DNA of 64,000 bases, taken from NCBI GenBank assembly GCA_963920705.1, contig OY987233.1:9969459-10033458 (forward strand), in the 5' to 3' direction. Made by a program: the position numbers and the translations under genes. This document shows, one piece after another, positions 1-64,000 of this stretch. The notes under the pieces were generated by a model. The model was not told the origin of the DNA and searched no databases. It saw nothing but the letters and a program-made list of their open reading frames with translations. Position 1 is the first letter of the stretch. The number at the start of each line of letters is the position of its first letter. This DNA comes from Odiellus spinosus (Eukaryota > Arthropoda > Arachnida > Opiliones > Phalangiidae).

Positions 1-2171
1 CGTTTTTAATACATGATATTATAAAATGGGAGGGGCTTAACTTGAAAATATTACGTCATAGATCGTAATTCCTATCCTAGCGCGCGAAATTTCGCTTTTT
101 TATGTAGTTTCCAAAATTCTGATCTTTATCATCACGTGCTAGGATGAAGAACAATTGCACGTGCTTTAATGGAAATAAATTCGAATCACGTGATTTCGTG
201 ACGACAAAGGAACATTTCAAACAGATGTTCATCGTGATAAAAATTCATAAAATGTCCATCCCAAATGCCCAATTTCCCGCGCAATTTTATACAAATTTCA
301 TTTGCATCAGCAATTTATTTTCCCGGGAATTTTTCACAGTTCGTAATGAATTAAGGCTTAGCTAGTTTAATTCGTAACTTTAATAATTAACTGTAAATTA
401 CTGCAAATATTTTGATAAGGTTTGATTATGTTATTACTTATATTTTAACAGTCCCAATATTTTCAAGAGAAGTAAAAGGTTTTGTTAAATATGAAGAACT
501 TCAATCTTATAAAGAAACAGACGATAAATGAGTTTCCGTATTACTGCGTGTTCTCGATAGGAGTGTGTATAGAATACTTTTTAAATGTAGGTCGGAAACC
601 TGATAGGGTTAAATATTTACTACGTATTTTTTGCTTCTCTTGTTTGTGAACATTGGTTCCATTTTTGGTTTCAACTAAAAGTAGGTTTTTGGGTGAGATT
701 ATTGTATCGCCTGGGTATTTACCTCGATCTATCAATTATGACTAAGAAATTAATATTTTGTCTCAATTTTAGTCCAAAGAGTAACATAATATCTTCCAAT
801 TTTAAAATAATAATTGTTTGAAATTCTAAATATACTTATCGAGAGTTTTACTAAATTTAGGGCGTTTTTTAGTACTTGATCTTATAGAAGATGAGTGACC
901 TAGCTAGTACTGAACGTTACTCCATACGTCATAGCTCGTCAAATGATGCTTTTTTCGTTTTCTTAAATTATACACTCAACCTGCCAATAAATTTGGCTAA
1001 GCCTTGTCAAATTTAAAAAAAAATTCCCAGGTTTATACACGCGCGTGACGTCAGTTTTACTTTTAATTTCAATATGCTCCCAAAGAAATCGTTTTTCCTA
1101 ATCAGGAAAAATTGCCTAATTTAGTTAAAAATCGTCTGAATTGGAAAATTCCAACAACATTTGACCAAATAGATCAATAAACAAATGTACCAAAACCTTG
1201 GTGTATCTTTTTAGGCATAGCAGAATCTTTAAAAAGTAAGAAACACCCTTCCTCTTGATAAAGTTCATAATTTTCTTATCAAATTAAGTTTTGCAGTGAA
1301 GTCAAATCAGTAATTTTTAATTTCTTTCAACAATATTTTCTTACAAACTCAGCAGTATATGAATTATCGCTTTTAAAGTTAATTAAGGTGTTTTGGTTTT
1401 AAAAACCTTATTTGTTATTGCCCCGATCTGGGTCCTAATTAGTCGCAAGCTAACTCGAAAGTAGAGGAACTTTAATGATAATATTGTTACACTTTAGTTG
1501 ACGCCGACGCCATACAACCAGCATTTTAAACGAACTTGACCCAAAATGTTTCAATGTTACTAAATTATACGCGTAACCCTTTTAATTTTAAAGGAGGGAG
1601 ATTGAATAGGAAAATAAAGTGTCATTTTTATCGATTCTACTATTAAAACTAAGAGTAATTGTTTGGGTATATTGTCTCTAAATTGTGCAAGATTCATATT
1701 TTGGGCATTGAATTAAAAGGATAATCAACTATCAGAGTTATGTGCATCCCGCAGCACGTGTCGCGGGGATTTTATTAAGTCAAAGGTACGAGGCCGTCTT
1801 TTGATTGGATTCTATTTTTAATTTAATTATCCAAAATCAAAAGAAATTTTAAATGTATAATTCAAACCAAGACGATTCCTGAATGTTTCACTACGCAAAT
1901 GTCTTTTTTTTTGGAACAGAATCAATAAAAATCACTTTATTCCTCTTTCACCTTCCCTTTAATTAGCCAAACCTTACGATTAAGCCTTGAATAACAAGCG
2001 AAAGACCCTCGATATGTTCATTATTAATTTATTACGGGAAAAATTAATTATATACGGGCTGCTGGAACCGCTAGATCATTACCTTTGATTTAAGTTTACC
2101 ATCTTTTACGCCAAGGATCACATTACTTAATAATTTTAATTTATTTATTTATGGCAGGTGTTAGATATAGC
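1..2171. other. AT-rich non-coding stretch
   Basis: I see no gene here. The short open frames lack codon bias and recognisable products. Around 950-1200 there is sequence (motif TTTATACACGCGCGTGACGT, then AATTGGAAAATTCC) that resembles, in inverse orientation, a stretch in an E-Syt intron at about 56780-57180. This suggests a dispersed low-copy repeat with no clear ends. Confidence 0.5.
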
Positions 2172-2573
2172 ACCAAAAGTCTAGCACTTTTTTCCATAAA
2201 AGTAAACAACGCCCCGTAGCTTAATACTATCAGCAAAGGTCCGGGTAAGTGTACCGGCAGATTCTGACTCGAGACACTCTAGCGGCCGCAGTCGCCGTGT
2301 AAATAGTGAATTTGGAAGCGACACTCTGCGGAGAAATTCCGCTGAGTTGGGAGGGAAGATAAGATATCCAAGCGAGGCCCGCCTAAATTCCGTCCCTCTC
2401 TCCCAACTCAAAATATCGAGGAAGAGTCCAAACCACTTGAGCCAGACAGGGGTGATGACTTTTTTGTCTATTTTTAAGTGATGGGCTATGACGTAAAACT
2501 GGACCTTTGCTGATAGTATTAAGCTACGGGGCGTTGTTTACTTTTATCTAATAAAGCGATAGACTTTTGATGG
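2172..2573. mobile_element. MITE family A, copy 1 (long TIRs)
   Basis: About 400 bp with near-perfect terminal inverted repeats of roughly 65 bp. The outer part reads AAAGTCTATCACTTTATT-like sequence and the inner part GTAAACAACGCCCCGTAG, followed by TTAATACTATCAGCAAAGG; all of this reappears in reverse complement at the right end. There is no transposase frame, so this is a non-autonomous DNA transposon. Further copies lie at 8322-9396 (disrupted), 15907-16272 and 23206-23433. Target duplication is not clear. Confidence 0.85.
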
Positions 2574-2738
2574 TACTTGTAACTTAAATATAATTTGTCT
2601 TAGAAAAATACTCCAACCTGTTACCAACGCAAGCTAGGATATTAATTGCAACAGGGATTTCGGGAATTAGAATAATTTACTATACACCGTTATTCCATGG
2701 AGATTTTTGGTTTAATTAAACGAATATATGCATATTTA

Positions 2739-3215
2739 TAAAGGAAAACTTGGAGCTAAAAATGCTTTTGAATTTATTTTAGGAATCACCGTGCCAAAAA
2801 ACGTATTCCAGAATCACAATTTTTAGACACGTTTTTGGTGTTTAAATTAATTTATGAAGTAAAATTTCTATAAAAGTAAATATAAAATCGTACCAATCAT
2901 ATTATTTCAGCCTTCAACAGCGGTTGTAATATCTTGTCTTAACATTAAAAGAATAGGCCTGTGTTTGATCACCAAGGTCTTAGGCATCAAATACCGGCCT
3001 ATTCTTTTAATGTTGAGACAAGACATTACAAACAATGTTGAAGTTTGAAATAATATGATTGGTCCGAATTTATATTTACTTTTATTCAAATTTTTCCAAA
3101 TTTCAGAAATTAATTTAAACATAAAAACGTGTCTAAAAACGTTTAGGTTTTTTGTCATGGTGATTCCGAAAATAAATTCAAAAGCTCTTCCATTTTTAGC
3201 TCCAAGTTTCCTTGA
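2739..3215. mobile_element. MITE family C, copy 1
   Basis: The left end reads AAAGGAAAACTTGGAGCTA and the right end TAGCTCCAAGTTTCCTT. The inner TIR covers GAATTTATTTT.GGAATCACC and its complement. An internal hairpin near 2935-3035 (TCTTGTCTTAACATTAAAAG against its complement) follows the outer inverted repeat. Non-coding. Other family copies share this layout (12822, 16585, 18130, 20088). The best-preserved ends abut TTAA. Confidence 0.8.
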
Positions 3216-3716
3216 CTAAATGAATATTGCTTTTTAATAGTATGATAAAATTAAAAGTATAATCCACGGGTATTTAAAAAAAATTGTGACAGCTTTACTT
3301 CAAATAAAACTTTTCCATTTTCCAGTCGCGGGAACTAACAAACTTTTATTTCGTGGAAAACGATAAGTACCTAATCTCTTATTCGGTGGTGTTAAAAGCA
3401 GACTTTATCTAATACACTCTCTATTAACGCAAATATACATATCAGCACTCATTGAGTTTATCTTAGGGTATAAAAAACACTCTATTAAAATATTAATAAT
3501 CCTTTCCACGTTGCTTGTAATATTATCGCAACCGAATGTAAAAAGACGGATTTACTAAAACGAAAACTTGAAAAAAAACGGAACAACTACATCTGTAGTC
3601 AGTAACAACCTACGTGGTAAAAAGTACAAGGATCAGTTCTAACTTCTAAACCTTTTTTTGAGACGGTACTGGAATACCTTTTATTGATGGTATCCCATGT
3701 TAACAATCTATTCCTT
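3216..3716. other. Non-coding spacer between MITEs
   Basis: AT-rich sequence with no open frame of interest and no repeat ends that I could pair. Confidence 0.4.
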
Positions 3717-4200
3717 TTAGGGAGAATGCAACCTAACTTTTTTATCAATTCCTTATAATTTAAATAGGCCTAATTGAACATTAAACTAGAAATAAATTTT
3801 AAAATAGGCTTAGCTCGATTCCTGGAGATCCTGAATTTCTTCGCGTTGAAGGGTCAGTAAGGTGTGATATCCATGAGTTTTTTCAATAAAATTCAACGCG
3901 AAGAAATTCAGGATCTTCACGAATCCATCTAAGCCTATTTTTAAATTTATTTCTAGTTTAATATCTGTTCGTAATTTTTTTACTGATGGATTAGGTATAT
4001 TTAAACGATTATACCCTCTTCAGACGAGGCGTAATTAGCCGGGGTTTAATCAGATTTAACCGAGGTTTACATAACCTTTTCAGTTCAATAAACCTCTGTT
4101 AATTTTGAATAAACCATGGTAAAAATCTGATTAAACCGGCTAGTTACGCCTCGTCTGAAAAGGGTATAAGGGATCGATTAAAATCACTTATGCCTTTAAA
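3717..4200. mobile_element. MITE family B, copy 1 (hosts a nested MITE)
   Basis: The left end is AGGGAGAATGCAACCTAAC, followed by the family signature TATCGTTTAAATAGGCCTAA-like sequence. The right half carries the reverse complement. The family sequence stops after AACGAT at about 4009 and resumes with AGGGATCGATTAAAATCACT at about 4169, so the 4010-4168 palindromic element is inserted into its right TIR. Confidence 0.75.
4010..4168. mobile_element. Short palindromic MITE nested in family B
   Basis: About 159 bp, almost wholly an inverted repeat. The ends are TATACCCTCTTCAGACGAGG and its complement (CCTCGTCTGAAAAGGGTATA), and GGTTTAATCAGATTT also pairs internally. It interrupts family B at CGAT/AAGG, consistent with a TA-type target. 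It must be younger than its host copy. Confidence 0.85.
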
Positions 4201-7089
4201 ATTATAAAAAAATATGTTTTCAATAATATTTCAACAAGACTTTTAGAAAAGTAACATTTTATTCATATCTCGGAGTTTATGCCTTCCAATATTAATTTTC
4301 AAGTTAACCTATGATATTCGATAGCTTTCGGAGAAAACGCGAAAATATTTGTAGAAAAATGATAAAATAACAAGAGAAGAATAATATTTACTTTACCGCT
4401 ATCAAAATTAATAAATTTGCGGGGAATATGATACTATATTAATAAGAAAGGTTAATTTGATATGTTACGAGTATATTAGCAAGAACTTATTCAAGTACGT
4501 AAGAAAGCAGCCCTCTTGTACTTTGTAGCCAAAATTCGTCTGTTATTCCTTCCGCGTCTTCTCACGTTAGTTAGATGAGTTTAGTTTTTGTAAAATTCGA
4601 AGATAGTATTTATAAAATATTTATTTTTACTGTCTCGGTAATGTTTTCCATGACAGATGTATATGGTCAGTCCTCCTAAATCTGAACGCTTCTATTTCTG
4701 AACACTTTCATTTAAAAATGTATAACTTAACTTTGGTTGGGTCTATTTAAAGATGGAAGGACTCATTTTGTAAATTAAGAATGGGGCTATTCGCGGAACG
4801 CGGCTTCAACACTCTAGGAAAAGACCCGGAGAAGATACGACCCTAATTAGCCAACCGCGATAATTAGCCTAATTAATTAGACCGTTTTTAAGGGAATGTT
4901 TCTCTTTAGGGTCCGGGAAATAATGTTTTACGAGCTTCGGAAAAATCACGGGGTTACGCGCTCGATTTTGTCATGAAGTCTGAATTTCCCGCTACAAAAT
5001 AAACTTCTCAAACCCAGAATTTGTCCACAAACTCTTCGCGAAAACGTAATTTCAAAATATGTCTAAGAATTTCGAATTCTGAACGGTGCAAAATCAAACT
5101 TGGGAACGCGCGTTTAACGATCTTTCCGAAAATGCTACTTAAATTCAATTTAGAACTAGTAATAGTATGAAAAATAAAATAAATTTTAATTCATAAGTGA
5201 CAGCCACACTTTAACGATGAAAAATCCCATTAAAATTCACATACCTTAATATTTGTTTAAATCCTAAGCTGTATGGATCACAAATACATGTAAATAATTA
5301 ATGAGAACAGTACGAGAGACCACTATAATTTGAAAAATCTTCGCAAACTCCACGTCAATATCGATAATGAGTAGATATTTATAATAGGTATTAATCTTTA
5401 CGAAACATAGTCCAGGGTCGAACATAACCTTATCACTCAAATAGTACGTCCCATACAATGTTAATATATTCCAAAATATGAGGCTTTCACCTGCTGCAAA
5501 GAAAAATTTATCTCCAAATATAAAGATAATGAAGTACCATAAGTTGTAATATCTTAATCGTCACCCGTATATCTTGTTCAAAAACAATTTACAATTACTA
5601 TTTTCTTTCAATACAATTTAATATAACGTATCAATACGCCTTAGTTTTCTCTTCATTATCAATTGATTTGAATAAAAGTGTGTTATAGACTTTTATCAGT
5701 TTTTCCTCACAACTCCGGTTTTCCAAACTTTTCTATTATCAAAATGCCATCACATATTGCAGATTTACTGCGCAATACCTTCAATCTCCTCCCCCACGAA
5801 TTTTTATTGATAAGGTTTAATTTATTGCTAAATTATTTCAATTATCCACCGCACACGATGCTACCGTGCGTGTGATGGCAAAGGTCATTCTCTGCTATGA
5901 TTAAATTATAATAAAACCTAGACACTCGTAATTCGTATCTATTTTCAAGATTATAAGTATGTTGTAAGTTAAAATCATATTTAAATAGGTTGTAATTATA
6001 TGTCATAATATTTGATTAATTTTAAATATTTATTACTATTGTTCTAATTTTTCCGTGCAAAATTATTTTTTTTTACACACAATCTTATTCGAATTTTAAA
6101 TTAGCCCCTTAAGTTCGGCTTTTGTCTGAACATGTAAGCGCGGCAGGTAGAACATTTCTACAGGCGCCCATAGAAAATACATTGGCAATTTACTCCTAAG
6201 GTTCGGCTTTGCGTGCAGTAAAATGAAGCACTTTATAAGCTTACTTATTTTTAGCCACACCTCCTCCTAGTGGGGGTTGTGCATCTATTATATTCGTTCT
6301 GTCGGCGTTATTGTAATCGTTGTGCACAGTTAACTAGAAAAGGAAAAGTCAACTAAAATCTAAAAGGCATAATAAATTAACTAGCGGTAAATCTTGAATG
6401 TAAAAATTATGTAAGCCACGCCTCCTATGGCAGTAAATACAATTAACTTAAGGCTTTTACAACCGTATTTAAGTGTTGTTAATTTTACTAAGGGCAATAA
6501 TAATAATAAATCAATTTTCATTCCACAATCTAAATATATTTCAATTTTACTTCATCACGAAACAAATAATGTTTACAAGTTTTTTAACCCCAAAATGACG
6601 TAACAAAACCAACGGAAGGATCCGTTACTGTCTTAAAATATTGTTTCTCTCGAATTTCTTCCATCATATCAGCGTAACCATAGCGATGAGTAAATCAACT
6701 GACCAAACTGTTCCCTTTTTTTAGCCCCATCCGACGTTAAATGAGCTTTTTCAAATATATATTTGGTTTATTTTACCTTCAGTTGACAGTACCATTAAAG
6801 TTAGATTCCCTTTATTTCTTATAGTAAAACAATCATAGATATAACTCTAGAGGCGCTGCCAATACGAGGTAAAAGTGACTATATATGAATATCCCTTCTC
6901 CTCACAATTTTGATCTTCTAAAGTTACTAAGCATCCTGTATAGTATCCATCACTTTCTCATCCTTCCAGTTGCTCAATGGGGTCATCTTTGTTGACCGTT
7001 TTTGCCGTGGTGTCCCCAAATATACACAGTTACTCTTAAAAACAATTTTCCCACTTTTTTGATAACCATACTGATTTTAAAACAGTTTA
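4201..7089. other. Non-coding stretch
   Basis: No supported gene. A degraded family D end lies near 5100-5220 (TTTAACGATCTTTCCGAAAA, then GTGACAGCCACACTTTAA). Otherwise it is AT-rich sequence with no exon-like conservation I recognise. Confidence 0.45.
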
Positions 7090-7420
7090 TGAGTTACAAT
7101 TGTAATTTGATTAACATTTTCGGAAAGATCGTTAAAAAACGATTGAAAATATATATACATATGTCATAGAACAAAATTACAGCGACAGTAAAAATACATA
7201 TTTTATAATCGCCATTTTAGAAATTTTTAAAATAAAAATTCCCCGCAATCTACGTCATCAATATTGTCGCGTGATTTCGCTATTTTTATCTAGAGCCTAC
7301 AGTTGATTCTCGCGCGTTCTGACACCAGTGTTAAGGTCGCTTTCGCGCGGTCTTTTTCGTAAAAGTACTTAATCCAGATCAAGTACGAAAATTAAGATTA
7401 ATTACGTTCCAGAAATAAAT
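7090..7420. mobile_element. Repeat family D, copy 1
   Basis: Dispersed repeat recognised by a series of shared blocks: TTTTCGGAAAGATCGTTAAA, ATGTCATAGAACAAAATTAC, TTTATAATCGCCATTTT, CTACGTCATCA, and CTTTCGCGCGGTCTTTTTCG. The same series, in either orientation, appears at about 12120-12310, 13345-14570 and 25717-25996, and in part at 9965-10080. Non-coding; the termini are not well defined. Confidence 0.65.
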
Positions 7421-7763
7421 TGCATCATATATCCCAGAACATTTGAACGTAGCATTTTAGGTGAAATAAGTCGGATATTTGTTTATTTGTGATTTACGGG
7501 ATCCGTGTAGGCTTTGTAGGCAGTCAATTTCAGTTTATTTTGGCCCAAGGAAACTCGTGAAAGTTAGGAATATCCAAATAACAAAGAAGCTTGGTTATTG
7601 GTCCATTTTTTATCCACATTTCTGCTAGAAGGGATTTTATATATACTCTGGGGAAGATAAATTTGTAGAGCCTGGTATATATTAAGAGTCTTCTTCCAAA
7701 ATTGTTAACGCCGATATCGAAATTCGCCCGGTCTTGGTAATATCGTTATAACCTTTGGATATA

Positions 7764-9396
7764 CAGGGTGATATTGTAACCAAGGTCATAACATTGAAGG
7801 CTGATTCTATAAAATATGGTAAATCGAATAAGAAGTTTCAACGGTATCTGTCCCTATCTAAACTGGATCTGTTCATCTTCCGGTAATCAATACCATCAGA
7901 GGTATATAATAACCCCCTTCGGGGGGAAGTATGAAAGGTAGGCAAAATCGACGAACAACAAGTGCCCGGCGTAAATCGCGGCGGATCGACACACCGCTTT
8001 ACTCCCAAAAAATAGTTACACCATTTTGAACCTCACTAAATTTTGCCTACGCACACTTCCGGAACTTGCGAGCTGAAGTCAACCTTCGACTCCAATTTAA
8101 CAGACAGCCTGACTCCTGAGACAGGAAGTTCTAAACACAAATCGAGCCGTCTTGTTTATACAAAGACCATTTACTAGAGTAGCGACATTGAGAAGTCCAG
8201 CGCGAGCTAGTGGCCTAGATAGTCAGCAGCGGGCTCTTGTTGTTCGTGATTTTTAGCATTGGTAGTATAGGGGCTTTCATACTTCTCCCCGAAAGGGGTT
8301 ATTATATACCTCTGATACCACCAAAATTCTATCACTTTATTCCATAAAAGTAAACAACGCCCCGTAGTTTAATACTATCAATACTATCAACAAACGTCCA
8401 GTTTTAGGTCATAGTCCAACGCTTAAAACTGGCCAAGGTAGCGGTAGAGCTACCGGAAATAGAAATACTCCAGTTTTAGCTTGACTAAACCTTTTCACCA
8501 AACAATATTTGGTCTAGATTATGAAAAAACATGCTCTTCTAAAATTCTGTTCATTGGGATTCGGTTGAATGTGATAACATTACAGTATCATCTTTCCTAA
8601 CACTTGGTTTTTATCACCCTGTATAAGAACGTCGCGAAGGTGAAACATTATTGGCACGTACTCGACATATAATATTCCTCGTTGCCAGGGGTTTCGTGAC
8701 TCCTTATATAGCAATTTTTTACGCATTAAGCCGCACTATTGAGATATAAACCAAACAGAGCAAATTTAATAAATTTGTATGAAAATGTAATTTCATTTTC
8801 ATCCCAGAGGAATTGGCGTTAAGTTCTGAATAACATTGATACCCTAAAGCAATATGCGCTATCATAGGTTAATCACGCTTCAAGTTTACAACAATACATT
8901 ACGATTGGTACGTGGATCTGAAAGTTTTGTCGTCAGAGCTTTCGCCCGAGGAGAAAGGAAAAAAAAAATAAATAAAAAACTCTAAAACGGTCGTGACACT
9001 GAATTCGAAATTGCTCTCTCTAGCGGTTGAGATTGGAACTAAGTAAGCTAATATCGCGCCGAACTTTCTAGACGTTTACGGGGGTGAAAATGAATCGACA
9101 GAAAACGACTCCCCCCTCTCTTTCGCGCTTAAAACTAGTGAAAAAAGTCATCACCCCTGTCTTCCTCGATATTTTGAGTCTGGAGAGAGGGACGAAATGT
9201 AGGCGGGCCGCGCTTTGCTATATTATCTTCCCTCCCAATTCCGTAATTTCTCCGCAGAGTGTCGCTTCTTCCGTTCAATATTTACACTTCGACTGCGGCC
9301 GCTAGAGTGTCTCGAATCCTGTAGAATCTGACTTTACATTTACCCTTGACCTTTGCTGATAGTATTAAGCTACGGGGCGTTGTTTACTTTTAAGTG
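7764..9396. mobile_element. Nested MITE complex (at least three families)
   Basis: Outer ends TATACAGGGTGATA (7764) and TATCACCCTGTATA (about 8610-8625) form one element, probably Tc1/mariner-like from its TA-flanked ends. Inside it, 7886-8320 is a MITE with a long TIR (ATCAGAGGTATATAATAACC and complement, then CTTCGGGGGGAAGTATGAAAG). Immediately after comes one end of a family A copy (8322-8440), whose other end lies at about 9121-9396. CGCTTAAAACT occurs at both edges of the break (about 8430 and 9117), like a target duplication around about 680 bp of inserted DNA. The order of events is unclear because the elements overlap. Confidence 0.6.
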
Positions 9397-10583
9397 ATGA
9401 ACTTTTTATTAAACGCATTCCTTCGCGATGAAGCTTATAACCAAATTTGTACACGACTGCAAAGTGTTGTCCTCACGGGGCCTAAACTATTCTTATCTTA
9501 CAAAAAACAACGTTTAAATAAAGGCGAAAACGAAGAGACTAATATCTCCCTTAAGTGCTTTCAATTGGTTCAATCTCGGCTCTGCAGCAGACGCCCATGT
9601 GTTAAAGCCACGCGGTTTATTTTGGAACTAGACTAACTCGTGATCCATTGGGAACTATACGTAGCTTTTACGATTAATTTACGACGTCGAACAAACTTGT
9701 CATATTATTTGACGTGAAACAGAATTTAGCTCGACATAAAAAGGGAATGTGGAAAAGATAAATATACATTTAATTAAAAAAATATACAACTTTTGAATTT
9801 ATTTTCAGAACCTTTACATTTACGATTTGAATAATATTTCCACATATTATAGGCGATATTTAAGCGTTTAAATTAAATTTTAAAGTTGGGTTTGGTTTGA
9901 AATTGAGTGTTTAGGGTGAATCCGGGTGAATCATATTAATACTTCAGCCTTTTACTTCGCTATCTACATGGCCATACTACGTCATCACTATGGGTCGCGT
10001 GATTTTGCAATTGTCTACAGTTAATTCTCGCGCTGGCACGTGATAAGGCCGCTTGCGCGCGTTTTTTTTTTTTTTTTTCGTTAAGATACGTTCACACTAT
10101 ACTCTTTGAAACCGTTTTATAACCGATTCGAATATTCAAATCGACTCTTTTGATCCAAGGACCACACGGGCGACCCCAAAATTTTATAAATTGACCTTTC
10201 CAACAGGGTTCAAAACGGTAGAATTCATATTGTGACAGCCTCACTTTATATTCACTATGTTTCAGCCAAATCTTCTAATATTCGCGACATTTATCACGCT
10301 AGGAAGGTATTTATCAGTAACATACTGTCATACCAAGCATTTTTTTCATAAGCCTCGTTCGCTTATCACCAGCCAATATCTTTTTTATATTCTCCTTGAA
10401 AGAAAGACATGGATCATTTTATTGGCAAATGATTTGTCCTCTACCAGTCGACCTCTCTAGAATGTTTTCTAAACACTAAGTTATACCTCCTCCGAGTATT
10501 ATAAAGAGATAATGTCACCTTATTTTTTCAAGGATTATAGTTTTCAATTTTATATAATGCAAAATGGAGTACAGGTTTCTGGA
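9397..10583. other. Non-coding stretch with repeat fragments
   Basis: No gene. A partial family D segment lies around 9965-10080 (TACGTCATCA, then TCGCGCTGGCACGTGATAAGG). A possible family E end (ACGTTCACACTAT) follows at 10086, and a GTGACAGCCTCACTTTA block at about 10235. Confidence 0.4.
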
Positions 10584-10960
10584 TTAAAGGGAAAATGCGA
10601 CCTAACAAGTGATTTTTTTTTATCGATTCCTTATCGTTTAAATAGACCTAATCCAACAGAAAAAAAAAATATGAAACAAATATTAAACTAGAACTTTTTT
10701 TTAAACTTATCATCATGAAGATATCCTGAATTTCTCCGTATAAAGTCTCACGGAGATCTCGCCTTAACGACGGGCCTTTGCTAATTGGTCGCTGATTCTT
10801 CAATGCGAAGAAATTCATGATATCCATGAATCCAGCTAAGCCTATTTTTACGGGTTAGTTTTAAATATCTAGCATTTGTTTGTAATTTTATTGCTGGTGA
10901 ATTAGACATATATAAACAACAAGGAAAATCACTTGTTCTTCGGATGCATTCTCCCCTTAA
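10584..10960. mobile_element. MITE family B, copy 2
   Basis: Bounded by TTAA on both sides, with AGGGAAAATGCGACCTAAC at the left and the complement (TGCATTCTCCCC) at the right. It contains the family core TATCGATTCCTTATCGTTTA and a central hairpin around the TGAATTTCTCCGTATA segment. Non-coding. Confidence 0.8.
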
Positions 10961-12105
10961 GCACTTTCGCGAGAAAGACAGCGTGAAAGTAATATAATAG
11001 AGTGCCAGAACCTACTCTTGGTTGCGACCATAGTGATAATTAGGCTATGTCTAGCTATTACCTAGTTAACATCGAAAATTATTTATTTTGATTACTGTTG
11101 TGGTAATTTATTTATTTGGCATATGTATACTGTTACTTTAAAGTTTTTTTTTTTTTTTTTTTTTTTTTTTGCGTTTAATTCCGGGTGTAATCTAATCTTC
11201 AAAGGGGAAAAATTTGACTGTGGCTTATGCCTTAATCCATTGTTTATTGCTCCGTAATGATTATTGTAATTTCTGGCAATGTGAAGCCGTGATATATTTG
11301 ACTTGTCAAAAAATGAGTACACTAATAGCCCGAAAGAATCAAATTTCAAATTAGTCTGAAACATTATTTAGTTTAAATATATTTGATTTATGGTAAGTTG
11401 TAAATTATACAAAAATTACTTTGCATTGCTCTTCTAAAAAGAGCATTTATACGCTATGAAATCAAACCAGTTTTTATTTTGCAAAAGGTTGAGGTGTTTT
11501 GAAACTTGGCATTATTAATCCAAGCACAAGTAAATCATCCTTCAAAAGCTTTATATCGATTAAACCTTTTCTAAACGTTTCCCTAGAGTCGTGTGAATGG
11601 GAAACCTTCTTTTCTCGAATCGATTTGATTCAATTTCTCGAAACTGCTTCGGGAACCAGTTTCGTACCGATTCGGTTTCAACAACCGATAGATGAAGCTA
11701 CGATAAATCGATTTATAAAGATAACACGTGAACACGTGACGTTTAAAACGATTCCTGGCGATTTGAATATTGGTTTGATTTTACCGTTTCAAATCGATTA
11801 AGAAATGCTAGTGTGACCGTAGCTTATGTTTATTTTATAAACTATATGCACTTATTTATATTAATTTTCGTGAAAAAATTAACCGTGTATATTACCGGCC
11901 GCTATGGTGAACTTTGACCTTTTGTTGGAGAAGTATTTTTCGAGAGGCACTCTTAAGGATGTACTACATAAGAGCGTCTGTGTTTATCTACCTTTTATAT
12001 TTATATCAACACCAAGGTTGACACCAATATAACACATTTAGCCTGTCCGTGTAATATATTCAAATTTTAAGGTATAGCATCACAGCTAAGTAAAAAAAAA
12101 CGTTA
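10961..12105. other. Non-coding stretch with family E repeat
   Basis: A 30-bp poly-T tract lies at about 11142-11171. Positions 11555-11825 hold a repeat that recurs almost identically at 22600-22765 (TTTCTCGAATCGATTTGATT, TTCGTACCGATTCGG) and ends GTGTGACCGTAGCT. Open frames crossing both copies encode a shared short peptide, which I attribute to repeat identity rather than to coding. Confidence 0.5.
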
Positions 12106-12320
12106 TTTTTCATAACTCCAAATGTAAATTGAGTATCATTTTCGGAAATATCGTTAAAAAACGATTCAAAATATATATACATATGTCATAGAACAAAATT
12201 ACAGTGACTGTAAAAATACATATTTTATAATCGCCATTTTCGAAATTTAAAATAAAAACTCCCCGCAAAACTACGTCATCACTATATCGAAAAAAAAAAA
12301 AAAATGGTATCAACCTCACT
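12106..12320. repeat. Repeat family D, copy 2 (partial)
   Basis: Contains TTTTCGGAAATATCGTTAAA, ATGTCATAGAACAAAATTAC, TTTATAATCGCCATTTTCG and CTACGTCATCACTAT in the same order as the 7090 copy, then an A-run and CAACCTCACTTTAA. The GC-rich CGCGCGAAAGC half is missing. Confidence 0.65.
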
Positions 12321-13344
12321 TTAACACTGTGGCCTTTTTCGGGACTATATTTGCTTTTCTATTAATACAGCGCTTAAAGATCTGTAGGATCTGTAAAAAT
12401 AATTCTTGTTTGTATCTCCCTATTGTGGTTAGGGTTAATTTTCGTTAATATAGTCATAGCCTAAACGTTTAAATTACAAAATCATGTGATATTAATCCTT
12501 CAAACATTTATTTTTGCGCGCGATAACAAGTTTGTTAAAAGCAAAGCCCTTGATGTGTAAGTGAAGTTAACTTTTTGCTTCATTATCTTTCGGGTGTCAA
12601 TTAACGAAAAACGTGGGTGTTTCAACGAAATGCTACTGTTGGTTCCGCTTTCGTTTCTCGTTAAGCAACGCGTTTCTTTTTTATTTGTTTGACTTTTAAA
12701 AAATATTTCAAATTGTCTTTCCGTAATCGCAATTAACCTAGCTTCGTCAACTAAATAATATCGAGATAAATTTGTTTTTAAAGTATTTCCAGCTGGTTTG
12801 AAATATTTTCAAAGTTCTTCCTTAAAGGGAAACTTGGAGCTAAAAATGAAATAGCTTTTGGGTTTATTTTCGAAATCACCATGTCAAAAAACGTATTCCA
12901 GTGTTCATGCTTAAGACCTTGATCATATGAACTTGCAAGTCTCTGTTAACTGTAATTTTGTTAAGTGCTGATATTTTGAAACCAACTTCGATGATATGAA
13001 TCGAAATTTTATTTACCTAAGGTGTAAGCGTGTAATTCTAAAAGTCAGAGTGTGGTCACGTACTAGCTAGGATACCATGTGTAAATAATAATAGTAACTT
13101 CTAAAATGACTTTTATAGGCACCTAAACAAATAACTAAGTGCCATGTTTTTACGTGAGAAAAAATTAATTTCAATTCTTTAAAGAGAAGGTATAGAATTT
13201 TTGAATGACAAAATGAAATGGAGCTGAAAATTATGAAAAGGTTTATGAATTTCAACTAATTTTAATTTGCAAACTATCCTAGTTCTCTTTAAATTGAGGC
13301 TGTCTTGTATAATTATATGCCCTATTCAAAGTTTGCAACGTAAT
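12321..13344. other. Non-coding stretch
   Basis: No gene recognised. It includes a left-end-only fragment of MITE family C at 12822-12905 (TTAA, then AGGGAAACTTGGAGCTAAAA). The remainder is AT-rich with no paired repeats seen. Confidence 0.4.
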
Positions 13345-14570
13345 TAATCTTAATTTTCATACGAAAGGTAGTTGAGGTGATCTGGATTAAGTAGTTTTAC
13401 GAAAAACACCGCGCGAAAGCAACCTTATCACTGGTGCCAGCGCGAGGATCAACTGTAGACTCTATGCAATAGCTAAATCGGTGTATTCCTGTTGAACCGA
13501 CATCCATTCGACCGATTGGATTTCGATCGATTGTATTTATCATTTATATATATCGATATTTTCTGGGTCCCATTCGACCGATACAATATCGATTGAGGAA
13601 AATGTTGATGATGATATATTATAATAGAATGACTTTTAAGTCACCGTGGCGTAGTGAAAGAAAGTCGAGGTTAGTTTACGTTAAAGGTTAGTTTATATTT
13701 TTTGACTTTGGTGGATTGTTTCTGTTATTTTATGTTGTCACCGTGGTGTAGTTTTACGATAATGGTTGGGTTAGGTTAGGTTACAATTACTCATGAATAT
13801 GAATTAAAAAAATAAATATAAATCAGCAATTCACTTTATAAAAATAAGTTCCATGGATCTGAAAGTATTTGGTTCTTCTAAACTAAATCTTGTGCTTAAT
13901 ATTTTACGAACTGCTCGAGTGTAGTGCTCATTTTACTTGGCCATTAAATTATTATAAGTGAATCAGATTTCTCGCTTTCAAAGATTGAATCTTTGCGTTC
14001 CCGGGAATTTTATTTTTAATTCCAGCGGGTATATTCAAGCAGAGATTCTGGTCCCATTTACCGAATCCCCCAAAAGTGCGGATTATTCGGTCGAATGGGA
14101 TGTCGATCGAATGGGATGTCGACCCATTAGACCGACATCCTATTCGATCGACATAACCCATTCGACAGAATGCCCTTCGACCGACATTCCATTCGACCGA
14201 CATCCTATTCGACCGACGTCCCATTCGAGCGACCAAATATCGATTGCATTATTTTATAATTATCGATATTGTGTCGGTCGATTGGGATTTTATTTTGGTG
14301 ATTTATCGTGGCTAAAAATGTGTCGATCCAATGGGATGTCGGTCAAATGGGCCACAATCGCTAAATCACGCGACCCCAGTGATGACGTAGAATTGCGGGA
14401 AATTTCTTTTAAAATTTCGAAAATGGCGATTATAAAATACTTATTTTTACTGTCGCTTTAATTTTGTTCTATGACGTATGTATATATATTTTGAGTCGTT
14501 TTTTAACGATATTTCCGAAAATACTACTCAAATTCCATTGCTTTTCCTCAGATTAGGCTTAGCAAAAAAG
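13345..14570. repeat. Repeat family D, copy 3, split by an insertion
   Basis: Family D sequence runs from about 13345 (AATTAATCTTAATTTTCATA) through CGCGCGAAAGCAACCTTATC to AATAGCTAAATC at 13483. It resumes with CGCTAAATCACGCGACCCC at about 14355 and continues to 14570. The missing middle is the insertion listed separately. An uninterrupted copy at 25717-25996 reads straight through at this point (GAGAAATCACGCGACC). Confidence 0.7.
13484..14354. mobile_element. Inserted element with internal tandem repeats
   Basis: About 870 bp sitting in family D and flanked by GCTAAATC on both sides (8-bp candidate target duplication). Terminal-proximal sequences CCGACATCCATTCGACCGA and its near complement near 14320-14345 face each other. 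GATCGATTGTATT/AATATCGATTGCATT blocks are also inverted. Between 14092 and 14236 a 17-18 bp motif around GACCGACATCCCATTC is repeated many times with variation. Open frames here are a by-product of the repeats. Eight-bp duplication fits hAT-type elements, but family assignment is inference. Confidence 0.6.
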
Positions 14571-15059
14571 AGAAAAAAAAAAAAATATATTGAAGCGACA
14601 GACAGCTGTATCTGCCACAATTCTTTCTGAGATTACAGTCCATCCATATCGATGGAAAATTCTTATTTCCTTTCAAAACTTGCCGTTAGTTTACTGTAAT
14701 ATTGGAAGGTATTTCTTTAAAATTTCAAAAAATATCGTTTTTGAAAACCTTCCGACAGTTGTATACGCAGCTTTATTCATTGACACGAATGCAACTCTAT
14801 TTTAGTTCGTTGCAACCTTATAAAGCATCTAAAAATACTACCTAAAAAACCTCGTTTATACACGCAACCTTGGACGTTTCAAGCCTACGAAGGGAAACCT
14901 TTCCAACTTTCTTGAAGTTTACACTTTTATTTTTAGAGATATTTCGGATAAGAACGGCGTTACATGCTCGAGAGAGTGGGAATTTTTGGAGAATATAATA
15001 TTGAGCATCACGTTTAGAATTCAAATGATAGCTTTTCAAAGGGATAATAAAAAAGAATA
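14571..15059. other. Non-coding stretch
   Basis: No gene or paired repeat ends recognised. Confidence 0.35.
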
Positions 15060-15480
15060 ACTTAAATTTTTATCGATTCCTTATCGTTTAAATAGGCCTA
15101 ATCAGAAGCCGATGAAACCCTCCTTCGAAGTCTACTACTCCCGGGTCTTGTCTACCCCTCTCTGTATGGGTTAGTCTCAAAAATTGCTATTCGTACGCCA
15201 CCTAACGGTAGATATTTTCGGAGCGAATATCTCTAGCAACCTTGGAGTTCGTCAAATAAACGTCGTCGTGTATGTGGAGAGAGAGAATTTCCAATTTTCC
15301 GTAGACGGGGGGTATGAAATAGGACCCCTCGGATCCCGTAAATTGGGAATTTTACCCATACAGAGAGGAGCGCTATATCGAACATTAGAGTAGTAGACTT
15401 CAAAGGAGGGTTTCATCGGCTTCTGGCCCAATCCACCAGTAAAAAACATTACAAACAAGTATTAAGCTAAATATTTTAAT
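15060..15480. mobile_element. MITE family B fragment with nested 0.3-kb MITE
   Basis: Family B left-half sequence (TATCGATTCCTTATCGTTTA, AATAGGCCTAATC) is interrupted at 15103 and resumes after 15425 with GGCCCAATCCACCAGTAAA. The insert has a perfect-looking TIR of at least 19 bp (CAGAAGCCGATGAAACCC and complement), and an inner pair (CTCTCTGTATGGGT and ACCCATACAGAGAG). GCCTAAT/GCCCAAT on either side is a 7-bp candidate target duplication. Confidence 0.75.
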
Positions 15481-15906
15481 ATGTTTCAAATGCGGGAATT
15501 TTCTAGAGTTAAGTACTTTTACCAAATAAACGCCGTGAAAGCAACCATATTAACGTATATTTTACTAGATTGATAATTATGAACTTGGTTACTTAATGTA
15601 TAACCTTGGGCAAAGACTACAGTAACTTAATAGTTACTGAAGCTTAAATAAATACACTTAGAGTTGTGTCTTTCTAATATAGGCCTATTGATCCGTAAGA
15701 TTAGAAGTTAATGCGGTTAAGATCTACCAAATTATAGGCGCTTTAGTTCCCAACTGTTTCGCGTAGAATCCGGTTAGCAATAACCCCGCAGTGGACGAAT
15801 AACGACTACGATATAAGGAATGTCCAGTCTCCTCTGAGTATATAGAATACTTTCCAAGATAATCAGCTTGAATTTTCAGCACAGAACAATGTAGCTATAA
15901 AGTTAT
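15481..15906. other. Non-coding spacer
   Basis: I see nothing recognisable in this stretch. Confidence 0.35.
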
Positions 15907-16272
15907 ATCAAAAGTCTATCACTTTATTTAATAAAAGTAAACGTCCCGTAGTTTAATACTATCAGCAAAGGTCTTAAAAATAGACAAAAAATCATCACCC
16001 CTGTCTGGTTCGAGTGATTTGGACTCTTCCTCGATATTTTGAATCGGGAGAGAGGGACGGAATTTAGGCGGGCCGCGCTTGGCTATATTGTCTTCCCCCA
16101 ACTCTGGAATTTCTCCGCAGAGTGGGGCTTCAGATTTCACTATTTATACGGCGACTGCGGCCACTAGAGTGTTTCAAATCAGAATCTGTCGGTACATTTA
16201 CCCAGACCTTTGCTGATAGTATTAATCTAAGGGGCGTTGTTTACTTTTATGAATAAAGTGATAGACTTTTCA
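15907..16272. mobile_element. MITE family A, copy 3
   Basis: Full-length copy, in the opposite orientation to the 2172 copy. The left end AAAGTCTATCACTTTATT and right end AATAAAGTGATAGACTTTT are paired, and inner TTAATACTATCAGCAAAGG is present on both sides. The interior shares GGGTGATGA, CCTCGATATTTTGA and GCGGCCGC-like blocks with other copies. Confidence 0.85.
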
Positions 16273-16584
16273 TATGACTTCGTGGAAATATAAGATTTCA
16301 ATTTTGTAGTGCGTTCTTAGTCTAATAATTTAGTTCTTGTAGAAACCTAGCCATGAGATAAGGTACATCCTATCTTAGCGCGTGTTGTAATTTCAAACTG
16401 ATTGGTTTTAAGATCACGATCCTTGGAAATTGTACGCGTATGGTATCGACTATCCATGTTGAAGGGCTGAATGTTGTAGAAGTTAGTGACAACCTAGAGT
16501 ATTTGGGGATTTCAAAGCGCTCGCTTTAGCCGATTACTAACTGATAGTTTTATCATGTCTCGATAAATGGAGTTTGAAACTCCA

Positions 16585-16872
16585 AATAATTGGGACCAAT
16601 CATATTATTTCAGCCTTCAACAGCGCTTGTAATGTCTTGTCTAAACATTAAAAGATTTAATGTAAACACAATACAAGCGCTGTTGAAGGCTGAAGTAATA
16701 TGATTGGTCCGAATTTATATTTACTTTTATTCAAATTTTACCAAACTTTAGAAATTAATTTAAACGCAAAAACGTGTCTAAAAATTGCTTGAAAAAATAC
16801 GTTACTTGGCATCCAGTGATTTCGAAAATAAATTCAAAAGCTGTTTCATTTTTAGCTCCAAGTTTCCCTTTT
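16585..16872. mobile_element. MITE family C, copy 3 (left end missing)
   Basis: Right end CATTTTTAGCTCCAAGTTTC preceded by AATAAATTCAAAAGCTG. The interior contains the family hairpin around CAAGCGCTGTTGAAGGCTGA. The outer left TIR is absent, so this copy is truncated. Confidence 0.7.
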
Positions 16873-17193
16873 ATGGTGCACTACCATACTCCAAATTAAA
16901 TATACTCATGGCAATACTATAAGTAGCTCTACATTCGTTATTATATCTTGTACGCACTATCAAGATTGAGATCAACATTCAAGCAATAGTCCTTTCTTTA
17001 GCTCGAGGATAACTTCCTTGAGATATCTCTCTTGTACGTGAGTTGACGTAAGAAGTACCAAGTCGTGTTTTCCGATAGGTACAATATCAGGATATTAAAG
17101 CTTTGACAGAAAATAGGTTAAAGTATACAACCCTGGCCAATTGATTTTTGGCCATATTTCAGCTAGAGTTTGACATCTATGTTGCTGTTATTG

Positions 17194-17634
17194 TTAAAGG
17201 GAGAATACAACCTAACAACAAGTAATTTTTTTATCGATTCCTTATCGTTTAAAAAGGCCTAATCCACTGGTAAACAAAATTACATAAATATTAAACTAGA
17301 AATAAATTTAAAACTTATCATCAAAATAGGCTTAGATGGATTCATGGAAATTCTAAATTTATTCGCATTGAAGAGTCAGCGACCAATGAGGAAAGGCCCG
17401 TCGTTAAGGCGAGATCTTGATGAGACTTTCAATAACATTCGATTTGTCGCTGACCCTTCAATGCGAATAAATTCATGATCTACATGAAATCGAGCTAAGC
17501 CTATTTTTAAAATTTATTTTTAGCTTAATATTTGTTTGTAAAAAGTTTTCCACATGGTTTAGGCCTATTTAAACGTTAATGAATCGATAAAAAAACCACT
17601 TATTATTAGGTTTTAGGTTGCATTCTCCCTTTAA
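17194..17634. mobile_element. MITE family B, copy 3
   Basis: Complete copy between TTAA sites. The left end is AGGGAGAATACAACCTAAC and the right end GGTTGCATTCTCCCT. The long TIR continues inward through AGGCCTAATCCAC and TTACAAACAAATATTAAACTA-type sequence. The central palindrome carries GGATTCATGG and GCGACCAATGAG with their complements. Confidence 0.85.
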
Positions 17635-18129
17635 AATGGCTTGGCTATTTTTTATTCTCCCCAACTGGTCTAGAATACAAATTTCCGAGTTGGTATACGG
17701 ACAATATCCCCAATGAGTTATTATAGGCAATTTATTTAAGTTCAGGATTACAAACGAAGATGGTTTTTTTTCTTCCCGAGACAGACAGGAATGAAAAATG
17801 ACTACAAAATTGTTTTATGACCCTAAACTGAAATCAATCATCGTTGTGGCTCCCTGTTGCTAAAAAATCTAGATTTGATCAGACTTCAAACTTGGGAGCT
17901 AGGGTAAACCTTTTTTTTTTTTTTTTAATTTGGACTATAAAGATGATATATGGTGAAATATTGACCAGATGAATTCGATTTTATGCGGTACAGATATTTG
18001 AATTATTTTGTATCTCTTGAATATTAAATTATGCAAAAAGAAGCTACCACGCATGCAAAAGGACAGAATTTAAAAATGGTCGAGAAATTGCAATTTTTTA
18101 TTTTTTGAAATTATACTTAATGGTTCCAT
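17635..18129. other. Non-coding spacer
   Basis: No gene recognised. It contains only a short poly-T run near 17910. Confidence 0.35.
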
Positions 18130-18366
18130 TAAAAGAATACACCGGTATTTGTTGCCTAAGACCTTGGTGATCAAACCCCGGTATATTCTTTTAATGTTGA
18201 GACAAGACATTACAAGCGCTGTTGAAGGCTGAAATTATATGATTGGCCCGAATTTACCAAGAAATTAATTTAAACATCAAAAACGTGTCTAAAAATTCTG
18301 AAATAATTCTGGAAAACGTTTTTAGATTCAAAATATGTTTCATTTTTAGCTCCATGTTTCCCTTTA
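18130..18366. mobile_element. MITE family C, copy 4 (left end missing)
   Basis: The right end reads TTAGCTCCATGTTTCCCT and then TTAA. The interior has the ATTAAAAGAATA hairpin arms and the AGACAAGACATTACAAGCGC motif seen in copies 1 and 3. The left TIR is missing. Confidence 0.7.
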
Positions 18367-18508
18367 ATGCTAATGTATTTTACATTCGTAAGTAGAAGTT
18401 GTTAATGATGTCATTTTAACCAGAATTAGGTCAAGAACTATCCAATCAGTTATCATTAGCAGAGGCCAAGAATGTCCTAGTCCTACTCTGTTTTCACCAT
18501 CTTGGCTG

Positions 18509-18539
<31 letters not shown>

Positions 18540-18882
18540 TATGTCCAGTGATTCCAGCCCACTATAAAATGTGAGCTTTTTTGGTAACAGGGTCTGAGAA
18601 TATTTATTGACTCATTTTGTCGAGGCGAAATTTTTTTCTCCGTCGCTTCTCTGGTTGATGGAAATTAATTATACGACAGCCATTAAAAGGTCAAATTATA
18701 GGCTCAAGCGAAAATTAACTAGCAACGCGGGGTTTATTTTACGCCCAAGAAAACTCCTCCCAAAAGGAATCAAAGCCCTATTTGCTATTATATTTATCAC
18801 GGTCAGAAGTTGGTAATATTTATCTTGGACAGAAGTGCATTAGAAAAGGCGGGAAATTTGCGCGGGAATTACTGCCAGTTTG
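18367..18882. other. Non-coding spacer with poly-T tract
   Basis: Contains a T-run of about 30 at 18509-18538. A short open frame at 18607-18816 has no family resemblance that I recognise. Confidence 0.35.
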
Positions 18883-19289
18883 TTAAAAGAAAAATGCAAC
18901 TTATCGTTTAAATAGGTCCTGATCCACCAGTAAAAGAATTTACAAACAAATAGTAAACTAGAAATAAATTTAAAACTTACCCTTAAAATAGGCTTAGCTG
19001 GATTCATGGAGATCACCTGAATCTCTTCGTATTGAATGGTCAGCCACCAATGAGAAAAGGCCCGTCGTTAAGGCGAGATCTCCGTGAAACTTCCAATAAC
19101 ATTCGATTGGTCGCTGACTCTCTAATGCGATGAAATTCAGCTGATTTCCATGAATCCAGCTAAGCCTATTTTGATGATAAGTTTTAAATTTATTTCTAGT
19201 TTAATATTTGTTTGTAATGTTTTTCTACTGGTGGATTAGGCCTAAGCAATCGATAAATCACTCGTTGTTAGGTTGCATTCTCCCTTTAA
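18883..19289. mobile_element. MITE family B, copy 4
   Basis: Between TTAA sites. The right end (GGTTGCATTCTCCCT) is well preserved; the left end is degraded (AAGAAAAATGCAAC). The inner TIR and central palindrome with GACCAATGAGAAAAGGCCCG and its complement match copies 2 and 3. Confidence 0.8.
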
Positions 19290-19732
19290 GACGCGTTTTA
19301 TACCCTTCTGGTTGCGTTGTGAGATTATAGGAGCACAAAACCTAGAAGCAGTTAGGCGCATTAAAAAAAAATCTAGAACAAAAAGAATGGTCTTCAAATT
19401 TCATTAAATGTCAATAGGATAGTAACGAGACGCCTGAGCAACTTTTAATTAAAACTTTTAAAATGCTTATAAGCATAGAGTTTTTTTTGTTTTTTTTTTG
19501 GTTTTTGGCTTTCACAATGTAGGGTCTTCCGGTTCTACGCTTTGGCACATTCATGCCCTTATTTTTTATCCATTTCTTATTAAAGGAAACTTGAACGCTA
19601 TTATTAGCCGTTATTTGTTACAAAACATAGCGAGTCTGACATTTTTATTTCAGGCGAATAAATTTAGGCTGCGCTAGAAAATAGAACACAGACTGTTTAG
19701 ATCACGCAGAAATGTTTAGAGATGGACTTGAT

Positions 19733-20027
19733 CCCAATCAAGAAGGATCAGACAAGGAGAGGAAAAGTAGGGCTGCGTTGAGTTAGAGAAGAGCCAACCT
19801 CCTACTCGGGTGGAAAGGGGGATAGGAAATTCTCGAGGTAAACTGTTGTCACGTGGTCACTAGCGTCGTTGGCTACTACAAAGCTGATAAAGGATCCGTT
19901 TTACCCACGTGACAACATTTTACCACGAAACATCTCTACCCCGTTCTCCCAGAGTGGGAGTTTAGGCCGACGCAGTAGGAACTGCGCCGTCCCCACTTTT
20001 CCTCTCCTTGTCTGATCCTTCTTGTCC
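19733..20027. mobile_element. MITE with about 29-bp TIR
   Basis: The ends CAAGAAGGATCAGACAAGG and the complement CCTTGTCTGATCCTTCTTG continue inward as AGAGGAAAAGT/ACTTTTCCTCT. They are flanked by TCCCAAT on both sides, a 7-bp candidate target duplication. The interior has a second inverted pair around CACGTGACAAC/GTTGTCACGTG. No coding frame. Only one copy is seen in this window. Confidence 0.8.
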
Positions 20028-20087
20028 CAATATACGTATAAAACACGTATTTTATTTTGTAGCCTATTTAAATGGAGAAGTGGTAAA

Positions 20088-20405
20088 TTAAAGGGAACTT
20101 TTAGCTACAAATGGAACAGCTTTTGAATTTATTTTCGGAATCACCGGATGCCAAAAAACGTACTTGAGAATTTAAGCGATTTTTAGACACATTTTTGGTG
20201 TTTAAATTAATTTCTAAAGTTTGGTAAAATTTGAATTAAAGTAAATATAAATTAGGGCCAATCATATTATATCAGCCTTCCACAGCGCTTGTATTAAACA
20301 CCAAAAACGTGTCTAAAAATTGTTTGATATTTATCGAATACGTTGGCTCTGTGATTCCGAGAATAAATTCAAATGCTGTTCCATTTTTAGCTCCAAGTTT
20401 TTTTA
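20088..20405. mobile_element. MITE family C, copy 5
   Basis: The left end begins at TTAA then AGGGAACTTTTAGCTACAAA. The right end is TTTTTAGCTCCAAGTTTTTT. Inner arms GAATTTATTTTCGGAATCAC and complement are present, and the hairpin sequence has been reduced. Confidence 0.75.
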
Positions 20406-21304
20406 CTTCGGTATTTTTTAATTTATTTCGAAAACGAACTAGAACTAGCTTGTCCGGCCAGAATACCTTTACTATAAAATAAAATCTTGTTAAACTTTTC
20501 TCCATAGTTTAGAATTTTTTAGAAGAGCAATTTTAACTTTTTGAAATTAAATTCTCATGGAAGCAATTTATACGGTGATTGGCCATTGATATTAAAGGTT
20601 ATACCGTGATGGTGTTTGGAGCTACTAAGATATAAAGGTGACATATAGTCATTTAAAACCTAAATGCCCTAAAATGTCGTATAAATATCCAATATCCCTT
20701 AAAAAGACATTCAAGGTTCAAATAAATTGGCTTAGATATTTATATTTAAATTGGTTTTTTTCGCACGAGTCGGATGTAATGTGCCTGAATTATAGTCTAA
20801 TCTAAATATTTCTTGAAAACAAAGTCTGTTACCATAAGTTTATAATTTAATTTAATATGTATTAGTATTACCTCAAGCCCAACGCCTCCTATATTTTATC
20901 CAAGCCAGTGCACGCTTAGTCTTTTTAATTCTATGCAAGTTTAAAACTTTTTGTACAATTCACAGACACTTTCTGAATATTTTACTACTCAAAACGTATT
21001 TTCCCTCTTTAACCTCTACTTATGGTAATACTTTTTCGTCACTGTTTTTTCGTTAGAAATCTAGGAGTGTTAATGTATTCTTTCTACTAAAGTTCTACAG
21101 TTAATGAAAAACTAGCTGCCTTGCTCTTTTATTATAGAAACTCTAAAAAAAGTGATAAGAAGTTTTAGTTTAAAGTCAAAGGTCAAGTCTCATTTAAATT
21201 GAAGAATTTAGCTAGAAAGAATATGGCATCGGAAAAAAAATTAACCATATATTTTTGACATTTTGATTTTGAAGTTTCTTAAAAAACATAGTGACATCCT
21301 CACT
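20406..21304. other. Non-coding stretch
   Basis: No supported gene. GTGACATCCTCACTTTAA, a motif that ends several family D copies, occurs at 21290 just before the next family B element. Confidence 0.35.
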
Positions 21305-21714
21305 TTAAAGGGAGAATGCAGCCTAAAACAAGAGATTTTTATCGATTCTTTATCGATAGGCCTACCAAATTAAAACTAGAAATAAATTTAAAACTTGCCA
21401 TCAAAATAGGCTTAGATGGATTCATGGAGATCACCTTAACTCCCGTATAAGGACTAGCGACCAATGACATTGATCACGATTGCTCTTTTACGGGGGATCT
21501 CCATGATCAATGTCATTGGTCGCTAGTCCTTACACCCCCGGGGAGTTAGGGATATCCCCATGAATCCAGCTAAGCCTATTTTGATGATAAGTTTGTAAGT
21601 TTATTACTAGTTTAATATATGCTTTTAAATGTTTTTACTGTTGGATTAGGCTTATTTAAACGATAAGGAATCGATAAAAAAATCACTCGTTGTTAGATTT
21701 CATTCCCCCTTTAA
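21305..21714. mobile_element. MITE family B, copy 5
   Basis: Between TTAA sites, with left AGGGAGAATGCAGCCTAA and right TTAGATTTCATTCCCCCT. The central palindrome differs from copies 2-4: CTAGCGACCAATGACATTG pairs with its complement around a GC-rich loop. Ends are therefore conserved while centres turn over. Confidence 0.8.
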
Positions 21715-23116
21715 CGTTCATTTTCTCACTTTTAATATGGATTCTCTTAATCTCTTGAAAATACAAAGTCGAGGGATTATATGCTTCTCTCAACTGCCAC
21801 GAAAAGATAGTTGATCTTTCTTATTATACGTTAGAAGCTATTTTTCAAACTGTAAGAAACTTAATTTAATTATCGCCATATCAGAATTTCTTTTTTATAT
21901 TAGGGAAATTTTTCTTAAAGATTCTTTGTTTTCAAAAGTAGTTGTCATCAATTTCCCTTTCTCTCTGAGAATTAACACGGTGTACCATTTCGCCTCAGTT
22001 TTGGTTATTAATGCCAACCCTTTTTGAAAAGATTGTAAAATAGATTTTTGCCCTCGAGGAAGGAACTACTTATATACAAGTTATTTAAAATTATATTCCA
22101 CACATTTACTTCTAGAATTTAACTTGAAGAAAGAGATTTGCTTGTTTCTTTAAGGACAAAAAACACTCCCTTTGTATTTCGCTGTTTCCGACTTAATTAC
22201 GATAAGACAGGTTATTTTTAGAATGTTAAGATTACTTTAGCGTGTAGAAACTTGTTCAAGATGTGTTAAGTTGAATTAACTTTATACCGATTAAATTTAT
22301 TTCTAGTTTAATATTTGTTTGTAATTTTGTTTACTGTTGGATTAGGCCTATTTAAACGAGAAGGAATTGATAAAAAAAAAGTCACGTTTTGTTAGGTTGC
22401 ATTCTCCCTTTAAAGGAACTACATACAAATTTTCGTCACAAGAGTGACGATTATGGTGTCATAAAATTGTGTAATTCCTGTTGTTTCGGGATACAGGTTT
22501 TTATAGTTTCGAAAAGATAGCCAAAACGTGAAATCAGGACCTAAAGCCGCGTTCATACAAGGCCTTGGAATCGATTTAAACCGTTTCAAAACGTTTCATT
22601 TGAGTCGTGTGAACGGGAAACCGTCTTTTCTCGAATCGATTTGATTCGATTTCTCGAAACTGTTTCGGGAACCAGTTTCGTACCGATTCGGTTTCAACAA
22701 CCGATAGATGAAGCTACGATAAATCGATTTATAAAGAAATGCGAGTGTGAACGTAGCTGTAGTCATCTAACCAACAAGATAATAAAGCCGTTGCTACCGC
22801 GCAAAGTTTTGAAACTTTGTCATGTTTACCAAATAAACGTCTTTTCATCGTATTCCCATCAAATAACAAATTTCTATTTAATCCCTCCAGGCAAAAGATG
22901 GTCTTATCTCGTTGATAAACAAGAGTATCTCTATCACCAAAGTTAATTGAACTTGTTGTAAGACTCGCTAATTGGAAAATATCGACGTTTCTTTGAAGGT
23001 TCCCGAATTCATTGAGTGAACTTTCAAGATGATTGAGAAACTTCGTGTTATTTATAGTTTATCCTTTCTAAACATATTCTCTTCATTCTTATATAAACTC
23101 AGGACTCTAAATTGAT
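21715..23116. other. Non-coding stretch with repeat pieces
   Basis: No gene. A right-half-only family B fragment lies at 22285-22413 (GGATTAGGCCTATTTAAACG to CATTCTCCCTTTAA). A family E copy lies at 22552-22765 (GCGTTCATACAAGG to GAGTGTGAACGTAGC) with an almost identical relative at 11555-11825. Confidence 0.5.
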
Positions 23117-23433
23117 TTATAAAGGGTGAATGCAACCTAACAACAAGTGATTTTAACGATTCCTTATAGTTTAAATAGGCCTAATCCAACATTTAATTAG
23201 GTTGGGAGGGAAGACGATATAACCAAGCGCGGCCCGCCTAAATTCCGTCCCTCTCTCCCGAAACAAAATATCGAGCTGGAGAGTCTAAATCACTCGAGCC
23301 AGACAGGGGTGATGACTTTTTTGTCTATTTTTAAGTGATGGGCTATGACGTAAAACTGAACCTTTGCTGATTGTATTAAGCTACAGGACGTTGTTTACTT
23401 TTATGGAATAAAGTGATAGACTTTTGATACTAC
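23117..23433. mobile_element. Family B left fragment joined to truncated family A copy 4
   Basis: Family B left end (AAAGGGTGAATGCAACCTAAC to AGGCCTAATCC, about 23117-23195) runs directly into family A sequence that lacks its left TIR (from GGTTGGGAGGGAAGACGATA, about 23206). The right TIR of A is complete (TTAAGCTACAGGACGTTGTT to AAGTGATAGACTTTTGAT). The junction looks like a deletion or recombination between two elements. Confidence 0.7.
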
Positions 23434-23965
23434 TAAAGAACACTAACACGTCAATGAAACTTAATCAATAAATTAGAACAAAAAGAGGAACGAAATTATC
23501 ATACGATTTTGGCTTTAATGTCACACTAATCCCTACAGATAAATAACAGAATTAACTGATGAATGTGCTAAATTTCATAATTGATTTTTGTTCCTGTATA
23601 CGAACCAATTAAATTGAAGAGTGATTAGACGACCACTCGAAATACAGAACCAACTTATAGAACATTATTATCAGGGACTTATAGGAAAGCTACCGTGATT
23701 AAGCCAGACAGACCTTGAGATAAAATAACTTTACAATAATATACGTTGAACTTTATATAAAGTTAGTTCTTCATCTACAATTATCAAGAAATTGACAAGA
23801 GATTAAGAACCATTAACACGATAAAACTTATCCGTCAAACAATATCGATTGATTGATTGATTGATTCGTAAAGGGGAGGAGACTAAAGAAATTGCAAAAA
23901 GAAAAGGATACTTCTCAAAGAAACTAACAGGTCTACCACCATATTGAATAATGCTCGTAAAGACG
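23434..23965. other. Non-coding spacer
   Basis: Nothing recognised apart from a short ATTG microsatellite (five units) near 23850. Confidence 0.4.
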
Positions 23966-24372
23966 GGGATACTAGCCAATCAAACCTCTTCTTTTTGTAC
24001 CAATATGATATTATATATACATGAAAAAGTCCCCAAAAGGTGGCGCCACATTTCCCATAAAAATTGACTTGGCAGCCCTAACCGGAATACGTCAACTGCG
24101 ACAAAGTGCCTCCTCGACCGCTGGTGGTCGATAAGGAAACCAAACAAACGACCATCGTGGTGAAATTGCCACGTACGCACTGTGCCCCTTCCACGGAAGT
24201 AAGCCTCCCTGACTCAAAAGGGACTCTATAGGGTGGGAAATGAACTGAACTGAATCGAAATCAATTCGAGTGAAGGTATGTTTTTCGGAACCCCGTTGGA
24301 GACTGTGGCGCCATCTAACAAAACACGTAGTAAGATTTTCCAAAAGTAAATTTTGATTGGCTGATATCCCCT
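23966..24372. repeat. Inverted-repeat segment with CCAAT-like arms
   Basis: GGGGATACTAGCCAATCAAA on the left faces TTTTGATTGGCTGATATCCCC on the right. Farther in, GGTGGCGCCACA faces TGTGGCGCCATC. It may be a degraded MITE or a symmetric regulatory block. Long open frames on the minus strand cross it but match nothing I know. Just outside (about 24388) lies ACAAGATGGCGGAC, a YY1/TISU-like initiator motif. Confidence 0.45.
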
Positions 24373-24991
24373 TTTCTACATGGAACAAGATGGCGGACGA
24401 TTTAAATAAGTTATGAGGGTAAAACATTACTTGTAAACTTAATTTTTGAGTAATTAAGCGTGCAAATGGGCCTTCAAATCATCTACGTGTAGGTGTATAT
24501 TAAGACTTCAATCTCTAACCTGCAGGCCAAGTTAATCCTCTTGTCGTTTAGTTGCAGCGTTACTGGGGCGGATATCGAATGAAACATTTCAGATAACATA
24601 CTCTTTTTGTTTTCAAGTTTCAATAAAAAACACTTAGAGCATCATTACACGAGCTTAACCTTTTAAAGTTATGCATATAATCGCCAGATTGGTTAAATCT
24701 TTTTCTCCAATTACAGTTGGACAAACTAATTGTATCTATTTATAAACTCCACCTTCCAATTTTTACGATTCATTGTGTTTTGCGTCACTTTTTTAACTCT
24801 CGTAATTGGTTGAAAATAAGCAGGGGTGCAATGTGGGTACTCGATACCCGATGGATACCTAATTGCGAGCTTGTTCTAGTACGGTCAGATATCTAACATA
24901 AATCCATGGTACCCAAAAATGAAGTTCGAAATGACTTGAAATATCTACGGTATTTTTGAATTTAATGAAAAATCGAACCAATTGTGTTGTC

Positions 24992-25064
24992 GGGCCAATG
25001 GCGCAACGGATAACGCGTCTGCCTACGGAGCAGAAGATTCCAGGTTCGAATCCTGGTTGGCTCG
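24992..25064 (+). tRNA. tRNA-Arg (anticodon ACG)
   Basis: A 73-nt cloverleaf. The acceptor stem GGGCCAA pairs with TTGGCTC (one G-U), followed by discriminator G. The anticodon stem TCTGC/GCAGA encloses loop CTACGGA, giving anticodon ACG at 25025-25027, expected to be edited to ICG and to read CGU/CGC/CGA. The T arm CCAGGTTCGAATCCTGG contains the RNA polymerase III B box, and the D arm region TGGCGCAACGG the A box. No intron. A T-run (TTTTTT) at about 25071 should end transcription. It resembles animal tRNA-Arg(ACG) closely throughout, so it is probably functional. Confidence 0.97.
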
Positions 25065-25716
25065 AAACTATTTTTTGTATTCATTATCACTTTAAATGTA
25101 GTTTCAACTATAGGAGATTTTGATTTAATTAATTGGTTAGTTAGTAATTGTCAAAATTGAGGACTCTAGGCTCGAAAATATCGACTAACCCTTAAATTAA
25201 AATTGATTCAACTTCACTTTTAATATGGGATAATGAGAGACAGGCGATTATTCAAAAAATGTGTAGTTATCGTAACTTACAATTTGATCCCAATTATAAG
25301 CTCAAATAGAGAAAATCCAATTGCATTATAATTTATGGAATTTGATACTTTGAATCTATCATAGAGATATGGTATAACTCGCGTGTAGTAGAGATTATAG
25401 ATGGTTATATAAAATATTACTTTATTTTATATTAAATTTAATTTAATTTCAACCATTTGTGATCACAACATTTTACGTAAATTAAACCAACAGTATTTAA
25501 AAACGTAAACAAAACTCTGCAATATTAAAAGAAAATCTTAATTTAAACATTTTGTTTTAAATTAAATTAAAATTAAATTAAATTGAAAAGGTTTACAAAG
25601 ACTTAAGAAATTTCAAAATATATATATATATATATATATATATGTCAAAAACATATGTAGGTTATTTTATTCCGATATGACGTAGTTTCTGCAAGCGTAT
25701 TTAAGGATAATTTATT
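25065..25716. other. Non-coding spacer
   Basis: AT-rich. It contains an (AT)n microsatellite at about 25619-25642. Confidence 0.4.
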
Positions 25717-25996
25717 AACTTTCTGGATTAGTACTTTTACGAAAAAGACCGCGCGAAAGCGAGCTTATCAGACGCTAGAATCAATTGTAGGCTCTATACA
25801 ATTGAGAAATCACGCGACCATATGATGACGTAGTATTGCGGAGAATTTTTATTTTAAAAATTCTAAAAATGGCGATTATAAAATATGTATATTTACTGTC
25901 ACTGTAATTTTCTTCTATGACATATGTATATATATTTTGAAACGTTTTTTAACGGTCTTTCCGAAAATGATACTCAAATTTCATTTAGAGTTAATT
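25717..25996. repeat. Repeat family D, copy 4 (uninterrupted)
   Basis: Reads TTCTGGATTAGTACTTTTAC, GACCGCGCGAAAGCGAGC, AAATCACGCGACC, TGATGACGTAGTATTGCGG, ATGGCGATTATAAAATATG and TTTAACGGTCTTTCCGAAAA in order. It serves as the reference for the disrupted copy at 13345-14570. Confidence 0.65.
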
Positions 25997-28685
25997 AAAA
26001 ATCAGTTACAGCCTCACTTTGGTTACAATATTGTCAAACCTTAAACCTAAATAAAGTATATAATAAAAAACTTACCCAATTATTAATGACGCCAAGAAAT
26101 CGGTCATAAAAAACTCAGACAAATAAGTCTTAGAACTTTAAACTTAAAATAATTATTTAGTCACTTGATACGTTAGTTATTAATAATAAAAATAAGTCAC
26201 ACTACGCGTTTCATCGCTGTTAACGTTCTGAAATGATTCGATTTCTGAAAACATTTAACGCCCACCGTTGGATAAGCGAACAAACAATGACGTTAGTAAA
26301 CTTTTCCCTTTATTGCCACCGAACTAAATCTAAATACAAACTTTTATCACGTCAAGGATTTAACGCGGATCGCTTCCATTGGTTGAAAAATCAAAAAAAT
26401 TTTAACTTTTTATTTCTAGGCGAGTTTCCGCCGGAAAAGATATGTTACAATTTCCTTTTTGATTTCTAAATTCTTAGAGCAATCTTTTTTCTTTCTTATT
26501 GTATACGATACTTATAATGGCTTAATTTTTGCATTTATATTAATATCAGAATACTGGGATAAGAGGTATAGTTTTTAATATGGAACGATTTATGGGAACT
26601 CCGAACTAGTGGTCCGTACTGGACGATATCTTGCGTAAGAAAGAATAGATTCAATATAGTGCTTTTAGTACTACCAGGGAGGAGTAGTATCCCTAGCGCC
26701 AACCGAGAGAAAGCTAGAAGCGACAGAATATACCAGGCACTGTTGGGTGCAGTATTGCGGAATAAGCTCCCAGAGCCAATAAGATTTCTACTTTACGAAG
26801 ATGAGAATTGTAGAAGAAAGTTATCAGAGATTATATTGAAATCTAGCAGTCTCTTATCTAAGATACTGTTGATGCAATAATGTATTAACTCGATTAGTTT
26901 GATCATGAATTAAATTAAGGAGCATTTAGATGGTTTGCTTGGTTTTAAAGGGTGAAACTCATTTAAATTCAAAATACTGCGATTTGAGACTCAAAAGATA
27001 CAGCAGAAAAAAATCAATGTTGGACGAAATTCAATTAGCCCTATCTGCTCTCAAATCCGCCCCTTTAAAATGCTCTTCCTTTACGCGCACTGCCTAGCTT
27101 TGACAGTACAATTTATTATGGAAAAGATCTGCTAAGCTAGAAAAGAATTCAACTTTACAGATAGTAAAAATTTATATTTACAAAATTAAATATACGTCTC
27201 ATTGGCTCTCAAATATCTTTAAAGGTATTTTGAGTAGTTTCTTCTCTTTCTTATAGACTTGAATAATATTTCATGTCAGATATAAAACTTAAAAGATAAG
27301 GAATTTCTCGTACTATAGCCCCCTCAAATAAAAGTTTATAGAACTGATATGATCTTAAATCTTTCACTTTTTATCTTTGTCTCATCATCTCATTTATTAA
27401 TATTACGAAAGGGTACGTTAAAATCGGTGTCAATATCATTTCAAGTATACTGGTTGACCAATTTTTGCCAGAATGCCCAGAAATCCAATTACTTCTCGTC
27501 GTTTCGTATACGGAGAGCATCCAATAAAGGACAAACGTCCAAGTGAGAAATACCACCTGAGGAAATATTGGTCAGGCGATGTTAAATAATTCTCTCGCAC
27601 TAACTGCATAGTTATCAGATTACGTGTGAAAAAATCCTGGCACCGCCTCTGCAGAATGGGTCCTGGGATCCACCCCATAGCTAAAATTAGTAGACGAAAA
27701 GAGGGATCAACCCTTTTAGGTGACTCTAATCATGTTTTAACGTTTGCTTCCACGCGATCTATATGCCACTTTGATAAAATAAGAACTATAAATGTGATAT
27801 CGAAGGCGATTATCAGGGTTGACCCCCACCTCTTTAGGGATGACCCCACATCATTAGGCATAACCTTCATATCTTTAGGGAAGACCCTACATCATTATGG
27901 ATGATGGATCAGCTCCACATCGTTTGGGATGACCCCCACAGCTTTAGCGATGACCCTACATCATTAGGGAGTAGGGACATCAGGATTTTGCGTCTGATGA
28001 TCAAAATTAATGCTTCCGCTAATTTGAAAATATAACTTGATCATACATTCATTACCCCTTCGCTCAGGGGAAATAATTTAATTCATTGCTACATTAATGG
28101 AGGCCAATGTTTTGCCCATCAATCTGACCCCGCCCCCCCCCCTTCTCTAGCTAATTCATTTTCAAAGAACCTTTAATATTTAACTTGTTTGGTTTATGCA
28201 AAAATTTGTCTTTGAAAAGCATATTTTTTTTCTTATAGATGCTATCAATGAGTGTGGACTAGTCCAATAATGGTTCCGAGAGAGAAGTTGAAGACTTGAG
28301 TGTCCAAGTATTTGTACATTTACTTCACATTCCATCGTAACTATACTATAATAGTGGTTTGGATGGTTACATAATCCAGATTTAAAAACAGTTACTCTCA
28401 TGTCATTATGTTAGTTCGTTTCTATTATTAAATAAATTGCCTTTAATTTTGATACACCATGGGCATTCCATGTTTTAAAACAAATTAAAGTAACAAATAT
28501 TGATTCCATAGACATTATCACTTGGCAAGTTGGCATAAATGCATATTATTTGGCTATAAAGAGCCTTGCGCTTTTGAAATTCGTAAATCGCGGTTCAAAC
28601 ACTTTGATCGGTTTCCGTTTTGGCGCTACGAGCGCCGATCAAAAAAACATAAAACTGCGAAGCGCGTTCCGCAGTCGCCATATTG
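25997..28685. other. Non-coding stretch upstream of RPLP0
   Basis: No exon I can support. An open frame at 26659-26880 and overlapping frames around 27349-27904 have no recognised product. Positions 27815-27975 hold imperfect tandem repeats of about 20-22 bp built on TTTAGGGATGACCCCACATC. A C-run lies near 28131. Confidence 0.45.
27815..27975. repeat. Imperfect tandem repeat
   Basis: Six to eight diverged units around GATGACCCCACATCATTAGG/GACCCCCACCTCTTTAGG, with CATCTTTAGGGA-type variants. Unit length drifts around 20-22 bp. No coding periodicity is evident. Confidence 0.7.
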
Positions 28686-28691
28686 CTTTTT
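28686..28691 (+). promoter_or_regulatory. Probable 5' TOP start of RPLP0 mRNA
   Basis: CTTTTT within GCCATATTGCTTTTTGTCG fits a 5' terminal oligopyrimidine start (C followed by pyrimidines), the usual initiation and translational-control signature of ribosomal protein mRNAs. It lies at the head of a non-coding first exon that ends at the GTAAGT donor at 28733. The exact start is inferred. A GC-richer region (GCGAAGCGCGTTCCGCAG) sits just upstream. Confidence 0.5.
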
Positions 28692-29019
28692 GTCGTGGAC
28701 GTGAAGACGTGAACAGCGTTGCTCTACTTTTGGTAAGTAAAATCTTATTCCATCTACTTAATTTAAAGCAAATAAACCCATGAAAGTATTTGATATTAGA
28801 CATATAACTATTGATATTCTTATATCCAACAATATATCCGTATTATATTAAGTTTAAAACCACTAAACATTGAATTTCTCTTAAGCCTCGCCCTTATCTC
28901 TTAGGATTACGAACATAACTAGGCCCATGCTTTTCCAACGCTTTTTAGATCTTAGTTAACTAATTATTTTCGCTCTTTACAGTCCTTAAACTCTTAAGAG
29001 AAATCCTTGAAACCACAAG

Positions 29020-31491
29020 ATGGGCAGGGAGGACAGAGCAACTTGGAAAAGCAACTATTTCCTGAAACTAATTGTGAGTCTGATAATTTCAATCACCTCT
29101 TAAACGAATAGTTCACCCACGTTTGACTCAAATGATACTTAAACTGTGAGCCAATTTGGGCGGTTTTCTGCCTAAATTGGATCCAGTTAATTGTAGTGCT
29201 GGGAGCTGTCATTATACAGTCAATTCTCAAACTGCGGTATCATAGAATAACCATGTCCCGGTCTTCTGACTGTGAGGGCAAAATCTTGCATATTCCATAA
29301 CCTTTACAAAGTTCCTCGCGAACAGTTATTGTAGAGATAAACCATGCGAAGTACAGTCATTAAGTATAGGCAAAATTTTCATATCAAACTCTTGGTATTT
29401 TAATTCCATAACCACAACAAAAATGTTAATTTTTCCTACAGCAACTTTTAGACGAATTCCCAAAATGTTTCATCGTTGGGGTAGACAATGTCGGCTCGAA
29501 ACAAATGCAACAGATTCGTCAATCCCTTCGCAAGAACGCAGTTCTCCTTATGGGAAAGAACACAATGATCCGTAAAGCAATCAGGGGTCATTTGGAAAAC
29601 AATGCGGCGCTTGAAAAGTAGGTTTTCGTGACAAATAAATCTTATTACTCGCATAAATGATGACAAACCGTAGCCGAATCCTTTAACAATCCAGAGCTAG
29701 AAATAGCGGAACCTACTGGAATGTTTTAGGTTTACTGTTGAAACTAAAGCTTGCCCAAAGCTGTCTGATGTTTAATTGAAATTCATTAACCAATTTAAAA
29801 AATCCACGAATCTAACACTTTAATCTTCTTTTCTTAAGGATTCTCCCTCACATCAAGGGAAACGTTGGGTTTGTTTTCACCAAGGAAGATTTGACCGATA
29901 TCCGTGAGAAAATCCTTGAAAATAAGGTAAATTAATCTCTCAAACCCTGGATTCCTTGTCTTTTCGAACTATCGACGCTTTGGAATCGTGAGACTGGTTA
30001 TTTATTTAACCAGACTCCGATTTTTAGCAGTGACGGGAGCTGTCTCTCGATACAGTCTATTCCCTATACTGCGGCGTCGTAAATCAAACCTGTCCCGGTT
30101 TTATTTGTTTAAAACTGGAGGGCAGAAACCACGCATATTCCATAGACACTACGAAGCTACTAGTTAGCGATAATCGTTGAGTAAAACCATGCGGTGTACA
30201 GTTAATTTTATTAAACAAATATTTGAACCTTAATTAACGCTCAAATTTTGTAAATCAATCAAAAGGTGAAAGCCCCAGCTCGTGCCGGCGCTTTGGCCCC
30301 TTTGGATGTATTGATTCCACCACAAAACACTGGTTTGGGTCCTGAAAAGACCTCTTTCTTCCAAGCTTTGCAAATCCCAACCAAGATCTCTAAGGGAACC
30401 ATTGAAATCTTGAACGAGATCCATTTGATTAAGAAGGAAGAACGTGTCGGAGCTTCAGAAGCGACTCTTCTGAACATGTTGAACATTTCTCCGTTTTCGT
30501 ACGGATTAAAGATTCAACAAGGTATGTGGACCTTTTACATGATTGGTTGATTAGATCCCATTATAGTTGATTGTAGAGTTTTATTGGAACTTCCTTTATT
30601 TAAAGGCGCTTGATTCTTTACTAGCCCATTTTTAATTATAAATATTCTTGGGTTGATAAAATCTAGGCGCTAGAGTAATAGTGTTACCGCTCCACGTTGT
30701 ATGTTATATCAGTAGCATAGACAACACTATTTAAGGTGCAAACAATTTATTTTACAATTAAACTTCTTTATAAAGAAATTCTTTAGGAGGAAAGAACCCA
30801 TTTTTAGTTTCCAGGCCTTTGTTTGTAGATGACATAGGGTTCGACGAAGTATTTGGTTCAATGACTTGTGATGAAATACTTGTCCACTATATCTGCAAAG
30901 CCAAGGCAGGCAGAGCTTTAGAGGACTAACAATGGACAGCTACATTATCCATATAAGCAGTGACCATGCGAAGCAAAGGCCTAGCAATTGTATTAAAATG
31001 GGTTATTTCCCCGCCCCGACAGAATCTCAGTAAAACTAGGTTTTGCCGCAGTGTTTCGTACGTAAATATAGATTTCCATAGACCATATCTGTAATTAAAT
31101 TTCAGTATATGACTCTGGAACCGTCTTCTCTCCCGAGGTCTTGGACATCACCGATGATGATTTGAAATCAAAGTTTTTGTTAGGCGTGATGAACATCGCT
31201 AGCGTTTCTTTGCAAATTGGTTACCCAACTTTAGCTTCGGTACCCCACTCCATCGTTAACGGATTGAAGAATTTGATCGCTATCGCCGTTCAAACTGACA
31301 TCGAGTTTAAGGAAGCTCAGATGGCCAAGGAATATCTGAAAGATCCATCCAAATTCGCGGCTTTAGTCGCGGCCGCTGCTCCCGCCGCTGGAGACTCCGG
31401 TGGCGGAAAGGCGGATAAAAAAGAAGAGAAGAAGAAAGAGGAGTCTGAAGAAGAGGAGGATGATGACATGGGATTTGGTCTCTTTGATTAA
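29020..31491 (+). CDS. RPLP0: 60S acidic ribosomal protein P0
   Basis: Stalk-base protein of the large ribosomal subunit. It binds 28S rRNA and anchors the P1/P2 dimers that recruit translational GTPases. Five coding exons: 29020-29073, 29442-29617, 29839-29926, 30266-30521 and 31106-31491. They join in phase into 319 residues, the usual length (human 317). The protein starts [14 protein letters not shown]. Diagnostic stretches include [57 protein letters not shown] and [18 protein letters not shown]. The C-terminal tail is acidic and ends [10 protein letters not shown], the conserved P-protein signature bound by elongation factors. A further non-coding exon (about 28686-28732) lies upstream. 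An AATAAA at 31547-31552 serves as the poly(A) signal. Introns 2, 4 and 5 host H/ACA snoRNAs, listed separately. Confidence 0.97.
29151..29358 (+). ncRNA. U17/snR30-type H/ACA snoRNA, copy A (RPLP0 intron 2)
   Basis: About 208 nt, the vertebrate U17 (SNORA73) length. The 3' domain carries both family-defining motifs opposite each other in an internal loop: m1 ATATTCCATA from 29290 and m2 AAACCAT at 29339-29345. They are enclosed by stem TTGCAT/ATGCGA, and the RNA ends with an ACA box (ACAGTC, 29353-29358). The 5' part starts with a strong hairpin (CCAATTTGGGC paired with GCCTAAATTGG). AGAATA near 29245 can serve as box H. U17 pairs with 18S rRNA precursors through m1/m2 and is needed for early 18S processing cleavages rather than for pseudouridylation. 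It would be released from the spliced intron. Function is inferred from the motifs. Confidence 0.9.
29992..30203 (+). ncRNA. U17/snR30-type H/ACA snoRNA, copy B (RPLP0 intron 4)
   Basis: Second U17 copy, about 212 nt. m1 (ATATTCCATA) begins at 30135 and m2 AAACCAT is at 30184-30190. The closing stem is CGCAT/ATGCG, which differs from copy A's TTGCAT/ATGCGA by paired changes, so both copies keep the structure. The end is ACAGTT (ACA at 30198-30200). The 5' hairpin is CTGGTTA/TAACCAG. Shared blocks with copy A include GGGAGCTGTC, ACTGCGG and TGTCCCGGT. Sequence between these blocks has diverged widely, so the duplication is old and both copies appear selected. Confidence 0.9.
30605..30747 (+). 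ncRNA. H/ACA box snoRNA, copy 1 (RPLP0 intron 5)
   Basis: Classic two-hairpin H/ACA layout. Hairpin 1 has lower stem GCGCTT/AGGCGC and upper stem AGCCCA/TGGGTT. Box H is AGAGTA (ANANNA). Hairpin 2 has lower stem AATAGTG/CACTATT with inner pairs TTGT/ACAA and ATGTTA/TAGCAT. The ACA box at 30742-30744 is followed by three nucleotides (ATT). The 5' strand of the second pocket, ACCGCTCCACG, is the likely rRNA guide; I could not name the target. Not U17: it lacks m1 and m2. Close copies lie in RPN2 introns 2 and 10. Confidence 0.85.
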
Positions 31492-31869
31492 ATTTCATGA
31501 CGTCCTTCTCCGGGGCTTGTTTCAAATTGTAACGAGCCTGTAATACAATAAAAATGATCCAAGGTATTTAACGTATTATTAAACGTTAAGCTTAATCCTA
31601 CAACAGGCTTACGATAAACTTGGATCTTTTCGGCAAACATAACATTTAACCAAACTTCTAGGTTGTTGCTACAGGTCAGGTAAATCCTGAAAATATTAAG
31701 CCAGAAGGTCTGAATTTGACAGGGTAAGGGATGATATCGGGACATTTGGTCAGGGAATAAGATCTTGGGTTGTTGAGACTTAAATTAAGCTAGCTTTTGA
31801 CAAATCAAGTAGAACTATTGGTAAAACCAACCCACGAAATCAAAATTCCAAATACATTGAGTATGGTAG

Positions 31870-32058
31870 CCCTTACAAGAAAAGTTGCTTTTAAGAGGTC
31901 TTGGGTAAGTCTTTCGGTGTCTTATGTAGTCTAAAGAGGTCTTGGGAGAAGTCTTCCATGTGTCAATAAGTCTTGGGGAAGTCTTAAAGACTTCCCCAAG
32001 ACTTTATGTAGTGTTCTTGAAGACCTCTTCTGATCCGATTAACTTTTTTCCGTAAGGG
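31870..32058. mobile_element. MITE family F, copy 1
   Basis: The ends CCCTTACAAGAAAAG and CTTTTTTCCGTAAGGG are inverted. The interior is built from inverted and direct GAGGTCTTGGG/AAGTCTT blocks. It lies between the 3' ends of RPLP0 and the first TTC38 gene. Related copies are at 35816-36095, 55106-55294 and 55783-55915. Confidence 0.75.
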
Positions 32059-32619
32059 AGTCTTGTGATAGGAACGCAGTCACTAATAATTAAATCTGAG
32101 GTTTGCAAACTTGCCCCTTACTCCATGCCACGTTAACTAGGTTCTGTTTAACCAACAACACCCTTAATGCCCCTAATTACGATGTACCAGTCCTCTGGAT
32201 GCTAGTGGCGCAATGGTACAATCATTGCCTTATTAAAAATGATATGCCCATATTTTCCCGCAGAACAAAATCTATCCCGAGTATTAATTTCTGCCTTCAA
32301 TATTAGATACTATTGATATCCCGCTTAAATTTAAATTAAGCCTATCAAAAAATATAGCCAGAATCGTTGAGTTCACGTCTCTTCTCACATAAGGGACGTG
32401 TTTATTATATTCTGGTAGAACAAATAGCGTCCATAATATCACACAGATGAAGTTGAAAAAGTCGATTTTATTTGTAGGAGAGTGGACTGACATATACCTC
32501 CAAAATTAACTTTAATTTTGCCTTTGATTTAAAAAAATTGTACATGAATCAATTTTAATATAAGTACAAAATAAAAGGTTTCTACTGAATATATTTGCAT
32601 CGTTAATATTAGATTATTC
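32059..32619. other. Intergenic, 3' side of TTC38 paralogue A
   Basis: No gene seen. TTTATT near 32467 (AATAAA on the minus strand) could be the poly(A) signal of TTC38 paralogue A. Confidence 0.4.
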
Positions 32620-35542
32620 TTAAACAATCAATAGCTGGTTTTGCCATCTTGTCTGTAGCGTACATTGACCTTTAAAAGCTTGTCTTTCAAGTAGCAATCG
32701 CCTGAAAGAAATAATTGTTTGAATTTGGTGTAGAAACGTAATGCTCAAAAGTTGCACAATATGTGCTCGTTAGCCTAAATCCATTTTCACACACTAGCAA
32801 ATCGCTAAAAGTCTTAAAACTACTCTCGTTAGGGTTTGATGTTGTATTTGAACTTAGTTGTGGGCTTGTCACAGGTCAGAGAATTTAAAATAGGGCTTAA
32901 ATGTCGGTCAGAAGTCAAGGGGGAGTTGGGTTTACAAGTATTTCACCCCATCTTCTGCATCCCGCAAAGTATAGGTCCTGTTAGACTTACTTTCCTAGTA
33001 ATTTATGTGAAGGTTCCTGCGACTTCAACGCTGATGATATTAGTAGCAAGTTCAGAATGTCCCTCTTTTTAAAACAAATAAGAAAATCATTCCATCTGTG
33101 ATGAAATTTTGACACTTTAAAGTTTAAACGTACCTGCGCGTCACTACCACCCATTTGATAGAGTTTGTGTCGTATTGGATACAATGTCTCAACCACTTGC
33201 CCGTATCGCTGTTCCTTCGCCGCAATTAAAGCGTTCATAGTTGCAACTCCAACTTCTTTGCTTGTTCTTATATTGTCCCCTTTTTCTTCACTGAAATTTT
33301 TAATACTTGTTTAAAGGGGCCAAGAAATCCTGGTTAAGTAGTTCAATAGCTAATCACGGAACAAGGCTAGTTAATATCTAATGAACAATAACTATATTAA
33401 AATTATATTCTGGTCGATTTTACGGTAAGCCTAATTCGGGACTTATCCCCTTTGAAAGCCTAATTAAATTAAAGAACGTTGGTTGCCATAGTTACACTTG
33501 GATAAATGATGATTGGCTAAAATATGTTGCTTATAATTACCAACCGAATGTATTCCATTAAGCTCTCCATGAATTTCTCACTAGCTTCAATATCTCCGGA
33601 GCCGAGATATGCCATCATTAGATGCATATCCACGAATACTGATCCGTGCTCTTCTACATGAGGCAAACATAGTTTTGAAATTTTATCCCAGTATTTAGTA
33701 ACGTCCAATCCTGAATAGGGAATGAAAGATTGATGATCTTGATTTGCAAAGTACGAGTAACGTACGGTTAATTGTACCTTCTAAGTTAAGCCGATAAATC
33801 AATGAAGAGTAATTTATTATTTCAATCATATTTTTCTCATCATTTAATCGTGGATTAATTTGCGATTCTAAAGTCTCTAAAGCTGCTTCGTATTCTGACT
33901 AAATTAAAAAGAGACTTTTGATTAGATTTTTAATTCTCTGTGAATGAAAATAAATTGAGTACTTCTTCGATATGATATAGTGCCAAATGCCAATAGTTGT
34001 GACCAGCCAATGAATCGCAGGTCTGAGATAGTGAGAGGTTTAAACGTTAAAAGTAACGTTACGTTACTGGTGGGGTTAACTACTTCCACCAAAAATGAAA
34101 AAAACAGTTTAGGACCTTCCTGTTCTAGGGTCCTCGAGGCAGTGGAGGCACCCCCTTGTAAAGTAACTTAGAGCTACACCCCAAAACCCACATATTTACA
34201 GCCAATCTTACCAAATAAAAGTTTGACCAAAGACAGCGTCGAATTTTAAAATAAGTGGAAATATATTTTGACCCCAATAAGTAGGGTAGTGCATTTAGGT
34301 TTCTTAAAGGGAGTATGAAGCTATATTGTGCCAAAGTTTAGGCGAGAACGACTTTCAACCAGTGTTTTTTAAAATTAGCGCCAGTTAGGTGAAGAAACTA
34401 GTTTTTCCGTTTTAGTTTGGTTAAATATTTAACCAAACAACTTACCACCCAATCACTAACAGTCTGATTGAGAAAATTTATGCCCTCTTTAGCTCTACCT
34501 TCCATTTCGTAAACATGTCCCATAGCGTGAGTTGACCAACCATCTCTTGGATTTATTGACAAACCCTGTTAAATGTGATATATGTAATTTTTAAACCCAT
34601 GTTTTGTCATAAAAATTTTATTCTAGTATTAACTTTGAGGGCCATTTTTTCTGCTTTATCGTAAATATTTGATTCTTCCAATCCAAACGCGTACATTCCA
34701 TATAGATAGCTGTATAAAATAAAATTCTTAAAACTTTTAATACCAGAGTATCTACAACAAGTTGTAAATGAATACGAGCTAACTAACCCGTACAATGGTG
34801 TACTTGTTTTCCATCGTGGTATGATGCTAGCCACGCTATCGCGCAAAAGTTGTTTATACCCAAAGAAAAGATACGAAAGATTTGATAGTTTTAGAGCTAG
34901 AATATCGGTTGGGTATTCGGTCAGGATGTTTTCCCATTGAAGTGTGGCTTTATTGATTTCTCTGAGAAGTTTGGGGTTGAAATGGTTAGTTTTGAAGGCC
35001 ACATGCTCGAACATGTTGCTTGTAGTTTCAGAAATACAGTAGTTCATCTTACCCTTGACACAGTAAATTAACAGCATTGACGTGCCATTTCTCCCTTTCT
35101 GATAAATAATTAGTTTGTTTTTCGGCCAAATTTAGCAGTTCCAAATTTAAATTTTGAAGAGCTTGGTCTTTCCTCACGGTTTTTCCCGATCCGACTAATT
35201 GTAAACCCAAACCTAGTACGCGACCCATTACTGTGAAAAATAATTTGTTTTATGATTTCAACCAAATAATAATATTACGAGGTTAAAAACTACCAAAATT
35301 TGGATCAGATTCAAACAGTTTTTGCATGGTGTTTTCGATTCCACCTAATTCCGTATCATTGTACCATCCTACTAACTGTGAAACCGAAGCGTCATATAAT
35401 TTGCACGCTTGATCGCTACCAGTGTACATTGGTAAATTTTCGCTTCTCCATTCCTGAAAAATCGTAATTTGTTAATTAAATTGCAAATTGCGTTTAAATT
35501 TCAGTAAAATCTTACGGCAGCGCCCCTCCAACTTCTATGCAT
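32620..35542 (-). CDS. TTC38: Tetratricopeptide repeat protein 38, paralogue A
   Basis: Twelve exons, high to low: 35542-35516, 35453-35294, 35230-35053, 34961-34788, 34709-34634, 34565-34446, 34022-33963, 33898-33778, 33710-33545, 33290-33134, 33064-32991, 32701-32620. They join in phase to 464 residues (human TTC38 469). The start MHRSWRGAAEWRSEN matches the paralogue's MET-K-SWRGAL start. Family landmarks: SREKWH-like SEREKWHVNAV, YPTDILALKLSN, RDSVASIIPRW, PLYG then YLYGMYAFGLEESN, the helical-repeat segment INPRDGWSTHAMGHVYEMEGR, CDSLAGHNYWHLALYHIE, and MGGSDAQ near the C terminus. The family consists of TPR-like helical repeats; its molecular role is not established. It ends at TAA 32622-32620. 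It differs from paralogue B by lacking one intron in the second exon. Confidence 0.93.
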
Positions 35543-36624
35543 TTTAATTAAAAATCCTGACTACAGTTTCAATCAATAGCTAAAATTGATTCAATTTTTA
35601 AATTTTTATAATACAATAGCGTTATTTAATCAAACTAGTCTTCTTAACTGTGCAAGAAGAAGAGAAAAATGACCCCCAAAAAATGACTTCTAACATTCCC
35701 CCTCAATCATTTTTAAAGGGTGAATCAAGTCTCATTCTTTAAATCTGAATAACGCAAAATTCAAAGTCATTTAGTTGGGTTACATTGTAAATTAATCTCT
35801 TGGAAAACCAGACCACCCTTACAGAAAAAAGTCTCATCTGCAGAAGTCCTCAAGAACACTACAAAAGTCTTGGGCAAGTCTTTAAGACTTCTTGACATAA
35901 TGAAAGACTACATAAGTCACCCGAGAGACTTCCCCAAGACCTCTTGAGACTACATAAGTCACCCGAGAGACTTCCCCAAGACCTCTTGAGATTACATAAG
36001 TCACCCGAGAGACTTCCCCAAGACCTCTTAAGACTACATAAGGCACCCGAAAGACTTCGCCAAGACCTCTTAAGACTAACTTTTTTTGGTAAGGGCAGGG
36101 GGAAAGTATAGCCACCATGGGCTGAGGATCCAGTAATCGGTCTACAAAGTTCACGTAACTTTTCTCGTTAGCTACCCCTTTAAATTGGAAGTAATCAGAA
36201 CTAGTCAAGCAGAGAGAATTTTCCTGCTTCTCAATTGAAAGCTAATTCACGGATATTTGGCCCCCATCCAACTTTAAACTTTAAATTGATGGTTGTGGCA
36301 TTAAACTAGGCCTACTTTTTAACAAAGTAACATTGTTAATGTACGTTTTAAGATGAGGATTCATTATTCCTTAAAAAAAAAAAAAAAAAAAAAAAAAGCA
36401 CCGCAACACCTATCTTTAAAACCCACCCGTCAATCGCTTAAAAACTTAATCTTATCTATTTGTTATTCTTAATACTAGAGTAGTTTGATAAGAAAAAATT
36501 CAAAATTTAACACGTGTACGTATGAAATTATTTTATTTATCCTGGAAAAATAAGTACGGAGAACTTATGTTTAAGAGATTCAATTAAAAAAAAAGTATAA
36601 TTGGACTTAAAATCTTATGCACAA
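35543..36624. other. Intergenic between the TTC38 paralogues
   Basis: Upstream region of paralogue A and 3' region of paralogue B. It holds MITE family F copy 2 (35816-36095) and a poly-A tract at about 36373-36397. TTTATT near 36531 may be paralogue B's poly(A) signal read on the minus strand. Confidence 0.5.
35816..36095. mobile_element. MITE family F, copy 2, with expanded 42-bp tandem repeat
   Basis: The ends CCCTTACAGAAAAAAGTC and TTTTTTTGGTAAGGG are inverted. Between about 35905 and 36072 a 42-bp unit (starting AGACTACATAAGTCACCCGA and ending CCAAGACCTCTTG) is repeated about four times. The other copies carry one or two units. Because the unit is a multiple of three, it creates an artificial open frame on the minus strand. 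Confidence 0.85.
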
Positions 36625-39600
36625 TTATAAAACCACCCCTAGATGGGATTGCAGTCTCGCTTCCAATGTACAAAGACCCTTTTTAGCTTGTCTTTCAAGG
36701 AGCAATCGTCTGAAAAATTAAAAACTGTCTATTAGAAGGAAAATTAGCAAAATATATAAATTAAATTTAAAACTTACTTTCCCAAGGCTTTATGAGATAA
36801 TATTTTTGATTGCAAAGTGGAGGAAATTAGTAAGATATTTAAAATATCCCTCTGAAAGTTTTAAAATCAATTTAAATTTGGTTGAAAAGTGAAAATTAAC
36901 AAAAATAAATTTAACCTGCGCATCACTGCCTCCCATTTGAACAAAATCAGTACGAATTGGAAATAAGATTTCAACCACGTCATTATGACGGCCTTCTTTA
37001 GCGGCGATTAGAGCTCTCATTAATGGAATAGCGCAGTTTTTACAAACATCTACATTTGATCCCTTTTCTTCTCTAAATTAATTTTATATTACAATTAAAC
37101 TTAAATTATTTTTAGTATCAGTCTTACTCCATGTATTTAGTTAACGAGGCCAACATTTTTTCTTTTGCGTCATCATCTCCCATACCGAGGTACGTCATCA
37201 TCATATGCATATCATTGAATAGTAAAATATGATCATTTAAATGTCCCAGAGAAAGATCGCGAACTTCCTTCCAATGTTTAGATACATCTAAACCTAATTT
37301 GTAGAAATTATAATTACGCTGTAATGCATGATTTAGTTATAATTGATAATATTTGCAAAGTTATGTTGAACTATGAAAATATTTTCTTGTAATCCTTAAC
37401 CGCCCCATCAGAAGCTTTGGAAAGAGTTCCCACATGACCAGTTTTAACGTAATTATACCCATTTATCAGCGCCCCCTATTTTCTCGCTATCGATAACTAC
37501 TGTTAGTACTCATTTCAAAGCTTATCATGTATAGAACAAGGATTTAAACATATTGATCATCTAAATATCGTATACTTGATGAAAATTGAAAACTGTGAGG
37601 CTTACACATTGCGCCACCTATGGTTTGTACGCTTTTAAATAATAAATCTATTTGAGTACTCTTATTAAAGCTAATGATGAGCCAAAATAAAATATTTTCT
37701 TGACTGAGAAGCGAATCAGTTTGCAAAAAACCTATTAATTTTAAATACCAAAAAAATCACCCTACCTTCTATATTTAATCGATAAAGTAACGAGGCCACG
37801 TCAACAAAATCTAACATGGCTCCTGACTGACCCCTTTTCATTATTTCATTTACCAAAATTTGTAGAGCTGCATCGTATTCCATCTATTTGTAAATTATCT
37901 TATAATTGCTATCCAAAAAAGTTACAATTTTTTTAGGGCTGAGCGAGTACTCGTTTCGGTTGATTAATTCTTTCGAATATCTAGTATTCGCTACTCCTTT
38001 AAGGGTGGAGTAATGAGTATTGAGTTGTTGGGCTTTGGTAAATTTTGAAGTACTTGCTAGTAGTTGGGCCAGTGTGTATTTAACCTTGGATGAGTATAAA
38101 TACGACGAATTTTCAAAATTTAACTTGAGTACTTGAAAATTGACCAAGGCTTGGCATTCTTTTTTAAATATTTTGGTATTTGATACTCAATAATCAACTA
38201 TACGTCTTACTCATCCAGTCCATTAGGAAAATCTTACCTTTTCAATATGATAAAGTGCCCAATGCCAATAATTATGGCACGCTAACAAATCGCAGCTCTA
38301 AAATATTAATTTAATACCAAAATTAGACCTAAGTATTTTACAATTTTAAATAATTTTTTTAAGAACCTCCCAATCTTTGACAGTCCTACTCAAGAAGTTA
38401 ATTCCTTCACCAGCTCTCCCCTCCATTTCGTAAACGTGTCCCAAACCATGTGTGGACCAAGCATCCCTCGGATTAATAGATAATCCCTGGGTAAAATTAA
38501 ATTTACCCACTGACAATTCTGTTGCATAATTTTAGATTTAATAGAAGAAATAGTTGAGAAAATCGCTTATAAGTAACAACATAAGTTTATAACATATCTT
38601 ATAGAAGGTAAGTTATAAACATATGGTAACAGTTTCTTATCTATTTCTTCTTAAAAATCTTTATAGATTAAAATTAAAAGCCAACCTCTAACGCTATGGT
38701 TTCAGACTTTTTATAAAAATTACTTTCAACCAATCCGAATGAATACATTCCGTATAAATAACTACAGAAATTTTTATTTTTATTAATTTCCTGCCATTAA
38801 TTAAAATTGTTAAAATAAGAATGCAGTCCGACAACAATTTCTAGTTTAAATAGGCCTAATCCACTATATTAAAAATTTTCAAACCAGTATAAAGCTAGGC
38901 TTAACAAGGATCCATGGAGAATTTGCCATCCAGCGACTAACATAAGCAGCCCAATTTTTAATTCCTACAGTAAAAAGTTTTAATCCAGGCTTAAGAGGCT
39001 TAGCCAGAGAGTGGTCAATCTCGAGATATCAAACTCCCTGTGGATCCCTGTTTAGCCTACTTTCAGAGGAAGTATAAACCTGACCCAAGATGGACAGTAC
39101 CGCTTAATATTCCAGCATTCAACCATGTCTAGTAATGTTCCTTAAAATAGGAAATAAGGCATTTTAAAACTTAGCAGACGATTTTCGTTTTGGATTATAG
39201 TCCCTTTAAACCATAATTGATATAATTTTTGTATGACTGCATTCTCCCTTTAAGTTAAAAAAGTTAAATAACCAACCCATAGAGAGGTTCACTTGATTTC
39301 CATTTAGGAATAACGCTAGCAACGCTGTCTCTATTCAAATCTTGTAACCCCAAATAGAAATAAGCATCAGTTGCAAATTTTAGCGCTAGCATGTCAGTTG
39401 GATTTTCATTTAGGATGTATTCCCATTCCCACGTAGCTTTTCTCATTTCACTAATAATAAACTAGTTACTCGTAAAAATTTTAAAGAAAATTTATATCTT
39501 TTACCCAGCAGATAAAAGGCTAACTGCTTTTGCATGCCTTTTTTCACGACTGGATAAGTGTTCAGACTGTTTATTCGCAAGTTTCTCTAACTCTTGAACA

Positions 39601-40423
39601 TCTCGTAGTAAACTTTTGTCTAATCTAGTTGTTGCCCCTGTACCCATAAGGTTAGCCCCAGTTGAAAAAACACGGCCCATAACTGTAGTAATTATATTTA
39701 AAAATAATTAATATTTTATCAAGGACAATTAAAGAAAGCCCAAAGTTATTTCAATGACCTTGAACTTATATTAACCTCATTGGATGAATGTGACCACGCC
39801 CATTGAGTTAACAATACATATGGGTCGTCTATTTTGAAATATCTTTGGGGTCCCTTTAAAGGCCATATCTGCTCTAGAATTTGCCCCTTGAAAATCATTT
39901 TCCCTTATGCAGATAGTCCCTTTAAAAAAGAGTCTTTGAAGGCGCCATCTTTTCTTGCATAGCAGACGACGTTGACCATAACAAACTGTACAGTTAAAGC
40001 TAGGTTGTTACTGATTGTATGCATAAGGGAAGAGCATTTTAAAGGGACAAATTATTGAGCAGATAGTTCCTTTAAAGCTTGTATTCATGAAGATCATACC
40101 AAAATTAGGATCAGCTTCTGTCAGTTTTTCAACTGTTTTATCCAAACCTCCAAGTAATGGATCATTATACCACCCAACCATCTATATTAAATATTTTAGA
40201 TCAAACATAACTAGGCTAAATCAAGATGGAAAATAAACTAGTGTGATCACTTGAGTCAAGGCAGCGTCGTATAATTTACAAGCTTCTTCACTACCTGTGT
40301 ACATTCCAAGATTTGCATTTTTCCATTCCTAAATTAATTTATCCAAAACTTTAATTATATACCTGTACTTGCAATTGAAATTTATATTATTACCAAAGCT
40401 CCTCTCCAGCTTTTCGTCTCCAT
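36625..40423 (-). CDS. TTC38: Tetratricopeptide repeat protein 38, paralogue B
   Basis: Thirteen exons: 40423-40394, 40328-40251, 40181-40100, 39682-39505, 39450-39277, 38761-38686, 38486-38367, 38297-38238, 37883-37766, 37293-37128, 37072-36916, 36851-36778, 36709-36625. They join in phase to 465 residues. The start is METKSWRGALEWKNANLGMY. The same landmarks as paralogue A appear: ENPTDMLALKFATDAYFYLG, RDSVASVIPKW, INPRDAWSTHGLGHVYEMEG, CDLLACHNYWHWALYHIEK and QMGGSDAQ. CHNYWHWALY matches the vertebrate protein better than A's GHNYWHLALY. Every other splice position and phase is shared with A, so the pair arose by tandem duplication. By eye the exons are roughly 55-60% identical in protein, so the duplication is old. 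Introns hold a family B MITE, a GAGTACTCG repeat and an inverted-repeat segment. Confidence 0.94.
37930..38160. repeat. GAGTACTCG-type repeat (family G) in TTC38-B intron
   Basis: Starts GGGCTGAGCGAGTACTCG and contains repeated TCGAATATCTAGTATTCG, AGTATTGAGTTG and GAGTACTTG palindromic fragments. Similar short palindromic pieces sit in introns of RPN2, NMD3 and E-Syt. Probably a degenerate MITE. Confidence 0.55.
38810..39253. mobile_element. MITE family B-like, in TTC38-B intron 5
   Basis: TTAA-bounded. The left end has AATGCAGTCCGACAACAA and the right end GACTGCATTCTCCCTTTAA. Contains AATAGGCCTAATCCAC and inverted CTAGGCTTAACAAGGATCC/GGATCCCTGTTTAGCCTA arms. It resembles the 52262 copy more than the 17194 copy, so it belongs to a subfamily. 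Confidence 0.75.
39848..40075. repeat. Inverted repeat in TTC38-B intron 3
   Basis: GGTCCCTTTAAAGG...ATATCTGCTC at the left faces GAGCAGATAGTTCCTTTAAAG at the right. A second pair (TCCCTTATGC and GCATAAGGGA) is nested inside. Likely another small TTTAAAGGGA-ended MITE. Non-coding. Confidence 0.6.
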
Positions 40424-41319
40424 GTTATGATTTTAAATGTCAGAAAGATTTAAAACTTGCAACGTAAACGTTTTTAGACAGTGTAGTTTATTTTGGTTTT
40501 TACAGTCCCAAATATCTGCGTTACTTGAATGATGAATCATTTGAATGTCAAGGTTATTAACCCTTAGCTTGTCTTCCACAATCAATTCCATCTCAAGTTT
40601 GCATCACGCAAATAGCTGAGCTACCGAATATCTTCGCTCAAGGTTCTTATATCGGCTAGCATTTGCGTTGGTTTTATACAGGCTATCAATTTGCGATTGA
40701 ATTTGTCTTAAATGCTAGCATAGTCTGCTTGAATATCCCCGTATTCTATGGGTAGCAAGGCTTGGCGAAAATATTTTAATTTAAATCTAGAATTTATGAC
40801 AGTTATTATCCAAGCAAATGATGCCAATGTCTAAAGAAGAGCTAAAACCTAAAAATTTGTCAAAGCCAAAAAGATAACGACATATTTAATTTATAAATAT
40901 TTATTTTATTTCTGCTTTTCGGTAGTAGTTTTCAGTTCGGAAAACTCCCTCGCATTTAATTTCAAATAGGCACTTCGATTTGTTAGACTTTAACTTTTAC
41001 AACATCAACTTGTTTAAAAAGTCTATGGAGTTTAACATTGACTCTTAGTAATTTATTCTAAAATTAATTAGTTTGTAATTTTCACAGAAAACAAACTGAT
41101 GCCTCGACATATACCGAAATGCGTATTCAAAAACCCCGCTACGCAGCCTAGGCTGTTGATTGGTAGTTCAGTTTCCAATTAGAATACTGCACGTTGAGAG
41201 CCTTTTTGGGTGAGATTCGCACTATCGATTCGCGCATCAGACGCGCAGACGCCGTTTCGTGAATCGTCGTAATTACCATTTCTGTGGTCTTCTCGCCAAC
41301 TGCCAAGCCGGCGTAGAGG
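40424..41319. other. Divergent intergenic region, TTC38-B to RPN2
   Basis: About 0.9 kb between the start codons of two genes transcribed away from each other, so it must contain both promoters. No TATA or CCAAT arrangement was identified with confidence. CCGATTCGCGCATCAGACGCG near 41225-41255 is the most GC-rich stretch. Confidence 0.4.
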
Positions 41320-44300
41320 ATGGGTCGTAATCAAAGCTTTTCGAGTAAATATTTTGTTTAATCTATTTTAAACTTCCATTGTTATTACTAATGCTTACTA
41401 AATGTGCTTTTGATATTAATGTATCATAATTCTGGGCTATTTTATTATAATATACTATAGTTACATTGGATTGCTTAGATATGAAAGTTGGTTAGGCTTA
41501 AGGAGACTAAACTAAGCCGGTGCATTGCATTGCTGCTTTCGGCCTTTCGCTGCATTGTAAAGATATTAAAACAATGTCTCCCTTACTTTTCAGGTGTTAT
41601 ATTCTTACTTATTTTATTAACGAGCGAAAGTTTGGGATTAACGCCTTCCACGTATCTCAACGCCGATGACAAAAACAGGCTTAAGGGAGTTTTTGTAGGT
41701 GCTCAACCATATATGGAGCTTTCTTCAGCTCATTATTCCATCTATGGACTTAAATTACTAGGAGAGACGGTGCCGAAAGCGCAGGTACGTCCGCGTTTAT
41801 TAAAAGTTTGATATTGCGCGGCTAAATATAAAATATCTACAATAATTCTTGTTGTATATAAATATCTGCGCTAGATTAAAGTGTTATCGCTCCACGTTGT
41901 CTGTTACATTAACAGCAGTGACAACACTATTTATGATGCAAACAACCCTGATATTAACACTAAAACCCTTTAATTATAAGGTTTATAAATGAATTTGTTC
42001 GTTTCTTTTTAGGATGCTTGTAATTTCATTAAATCTAAAACAACATCGTCAGCTCCTTTGGATGCTATTTACCATGGCATTCTAGCCAGTAGTCACCTTG
42101 GCAATTGCCAGGTAAATTTATAAAGGGTAGCCAATCACTACGCAGCAGTATAGCCTTAATGATGATTAAAGTGAAATGTTGTAGTTGACCGATAATGGGC
42201 TGACCAAAGTTTTAGAATCAAACATAAAAGAAGATGCATCCGTTCAAGATATCTTTCAAGCCGTTAACGCACTGAAAGTTTTAAAGAAACCATTAGATTC
42301 TGCTAAAACTTTGAAGATTTTAACTGCGGCGTTAAAGAAGGATGAAAGCATCTTAAAGTATGTTTTTTGGTTCAAGCTAAGTCCAGACTACGTGATTCTC
42401 TTCACTTTGCTCATACATCTACGTAATAAGCAAAGTGAAGAAAATCCCTTAAGACTAAATATTGTTAAAGGCTTACAAATAGTTTATATATAGTTTAGGA
42501 TATGCTTTTGCGGTAGCTTCTCAATTAACTGGAGACGTTAATCCAGTTTTTGAAAGAATAGAGGATGCAATTGTCCAAGCTGATGAAGTAGATGGAAAAT
42601 ATTTGCAGGTTGGATTAAAATCAAATATTTCAAAATTACCGTAGTTTTTACAGAATTATTTTAATCCTAGTTTGAAGGGGGATTGAGTATTACAGCTACT
42701 ATCATCAGTGGAGTTTTCAAATTAGCTGAAACTGCCAAAAAAGCTCCGGCTTTAAATGGGGTAAATATATAATATTTAATTTACATTAGATATCATTTTT
42801 AATTAAACGTATTTGAATCGTAGGAGCAAACGGCGAAATTCGCAAATTACTTTTTAAGTCGTAAATTTGTTCAAACGTTAAAAGGAGCTTCGCAACTTTT
42901 AGACGTATTGAAGGTTTTAACAAACAATAAGGTGAATATAAATTTATTTAAAAGATTTCTAATCCAACTTTCTGTTAATTTAGTCGAGTTTTAACGTAAA
43001 CTTGATTTTTATCGAGAGTTGGAAGATAAATTTTCTAGTTCTATCCTACTCCTTGGTAATTTAATGCTAAACGAGTCTTGGAAAAACTGAGAAACAATTT
43101 CTATACCTTAAATAAATTAACTACGGGTGTGCGAGCAATCCATAAGTCTCAAGTACTCGATTGAGTACTTGGCTCTGACTTGTTTAGAAGAATTAAAGGA
43201 TTCGTTTTTCGAGTCTTAGATATAACCAAGTGTCCTTTGTTTTTTAGTACTACATTCCAGTCGCCGTAACTCTGGCCAGCAACGGCGCATTATCGACAAA
43301 GAATCCTATCGTCCAAGTTAGGGTTACAAATGTATTAGGAGCCTCTCTCGGGCCTTTGACTGTTTCGGCTGATTCTTGTAACAGAATAGAGGATGGAAGT
43401 TCACTTTTCTCAAAGAAGAACTTCGTGGCTGTTCAAGGGGATTCGTCACTTTACTCGCTAAATTTCCTGGAAAACAAACCTTTACGCGGGTTTTATAAAT
43501 TGACAGTCAGTGCCGCCGCTACGGGAAAACCTGATCCTAGGATGGTTGGAAATACTGGTGCTGCTGTAAGATATTTTATTTGAACCTCTTTCTAGAAAAT
43601 TGAGTACTCGACTGAAACGAGTACTCGCTAAGCAAGGCCTAATAAAATATTTTAGTAATTTTTATTGCCATACTGAGGCTTTGAACCCTAGAGTTCTTTC
43701 TAGAGATGAAATTATTCTTTCTAAAAAGCCTAACATCAAACTTTTTAGTTATTATCCTGCTGTTAAACTAGTATAGTTTTTTCAGTGCGGAAGAAACTAA
43801 AAGACAGTTATAGTTTGATTTATTAAACTATTCTTAAAGGGAGAAGGAAGTCCAGTTTTTCATATTTAAGAAGGATCCTCAAAATAGGCTTAAAAAGGAT
43901 CCTCGAAGTAGGCTTAAGAAGGATCTTTGAAGTAGGCTTAAGAATGACCCCCGAAAAAGGCTTACCAGCATCTTCCCTTTGTTTTAATCTTCATGTTAAT
44001 TAAAATTTCCCAACAAATCTTGCAGATAAATGTCAAGGTTATGACGGAAGTTAGCGTTGAAAATGTAGAACTTGGCATTGTTGACCGAGATCAATCCACT
44101 TCTGGCAAAACCACAAAGTACGTTGGGTTTAAAATTAATTTGGCTTGGAACCCTGGGCTTTGATCTAAAATGGTTTTAGTTCCTTCAAATTAGCCATAAA
44201 TTATAACTGTAGTTATCCTGCCATTTAGTTATTATAGCTTAATGGTGTGGAAAAACTATAGAACACTTTATGCTGTTTAGTTTTTATATCTGCTAGAAAT

Positions 44301-47007
44301 TCAAACTTTCTTTGATTTTTATCATTAGGATTGAATATCCTAATAAAATAAAAGCAATATCGGAAGCCGATTATCACCAGAAATTGTTGCTTCGCTTCGT
44401 TTTGAGAGACAAGATCGCTGGTGGTACTAAAACTATGACGGCGCATCAGACATTCGTTCAATTACTTCACGGTGAAACTAAGCAAGAAATTGTATTCGTA
44501 GCTGAACCTGATGTTGGAAATATGTACAAGTTTGACTTGGTAAGTGATTAGTATTCCTTTAATCTGGGCTAGACTCAAGGGATCAGACACCTGCTAAAAT
44601 CCTTAAATTCTGAACAATCTCTATGAGAAATAACGTTTTAAAAAGATAACAGCGCAAAGAGGGTCCTAGAAGGGATTTTGTTTTTCGCTGGATAGATGGC
44701 GACACATACATTTGGCCCGAGTAACTGTGTTCGCATCTGCCTTTAATAATTGCGCAAGATTCTTAACAAGCCCATTTGTAATTATAAATATATTTGGGTT
44801 GATAAAATCTAGGCGCTAGAGAAATAGTGTTACCGCTCCACGTTGTATGTTATATCAGTAGCATAGACAACACTATTTAAGGTGCAAACAATTTCCAGTT
44901 ATTGTTGTATTTCAATTTACTTAAACTATATTGTTTAGTATAATATTTGTTTGGTTTTTCTCTTTATCAGGACTTAAATAGCAAAGCCAAAGATTTCAAT
45001 TACATTTCTGGACGATATTCCTTGTCACTTATCATTGGAGATGCCGTTATTGCTAATCCTGTCTCTTGGAATATGGTAAATAATGGTTTTTCCAATATTT
45101 TTAGATCTTTTTAAGGCTTAAAAGTAAGGATGGGTCCAAACTATTAGTTTCGCGTTTAAATAAATTGGTATTCTAGTTTTTGGCGAAAATTTTGATCTCT
45201 TTAAGAGTCTTTACTTTATCAGTTTTTAACCACACTTCCCCTCTCCCAGGGTGTGGTTCCTATATTGTCCAAGGATATTAGTAGTATTTGGGAAAAGGAC
45301 AAAAAAGGTCTAGTCTCACAAAACAAAGGCCCATTCTCCGAAAACTAGAATTTTCAATAAAAAAGTTATAGAAAAGTTCCTAAAAGCTTAAAGAAAATCC
45401 CAAAAACTCAAAAAAGTTTCTCAAAAATTTCAAATAAGAATTATCTTACCAAAAAATAATAAAATTCATTAAACCCTTTTTCTTAAAACTTGAAATATCT
45501 CAAAAATCTACAAAAAAAGGGCTAGTCTCATAAAGGTTTTCTGAAACTTCCAAAAAATCTAAAGTCTAGTTCCACAAAAATTTGCAAAGAAAATCTCAAA
45601 ATCACAACTACTTCGCTTTTCTTATGAACTTTGCAATCTTATTGATATTGATTTGATCTTTTTATTGGCATAATAATATACGACCTGCGATACAAACATA
45701 ATTTATCTAAAATAGTTATTGTACTTAATGTAGGAATACTATAATTTTTTTGACAGAATGTTTACCCAACGGTTCCAAAAATGTAAAGCTTATCACTACT
45801 TTACATTCATTTCACCCGTTGGAGATCAATTCATATTTGACATATAGTTAATCGTAATAATAATTATTATGGTTTTTGCGAAAAGATGAAACAAGTATGC
45901 AAAGCATACAAATGTTTTAACAGTTGAAATAGATATAAATTTTTATTTTAAGGCGTAATTTCGTTTCTAGGGTGATCTAATTCTTACGTTCCCAAGTAAC
46001 CCATCACCGTCTAAACCGAAAGAAGATCCTTATGCACAAAAACCAGAAATCAAGGTAAATTTAATTTAAAACAGGTCGCACGTTTCGATCTAGGATTTGA
46101 GTTTTTAAATAACCTATTTTCCTGAAAAAACGATGCAATATTAATTCTTTAACTAGATAAATTTCAAGGGAAATCCGATTCCTTTAAAATAGAGCCGTTT
46201 AAGAAACATTTTTTTTCTTCAAAAGCAAGTCTAACTCTTGACTAATTGTTATAATTATTTTAATAGCATTTATTCCGCGAACAAGATATCAAGCCTCCCA
46301 TAGTTTTATCAAACGCCTTCTCCGTCTTGGTTCTTCTCCCTCTTCTCATTCTATTCATTTTGGTAAGTTTTCATTGGTTAAACACTTCTCTAACCAATGT
46401 TTCGTTGGACTCGTTATCTTTTTGAACCTCGTCCTCCATAACATTGGGATATTAAAGCGTTTGATGTCACTTAAATTTTAATTTAGCATTATGATGTTAA
46501 GTTACGTGGCCAAAGTATAATTTAATCACTAATTATTGAATGGCGAGTGTTAATCCTGTTTTTTCGTTACAGTGGGCCAAGATTGGCGTTAATATATCTG
46601 GTTTCCCAATTTCGTTGAGTTCAATCGGGTTTCATTTGGGATTAGCTGGTAAGTAATCGATTATCAATAAGAACAAGGCTTAACGGTTAGTTACTCAATT
46701 AAACCGAGTACTTGCTCAGCCTCAATAAAGAGGGCAGTGCTTAATCTTTTGCCAATCCGAATACTTTCAATCGGTAATCTCTCGAGTCTAGATTCAACCG
46801 AGTACTCGCTTAGCCGTAAAAGTGTTTGAGATATTTGATTAAACTATTGTTATTGTTTTAGGTATTCTGGGATTGTTATTCTGTTTCTGGTTACAGCTAA
46901 ACATGTTCAGCACTTTAAAGTATCTGGCAGCTTTGTCAGTTTTTGTATTTTTGACCGGACACAGTCTGTTGAGTCAATTAGCATCATCGTCCACTAAGAA
47001 TAAATGA
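41320..47007 (+). CDS. RPN2: Ribophorin II, oligosaccharyltransferase subunit
   Basis: Subunit of the ER oligosaccharyltransferase that N-glycosylates nascent proteins; a structural subunit rather than the catalytic one. Fifteen exons: 41320-41344, 41594-41784, 42013-42111, 42185-42357, 42494-42608, 42671-42760, 42824-42931, 43248-43565, 44026-44117, 44329-44539, 44971-45075, 45971-46054, 46267-46362, 46573-46648, 46862-47007. Total 642 residues (human 631). A signal peptide (SVIFLLILLTSESLG) is created only after splicing of the 25-nt first coding exon. Family marks: LTPSTYLNADDKNRLKGVF, YSIYGLKLLGE, VDGKYLQFEGGLS, VAEPDVGNMYKFDL, GRYSLSLIIGD. Three hydrophobic segments lie near the C terminus (about residues 545-630), after KPPIVLSNAFS. 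An AATAAA at 47041 follows. Introns 2 and 10 carry H/ACA snoRNA copies. Confidence 0.96.
41815..41947 (+). ncRNA. H/ACA box snoRNA, copy 2 (RPN2 intron 2)
   Basis: Diverged relative of the RPLP0 intron-5 snoRNA. Hairpin 1 opens with TGCGCG and closes with CTGCGCT. Box H is AGATTA. Hairpin 2 keeps AGTGTT/AACACT, TTGTC/GACAA and the invariant CGCTCCACGTTGT strand, while the apical stem has changed to CTGTTA/TAACAG, a structure-preserving change. ACA at 41942-41944 is followed by ACC. Hairpin 1 is much altered, so only the second guide pocket looks maintained. Confidence 0.78.
43125..43222. repeat. Family G repeat in RPN2 intron 7
   Basis: GGGTGTGCGAGCAATCC, then CAAGTACTCGATTGAGTACTTG (palindromic), then GAAGAATTAAAGGATTCG. 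The same elements occur at 49185-49320 in reverse. A shorter piece of the family (GAGTACTCGACTGAAACGAG) lies in RPN2 intron 8 at about 43595-43645. Confidence 0.5.
43834..43966. repeat. Family B left end followed by a 24-bp tandem repeat (RPN2 intron 8)
   Basis: TTAA then AGGGAGAAGGAAGTCC resembles a family B left end. It runs into four imperfect 24-bp units of the form AAGGATCCTCGAAGTAGGCT plus TAAG (about 43869-43966). No right TIR was found. Confidence 0.65.
44751..44893 (+). ncRNA. H/ACA box snoRNA, copy 3 (RPN2 intron 10)
   Basis: Nearly the same sequence as the RPLP0 intron-5 copy. Hairpin 2, from the AATAGTG stem through ACA (44888-44890) and ATT, is identical in the bases I compared. 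The few differences are in hairpin 1 (for example GCGCAAGATTCTTAACA in place of GCGCTTGATTCTTTACT) and in box H (AGAGAA). All structural parts are present. The similarity is far higher than to copy 2 in the same gene, so copies 1 and 3 were duplicated or converted recently. Confidence 0.86.
46683..46825. repeat. Family G repeat in RPN2 intron 14
   Basis: AACCGAGTACTTGCTCAGCC at the left and AACCGAGTACTCGCTTAGCC at the right are direct copies about 110 bp apart within one intron. They share the GAGTACTCG core with other family G pieces. Confidence 0.5.
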
Positions 47008-47046
47008 TTCAATTATTTTCCATTTGACACTCATCAATTGAATAAA

Positions 47047-47921
47047 GTAATTTCTATATTACGAGCTTGTTAATTTGGGTGGTATGGGAGCGAGTTCCAT
47101 TCAAGTATCAAGATGCTCTATGGGTTTGTATTACTCTAATTGAAAACAAATTATGACCAGAGAATGAACAAAAAAGAATCTTAATTGTGACCAAGACAGC
47201 AAAAGCCTTAATTTTCTATATTTAGACTCCATGGTACAGTAGTTATTAATTGAAGCATCGCTCTATAATTTTGTTGAATTAGATAAAGAGAATAAAATTC
47301 TTCATACACTAATCCTGTTTTGCGAAATGAAAAGACCCATCAGGGCTTGATACAAGCTTACGGGTTGTGTGATGATTCCTGCGCTATAATTTTGCATGAG
47401 AAGTGAGAATGAAAAATATGAGTAGCAAAGAGAGCTTATCACTACGCTTAGCACTGTGTATGTACAAGCCTTTTATAGTGGTTAACCATGACGTAGATAT
47501 AAAGTACCATCCATAAGTATGGAAAAAAGCCTTGTAGGAAGTTTCCCAGTCACATCCCAGGATAGATGGCTAGTCAATTTTTTGGCCTTTGTAGTTGGAT
47601 ATAATTTTAAATCAGTTCTTTCATCTGGTGCACAAAGTCTATTTTGCTACTAGGTCCCTACATCATCCTAATAACTGTATTTGCTTCCAATTTTGAGGAA
47701 TTTGTCCTTATATATAGACCTTTAACATATAAAATACTAGTAGATCCAGCAGTTGATGTTGAACGTTAGTCGCTCAATTTTCAAAATTCTACTACTGTAT
47801 ATACATTTTGTCTATTATGAACTTTAATCTACACTACGTGTGCTTATTTGCAGGTATACTGTCCTTGTACGTGGAAAATAGTGAAGGTTTCTGAATGAAA
47901 GGCCCAAAGAAAGAGATTGAT
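47047..47921. other. Tail-to-tail intergenic region, RPN2 and NMD3
   Basis: Gap between the 3' ends of convergent genes. No exon, RNA gene or paired repeat was recognised. Confidence 0.5.
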
Positions 47922-47945
47922 TTTATTGGTTTAATAACAAATTAT

Positions 47946-50175
47946 TTAATCATCTCCAGGCATTTCTTCATCTTCTATATTCATTTCGTCTAACATTTCT
48001 TGCAAAGTTATTTGAGGAGCACCTTCATCATCCGTCATATCATCTAAATCCACCGCAGTTTTCTCGCGATCTAAGAAACAATTATTTTAGTCTACAAACT
48101 GAATCTGCAAAAAGAATGCCTAACTTACCAAGATATATGTTAACATTCTGTCTATACGCCTGATCTTCTTCCAAATCATCCAGAAATTCTACGTAATCTC
48201 GATTTGCGCTGCTAGTGTCAGTTTCCTCGTCAATATTCAATCTCTGCAACTTCCACTTGCGTTTACGTTGACGAGACACTTCATTGCTATATACTTTCTT
48301 CACTATGATCTAAATAAGAAGTGTTTCAGTTCGCAGGGACGTTGTACTCAGTCTTAAAACCTTTTTGCATCGAACTTACAACATCTGGGATCCGTTCTCC
48401 TTTCATCTTATCAAAATTACTATCGTTTACGTTTGAATTGGCCAAATCAAAACCCATAACAACATCCCCTGGTTTTAAAAGATGTCCCAAATGTGTACGG
48501 CAATGTTTTTGATCTTCATCCATTCCTAATTGGCTGGAACGAACCAACCAAACGTCAGCCAAGGAGTGTTTACTAGAAGTTGGACCCTGACCGGAAAATG
48601 TGTGCCGCTGATTATGAAAAATTGGTTCCACATCCATTACAGTATATTCCGTATATTGTTTGCGAGAACAAACGCTGACAAATGGATTTCTCCAGAAAAT
48701 ATTGCTTGGAACTTCGGCGACTGAATTGAGAAAAGAGTTTTACTAAGAGAAATTTTTCGCATTATCTGAACTTGTAATCCAACCTTGTAAAGAGTTAGGA
48801 TCAATCAAATGAATTGAATTGGTAACTCTAGCGCAAATGCACAACTGACCGATGTTTCCTAATGAATGAGCCATAGTTTTGCTCAAACAAACGATATCGT
48901 CCTGAAAAGAACTTGCTTTTAGTGTATAATCGAGATTAGTCAAAGACTCTAAATTCTGATCAATTACTTTGCAAATTGGAACTATTTCAACAGAGAAAGT
49001 ATGTTTGTAGTTGAAGGTATTGTTGTGTACGTCATGCGATATTAATTGTTGCGCAGTTTGGTAACGGCATGGGACGACAGTTTGAAAGAAATCAACTAAT
49101 TTCCTCGCTTCATCTTTCTTCGCGAAGAAAAAGTCCAATCCGTCTTAAAATAAAAAGATTTTTAAGTTAATTAAGGCTAATTTTAGGGTTGGGCAAGTAC
49201 TTGATTATATTGTCAAGTACTCAATCAAGTCTTAGACCCAAGCTTGCACTCAATTAGAAGAATTGAAGAACTCTTAGACCTAGGCTCAAACTTTTGGAGA
49301 CTTGCACACCCCTAATGAAATTAAAGGTCTATTTACCATGACATGCTTTAACGTTCAAACAATTTGAATGTGCTCGATGTCTTAGAATGAGTTGTTCCAA
49401 GTAGTAAAAGGTTTTCTTGTGTTCAGTCTGAAATTTTAAGTTACAAACATGAAACAACCTTAAAAGTGGTTGAGGGATAATATATAACACCCTACTTTTT
49501 GCCTAACTTGAACGAGAGCTCTCCAGAAGTCTTTAGCTTCAACTCTGTGACAAGTTTCACACATTTGATGGTTAATGACAAATTCTACAACAAATACTTG
49601 TTGCAAAATTGCTCCACCAAATACTTCTTTCTGGATGGTAAGCTTCACTTTGATTCTTTTAGAATGAGGTTCAGTCCAGACGAAACCAGCGTCAACTAGT
49701 CTAACCTATTTTAAATCATTTAAGAGTTAATTACTTCTATCTCCTCTAATTTTTCATTTCAAGATAACATCTTACTTTACTTAACCCCTTAAGTTTTTTC
49801 AAACATAAAGCCAACAGCTCCCTCGATTCTAAGGAGCAAAAAATCCATTGGGATGGTGGTTGCAAATACCGTTCGCATCCTTTGCAAAAATAGAGTGTTC
49901 CCTGTTTGGGTATGCCTTCGGATATGTCAACTTTGGTTCGAAGACAGGCGACGCACATGTTCGCCGGATTTGGTTCGACTAAGGTACCGCATTCGCAACA
50001 CAATCTAGGGGAAAGTTAATTTTAAATTTGGTTAAAATTGAAGGATCTGATCCTTCTTGCTATCAGTATCATCATATCATGATGTTGCCACGTGACATTA
50101 ACCAAGGCTTAATTCAACTTATACTTGCATTTTTCCAGCATTTTGTACGCAATCTTCGGGTGGTAAATATTCCAT
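47946..50175 (-). CDS. NMD3: 60S ribosomal export protein NMD3
   Basis: Adaptor that binds the pre-60S subunit and the export receptor CRM1 to carry it out of the nucleus. Nine exons: 50175-50129, 50004-49776, 49705-49496, 49427-49337, 49143-48968, 48901-48784, 48720-48380, 48309-48129, 48070-47946. They give 505 residues (human 503). The N-terminal zinc-binding cysteines are present: ILCCECG, CVACLRTKVDISEGIPKQ, YFCKGCERYLQPP and CETCHRVEAKDFWRA. Other marks are LESRELLALCLKK, DVHNNTFNYKHTFSVEIVPIC, RTHLGHLLKPGDVVMGFDLAN and the basic RQRKRKWK. The C terminus is acidic, with ITLQEMLDEMNIED resembling the leucine-rich export signal. Intron 1 needs a GC donor (AT|GCAAGT) to keep frame. Intron 5 is only 66 nt. 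AATAAA follows on the minus strand at 47927-47922. Confidence 0.95.
49185..49320. repeat. Family G repeat in NMD3 intron 4
   Basis: Starts GGGTTGGGCAAGTACTTGA and ends GGAGACTTGCACACCCCTA. The two ends are loosely inverted, and CAAGTACTCAATCAAGTC repeats the core. About 130 bp, filling most of this short intron. Confidence 0.55.
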
Positions 50176-51435
50176 TTCACTATTAGTTATATGAACCAAA
50201 CTGGCTAAAGTTGCTAATTCCGACCTGATAATGTTTACTATATATTAGAATTGAAACTTAATTAAAATTCGATTTATAAGCTATGGTCGTCCAAACCAGA
50301 CGTCCACATGTGTTCAATCCAGACTTCAGTTTCCGACGGGTGGAACTGGAAAGTTAAACTCAGACATCAAGCAGAATGATTGAATGGTTCGGTATGCTTC
50401 ACTGAACGTAACTTTCCAATGTGAACCCTGGGTTGATCCATTAGTTCGGAGCGATAAAAAAGAGAGATAATTGAATTGTCACTATTATGGGTCTCACTTC
50501 ATTATTTCAAGACTTTTATCAGTGCATGCCAAAGTGATATGTTGAACTACTCAAGGAAAGGTTACACGTTTGACCTTTAACGTTCAGAAAAAGCAGACGA
50601 CGGTAGTTATTAAAATTGGAATACGGCCAATTTTTCAGTTTGACATTCGCGGCTTGTAGTCGCGAACAATGGAATTAAAACGATAATTTTATTAAATATA
50701 ACGAGAAATATGCGATAACGAATATTTTTGCGCGAAACTGGTGTTGCTTTGGGGGCCTAGAACTTGTGTATTGGTAAATATACATACACTTAAGTAGTTA
50801 GAATTACCAATCCCATTCCCATTAGGGGACCTTTAGGCCTTTGTTTTTCATGGGGTGCGGTGTTGGGATCATTTTGCAATGATGCAATTCGATAAAAAAG
50901 CTTAAAGGGGTCATGGGCTTGGCTTCATTAATTTGGTGTATGATATCATTATTATAAAAGATGCTATACCCGCTTAATAATCCGCTTTTGTAGACAATTT
51001 AGAAAGGCCGACTAAGTAATACGGGTGATGCTTTAATCATTTCCGTAGTTCAAACTGGTAGTCTTATTCTTACTAAGTTTGTTGAATTAGATACGGTACC
51101 GTTACACGATGTAAATATTTCAGGATATACAGATTAACAAAGTGAGAAATACTGGCATGCAACCTAATTCCACGGGTTGTCATTTTTATGGGAGAATAAT
51201 ACGCAGGGTGATTTATCTAATCTAGGCCTACAAGTAAATTTCTCGTACGTGGGCATTGAGCCAAATCCTATTTGTCAATCTGATATTGGTAGATAGGGGG
51301 AGCTGAACTGTAGTTTGTCATCGAACGATGAAACAGATTTAATGCAGGTTTTCAATTTTAAGTTCGGTGGTGACAGAGATCCTCTCTAAACCCATATTCT
51401 TGGTGTCAAAAAAAATCTGCTCAGATTTTTTAAGC
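50176..51435. other. Divergent intergenic region, NMD3 to E-Syt
   Basis: About 1.26 kb that must contain the NMD3 promoter and probably that of the E-Syt gene. GCAGACGACGG near 50594 recurs elsewhere in the window (39965, 62818 and 63673 in either strand) but I cannot assign it. No gene seen. Confidence 0.4.
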
Positions 51436-54400
51436 ATGGCAGGTAGGCTCTGCTTTTGGGTTCTATCTTTTTTATTTAACAAATTAACTTTTCTTCACCA
51501 CTGCTGATGCTATTTAGATATTTCTATGAAATAATACTGAATAACTACTAACAATTTTATTCATTTGCTATCCAATTTCAAGTTTGTTGGGAATTTTATT
51601 TTAGGATGTGAAATTTGTACAAAAAGTAATAGTTGCACCATTAGTTATAGATTATAGCATGTTTTTTTTACAATTCTTAGACAAGAGTTGCGTAACTTTG
51701 AAGTAGAAATTGAATGTGATAGGTTATGTAACCAATATATTTCTTCAAAATAGTTTATAGAAATTTTGATTTTCACATCATTAAGCGCTGTTGTAGATCA
51801 GTTGGACATAAATTCATGTCACTATAAAATAAACCAATCAAATGATTGAAAGGAGTCTTATCTCATACATGTAGTTTTCAAAAAAGCTGCTGGTTTGATA
51901 ATTGGGAAGTTTAAATTAAGAACTAGACTGTCAGTTTTAATGTTTTATAATAAATTTTCACTGTATACGTAGAAATAACACATTTTGAGTAAATTTGAAG
52001 AGTGTTAAGCTATTTTGAGGTATAAAAAATTAAAATAAACAAACAGCAGCTGTTCAGTGGAAAATAAGTCAAAAACTAGTGCATAGGGTTCATAAATGGT
52101 GCAGCCAAAAATTGTGAAATTGGGTGTTAGTATTTGAAAAATTAAGGTCTAAAATTTGACATTTAAGAGCTAAGCTCCATAATTTTATTCTTACGGGGTG
52201 AAATTATAGGTATTAATTAAAATTACCCTTATTTTGTTAAAAATTATGAGCCTATTTATATTTAAAGGGAGAATGCAATCCATCAACAAGTAGTATTTTA
52301 TGGATTTCTTATATCTTAAAAACACCTAAATTAATTAGTAAAAATATTCACAAATATTAAGCTAGAAATCAATTTTTAGCTCAGAAACTAGGCTTAACAA
52401 GGATCCATGAATGGTTGAATATCTCACAGTTGATAAGTCTCGTTTCATCTTAAGCGTGATTGGTTGGAGGGTCATTTTAAACTCTCGTGGATCCTTGTTA
52501 AGCCTACTTCCCGAGTTAGTTAAATATTGATTTCTAAAGCTCAATGTTTTGTTTGTAAGAATGTTTACTAGTGAATTTTATCTGTTTTAAGGGTATGTAA
52601 GGAAGAAAAGCACTTGTTGGCCAATTGCATTCCCTCTTTAAGTTTAAAATTTTAGATCTTTAGTTATTCTAATGATCTACCGCGAATACCATTTAAGTTG
52701 ACAGGCAACCTGACTCGATTCTGGTCTTGTCAAGTTGATTTTGCGCCAAGCTCACGAATTTAATATTTATATTTAAACAAATCCGTGAGATTAATTTGAC
52801 AAGGTTAAAATCAAGTCAAGTTGCGGGTCAACTTAAAATTTATGCCATTTTCAGTTGGGAAATTATTGTTACATCTATCGAACCATATCATTGTGAGGTT
52901 AATGTTGCTTAACAATAACCCTTAATGATATAGTAAATATTAACCTTAGTCTCCTGTTTTCATTGATCCATGGTTGGTTAAAATTTCCCAATGGAAAACG
53001 CTATATAAAATGGCATAATAAAACACAAACATCATTGATCCACGCTTATAGCTTTCATTGTTTATGAACACTATTTATGACAAAAATGTTAATCGCATGC
53101 CATAACTATTTAGTGCCTTACTAATATCAGAATGTCTTATAAAAGATAACTTTTGGGTTTTAAGGAATGATTACACTTTTATAAATTTTATATTCATCCA
53201 CAATTAAAACAACAGTGAATAAGTCTAAAGACGCCTTTTCAATAAAAATGTTTTGCTCCAAAAAGTAACTTTTTCGTCATAATTAAGGTAAATTTCTATA
53301 GTTACGACGAAAAAGTTACTTTTTTGGCCAAAATAATATTGATTGAAAACGTGGCTTCACGAAAAGTTCAGTTTTAAGATAAGAAAACGTTTCTAACAGC
53401 CCAATTAAAGTTGGGCACATACAAAATACAATGTTTTTTAATATATTAATATTAGTAAAATGAGAACATTAGTTAAAATTTCCAAAAGATCTTCCTTAAA
53501 GGGCGAATGCAAGTCTAAAATATATTTTTACACCATCATGATTAAACTTATAAGATATTAAAATAATTTACAGGACTGCTACTGCGTGGTTAAATGAAAC
53601 AATTGATACTATGTTTTAAAAATTATCTTTCTTCAAAATAAATTCCGAAAATATATGGTTAGGCTTAGCACCTTTCAGTTTTATATACTTACAAAATATT
53701 AATTACTGGAAGACTTTTGGTAAATTTTAAAATATGTCTGATAACTTCGTTCTCCCTTTAGTCCAAAAACTAAAATTTGTTGATTTCATTAAATCTTATC
53801 TATCTAAAACTGAATTTTCAAGAGACTTAATATCTAAATTCTTTAAACTTCGATAGTAATCTATAAAATTGTTAATTCTTAGACTCAACACCGCCAAAGA
53901 AAGCTTCTAAAAAGCTTAAAAGCAAACCTTTGGTTAAGCCTCCTCATCACACCCTACGAGTGACCATGTACAGTCTTCTAACGAAAGTGGCTGGAGCGAC
54001 GGTGGCTATGGGAACGGCTTACATATGGGGGGCTTGCGGCTTCAGTTACGCCTGGCTTTTGCTGGGCGTATCCGCTTGGGCAGCTCAGCAATACCGAAGC
54101 GAGGAAAGGAAAAACAGACTCGCTATCGGGAGAGCTTTAGGTAGAGATGAAAAGGCGGCTGTCAGAGCCAGGCTGGAAGATTTGCCCTCTTGGGTCTTTT
54201 TCCCTGATATGGAGAGAGCCGAGTGGCTCAATAAGGTATATTTTTCCCAGATTTGGTAGAGATGTTTGAGGAACTCCAATGGGTTATTTTTATAATAGCT
54301 ATCTATAAATTTACATCAAGTCGATAGCACTTTATAGTTGTAAATCCAACTATAAATCAAAAATCTATCTTGAAACCAATCATAAATCCACTGGATTTAC

Positions 54401-57400
54401 AAATCCCATGCTTTTTTCCCCCCGATTGTCTGATTCTTAGTTAAATTGAGTTCTTCAGCGATCTCATCAAATATTAGACCAGTGATACGCGACTGAGTGT
54501 GGAACTTTTTTCTCATAGGCAATCAAACAGTTTTGGCCATATTTTGGCGATTTTTTACACGATTTACTGAAAGAGACCGTAGAACCAAAAATCCGAGAAT
54601 CTCTACCGAGCTATTTACAAAGTTTTCGATTCGAGAAAATTGTAACGGGCGATCTTGTAAGCTTTTTCATTCTTAGCACAAATTTCTTTTGAAGTTTGCT
54701 TAATGTTTATCATGTTTTGGTGGCTTTAGCCTCCTCGAGTCGGGGGTGTCAAAGTTTACACTCAGAATATTTCTCGAAATGAGGTTGTGATGGATATAGA
54801 GTTGATGTAAGTCGTGACTTTATGTAGAATACGCTTCTTACTCTTGTAATATAATATTTGCACAGTTCTTCAGATAAGCGAAATTAGTTTTATACCATGG
54901 TTTAGATTTATTACACCGAGATAATTCATTGATAAGAGCTAAAATGGTGTAGTTTGTGTGGGCGCCTAACGAGGGTGTAATTTGATCTCTGCAGATAAGT
55001 AATCACGTTAGTTACATTTCATGTACACACGCTTACTACTCTTTGTCTTGTTTCAAAGTAGAATTTATGTCGAGATTAGCGAAATACCCTAAATTTTGGT
55101 ATCACCCCTTACCAAAAAAAGTTAGTCTTAAGAGGCCTTGGGGAAGTCTTTCGGGTGTCTTATGTAGTCTTAAGAGGTCTTGGGGAAGTCTTTCATTATG
55201 TCAAGAAGTCATGGGGTAATCTTAAAGACTTCCCGAGACTTTTGTAGAGTTCTTGAGGACCTCTTTAGATCAGACTAACTTTTTTCAATAAGGGACAGTC
55301 CATAATTCAACTTATTGACCAAGTATTCTTCAAAGACTTGTTCAATTAACAAGTAACGCATTATGTTTATTCTTATTTATCAGCGATAGATCAACCATTT
55401 ACATGATCCCTCTGAGAGTTGATCAGAAAAATTTGGTTTTGGGTCGTATGAACCCTGAACATGTTGTTCAAATGGTGTCTAAGAGCATAAAAAGTCAAAA
55501 AAGGTCCCAAGAGTTCCCAAAAAGTCTGTGAAGTCTTGGCAAGGGTTGTTGATTGAACGAAGGTTGTGTAATCAACAAATTAAACTACGGAATGTTATGT
55601 CACTTTTTTCTTATACTGGATCCACAGATATTTAACTTCAAGTGACTCATTTAGCTGCTAATTTTAAGCAAAATTTTCTGGGTTGGTAGGGTTGCCACAT
55701 CTACTGGGATTTTTGGAATAATTTTAGAGGTCAGAGAAAAGTTATGGAATTTTAGTGAAGTGTTTAATTGTGGCAAACAATTCCCTTACCAAAAAGAAAG
55801 AAAATTGATAAGATATTTCCAAGATAACTTAAAACCTCTCAAGGATCTCTTAAAGAGTGTGAAGATGTCCTAAAAGTCTTGAAGATATCTTCAGGTGGCC
55901 ATTTTTTGGCAAGGGAACCCTGGAAGCTATTAGCTAGTAAAGCTTTAATTTTTTGTACAATGTTGTCTTGTACCAAAATGAATCTATAACTTATAGGTAT
56001 TCTGGTGACTGTCACTTTCAAATTTGCGTTAAGCAAGTTAGAGCCGGAATTAAAGATTTGCAGGTTGATATAGTTTTTTAATTCACCCATTCTTGTGCTA
56101 TAATTTTTTTTATTTAAACTATAAATACACTTCAATCCTGTAGCTTCACGGAGTTCTTCGCGTAATTCTGAAACCATTATGCAAGACCATGCCATTATTT
56201 GGGGGCATGAATTTCTTTTTTCTTAACCCGCCGGTAAAGTTTTCTTCTTAAACTATCTTTACCGAAACCGTTTCTTAAAAAATATTTGTATATATATATA
56301 TAGCTTCTTGATTTTAATTTGACCAAAATGGCCGATGTTTTTGACATTCCTGGTCTCAGCGAAATGCTTCACAAAGCCGTTGTTGATAATCTATGCACTT
56401 GGATAGTTCTTCCCAACAAATTCCCCATTGTTTTATCTGACGATGTTTCGTACAAAAATCTCAAATTTAGCGTACCTAGCGTAAGCTGAATCTTTTACAT
56501 AATACTTACTGATTTAGATCTATCGCAACTTACTGGGTATAAATTGAAAATTTAATTTTCTTAGGGTGTTATGAGAATAGACATCGTTGCCGGTAAAGCT
56601 TTGACAAAAGCAGATGTTGGGGTTCTTGGCATGGGCAAATCGGATCCGTATACAATTCTTTCTGGTACATATATTTATTGTTTAAGTAGACTTGACTCAA
56701 TTGTCAATTGATAATGGGCCAAGTTAGCAAAGTTAATCACGATAACTTTTTTAAATACGCGTGATGGCGGTATTACTTCTAATTTTAATGTGTTCACATA
56801 GAATAACGAAAGAAATTGTCTTACCCAATGATTAAAAATCTTCTAATTTGATCTAAAATGGTTAAAATTGGAAAATTCAAACAGAATTTGATCAAATAGA
56901 CCTGATAGAAATTTGTTCAATTTAAGTTATTTCATTTAGTCAAATTTTAATAAAATTTTGTTGTAATTTTTCAATTTGGACCACATAGAAGGTCCAAATT
57001 AGAAGGTCTTTCTTTATTGGGAAAGCCAATTTCTTTGGTTATTCAATGGAAGCGCATTGAACTTAAAAGTAAAACCCAACGTCATGCGCGTGTAAAAACA
57101 GTCTCGTTAATTTTTTCAATTTCTAATGATTAAATTCGCAAGGTTGGTACCAGATCAATTTGACAAGGTCCCCGAATTGAGTAAGGTTGCTTCTCTACTT
57201 TAAAACTTAATTTTTATTAAAGTTGGAGCGCAAGAATTCAAAACACCGTACATTAACAACACTATAAACCCAAAATGGCATTATTACTGCGAGGTAATAT
57301 TTTAAACAAAAATTACAATCAGTTCCGTAGAAGAAAACCTTTTGATAACGGTTAGCGTTTCGCAGGCTATAGTCGACCAATTAGAAGGGCAGTCGATGAC

Positions 57401-60400
57401 GATCGAAGTAATGGATCACGATCAAGGCAACAAAGATGATTTTCTTGGCAGGTCAATGCAAAATCTTTACTCTAAAGCTTCTTCTAATATAGACTTTTAA
57501 CAATTATTGCGATTTAGTTATAGAGCTTGAGTTTTTTTAGATTAGTTGCTTAGGTTTTTAAATCCTAGTGAATATTTCCATTAGAGCTACAGTTCCTATC
57601 TACCCCTTGGCCGTTCGCGGCGCCGCTGACACGGTAAGTGCTTTATCATAGTTCAATCAGGGTTTCTATACATATGCAATATCTTGGAAGGTTTAACGTG
57701 ATCACGTAACCTCCAAGAAGTATAAGTAAAGCAACCCCGAAAGCTTTTAAAACTAGAAGATTTTGTAATCAACGTGAAATCAACTAAATTTTACTATTAA
57801 AGTGGATAACTTTGGAACAAGTCGAAACTGGGCAACTAAATCTACATACACAATGGCTAGAGCTAACGGAAGACGCCGATGATCTACCAGAAGCCGAAGA
57901 AGCAGTAAAAAAGATCATTACTAAAGCTAATCTCTCGACGGCTTTACTTTTGGTTTACGCTGATTCAGCCCAAAATTTACCGGTAAATATGTTTTAAATC
58001 TTTATATTTCTGTATTTGTCTTGCTTTTTTACGTTACTCTATTAGTAGAATACCCACAAAGTCCCCTTTACTAATTTTTCTAAATTTAAATTGGGTTTTG
58101 TTCTAGGGATGCGCAAAATATTTAAAGTTGCGCTTTCGTAGGTCTATAAATTATATATTTAGCTTTTTCATTCTACTAGACATGTAATCTGACAAAGTCG
58201 AGTGATTTTACTTTAAGTACTATTTATCACGTGCCATGGTGGTACTGACGTAACTTTTGCGCAACCCTAGTTTTATTGGGGACTAGAAAATTAGTTAATC
58301 AAAATTGAAATTAGGGCTCCCCTAGTACTTCCATGCAACAGAATTTGAAACGATTCCTACATTGCCATACTCATAGCGGCCATAAACCGCTAGACCCACG
58401 AGCCAACGCGTTTGTAAGTAATTAATACTCGAAACAAACTGATTAGTAATTTAATTTCGCGCATGGTTTTGATTGTTTATCCCTATTTTCACGAGTTATT
58501 CGATTGTACTTGACTGATTTCTTCTTCAAACTGTTGCCACATTTAAATACACAATAATTTTTCTTAATAAATCATTACTGTTCCGATCAATTTCATAAGT
58601 TTCTCTTACTATATAATATTTAGGGCTGTGCGAGTACCATTAGGGTATTGAATACTTAAAAATTTCCTTGTTGAGTATTTACGTTTATGTCGCGAGTATC
58701 AAATAGTTGAGGCCAAGATAATAGGGAAAATGAAGCATCAAAGGGATGTTCTGTTGATTCCTTTAAAGGAAGAGTAAATCAAAATCAAAAATTGTATGCT
58801 ACTATGCAACTATCGGCGATTTTTAGACAACATTTGTTAGATGCAGTGGCAGCTAGGAATCTCAAGGTGTATGGTCCACTTTGGGCTAGAGCTTTATCCT
58901 CCCTTTAAGTTAAAAATATGGTAACTATTGTTTAAGCCTTTTTAGAGTTTCTCAAAAAAACTTGATTCTAATTGTCACAACTACATGAATAATACAAGGA
59001 CTCGACTGAAACGAGTACTCGCACAACTCTATTTTTTGTTTTTGCTAGAAATTCAATTAATGTTTGCAAAATTAGTCTAAATCTATGAAAAAACAATTTT
59101 CATTTAATAATATAGCAGTTCATTTCGCACACACGAATCACAATAAGAAAATTTTACCACATATGATTATACTCATGTTTGATAGGAGTATTTATCAATA
59201 GTCAATGCAAGTCTCTTTTCAAAATATAGTAAAACATTGTTATAAACAAAAATTTTATAACAAAATATGACAAATTGGCCCAAAAGTACATTAGAACTAC
59301 ATAAAAAACGAAATATCATGGCTTATAACATAACATAACATTTTGACTTTTTTTTTGTCGTATCCAGTTAGATTTAGTCCTAGTTTTAGCGGATGAACTT
59401 AGGTTATAATGAAATTTTAATTTACCTTAATTCTCGGATTTTTTCCGTTATAACTAGTGATTTTGACAAAATACTTCGTCGTCCGCGGTCCGCTGTGTTG
59501 TCTGTAAAACCAAGGCCTAGCTATTATAAGGAAATATTTTTAGGCCTAGTTATAGCGGACGAATTTTGTTTTTTAGAAAAACTGAAAAAGTTAAAGAAAA
59601 GTGACCCTTTTCTTTATGAGAAGTGACCTTGACCTTTTATTTCGCCGCCCGCTGTGTCCTAGAAACTATGATTTAGTTATAACAAAGTTTTACTGCACAC
59701 TATTTCCTCTTCAACAAAAGTGTAGGTTTTTCTAAATCTTCACAAACGTACAACTGAATGTAATATATAAATTTTTAATTTTTCAATTTTTGGCATGATT
59801 TTATTCACGGAAGATACATTAGATTAGAAAATTGCTCGTATAATTACGTATCGTTTCATTGTATTCGTTTAGGAAGCTCCAAAATCAATCGTAGAGCCTA
59901 GCCCTTGCCTCATCCTCACAATTGGCAATCAGAAGCATACAACGAGGATTTGCCAAAAAACAAATAATCCTGTATGGGAAGAAAGCTACCAGTTCTTCGT
60001 ACGACATCCTGAAACTAAAGAACTTCAAGTTGATGTAATTAGTCGCCATTTTAAACTGGATATTCGTGGAGTTTTTGAGCTTTTCTTAAACTTCAACCTC
60101 TAGGTGATGGATAGCAAATCTGAAAAATCTTTGGGTAAAACTTCAATCGGCCTTTCGAGACTTTTGGCTGAACCAAATTTACGCCTGGAGCAACCCTTTG
60201 GCCTAAGAGCTTCGGGAAATATGTCCAAAGTTACTCTTAGTCTACAACTTAAGGTAAGACTTATCACTGATGGCTATTTAGTCCGTAAATAGTCATGACT
60301 ACGTTGTTGTCGCTATTTTGGTCTAATTACCCAATGACTATTTACTCTTAAAATTTGGGGCTAATTGTAAATAATTTCAGATTTTGAAACCGTCCCAAGC

Positions 60401-62601
60401 TCCTCAATTAAAGTCAATGACGCCAGTAGATGATTACACGGATGGTGTGTCTATGGATCTCGTAGACATTCCTCATGAGACTGAAGTTGAAAAAATTAAA
60501 CCATCAACGCCAATAAGCACACCCGACAGTGGAATTAGCAACGATGTCTCGGAAAGTACTAAGCTCTTAGCCACCAATAATAGTCCCAAACTCTCTGAGA
60601 AGCTAAAAGATGGACCAAAAACTACCAATTCCTCAGCTCCCGATAGCGCCAAATCCAGTCCTAAAAACCTTCCCTTAAGTCCCAGTAAAAGTCCGACCAT
60701 TCCATCTCTGGAAGAAATGGTTCACAGAACTGTTTCTCCTATCATGGAAGCCGCTGACCTCGATACTGAAGTATTAAATGAACTGTAAGTGGTTTTATGA
60801 AGCTCATTACGTGCATTATTCCGTAATATTTTTTATAATTCAGGAATGAAGCCGAAACTGATTATGGCAGAGTTCAACTCACCCTTAGACATAGTGCCCA
60901 GAGGAATAAACTCGTCGTAGTCGTTCATAAAGCCGTGTAAGTTTAATTTGCTTTTGCTATTTAAAATTGCCTTATCTTGCAGCAAAGGCTTAGTAACAGT
61001 ATCGAAACTTATTCTTTTGAGTTAGGCTAATTTTTGACCTGGTTCTTTCACTAAAACGCTGGTGGTCTTGACAAATTTTTGTCATCTGCTAAGCAAAAGC
61101 CTCGCAACAATAAGGAAATCGATTAATTTGAGTTAGGCCTAGTTTTGGCAGGAAATTTTTTAGCAGTTTTCTTTGTCGTCTGCAAAGCCAAGGCCTAGTA
61201 ACAACTATGAAACTGATTCTTTCTCACCCATAATTTCGTTAAAACACAGTTGTACCGTGATTTCTTTTGATGCAACTGTTTTTTATATAGAAATTTACCT
61301 CGAGAGGACAATGATCTTCCTGATCCATACGTCAAACTCTACCTCTTGCCTGACAAATCTAAGGACGGCAAACAGAAAACTCAAATCTGCAAAAACAGTT
61401 GTAACCCTGTCTTTGATGAGACGTAAGATTTTTTATCAAGAGATTCCATATTTAACTATAAATTTTAAAATATTTAGCGCAAAATTTAAAATTTCACTGT
61501 GTGAAATTCAAATTTTTTGCCAAAATATTGACGTTACTAGCGCCATCTATCTTTAAATATCTCAGTATTGATATTGGGTATTTAAACAATAAACCAATTT
61601 CTTAATATAAAATTAATCATTTTAAACGCAGGTTTGAGTTTGAGGTGACGAAAAACACATTGGCAAGTCATTCTCTCGATGTAATAGTAGGTTCTAAAAG
61701 CGGCGCCGTATTTGCACGAGGAAAGGTTTTGGGTAAAGTTACGATACCTCTTGTTGATCTGGACCCGAGCAAAGCAGTCACCCAATGGTAAATCTATTTT
61801 AATTTGCTTTTAAAATAAATTTCTAAGCTGGGGCTTGGGTTAGGATGTTTTTATTACCCACTAAAGTTCGTCGCGCAGCACTATGAATCTAAACTGCCCC
61901 AGAAGCACGCATTCGTCATCATTTTGCTGGTGCTATTAATCAGTCTTCGGCGCTTAGGTATATAAAGTTTTTATTTAAAGCGAGGCTTCGTTAAATCGAG
62001 AACCATTCCCAAAGTATCCATTCCTGTATCTAGCAAAGTTAACTCTCTATCGGTAACTTCTAATAACTTTAATAAGAGTGCGTTACTTACTTTACATTCA
62101 AATTAACAAAAATTATTTAATTGTCCATTGTTTTAAAGTTGAAATTTAGGGAACTAAATGTTTAAAGGAAGAATGAAGCCTATCAAAGTATTTTTTAACA
62201 ATTATTGTTTATGAGCTTAGAAGTCAGGGGGCCAAAAGATCAGGGAATTTAAAATTGGGCCAACTAAGGGTCAGGGGATTTGAAATTTGCACCAATAGGT
62301 CAGGGAATTTGGAAAAAAGTAGGCTTAACTATTAATCACTTGTGATTGGCGGCCTGTGAAATTTCAAACTCTGTATGGGTTCATGGTAAGCCTAAATTTA
62401 GCCCTATTTGTCATTTAAATCATTATAAATGGAGTAAAGATAGGGTTCATTCCACCTTAAAACTCTCGTGGCCTGACTTCATATTTCTACGCACGTCCCT
62501 AAATTTCCGCCACAGACAATGTATGATTACTAAATATCGAACTAAACCAAATATATTTATTGCTTAGGTATTCGTTGGAAGAGAGTTCTAACTCGTATTG
62601 A
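51436..62601 (+). CDS. ESYT2: Extended synaptotagmin (E-Syt2-like)
   Basis: ER-anchored protein that tethers ER to plasma membrane and moves lipids through its SMP domain. Nineteen coding exons: 51436-51442 (tentative), 53883-54235, 54519-54656, 54730-54806, 55997-56063, 56144-56233, 56304-56480, 56565-56664, 57223-57293, 57366-57451, 57585-57633, 57803-57982, 59873-60034, 60104-60253, 60381-60784, 60844-60936, 61291-61422, 61632-61787, 62568-62601. All join in phase to 841 residues. Residues about 34-70 form the hydrophobic ER hairpin. The SMP domain spans about 110-300 ([40 protein letters not shown]). C2A follows ([21 protein letters not shown] with calcium-binding aspartates), then C2B (about 450-570), which lacks the SDPY and DD loop acids. 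A Ser/Pro-rich linker and C2C ([27 protein letters not shown]) follow. It ends [11 protein letters not shown]. Orthology to vertebrate ESYT2 rather than ESYT1/3 is inference. Confidence 0.92.
52262..52641. mobile_element. MITE family B-like, in E-Syt intron 1
   Basis: TTAA-bounded, with left AGGGAGAATGCAATCC and right ATTGCATTCCCTCT. Inverted AGGCTTAACAAGGATCCATG/GGATCCTTGTTAAGCCTA arms make it the same subfamily as 38810-39253. Confidence 0.8.
52695..52836. mobile_element. Short MITE in E-Syt intron 1
   Basis: TTAAGTTGACAGGCAACCTG faces CAAGTTGCGGGTCAACTTAA. Inner GTCTTGTCAAGTTGATTTT faces AATTTGACAAGGTTAAAATC. Total about 142 bp, mostly paired. Single copy in this window. Confidence 0.7.
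53239..53350. mobile_element. Small hairpin MITE in E-Syt intron 1
   Basis: CAAAAAGTAACTTTTTCGTC (from about 53258) faces GACGAAAAAGTTACTTTTTT (to about 53332). The pairing extends outward through TCAATAAAAATGTTTTGC and its near complement. The loop is only about 25 nt, so the transcript would fold into a strong hairpin. Confidence 0.65.
53496..53762. mobile_element. MITE family B-like, diverged, in E-Syt intron 1
   Basis: TTAA then AGGGCGAATGCAAGTC at the left, and TTCGTTCTCCCTTTA at the right. The interior is AT-rich and shares little with other copies beyond the ends. Confidence 0.6.
55106..55294. mobile_element. MITE family F, copy 3 (E-Syt intron 4)
   Basis: CCCTTACCAAAAAAAGTTAG faces CTAACTTTTTTCAATAAGGG. 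The interior has two units of the AAGAGGTCTTGGGGAAGTCT block, then its complement. Closest in layout to copy 2 but without the four-fold expansion. Confidence 0.8.
55783..55915. mobile_element. MITE family F, copy 4, short (E-Syt intron 4)
   Basis: CCCTTACCAAAAAG faces TTTTTTGGCAAGGG. The interior is diverged (CTCTCAAGGATCTCTTAAAG, CTAAAAGTCTTGAAG). It ends 81 bp before the next exon. Confidence 0.65.
58620..59032. mobile_element. Family G element with a nested TTAA MITE (E-Syt intron 12)
   Basis: The ends TAGGGCTGTGCGAGTACC and GAGTACTCGCACAACTCT are inverted, giving the clearest termini for this family. Inside, 58763-58908 is bounded by TTAA and has AGGAAGAGTA/TATCCTCCCT ends like the family B group, so a second element landed in it. 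Within E-Syt intron 12 (57983-59872). Confidence 0.65.
59345..59640. repeat. AAGGCCTAG repeat, part of E-Syt intron 12
   Basis: Contains GTCCTAGTTTTAGCGGA, GTCGTCCGCGGTCCGCTGTG, AAACCAAGGCCTAGC and TTTTAGGCCTAGTTATAGC in loose tandem. Related phrases recur at 60977-61215 in intron 16. A low-copy intronic repeat with undefined ends. Confidence 0.45.
60977..61215. repeat. AAGGCCTAG repeat in E-Syt intron 16
   Basis: Three loose direct units with CTGCAAAGCCAAGGCCTAG/GCAGCAAAGGCTTAGTAACA and TTTGAGTTAGGCCTAG phrases, spaced roughly 100 bp apart. The open frame that crosses the following exon is fortuitous upstream of 61291. Confidence 0.5.
62162..62460. mobile_element. MITE family B-like, in E-Syt last intron
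   Basis: TTAA then AGGAAGAATGAAGCC at the left, and GGTTCATTCCACCTTAA at the right. Inner AGTAGGCTTAAC faces GGTAAGCCTA. Between them AGGTCAGGGAATTT-like phrases repeat three times. It lies about 110 bp upstream of the final 34-nt coding exon. Confidence 0.6.
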
Positions 62602-63727
62602 AACTCAAAATGGATTATTTAAGAAAAAAATATTTGTTGTTAATCCTTAATCGTTAGTTGTTATTATTGATTAAACCTAGAATCAGGCATCTATGTTAGA
62701 GCAAAATCCATGTTATACCTAATGAGGATATAAGCTAAGATATTCGTGGCTAGTAAGGCAACAGAACTCAAAGTTCGGGTTGTCCTCTGAGCGGATGACG
62801 TGTTTTCCCGTATTCTTCAAAAGTACGTCGTCTGCTTATGACCGATTAACGCTGTTGTCTTTCTAGCAGATTAAATATTAGCTTACAACCCAATTTTTTC
62901 TACGCAAGTTGAAATATTCTATATAATTTATAAACAGTGTTCTTATTGAGGATTCTAAACAAAAATACGTGACGAATTACTTTTTATATAAAGTATTTTG
63001 GTTTTTTATTGTTGCTTTTGTACAAGTTACGTTTTATTTTGGCCATCTACTTGATAAGGTCAGTGATCTACGTTTTGCGTGTTTTTACATATTTTAAAGA
63101 AGATTACGAATCTGTTTTCTATGAATGTTAAAATAAATTTATATCAGGCACTTTAAAAAGTACATTATATTAAGCCTTTTTCTCTTAATATAATATATTT
63201 TTGTTTAACACACTGAGATATTACGTACTTAACAACTTATAATGCATCTAGTTTTGGAGCTCAGTACATGTATTTACAATGGCAAAGCCGTCCTAACTCT
63301 TTAAAAAAAATGGTTTACAAAAATAAACCGCCTATGGTTGCCAATGGGGCTCCTTAATGTTTGCACACTTATTGTAGCTTTTTAGTGGCTTACTTATGTA
63401 AGATTTTAAATAAAAATGATAAACAGCATAATTTTGGTAAATTTTATATCGAAACTTATTCATCCAATTATTTCGGAGCATGATAAGTTAAAATCTGATG
63501 ATTATTATGTTAAATGTAGTGTTTGGGTACCACTTCACTTTCTACTTAAGTAACTAATCGAGAATAAGGTGAAAAATACTAATATAAAACTTGTAGTATT
63601 AAATTATTTTTTTCTATTCACTACTGTTTCCACTCCAGTCAGGTTTATAAACTCCATTGGAATTTATGAAAGCCGTCGTCTGCTTTATATCTAAGCAGAC
63701 CATATATGGTTAATAACAGTTGGAAAA
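62602..63727. other. E-Syt 3' UTR and intergenic region
   Basis: AATAAA at about 63132 is a candidate poly(A) signal for the E-Syt transcript. The last part must contain the promoter of the following gene; CCGTCGTCTGC at 63673 echoes motifs upstream of other genes here. No other gene seen. Confidence 0.4.
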
Positions 63728-64000
63728 ATGGAAGAAACGATTCGAGATGAAATTATTAAAATGGAAACGGAAGAAAATGTCTCTAAAAATCATAATGATG
63801 ATACCAGTCCACCAACGAATTCTGAAACTACAGAAGTTATACCAGACATTATTACAATAGATGTTGATGAAGAAGTACAACCGATAGAAACCGTGTATTA
63901 TGACTCTGAAGACATTGATGACTTGGACTGTGAAGTATCGGAAATTATCGAAAAACTTCTACTGGAATCGAATAAATATCTGACAAGCCCTGCTGCCCAA
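63728..64000 (+). CDS. N-terminal part of an unrecognised acidic protein (runs off window)
   Basis: An open frame from ATG at 63728 continues without a stop for 91 codons to the last base. The protein starts MEETIRDEIIKMETEE. It is rich in Glu, Asp, Thr and Ser, with stretches such as IITIDVDEEVQPIETVYYDS and DIDDLDCEVSEIIEKLLLES. That composition looks like a real disordered, acidic N terminus rather than a chance frame, and the A-rich context GAAAAATGG is a good start. No domain is visible in the part seen. I do not recognise the family. The neighbouring E-Syt gene ends 1.1 kb upstream on the same strand. Confidence 0.7.
   Translation, partial: MEETIRDEIIKMETEENVSKNHNDDTSPPTNSETTEVIPDIITIDVDEEVQPIETVYYDSEDIDDLDCEVSEIIEKLLLESNKYLTSPAAQ

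Follow-up and report, generated by a model that had tools for sequence, protein, structure and literature searches.

The window (the whole 64,000-nt stretch of DNA that was analysed) contains a complete RPLP0 coding region, in which five coding exons give 319 residues when spliced (Table 1). Two splice combinations keep the frame open; the exon model follows the one that retains the residues QLLDEF. The spliced product matches uL10/P0 chains over residues 1–319 and the last exon carries the Pfam domain Ribosomal_60s. A search of the source genome gave a single RPLP0 locus (E ≤ 0.001). Introns 2 and 4 of this gene each contain a segment of about 230 nt with the predicted layout of a U17/snR30 box H/ACA snoRNA; these are termed copy 1 and copy 2.

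Table 1. Features of the RPLP0 locus and of the two predicted U17/snR30 copies, with positions in the window.
Feature	Position	Strand	Basis or remark
RPLP0 coding region	29020–31491	+	exons 29020–29073, 29442–29617, 29839–29926, 30266–30521, 31106–31491; 319 aa
RPLP0 intron 2, host of copy 1	29074–29441	+	GT..AG splice sites
RPLP0 intron 4, host of copy 2	29927–30265	+	GT..AG splice sites
Predicted U17/snR30 snoRNA, copy 1	29130–29358	+	about 229 nt; Rfam RF00045 62 bits, E = 8.2e-14 over 29211–29358
Copy 1, 5′ domain closing stem, left arm	29132–29139	+	partner 29236–29243, 8 bp; ATGATAC once in 29074–29150
Copy 1, H box AGAATA (ANANNA)	29244–29249	+	sequence; adjoins 3′ end of the 5′ domain stem
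Copy 1, internal hairpin	29254–29280	+	fold
Copy 1, m1 UAUUCCAU	29291–29298	+	complementary to 18S 806–813 AUGGAAUA, 8 Watson-Crick pairs
Copy 1, m2 AAACCAU	29339–29345	+	AAACCA complementary to 18S 843–848 UGGUUU, 6 bp
Copy 1, ACA box	29353–29355	+	sequence; aligned to SNORA73 ACA; three bases follow, likely 3′ end 29358
Predicted U17/snR30 snoRNA, copy 2	29971–30203	+	about 233 nt; Rfam RF00045 46 bits, E = 2.5e-9 over 29972–30203
Copy 2, 5′ domain closing stem, left arm	29973–29979	+	partner 30073–30079; fold; 3 of 7 pairs changed on both sides relative to copy 1
Copy 2, H box AAATCA (ANANNA)	30081–30086	+	sequence
Copy 2, internal hairpin	30090–30125	+	fold; longer than that of copy 1
Copy 2, m1 UAUUCCAU	30136–30143	+	complementary to 18S 806–813, 8 bp
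Copy 2, m2 AAACCAU	30184–30190	+	AAAACCA (30183–30189) complementary to 18S 843–849, 7 bp
Copy 2, ACA box	30198–30200	+	sequence; aligned to SNORA73 ACA

The first-pass annotation had named the Rfam SNORA73/snR30 model as the check on this identity, with the lack of a covariance hit above threshold, combined with the lack of a stable RNA of this size from either intron, counting against it. Both introns match RF00045 (SNORA73) with highly significant E-values, but the two scores lie below the Rfam gathering score of 74, so that a hit above threshold is lacking for the curated cut-off only. At the curated cut-offs Rfam labels only a tRNA in the window and leaves both copies unlabelled; a search at the gathering score alone thus misses both predicted U17 genes. 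When RF00045 was run against the source genome (443 Mb, 286 contigs) at E ≤ 10, the two RPLP0 intron copies were found (E = 2.7e-12 and 8.4e-8) and no match elsewhere, with 29 of 9353 first-look candidates scored; given that proportion, a strongly diverged further U17 copy may still be present. The same search of 14 control genomes gave matches in four, none above the curated score. A DNA query with each copy against the source genome returned only the copy itself. Together with the single RPLP0 locus, the two matches support, for the source genome, the earlier proposal that RPLP0 is the U17 host in this lineage.

Apart from the copies themselves, the best window match of a model made from the two of them is at positions 10495–10577 (+ strand; 16.7 bits, E = 0.049). 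The repeats D1, D2 and D4 common to introns 2 and 4 fall within the snoRNA segments. Whether intron 5 holds a further, decayed copy was considered, and the idea was rejected: ACCATGCGAAG occurs at 30963, yet the two-copy model matches nothing there up to E = 10. This intron 5 sequence, at 30963–30978, is also that of the m2 side of copy 1.

The optimal folds of both copies display, from 5′ to 3′, hairpin 1, hairpin 2, the H box, the internal hairpin, the stem closing m1 and m2, and the ACA with three further bases. The terminal ACA had been reported in both introns and is indeed present in each, with likely 3′ ends at 29358 and 30203. The start given earlier for copy 1, position 29151, is about 20 nt short; a stem closing the 5′ domain is gained when the segment begins at 29130. 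Cut at 29145, copy 1 folds with a z-score of −2.19, while from 29130 the z-score is −4.08 and none of 200 shuffles is equally stable. For copy 2 the z-score is −4.19, again with 0/200 shuffles equally stable.

In copy 1 the upper 3′ hairpin folds as in the family model. By hand count on the optimal fold, 16 nt separate the top of the pocket from the ACA, which is within the 14–16 nt given for this distance (PMC7601244), and m1 and m2 lie on the basal side of the 3′ pocket. In the consensus fold the upper stem is shifted to a neighbouring register, where the distance is 18 nt. The full-length optimum of copy 2 does not contain the homologous upper 3′ stem. In the homologous register, which is not the optimal fold, six of eight upper-stem pairs form, with two mismatches, and the pocket top is again 16 nt from the ACA (hand count). 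When the 3′ hairpin of copy 2 is folded in isolation, the homologous form has −6.0 kcal/mol vs −10.9 kcal/mol for the best fold. This predicted preference for another fold, by 4.9 kcal/mol, is the weak point of the U17 case.

A closing stem around m1 and m2 that differs between the copies by paired changes had been described before; this is borne out, although two readings of the stem are possible. In the consensus fold it consists of seven pairs and a bulged G, CUU+GCAU/AUGC+G+AAG in copy 1 vs CAC+GCAU/AUGC+G+GUG in copy 2, with both partners substituted in two of the pairs. Folded as a single sequence, copy 1 has its optimum in the six-pair stem of the earlier reading, UUGCAU/AUGCGA (−10.5 kcal/mol, the bulged form having −9.2 kcal/mol).

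The two copies share 63% identity over 221 aligned columns. Fifty pairs in ten alignable helix segments were compared, hairpin 1 being left out as its sequences are unalignable. Of these pairs, 36 are unchanged and 14 variable, and pairing is kept in 12 of the variable ones: in nine both partners differ, and every one of the nine remains paired, while three are changed on one side yet still paired. The remaining two are broken, both in the upper 3′ stem of copy 2. Changes coincide on the two sides of the stems over all ten segments (one-sided Fisher p = 4e-6), a figure that is flattered by the choice of helices from the folds and that rests on two sequences. Two of the nine double changes sit in the bulged closing stem, a form that copy 1, folded as a single sequence, does not take as its optimum. 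Leaving out the closing-stem segment, 7/7 double changes are paired (p = 6e-5); with the upper stem removed as well the values are 6/6 and p = 1.5e-5, and without these two and the tip 4/4 and p = 5e-4. Removal of the outer stem alone leaves 6/6 double changes paired (p = 3e-4). In the 3′ part, which has 24 pairs, the observed counts are reached by 8 of 500 shuffles.

These comparisons bear on the earlier statement that two diverged copies are both maintained. The nine double changes that still pair, of which the 5′ outer stem contributes three, speak for it, as do the stable 5′ domain of copy 2 and its intact m1, m2, H and ACA. But the two broken pairs and the unfavourable 3′ hairpin, along with a covariance score of 46 vs 62 bits, would fit a copy 1 that works alone and a decaying paralogue in intron 4. 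On balance such decay seems improbable, and the maintenance of both copies is supported.

The facing motifs were located as described earlier: with both strands of the whole window covered, ATATTCCATA is found only at 29290 and 30135, and AAACCAT follows downstream at 29339 and 30184. The 18S reference used for the pairing is the source genome's own, its identity confirmed by Rfam and its register given by the SSU model, which aligns the rm1–rm2 stretch with the consensus GCAUGGAAUAAU. Predicted pairing of m1/m2 to this rm1/rm2 amounts to 8 + 6 bp for copy 1 and 8 + 7 bp for copy 2. In yeast, rm1 (801–806) and rm2 (836–841) are six nucleotides each (PMC9176245); the homologous six-nucleotide sites in the source 18S are 808–813 and 843–848, with an offset equal to that in yeast. 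Compared with the family form of m1, AUAUUCCUA, both copies contain the core AUAUUCC, followed by AUA instead of UA. The pairing core of m1 appears retained and lengthened in both. CCAUGC, which overlaps m2 in both copies, shows an alternative complementarity to 18S 804–809 (6 bp).

Among 127,860 window positions on both strands, 63 bipartite 8 + 6 matches to 18S with such spacing were found; only two of these are at 806/843, and they are the two U17 copies. One further match falls nearby on the 18S, at 814/852 (window position 35907, minus strand). The bare motif pair (UAUUCC, a gap of 27–57 nt, AAACCAUGC) is found at 16 places in the genome vs 20 for the reversed control, and because it is not rarer than this control the pair alone is insufficient for a U17 claim. 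That count is what might suggest chance motifs in AT-rich introns. The resemblance is more than chance, however, since the matches have E-values of 8e-14 and 2.5e-9 and the folds z-scores of −4.1 and −4.2 (0/200 shuffles each); these, the paired changes and the shared 18S site combined refute the chance reading, to which we give practically no credence. The H box, the ACA box and the pocket are common to all H/ACA guides, and both RNAs could on that ground be ordinary pseudouridylation guides whose U17-like motifs are coincidental. The RF00045 match, though, spans the SNORA73 model, and this second reading is very unlikely.

Additional contacts with 18S were sought. The longest complementarity is 9 Watson-Crick pairs for 29151–29358 and 11 for 29972–30203, lengths reached by 193 of 200 and 44 of 200 shuffles, respectively; as neither is better than shuffles, no extra 18S contact is claimed. 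The folding stability of the rm1–rm2 stretch of the source 18S is likewise not above that of shuffles. Points against a U17 assignment are, besides the copy 2 hairpin, this last result, the scores below 74, the matches in four control genomes, an m1 ending in CCAUA rather than CCUA, and the CCAUGC alternative.

Taken with these points, the evidence argues, at a probability of about 0.9, that RPLP0 introns 2 and 4 each encode a U17/snR30 box H/ACA snoRNA, a prediction from sequence and modelled folds. The identification follows from the RF00045 match, the complementarity of m1 and m2 to 18S, the H and ACA boxes, and the shared 5′ domain, internal hairpin and m1/m2 stem.

Intronic U17 is described as being trimmed from the excised intron and bound by the four H/ACA proteins; it pairs with expansion segment 6 (ES6) on the basal side of the pocket, in an orientation that yields no pseudouridine, and its pairing keeps ES6 from folding prematurely (PMC7601244, PMC12095548). 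By analogy with this family, splicing of the RPLP0 pre-mRNA would release the two introns and trimming would leave RNAs of about 230 nt, presumably bound by dyskerin/Cbf5, Gar1, Nop10 and Nhp2. These would dock on ES6 of the pre-18S through m1/rm1 and m2/rm2. Docking would hold ES6 in the premature fold needed for early 18S cleavages, and no pseudouridine would be made.

Several features are shared with known systems. Vertebrate U17/SNORA73 (RF00045) is 203–222 nt where the full length is given, and is intronic with several copies per host; its listed hosts are U17HG beside RCC1 and the Xenopus S8 gene (PMC7601244), whereas here the host is RPLP0. Yeast snR30 has a Pol II gene of its own, 606 nt long (PMC7601244), in contrast to the intronic copies found here, but it shares the m1 core UAUUCC, m2 AAACCA and the rm1-to-rm2 offset in 18S (PMC9176245). 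In Drosophila, introns of 27 ribosomal-protein genes are described as snoRNA hosts (PMC2246290). Sponge RPP0 (RPLP0) introns represent the same host gene, but the snoRNA identified in them is a SNORD83-like C/D box RNA and not U17; a snoRNA duplicated into an adjacent intron of the same host gene is also described (PMC3412847). U17 in ribosomal-protein introns (Xenopus, PMC7601244) and snoRNAs in RPLP0 (sponges, PMC3412847) are thus already known. No earlier report of U17 in RPLP0 was found by title or start of abstract among the matches listed, most subscription papers being outside that scope. The new details are the pairing of RPLP0 with U17 and an m1 of the CCAU form, predicted to lengthen the rRNA helix.

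The m1 sequence here is AUAUUCCAU, whereas all 14 organisms in Table 1 of PMC7601244 show AUAUUCCU followed by A, U or G. The CCAU form is outside that 14-organism table. The primer for the yeast rm1–rm2 fragment, starting from C798, reads CATGGAATA (PMC9176245), and therefore yeast 18S also has AU before GGAAUA. As we read it, CCUA would stop at six rRNA pairs and CCAU would add two.

A wider reading for the lineage can be offered tentatively, and as a whole it is doubtful. RPLP0 would have become the sole host of U17, and its two copies, long diverged, would have most of their differences in the 5′ domain and the upper 3′ hairpin; the m1–rRNA helix would have gone from six to eight pairs, docking on ES6 would be tighter than in yeast and vertebrates, and a stronger release might be needed. 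If so, one gene of the 60S stalk would tie the supply of a 60S protein to 18S processing, possibly along with an 18S-directed C/D guide from the intron that separates the U17 copies. Two independently drifting copies with a longer m1–rm1 helix form a natural test of the docking strength that the SSU processome tolerates.

Intron 3 of RPLP0 contains a candidate C/D snoRNA at 29657–29768, with a C box ATGATGA at 29657 and a D box CTGA at 29765. Its putative guide, TTGCCCAAAG, ends at the fifth base before the D box; the guide is complementary to 18S 262–271 (10 Watson-Crick pairs) with C262 as the predicted target. Of the 12 C-to-D pairs in the window (seven on the plus and five on the minus strand) only this candidate displays such a guide, the chance expectation being about 0.1 by hand estimate. 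Rfam gave it a chance-level C/D match only (29655–29769, E = 1.5).

The rRNA genes of the source genome were also inspected. A 28S copy at positions 2410–6097 of genomic piece L023 matches Rfam only at model positions 359–1124, in three pieces, after which a reverse transcriptase frame of 754 aa follows on the other strand; this 28S is apparently interrupted by a retroelement. Genomic piece L019 (9.9 kb) carries 18S and 5.8S without a 28S match. An 18S 30-mer occurs 104 times in the genome with up to one mismatch, but a 28S 19-mer only nine times (exact). Either disruption of many 28S copies or a difference of the 28S in the stretch of the 19-mer may account for this.

Elsewhere in the window, a tRNA-Arg (acg) gene is found at 24992–25064 (+ strand). 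An open frame with NMD3 domains (Pfam) is present on the minus strand at 48743–49144, about 17 kb from RPLP0; NMD3 is a 60S export adaptor.
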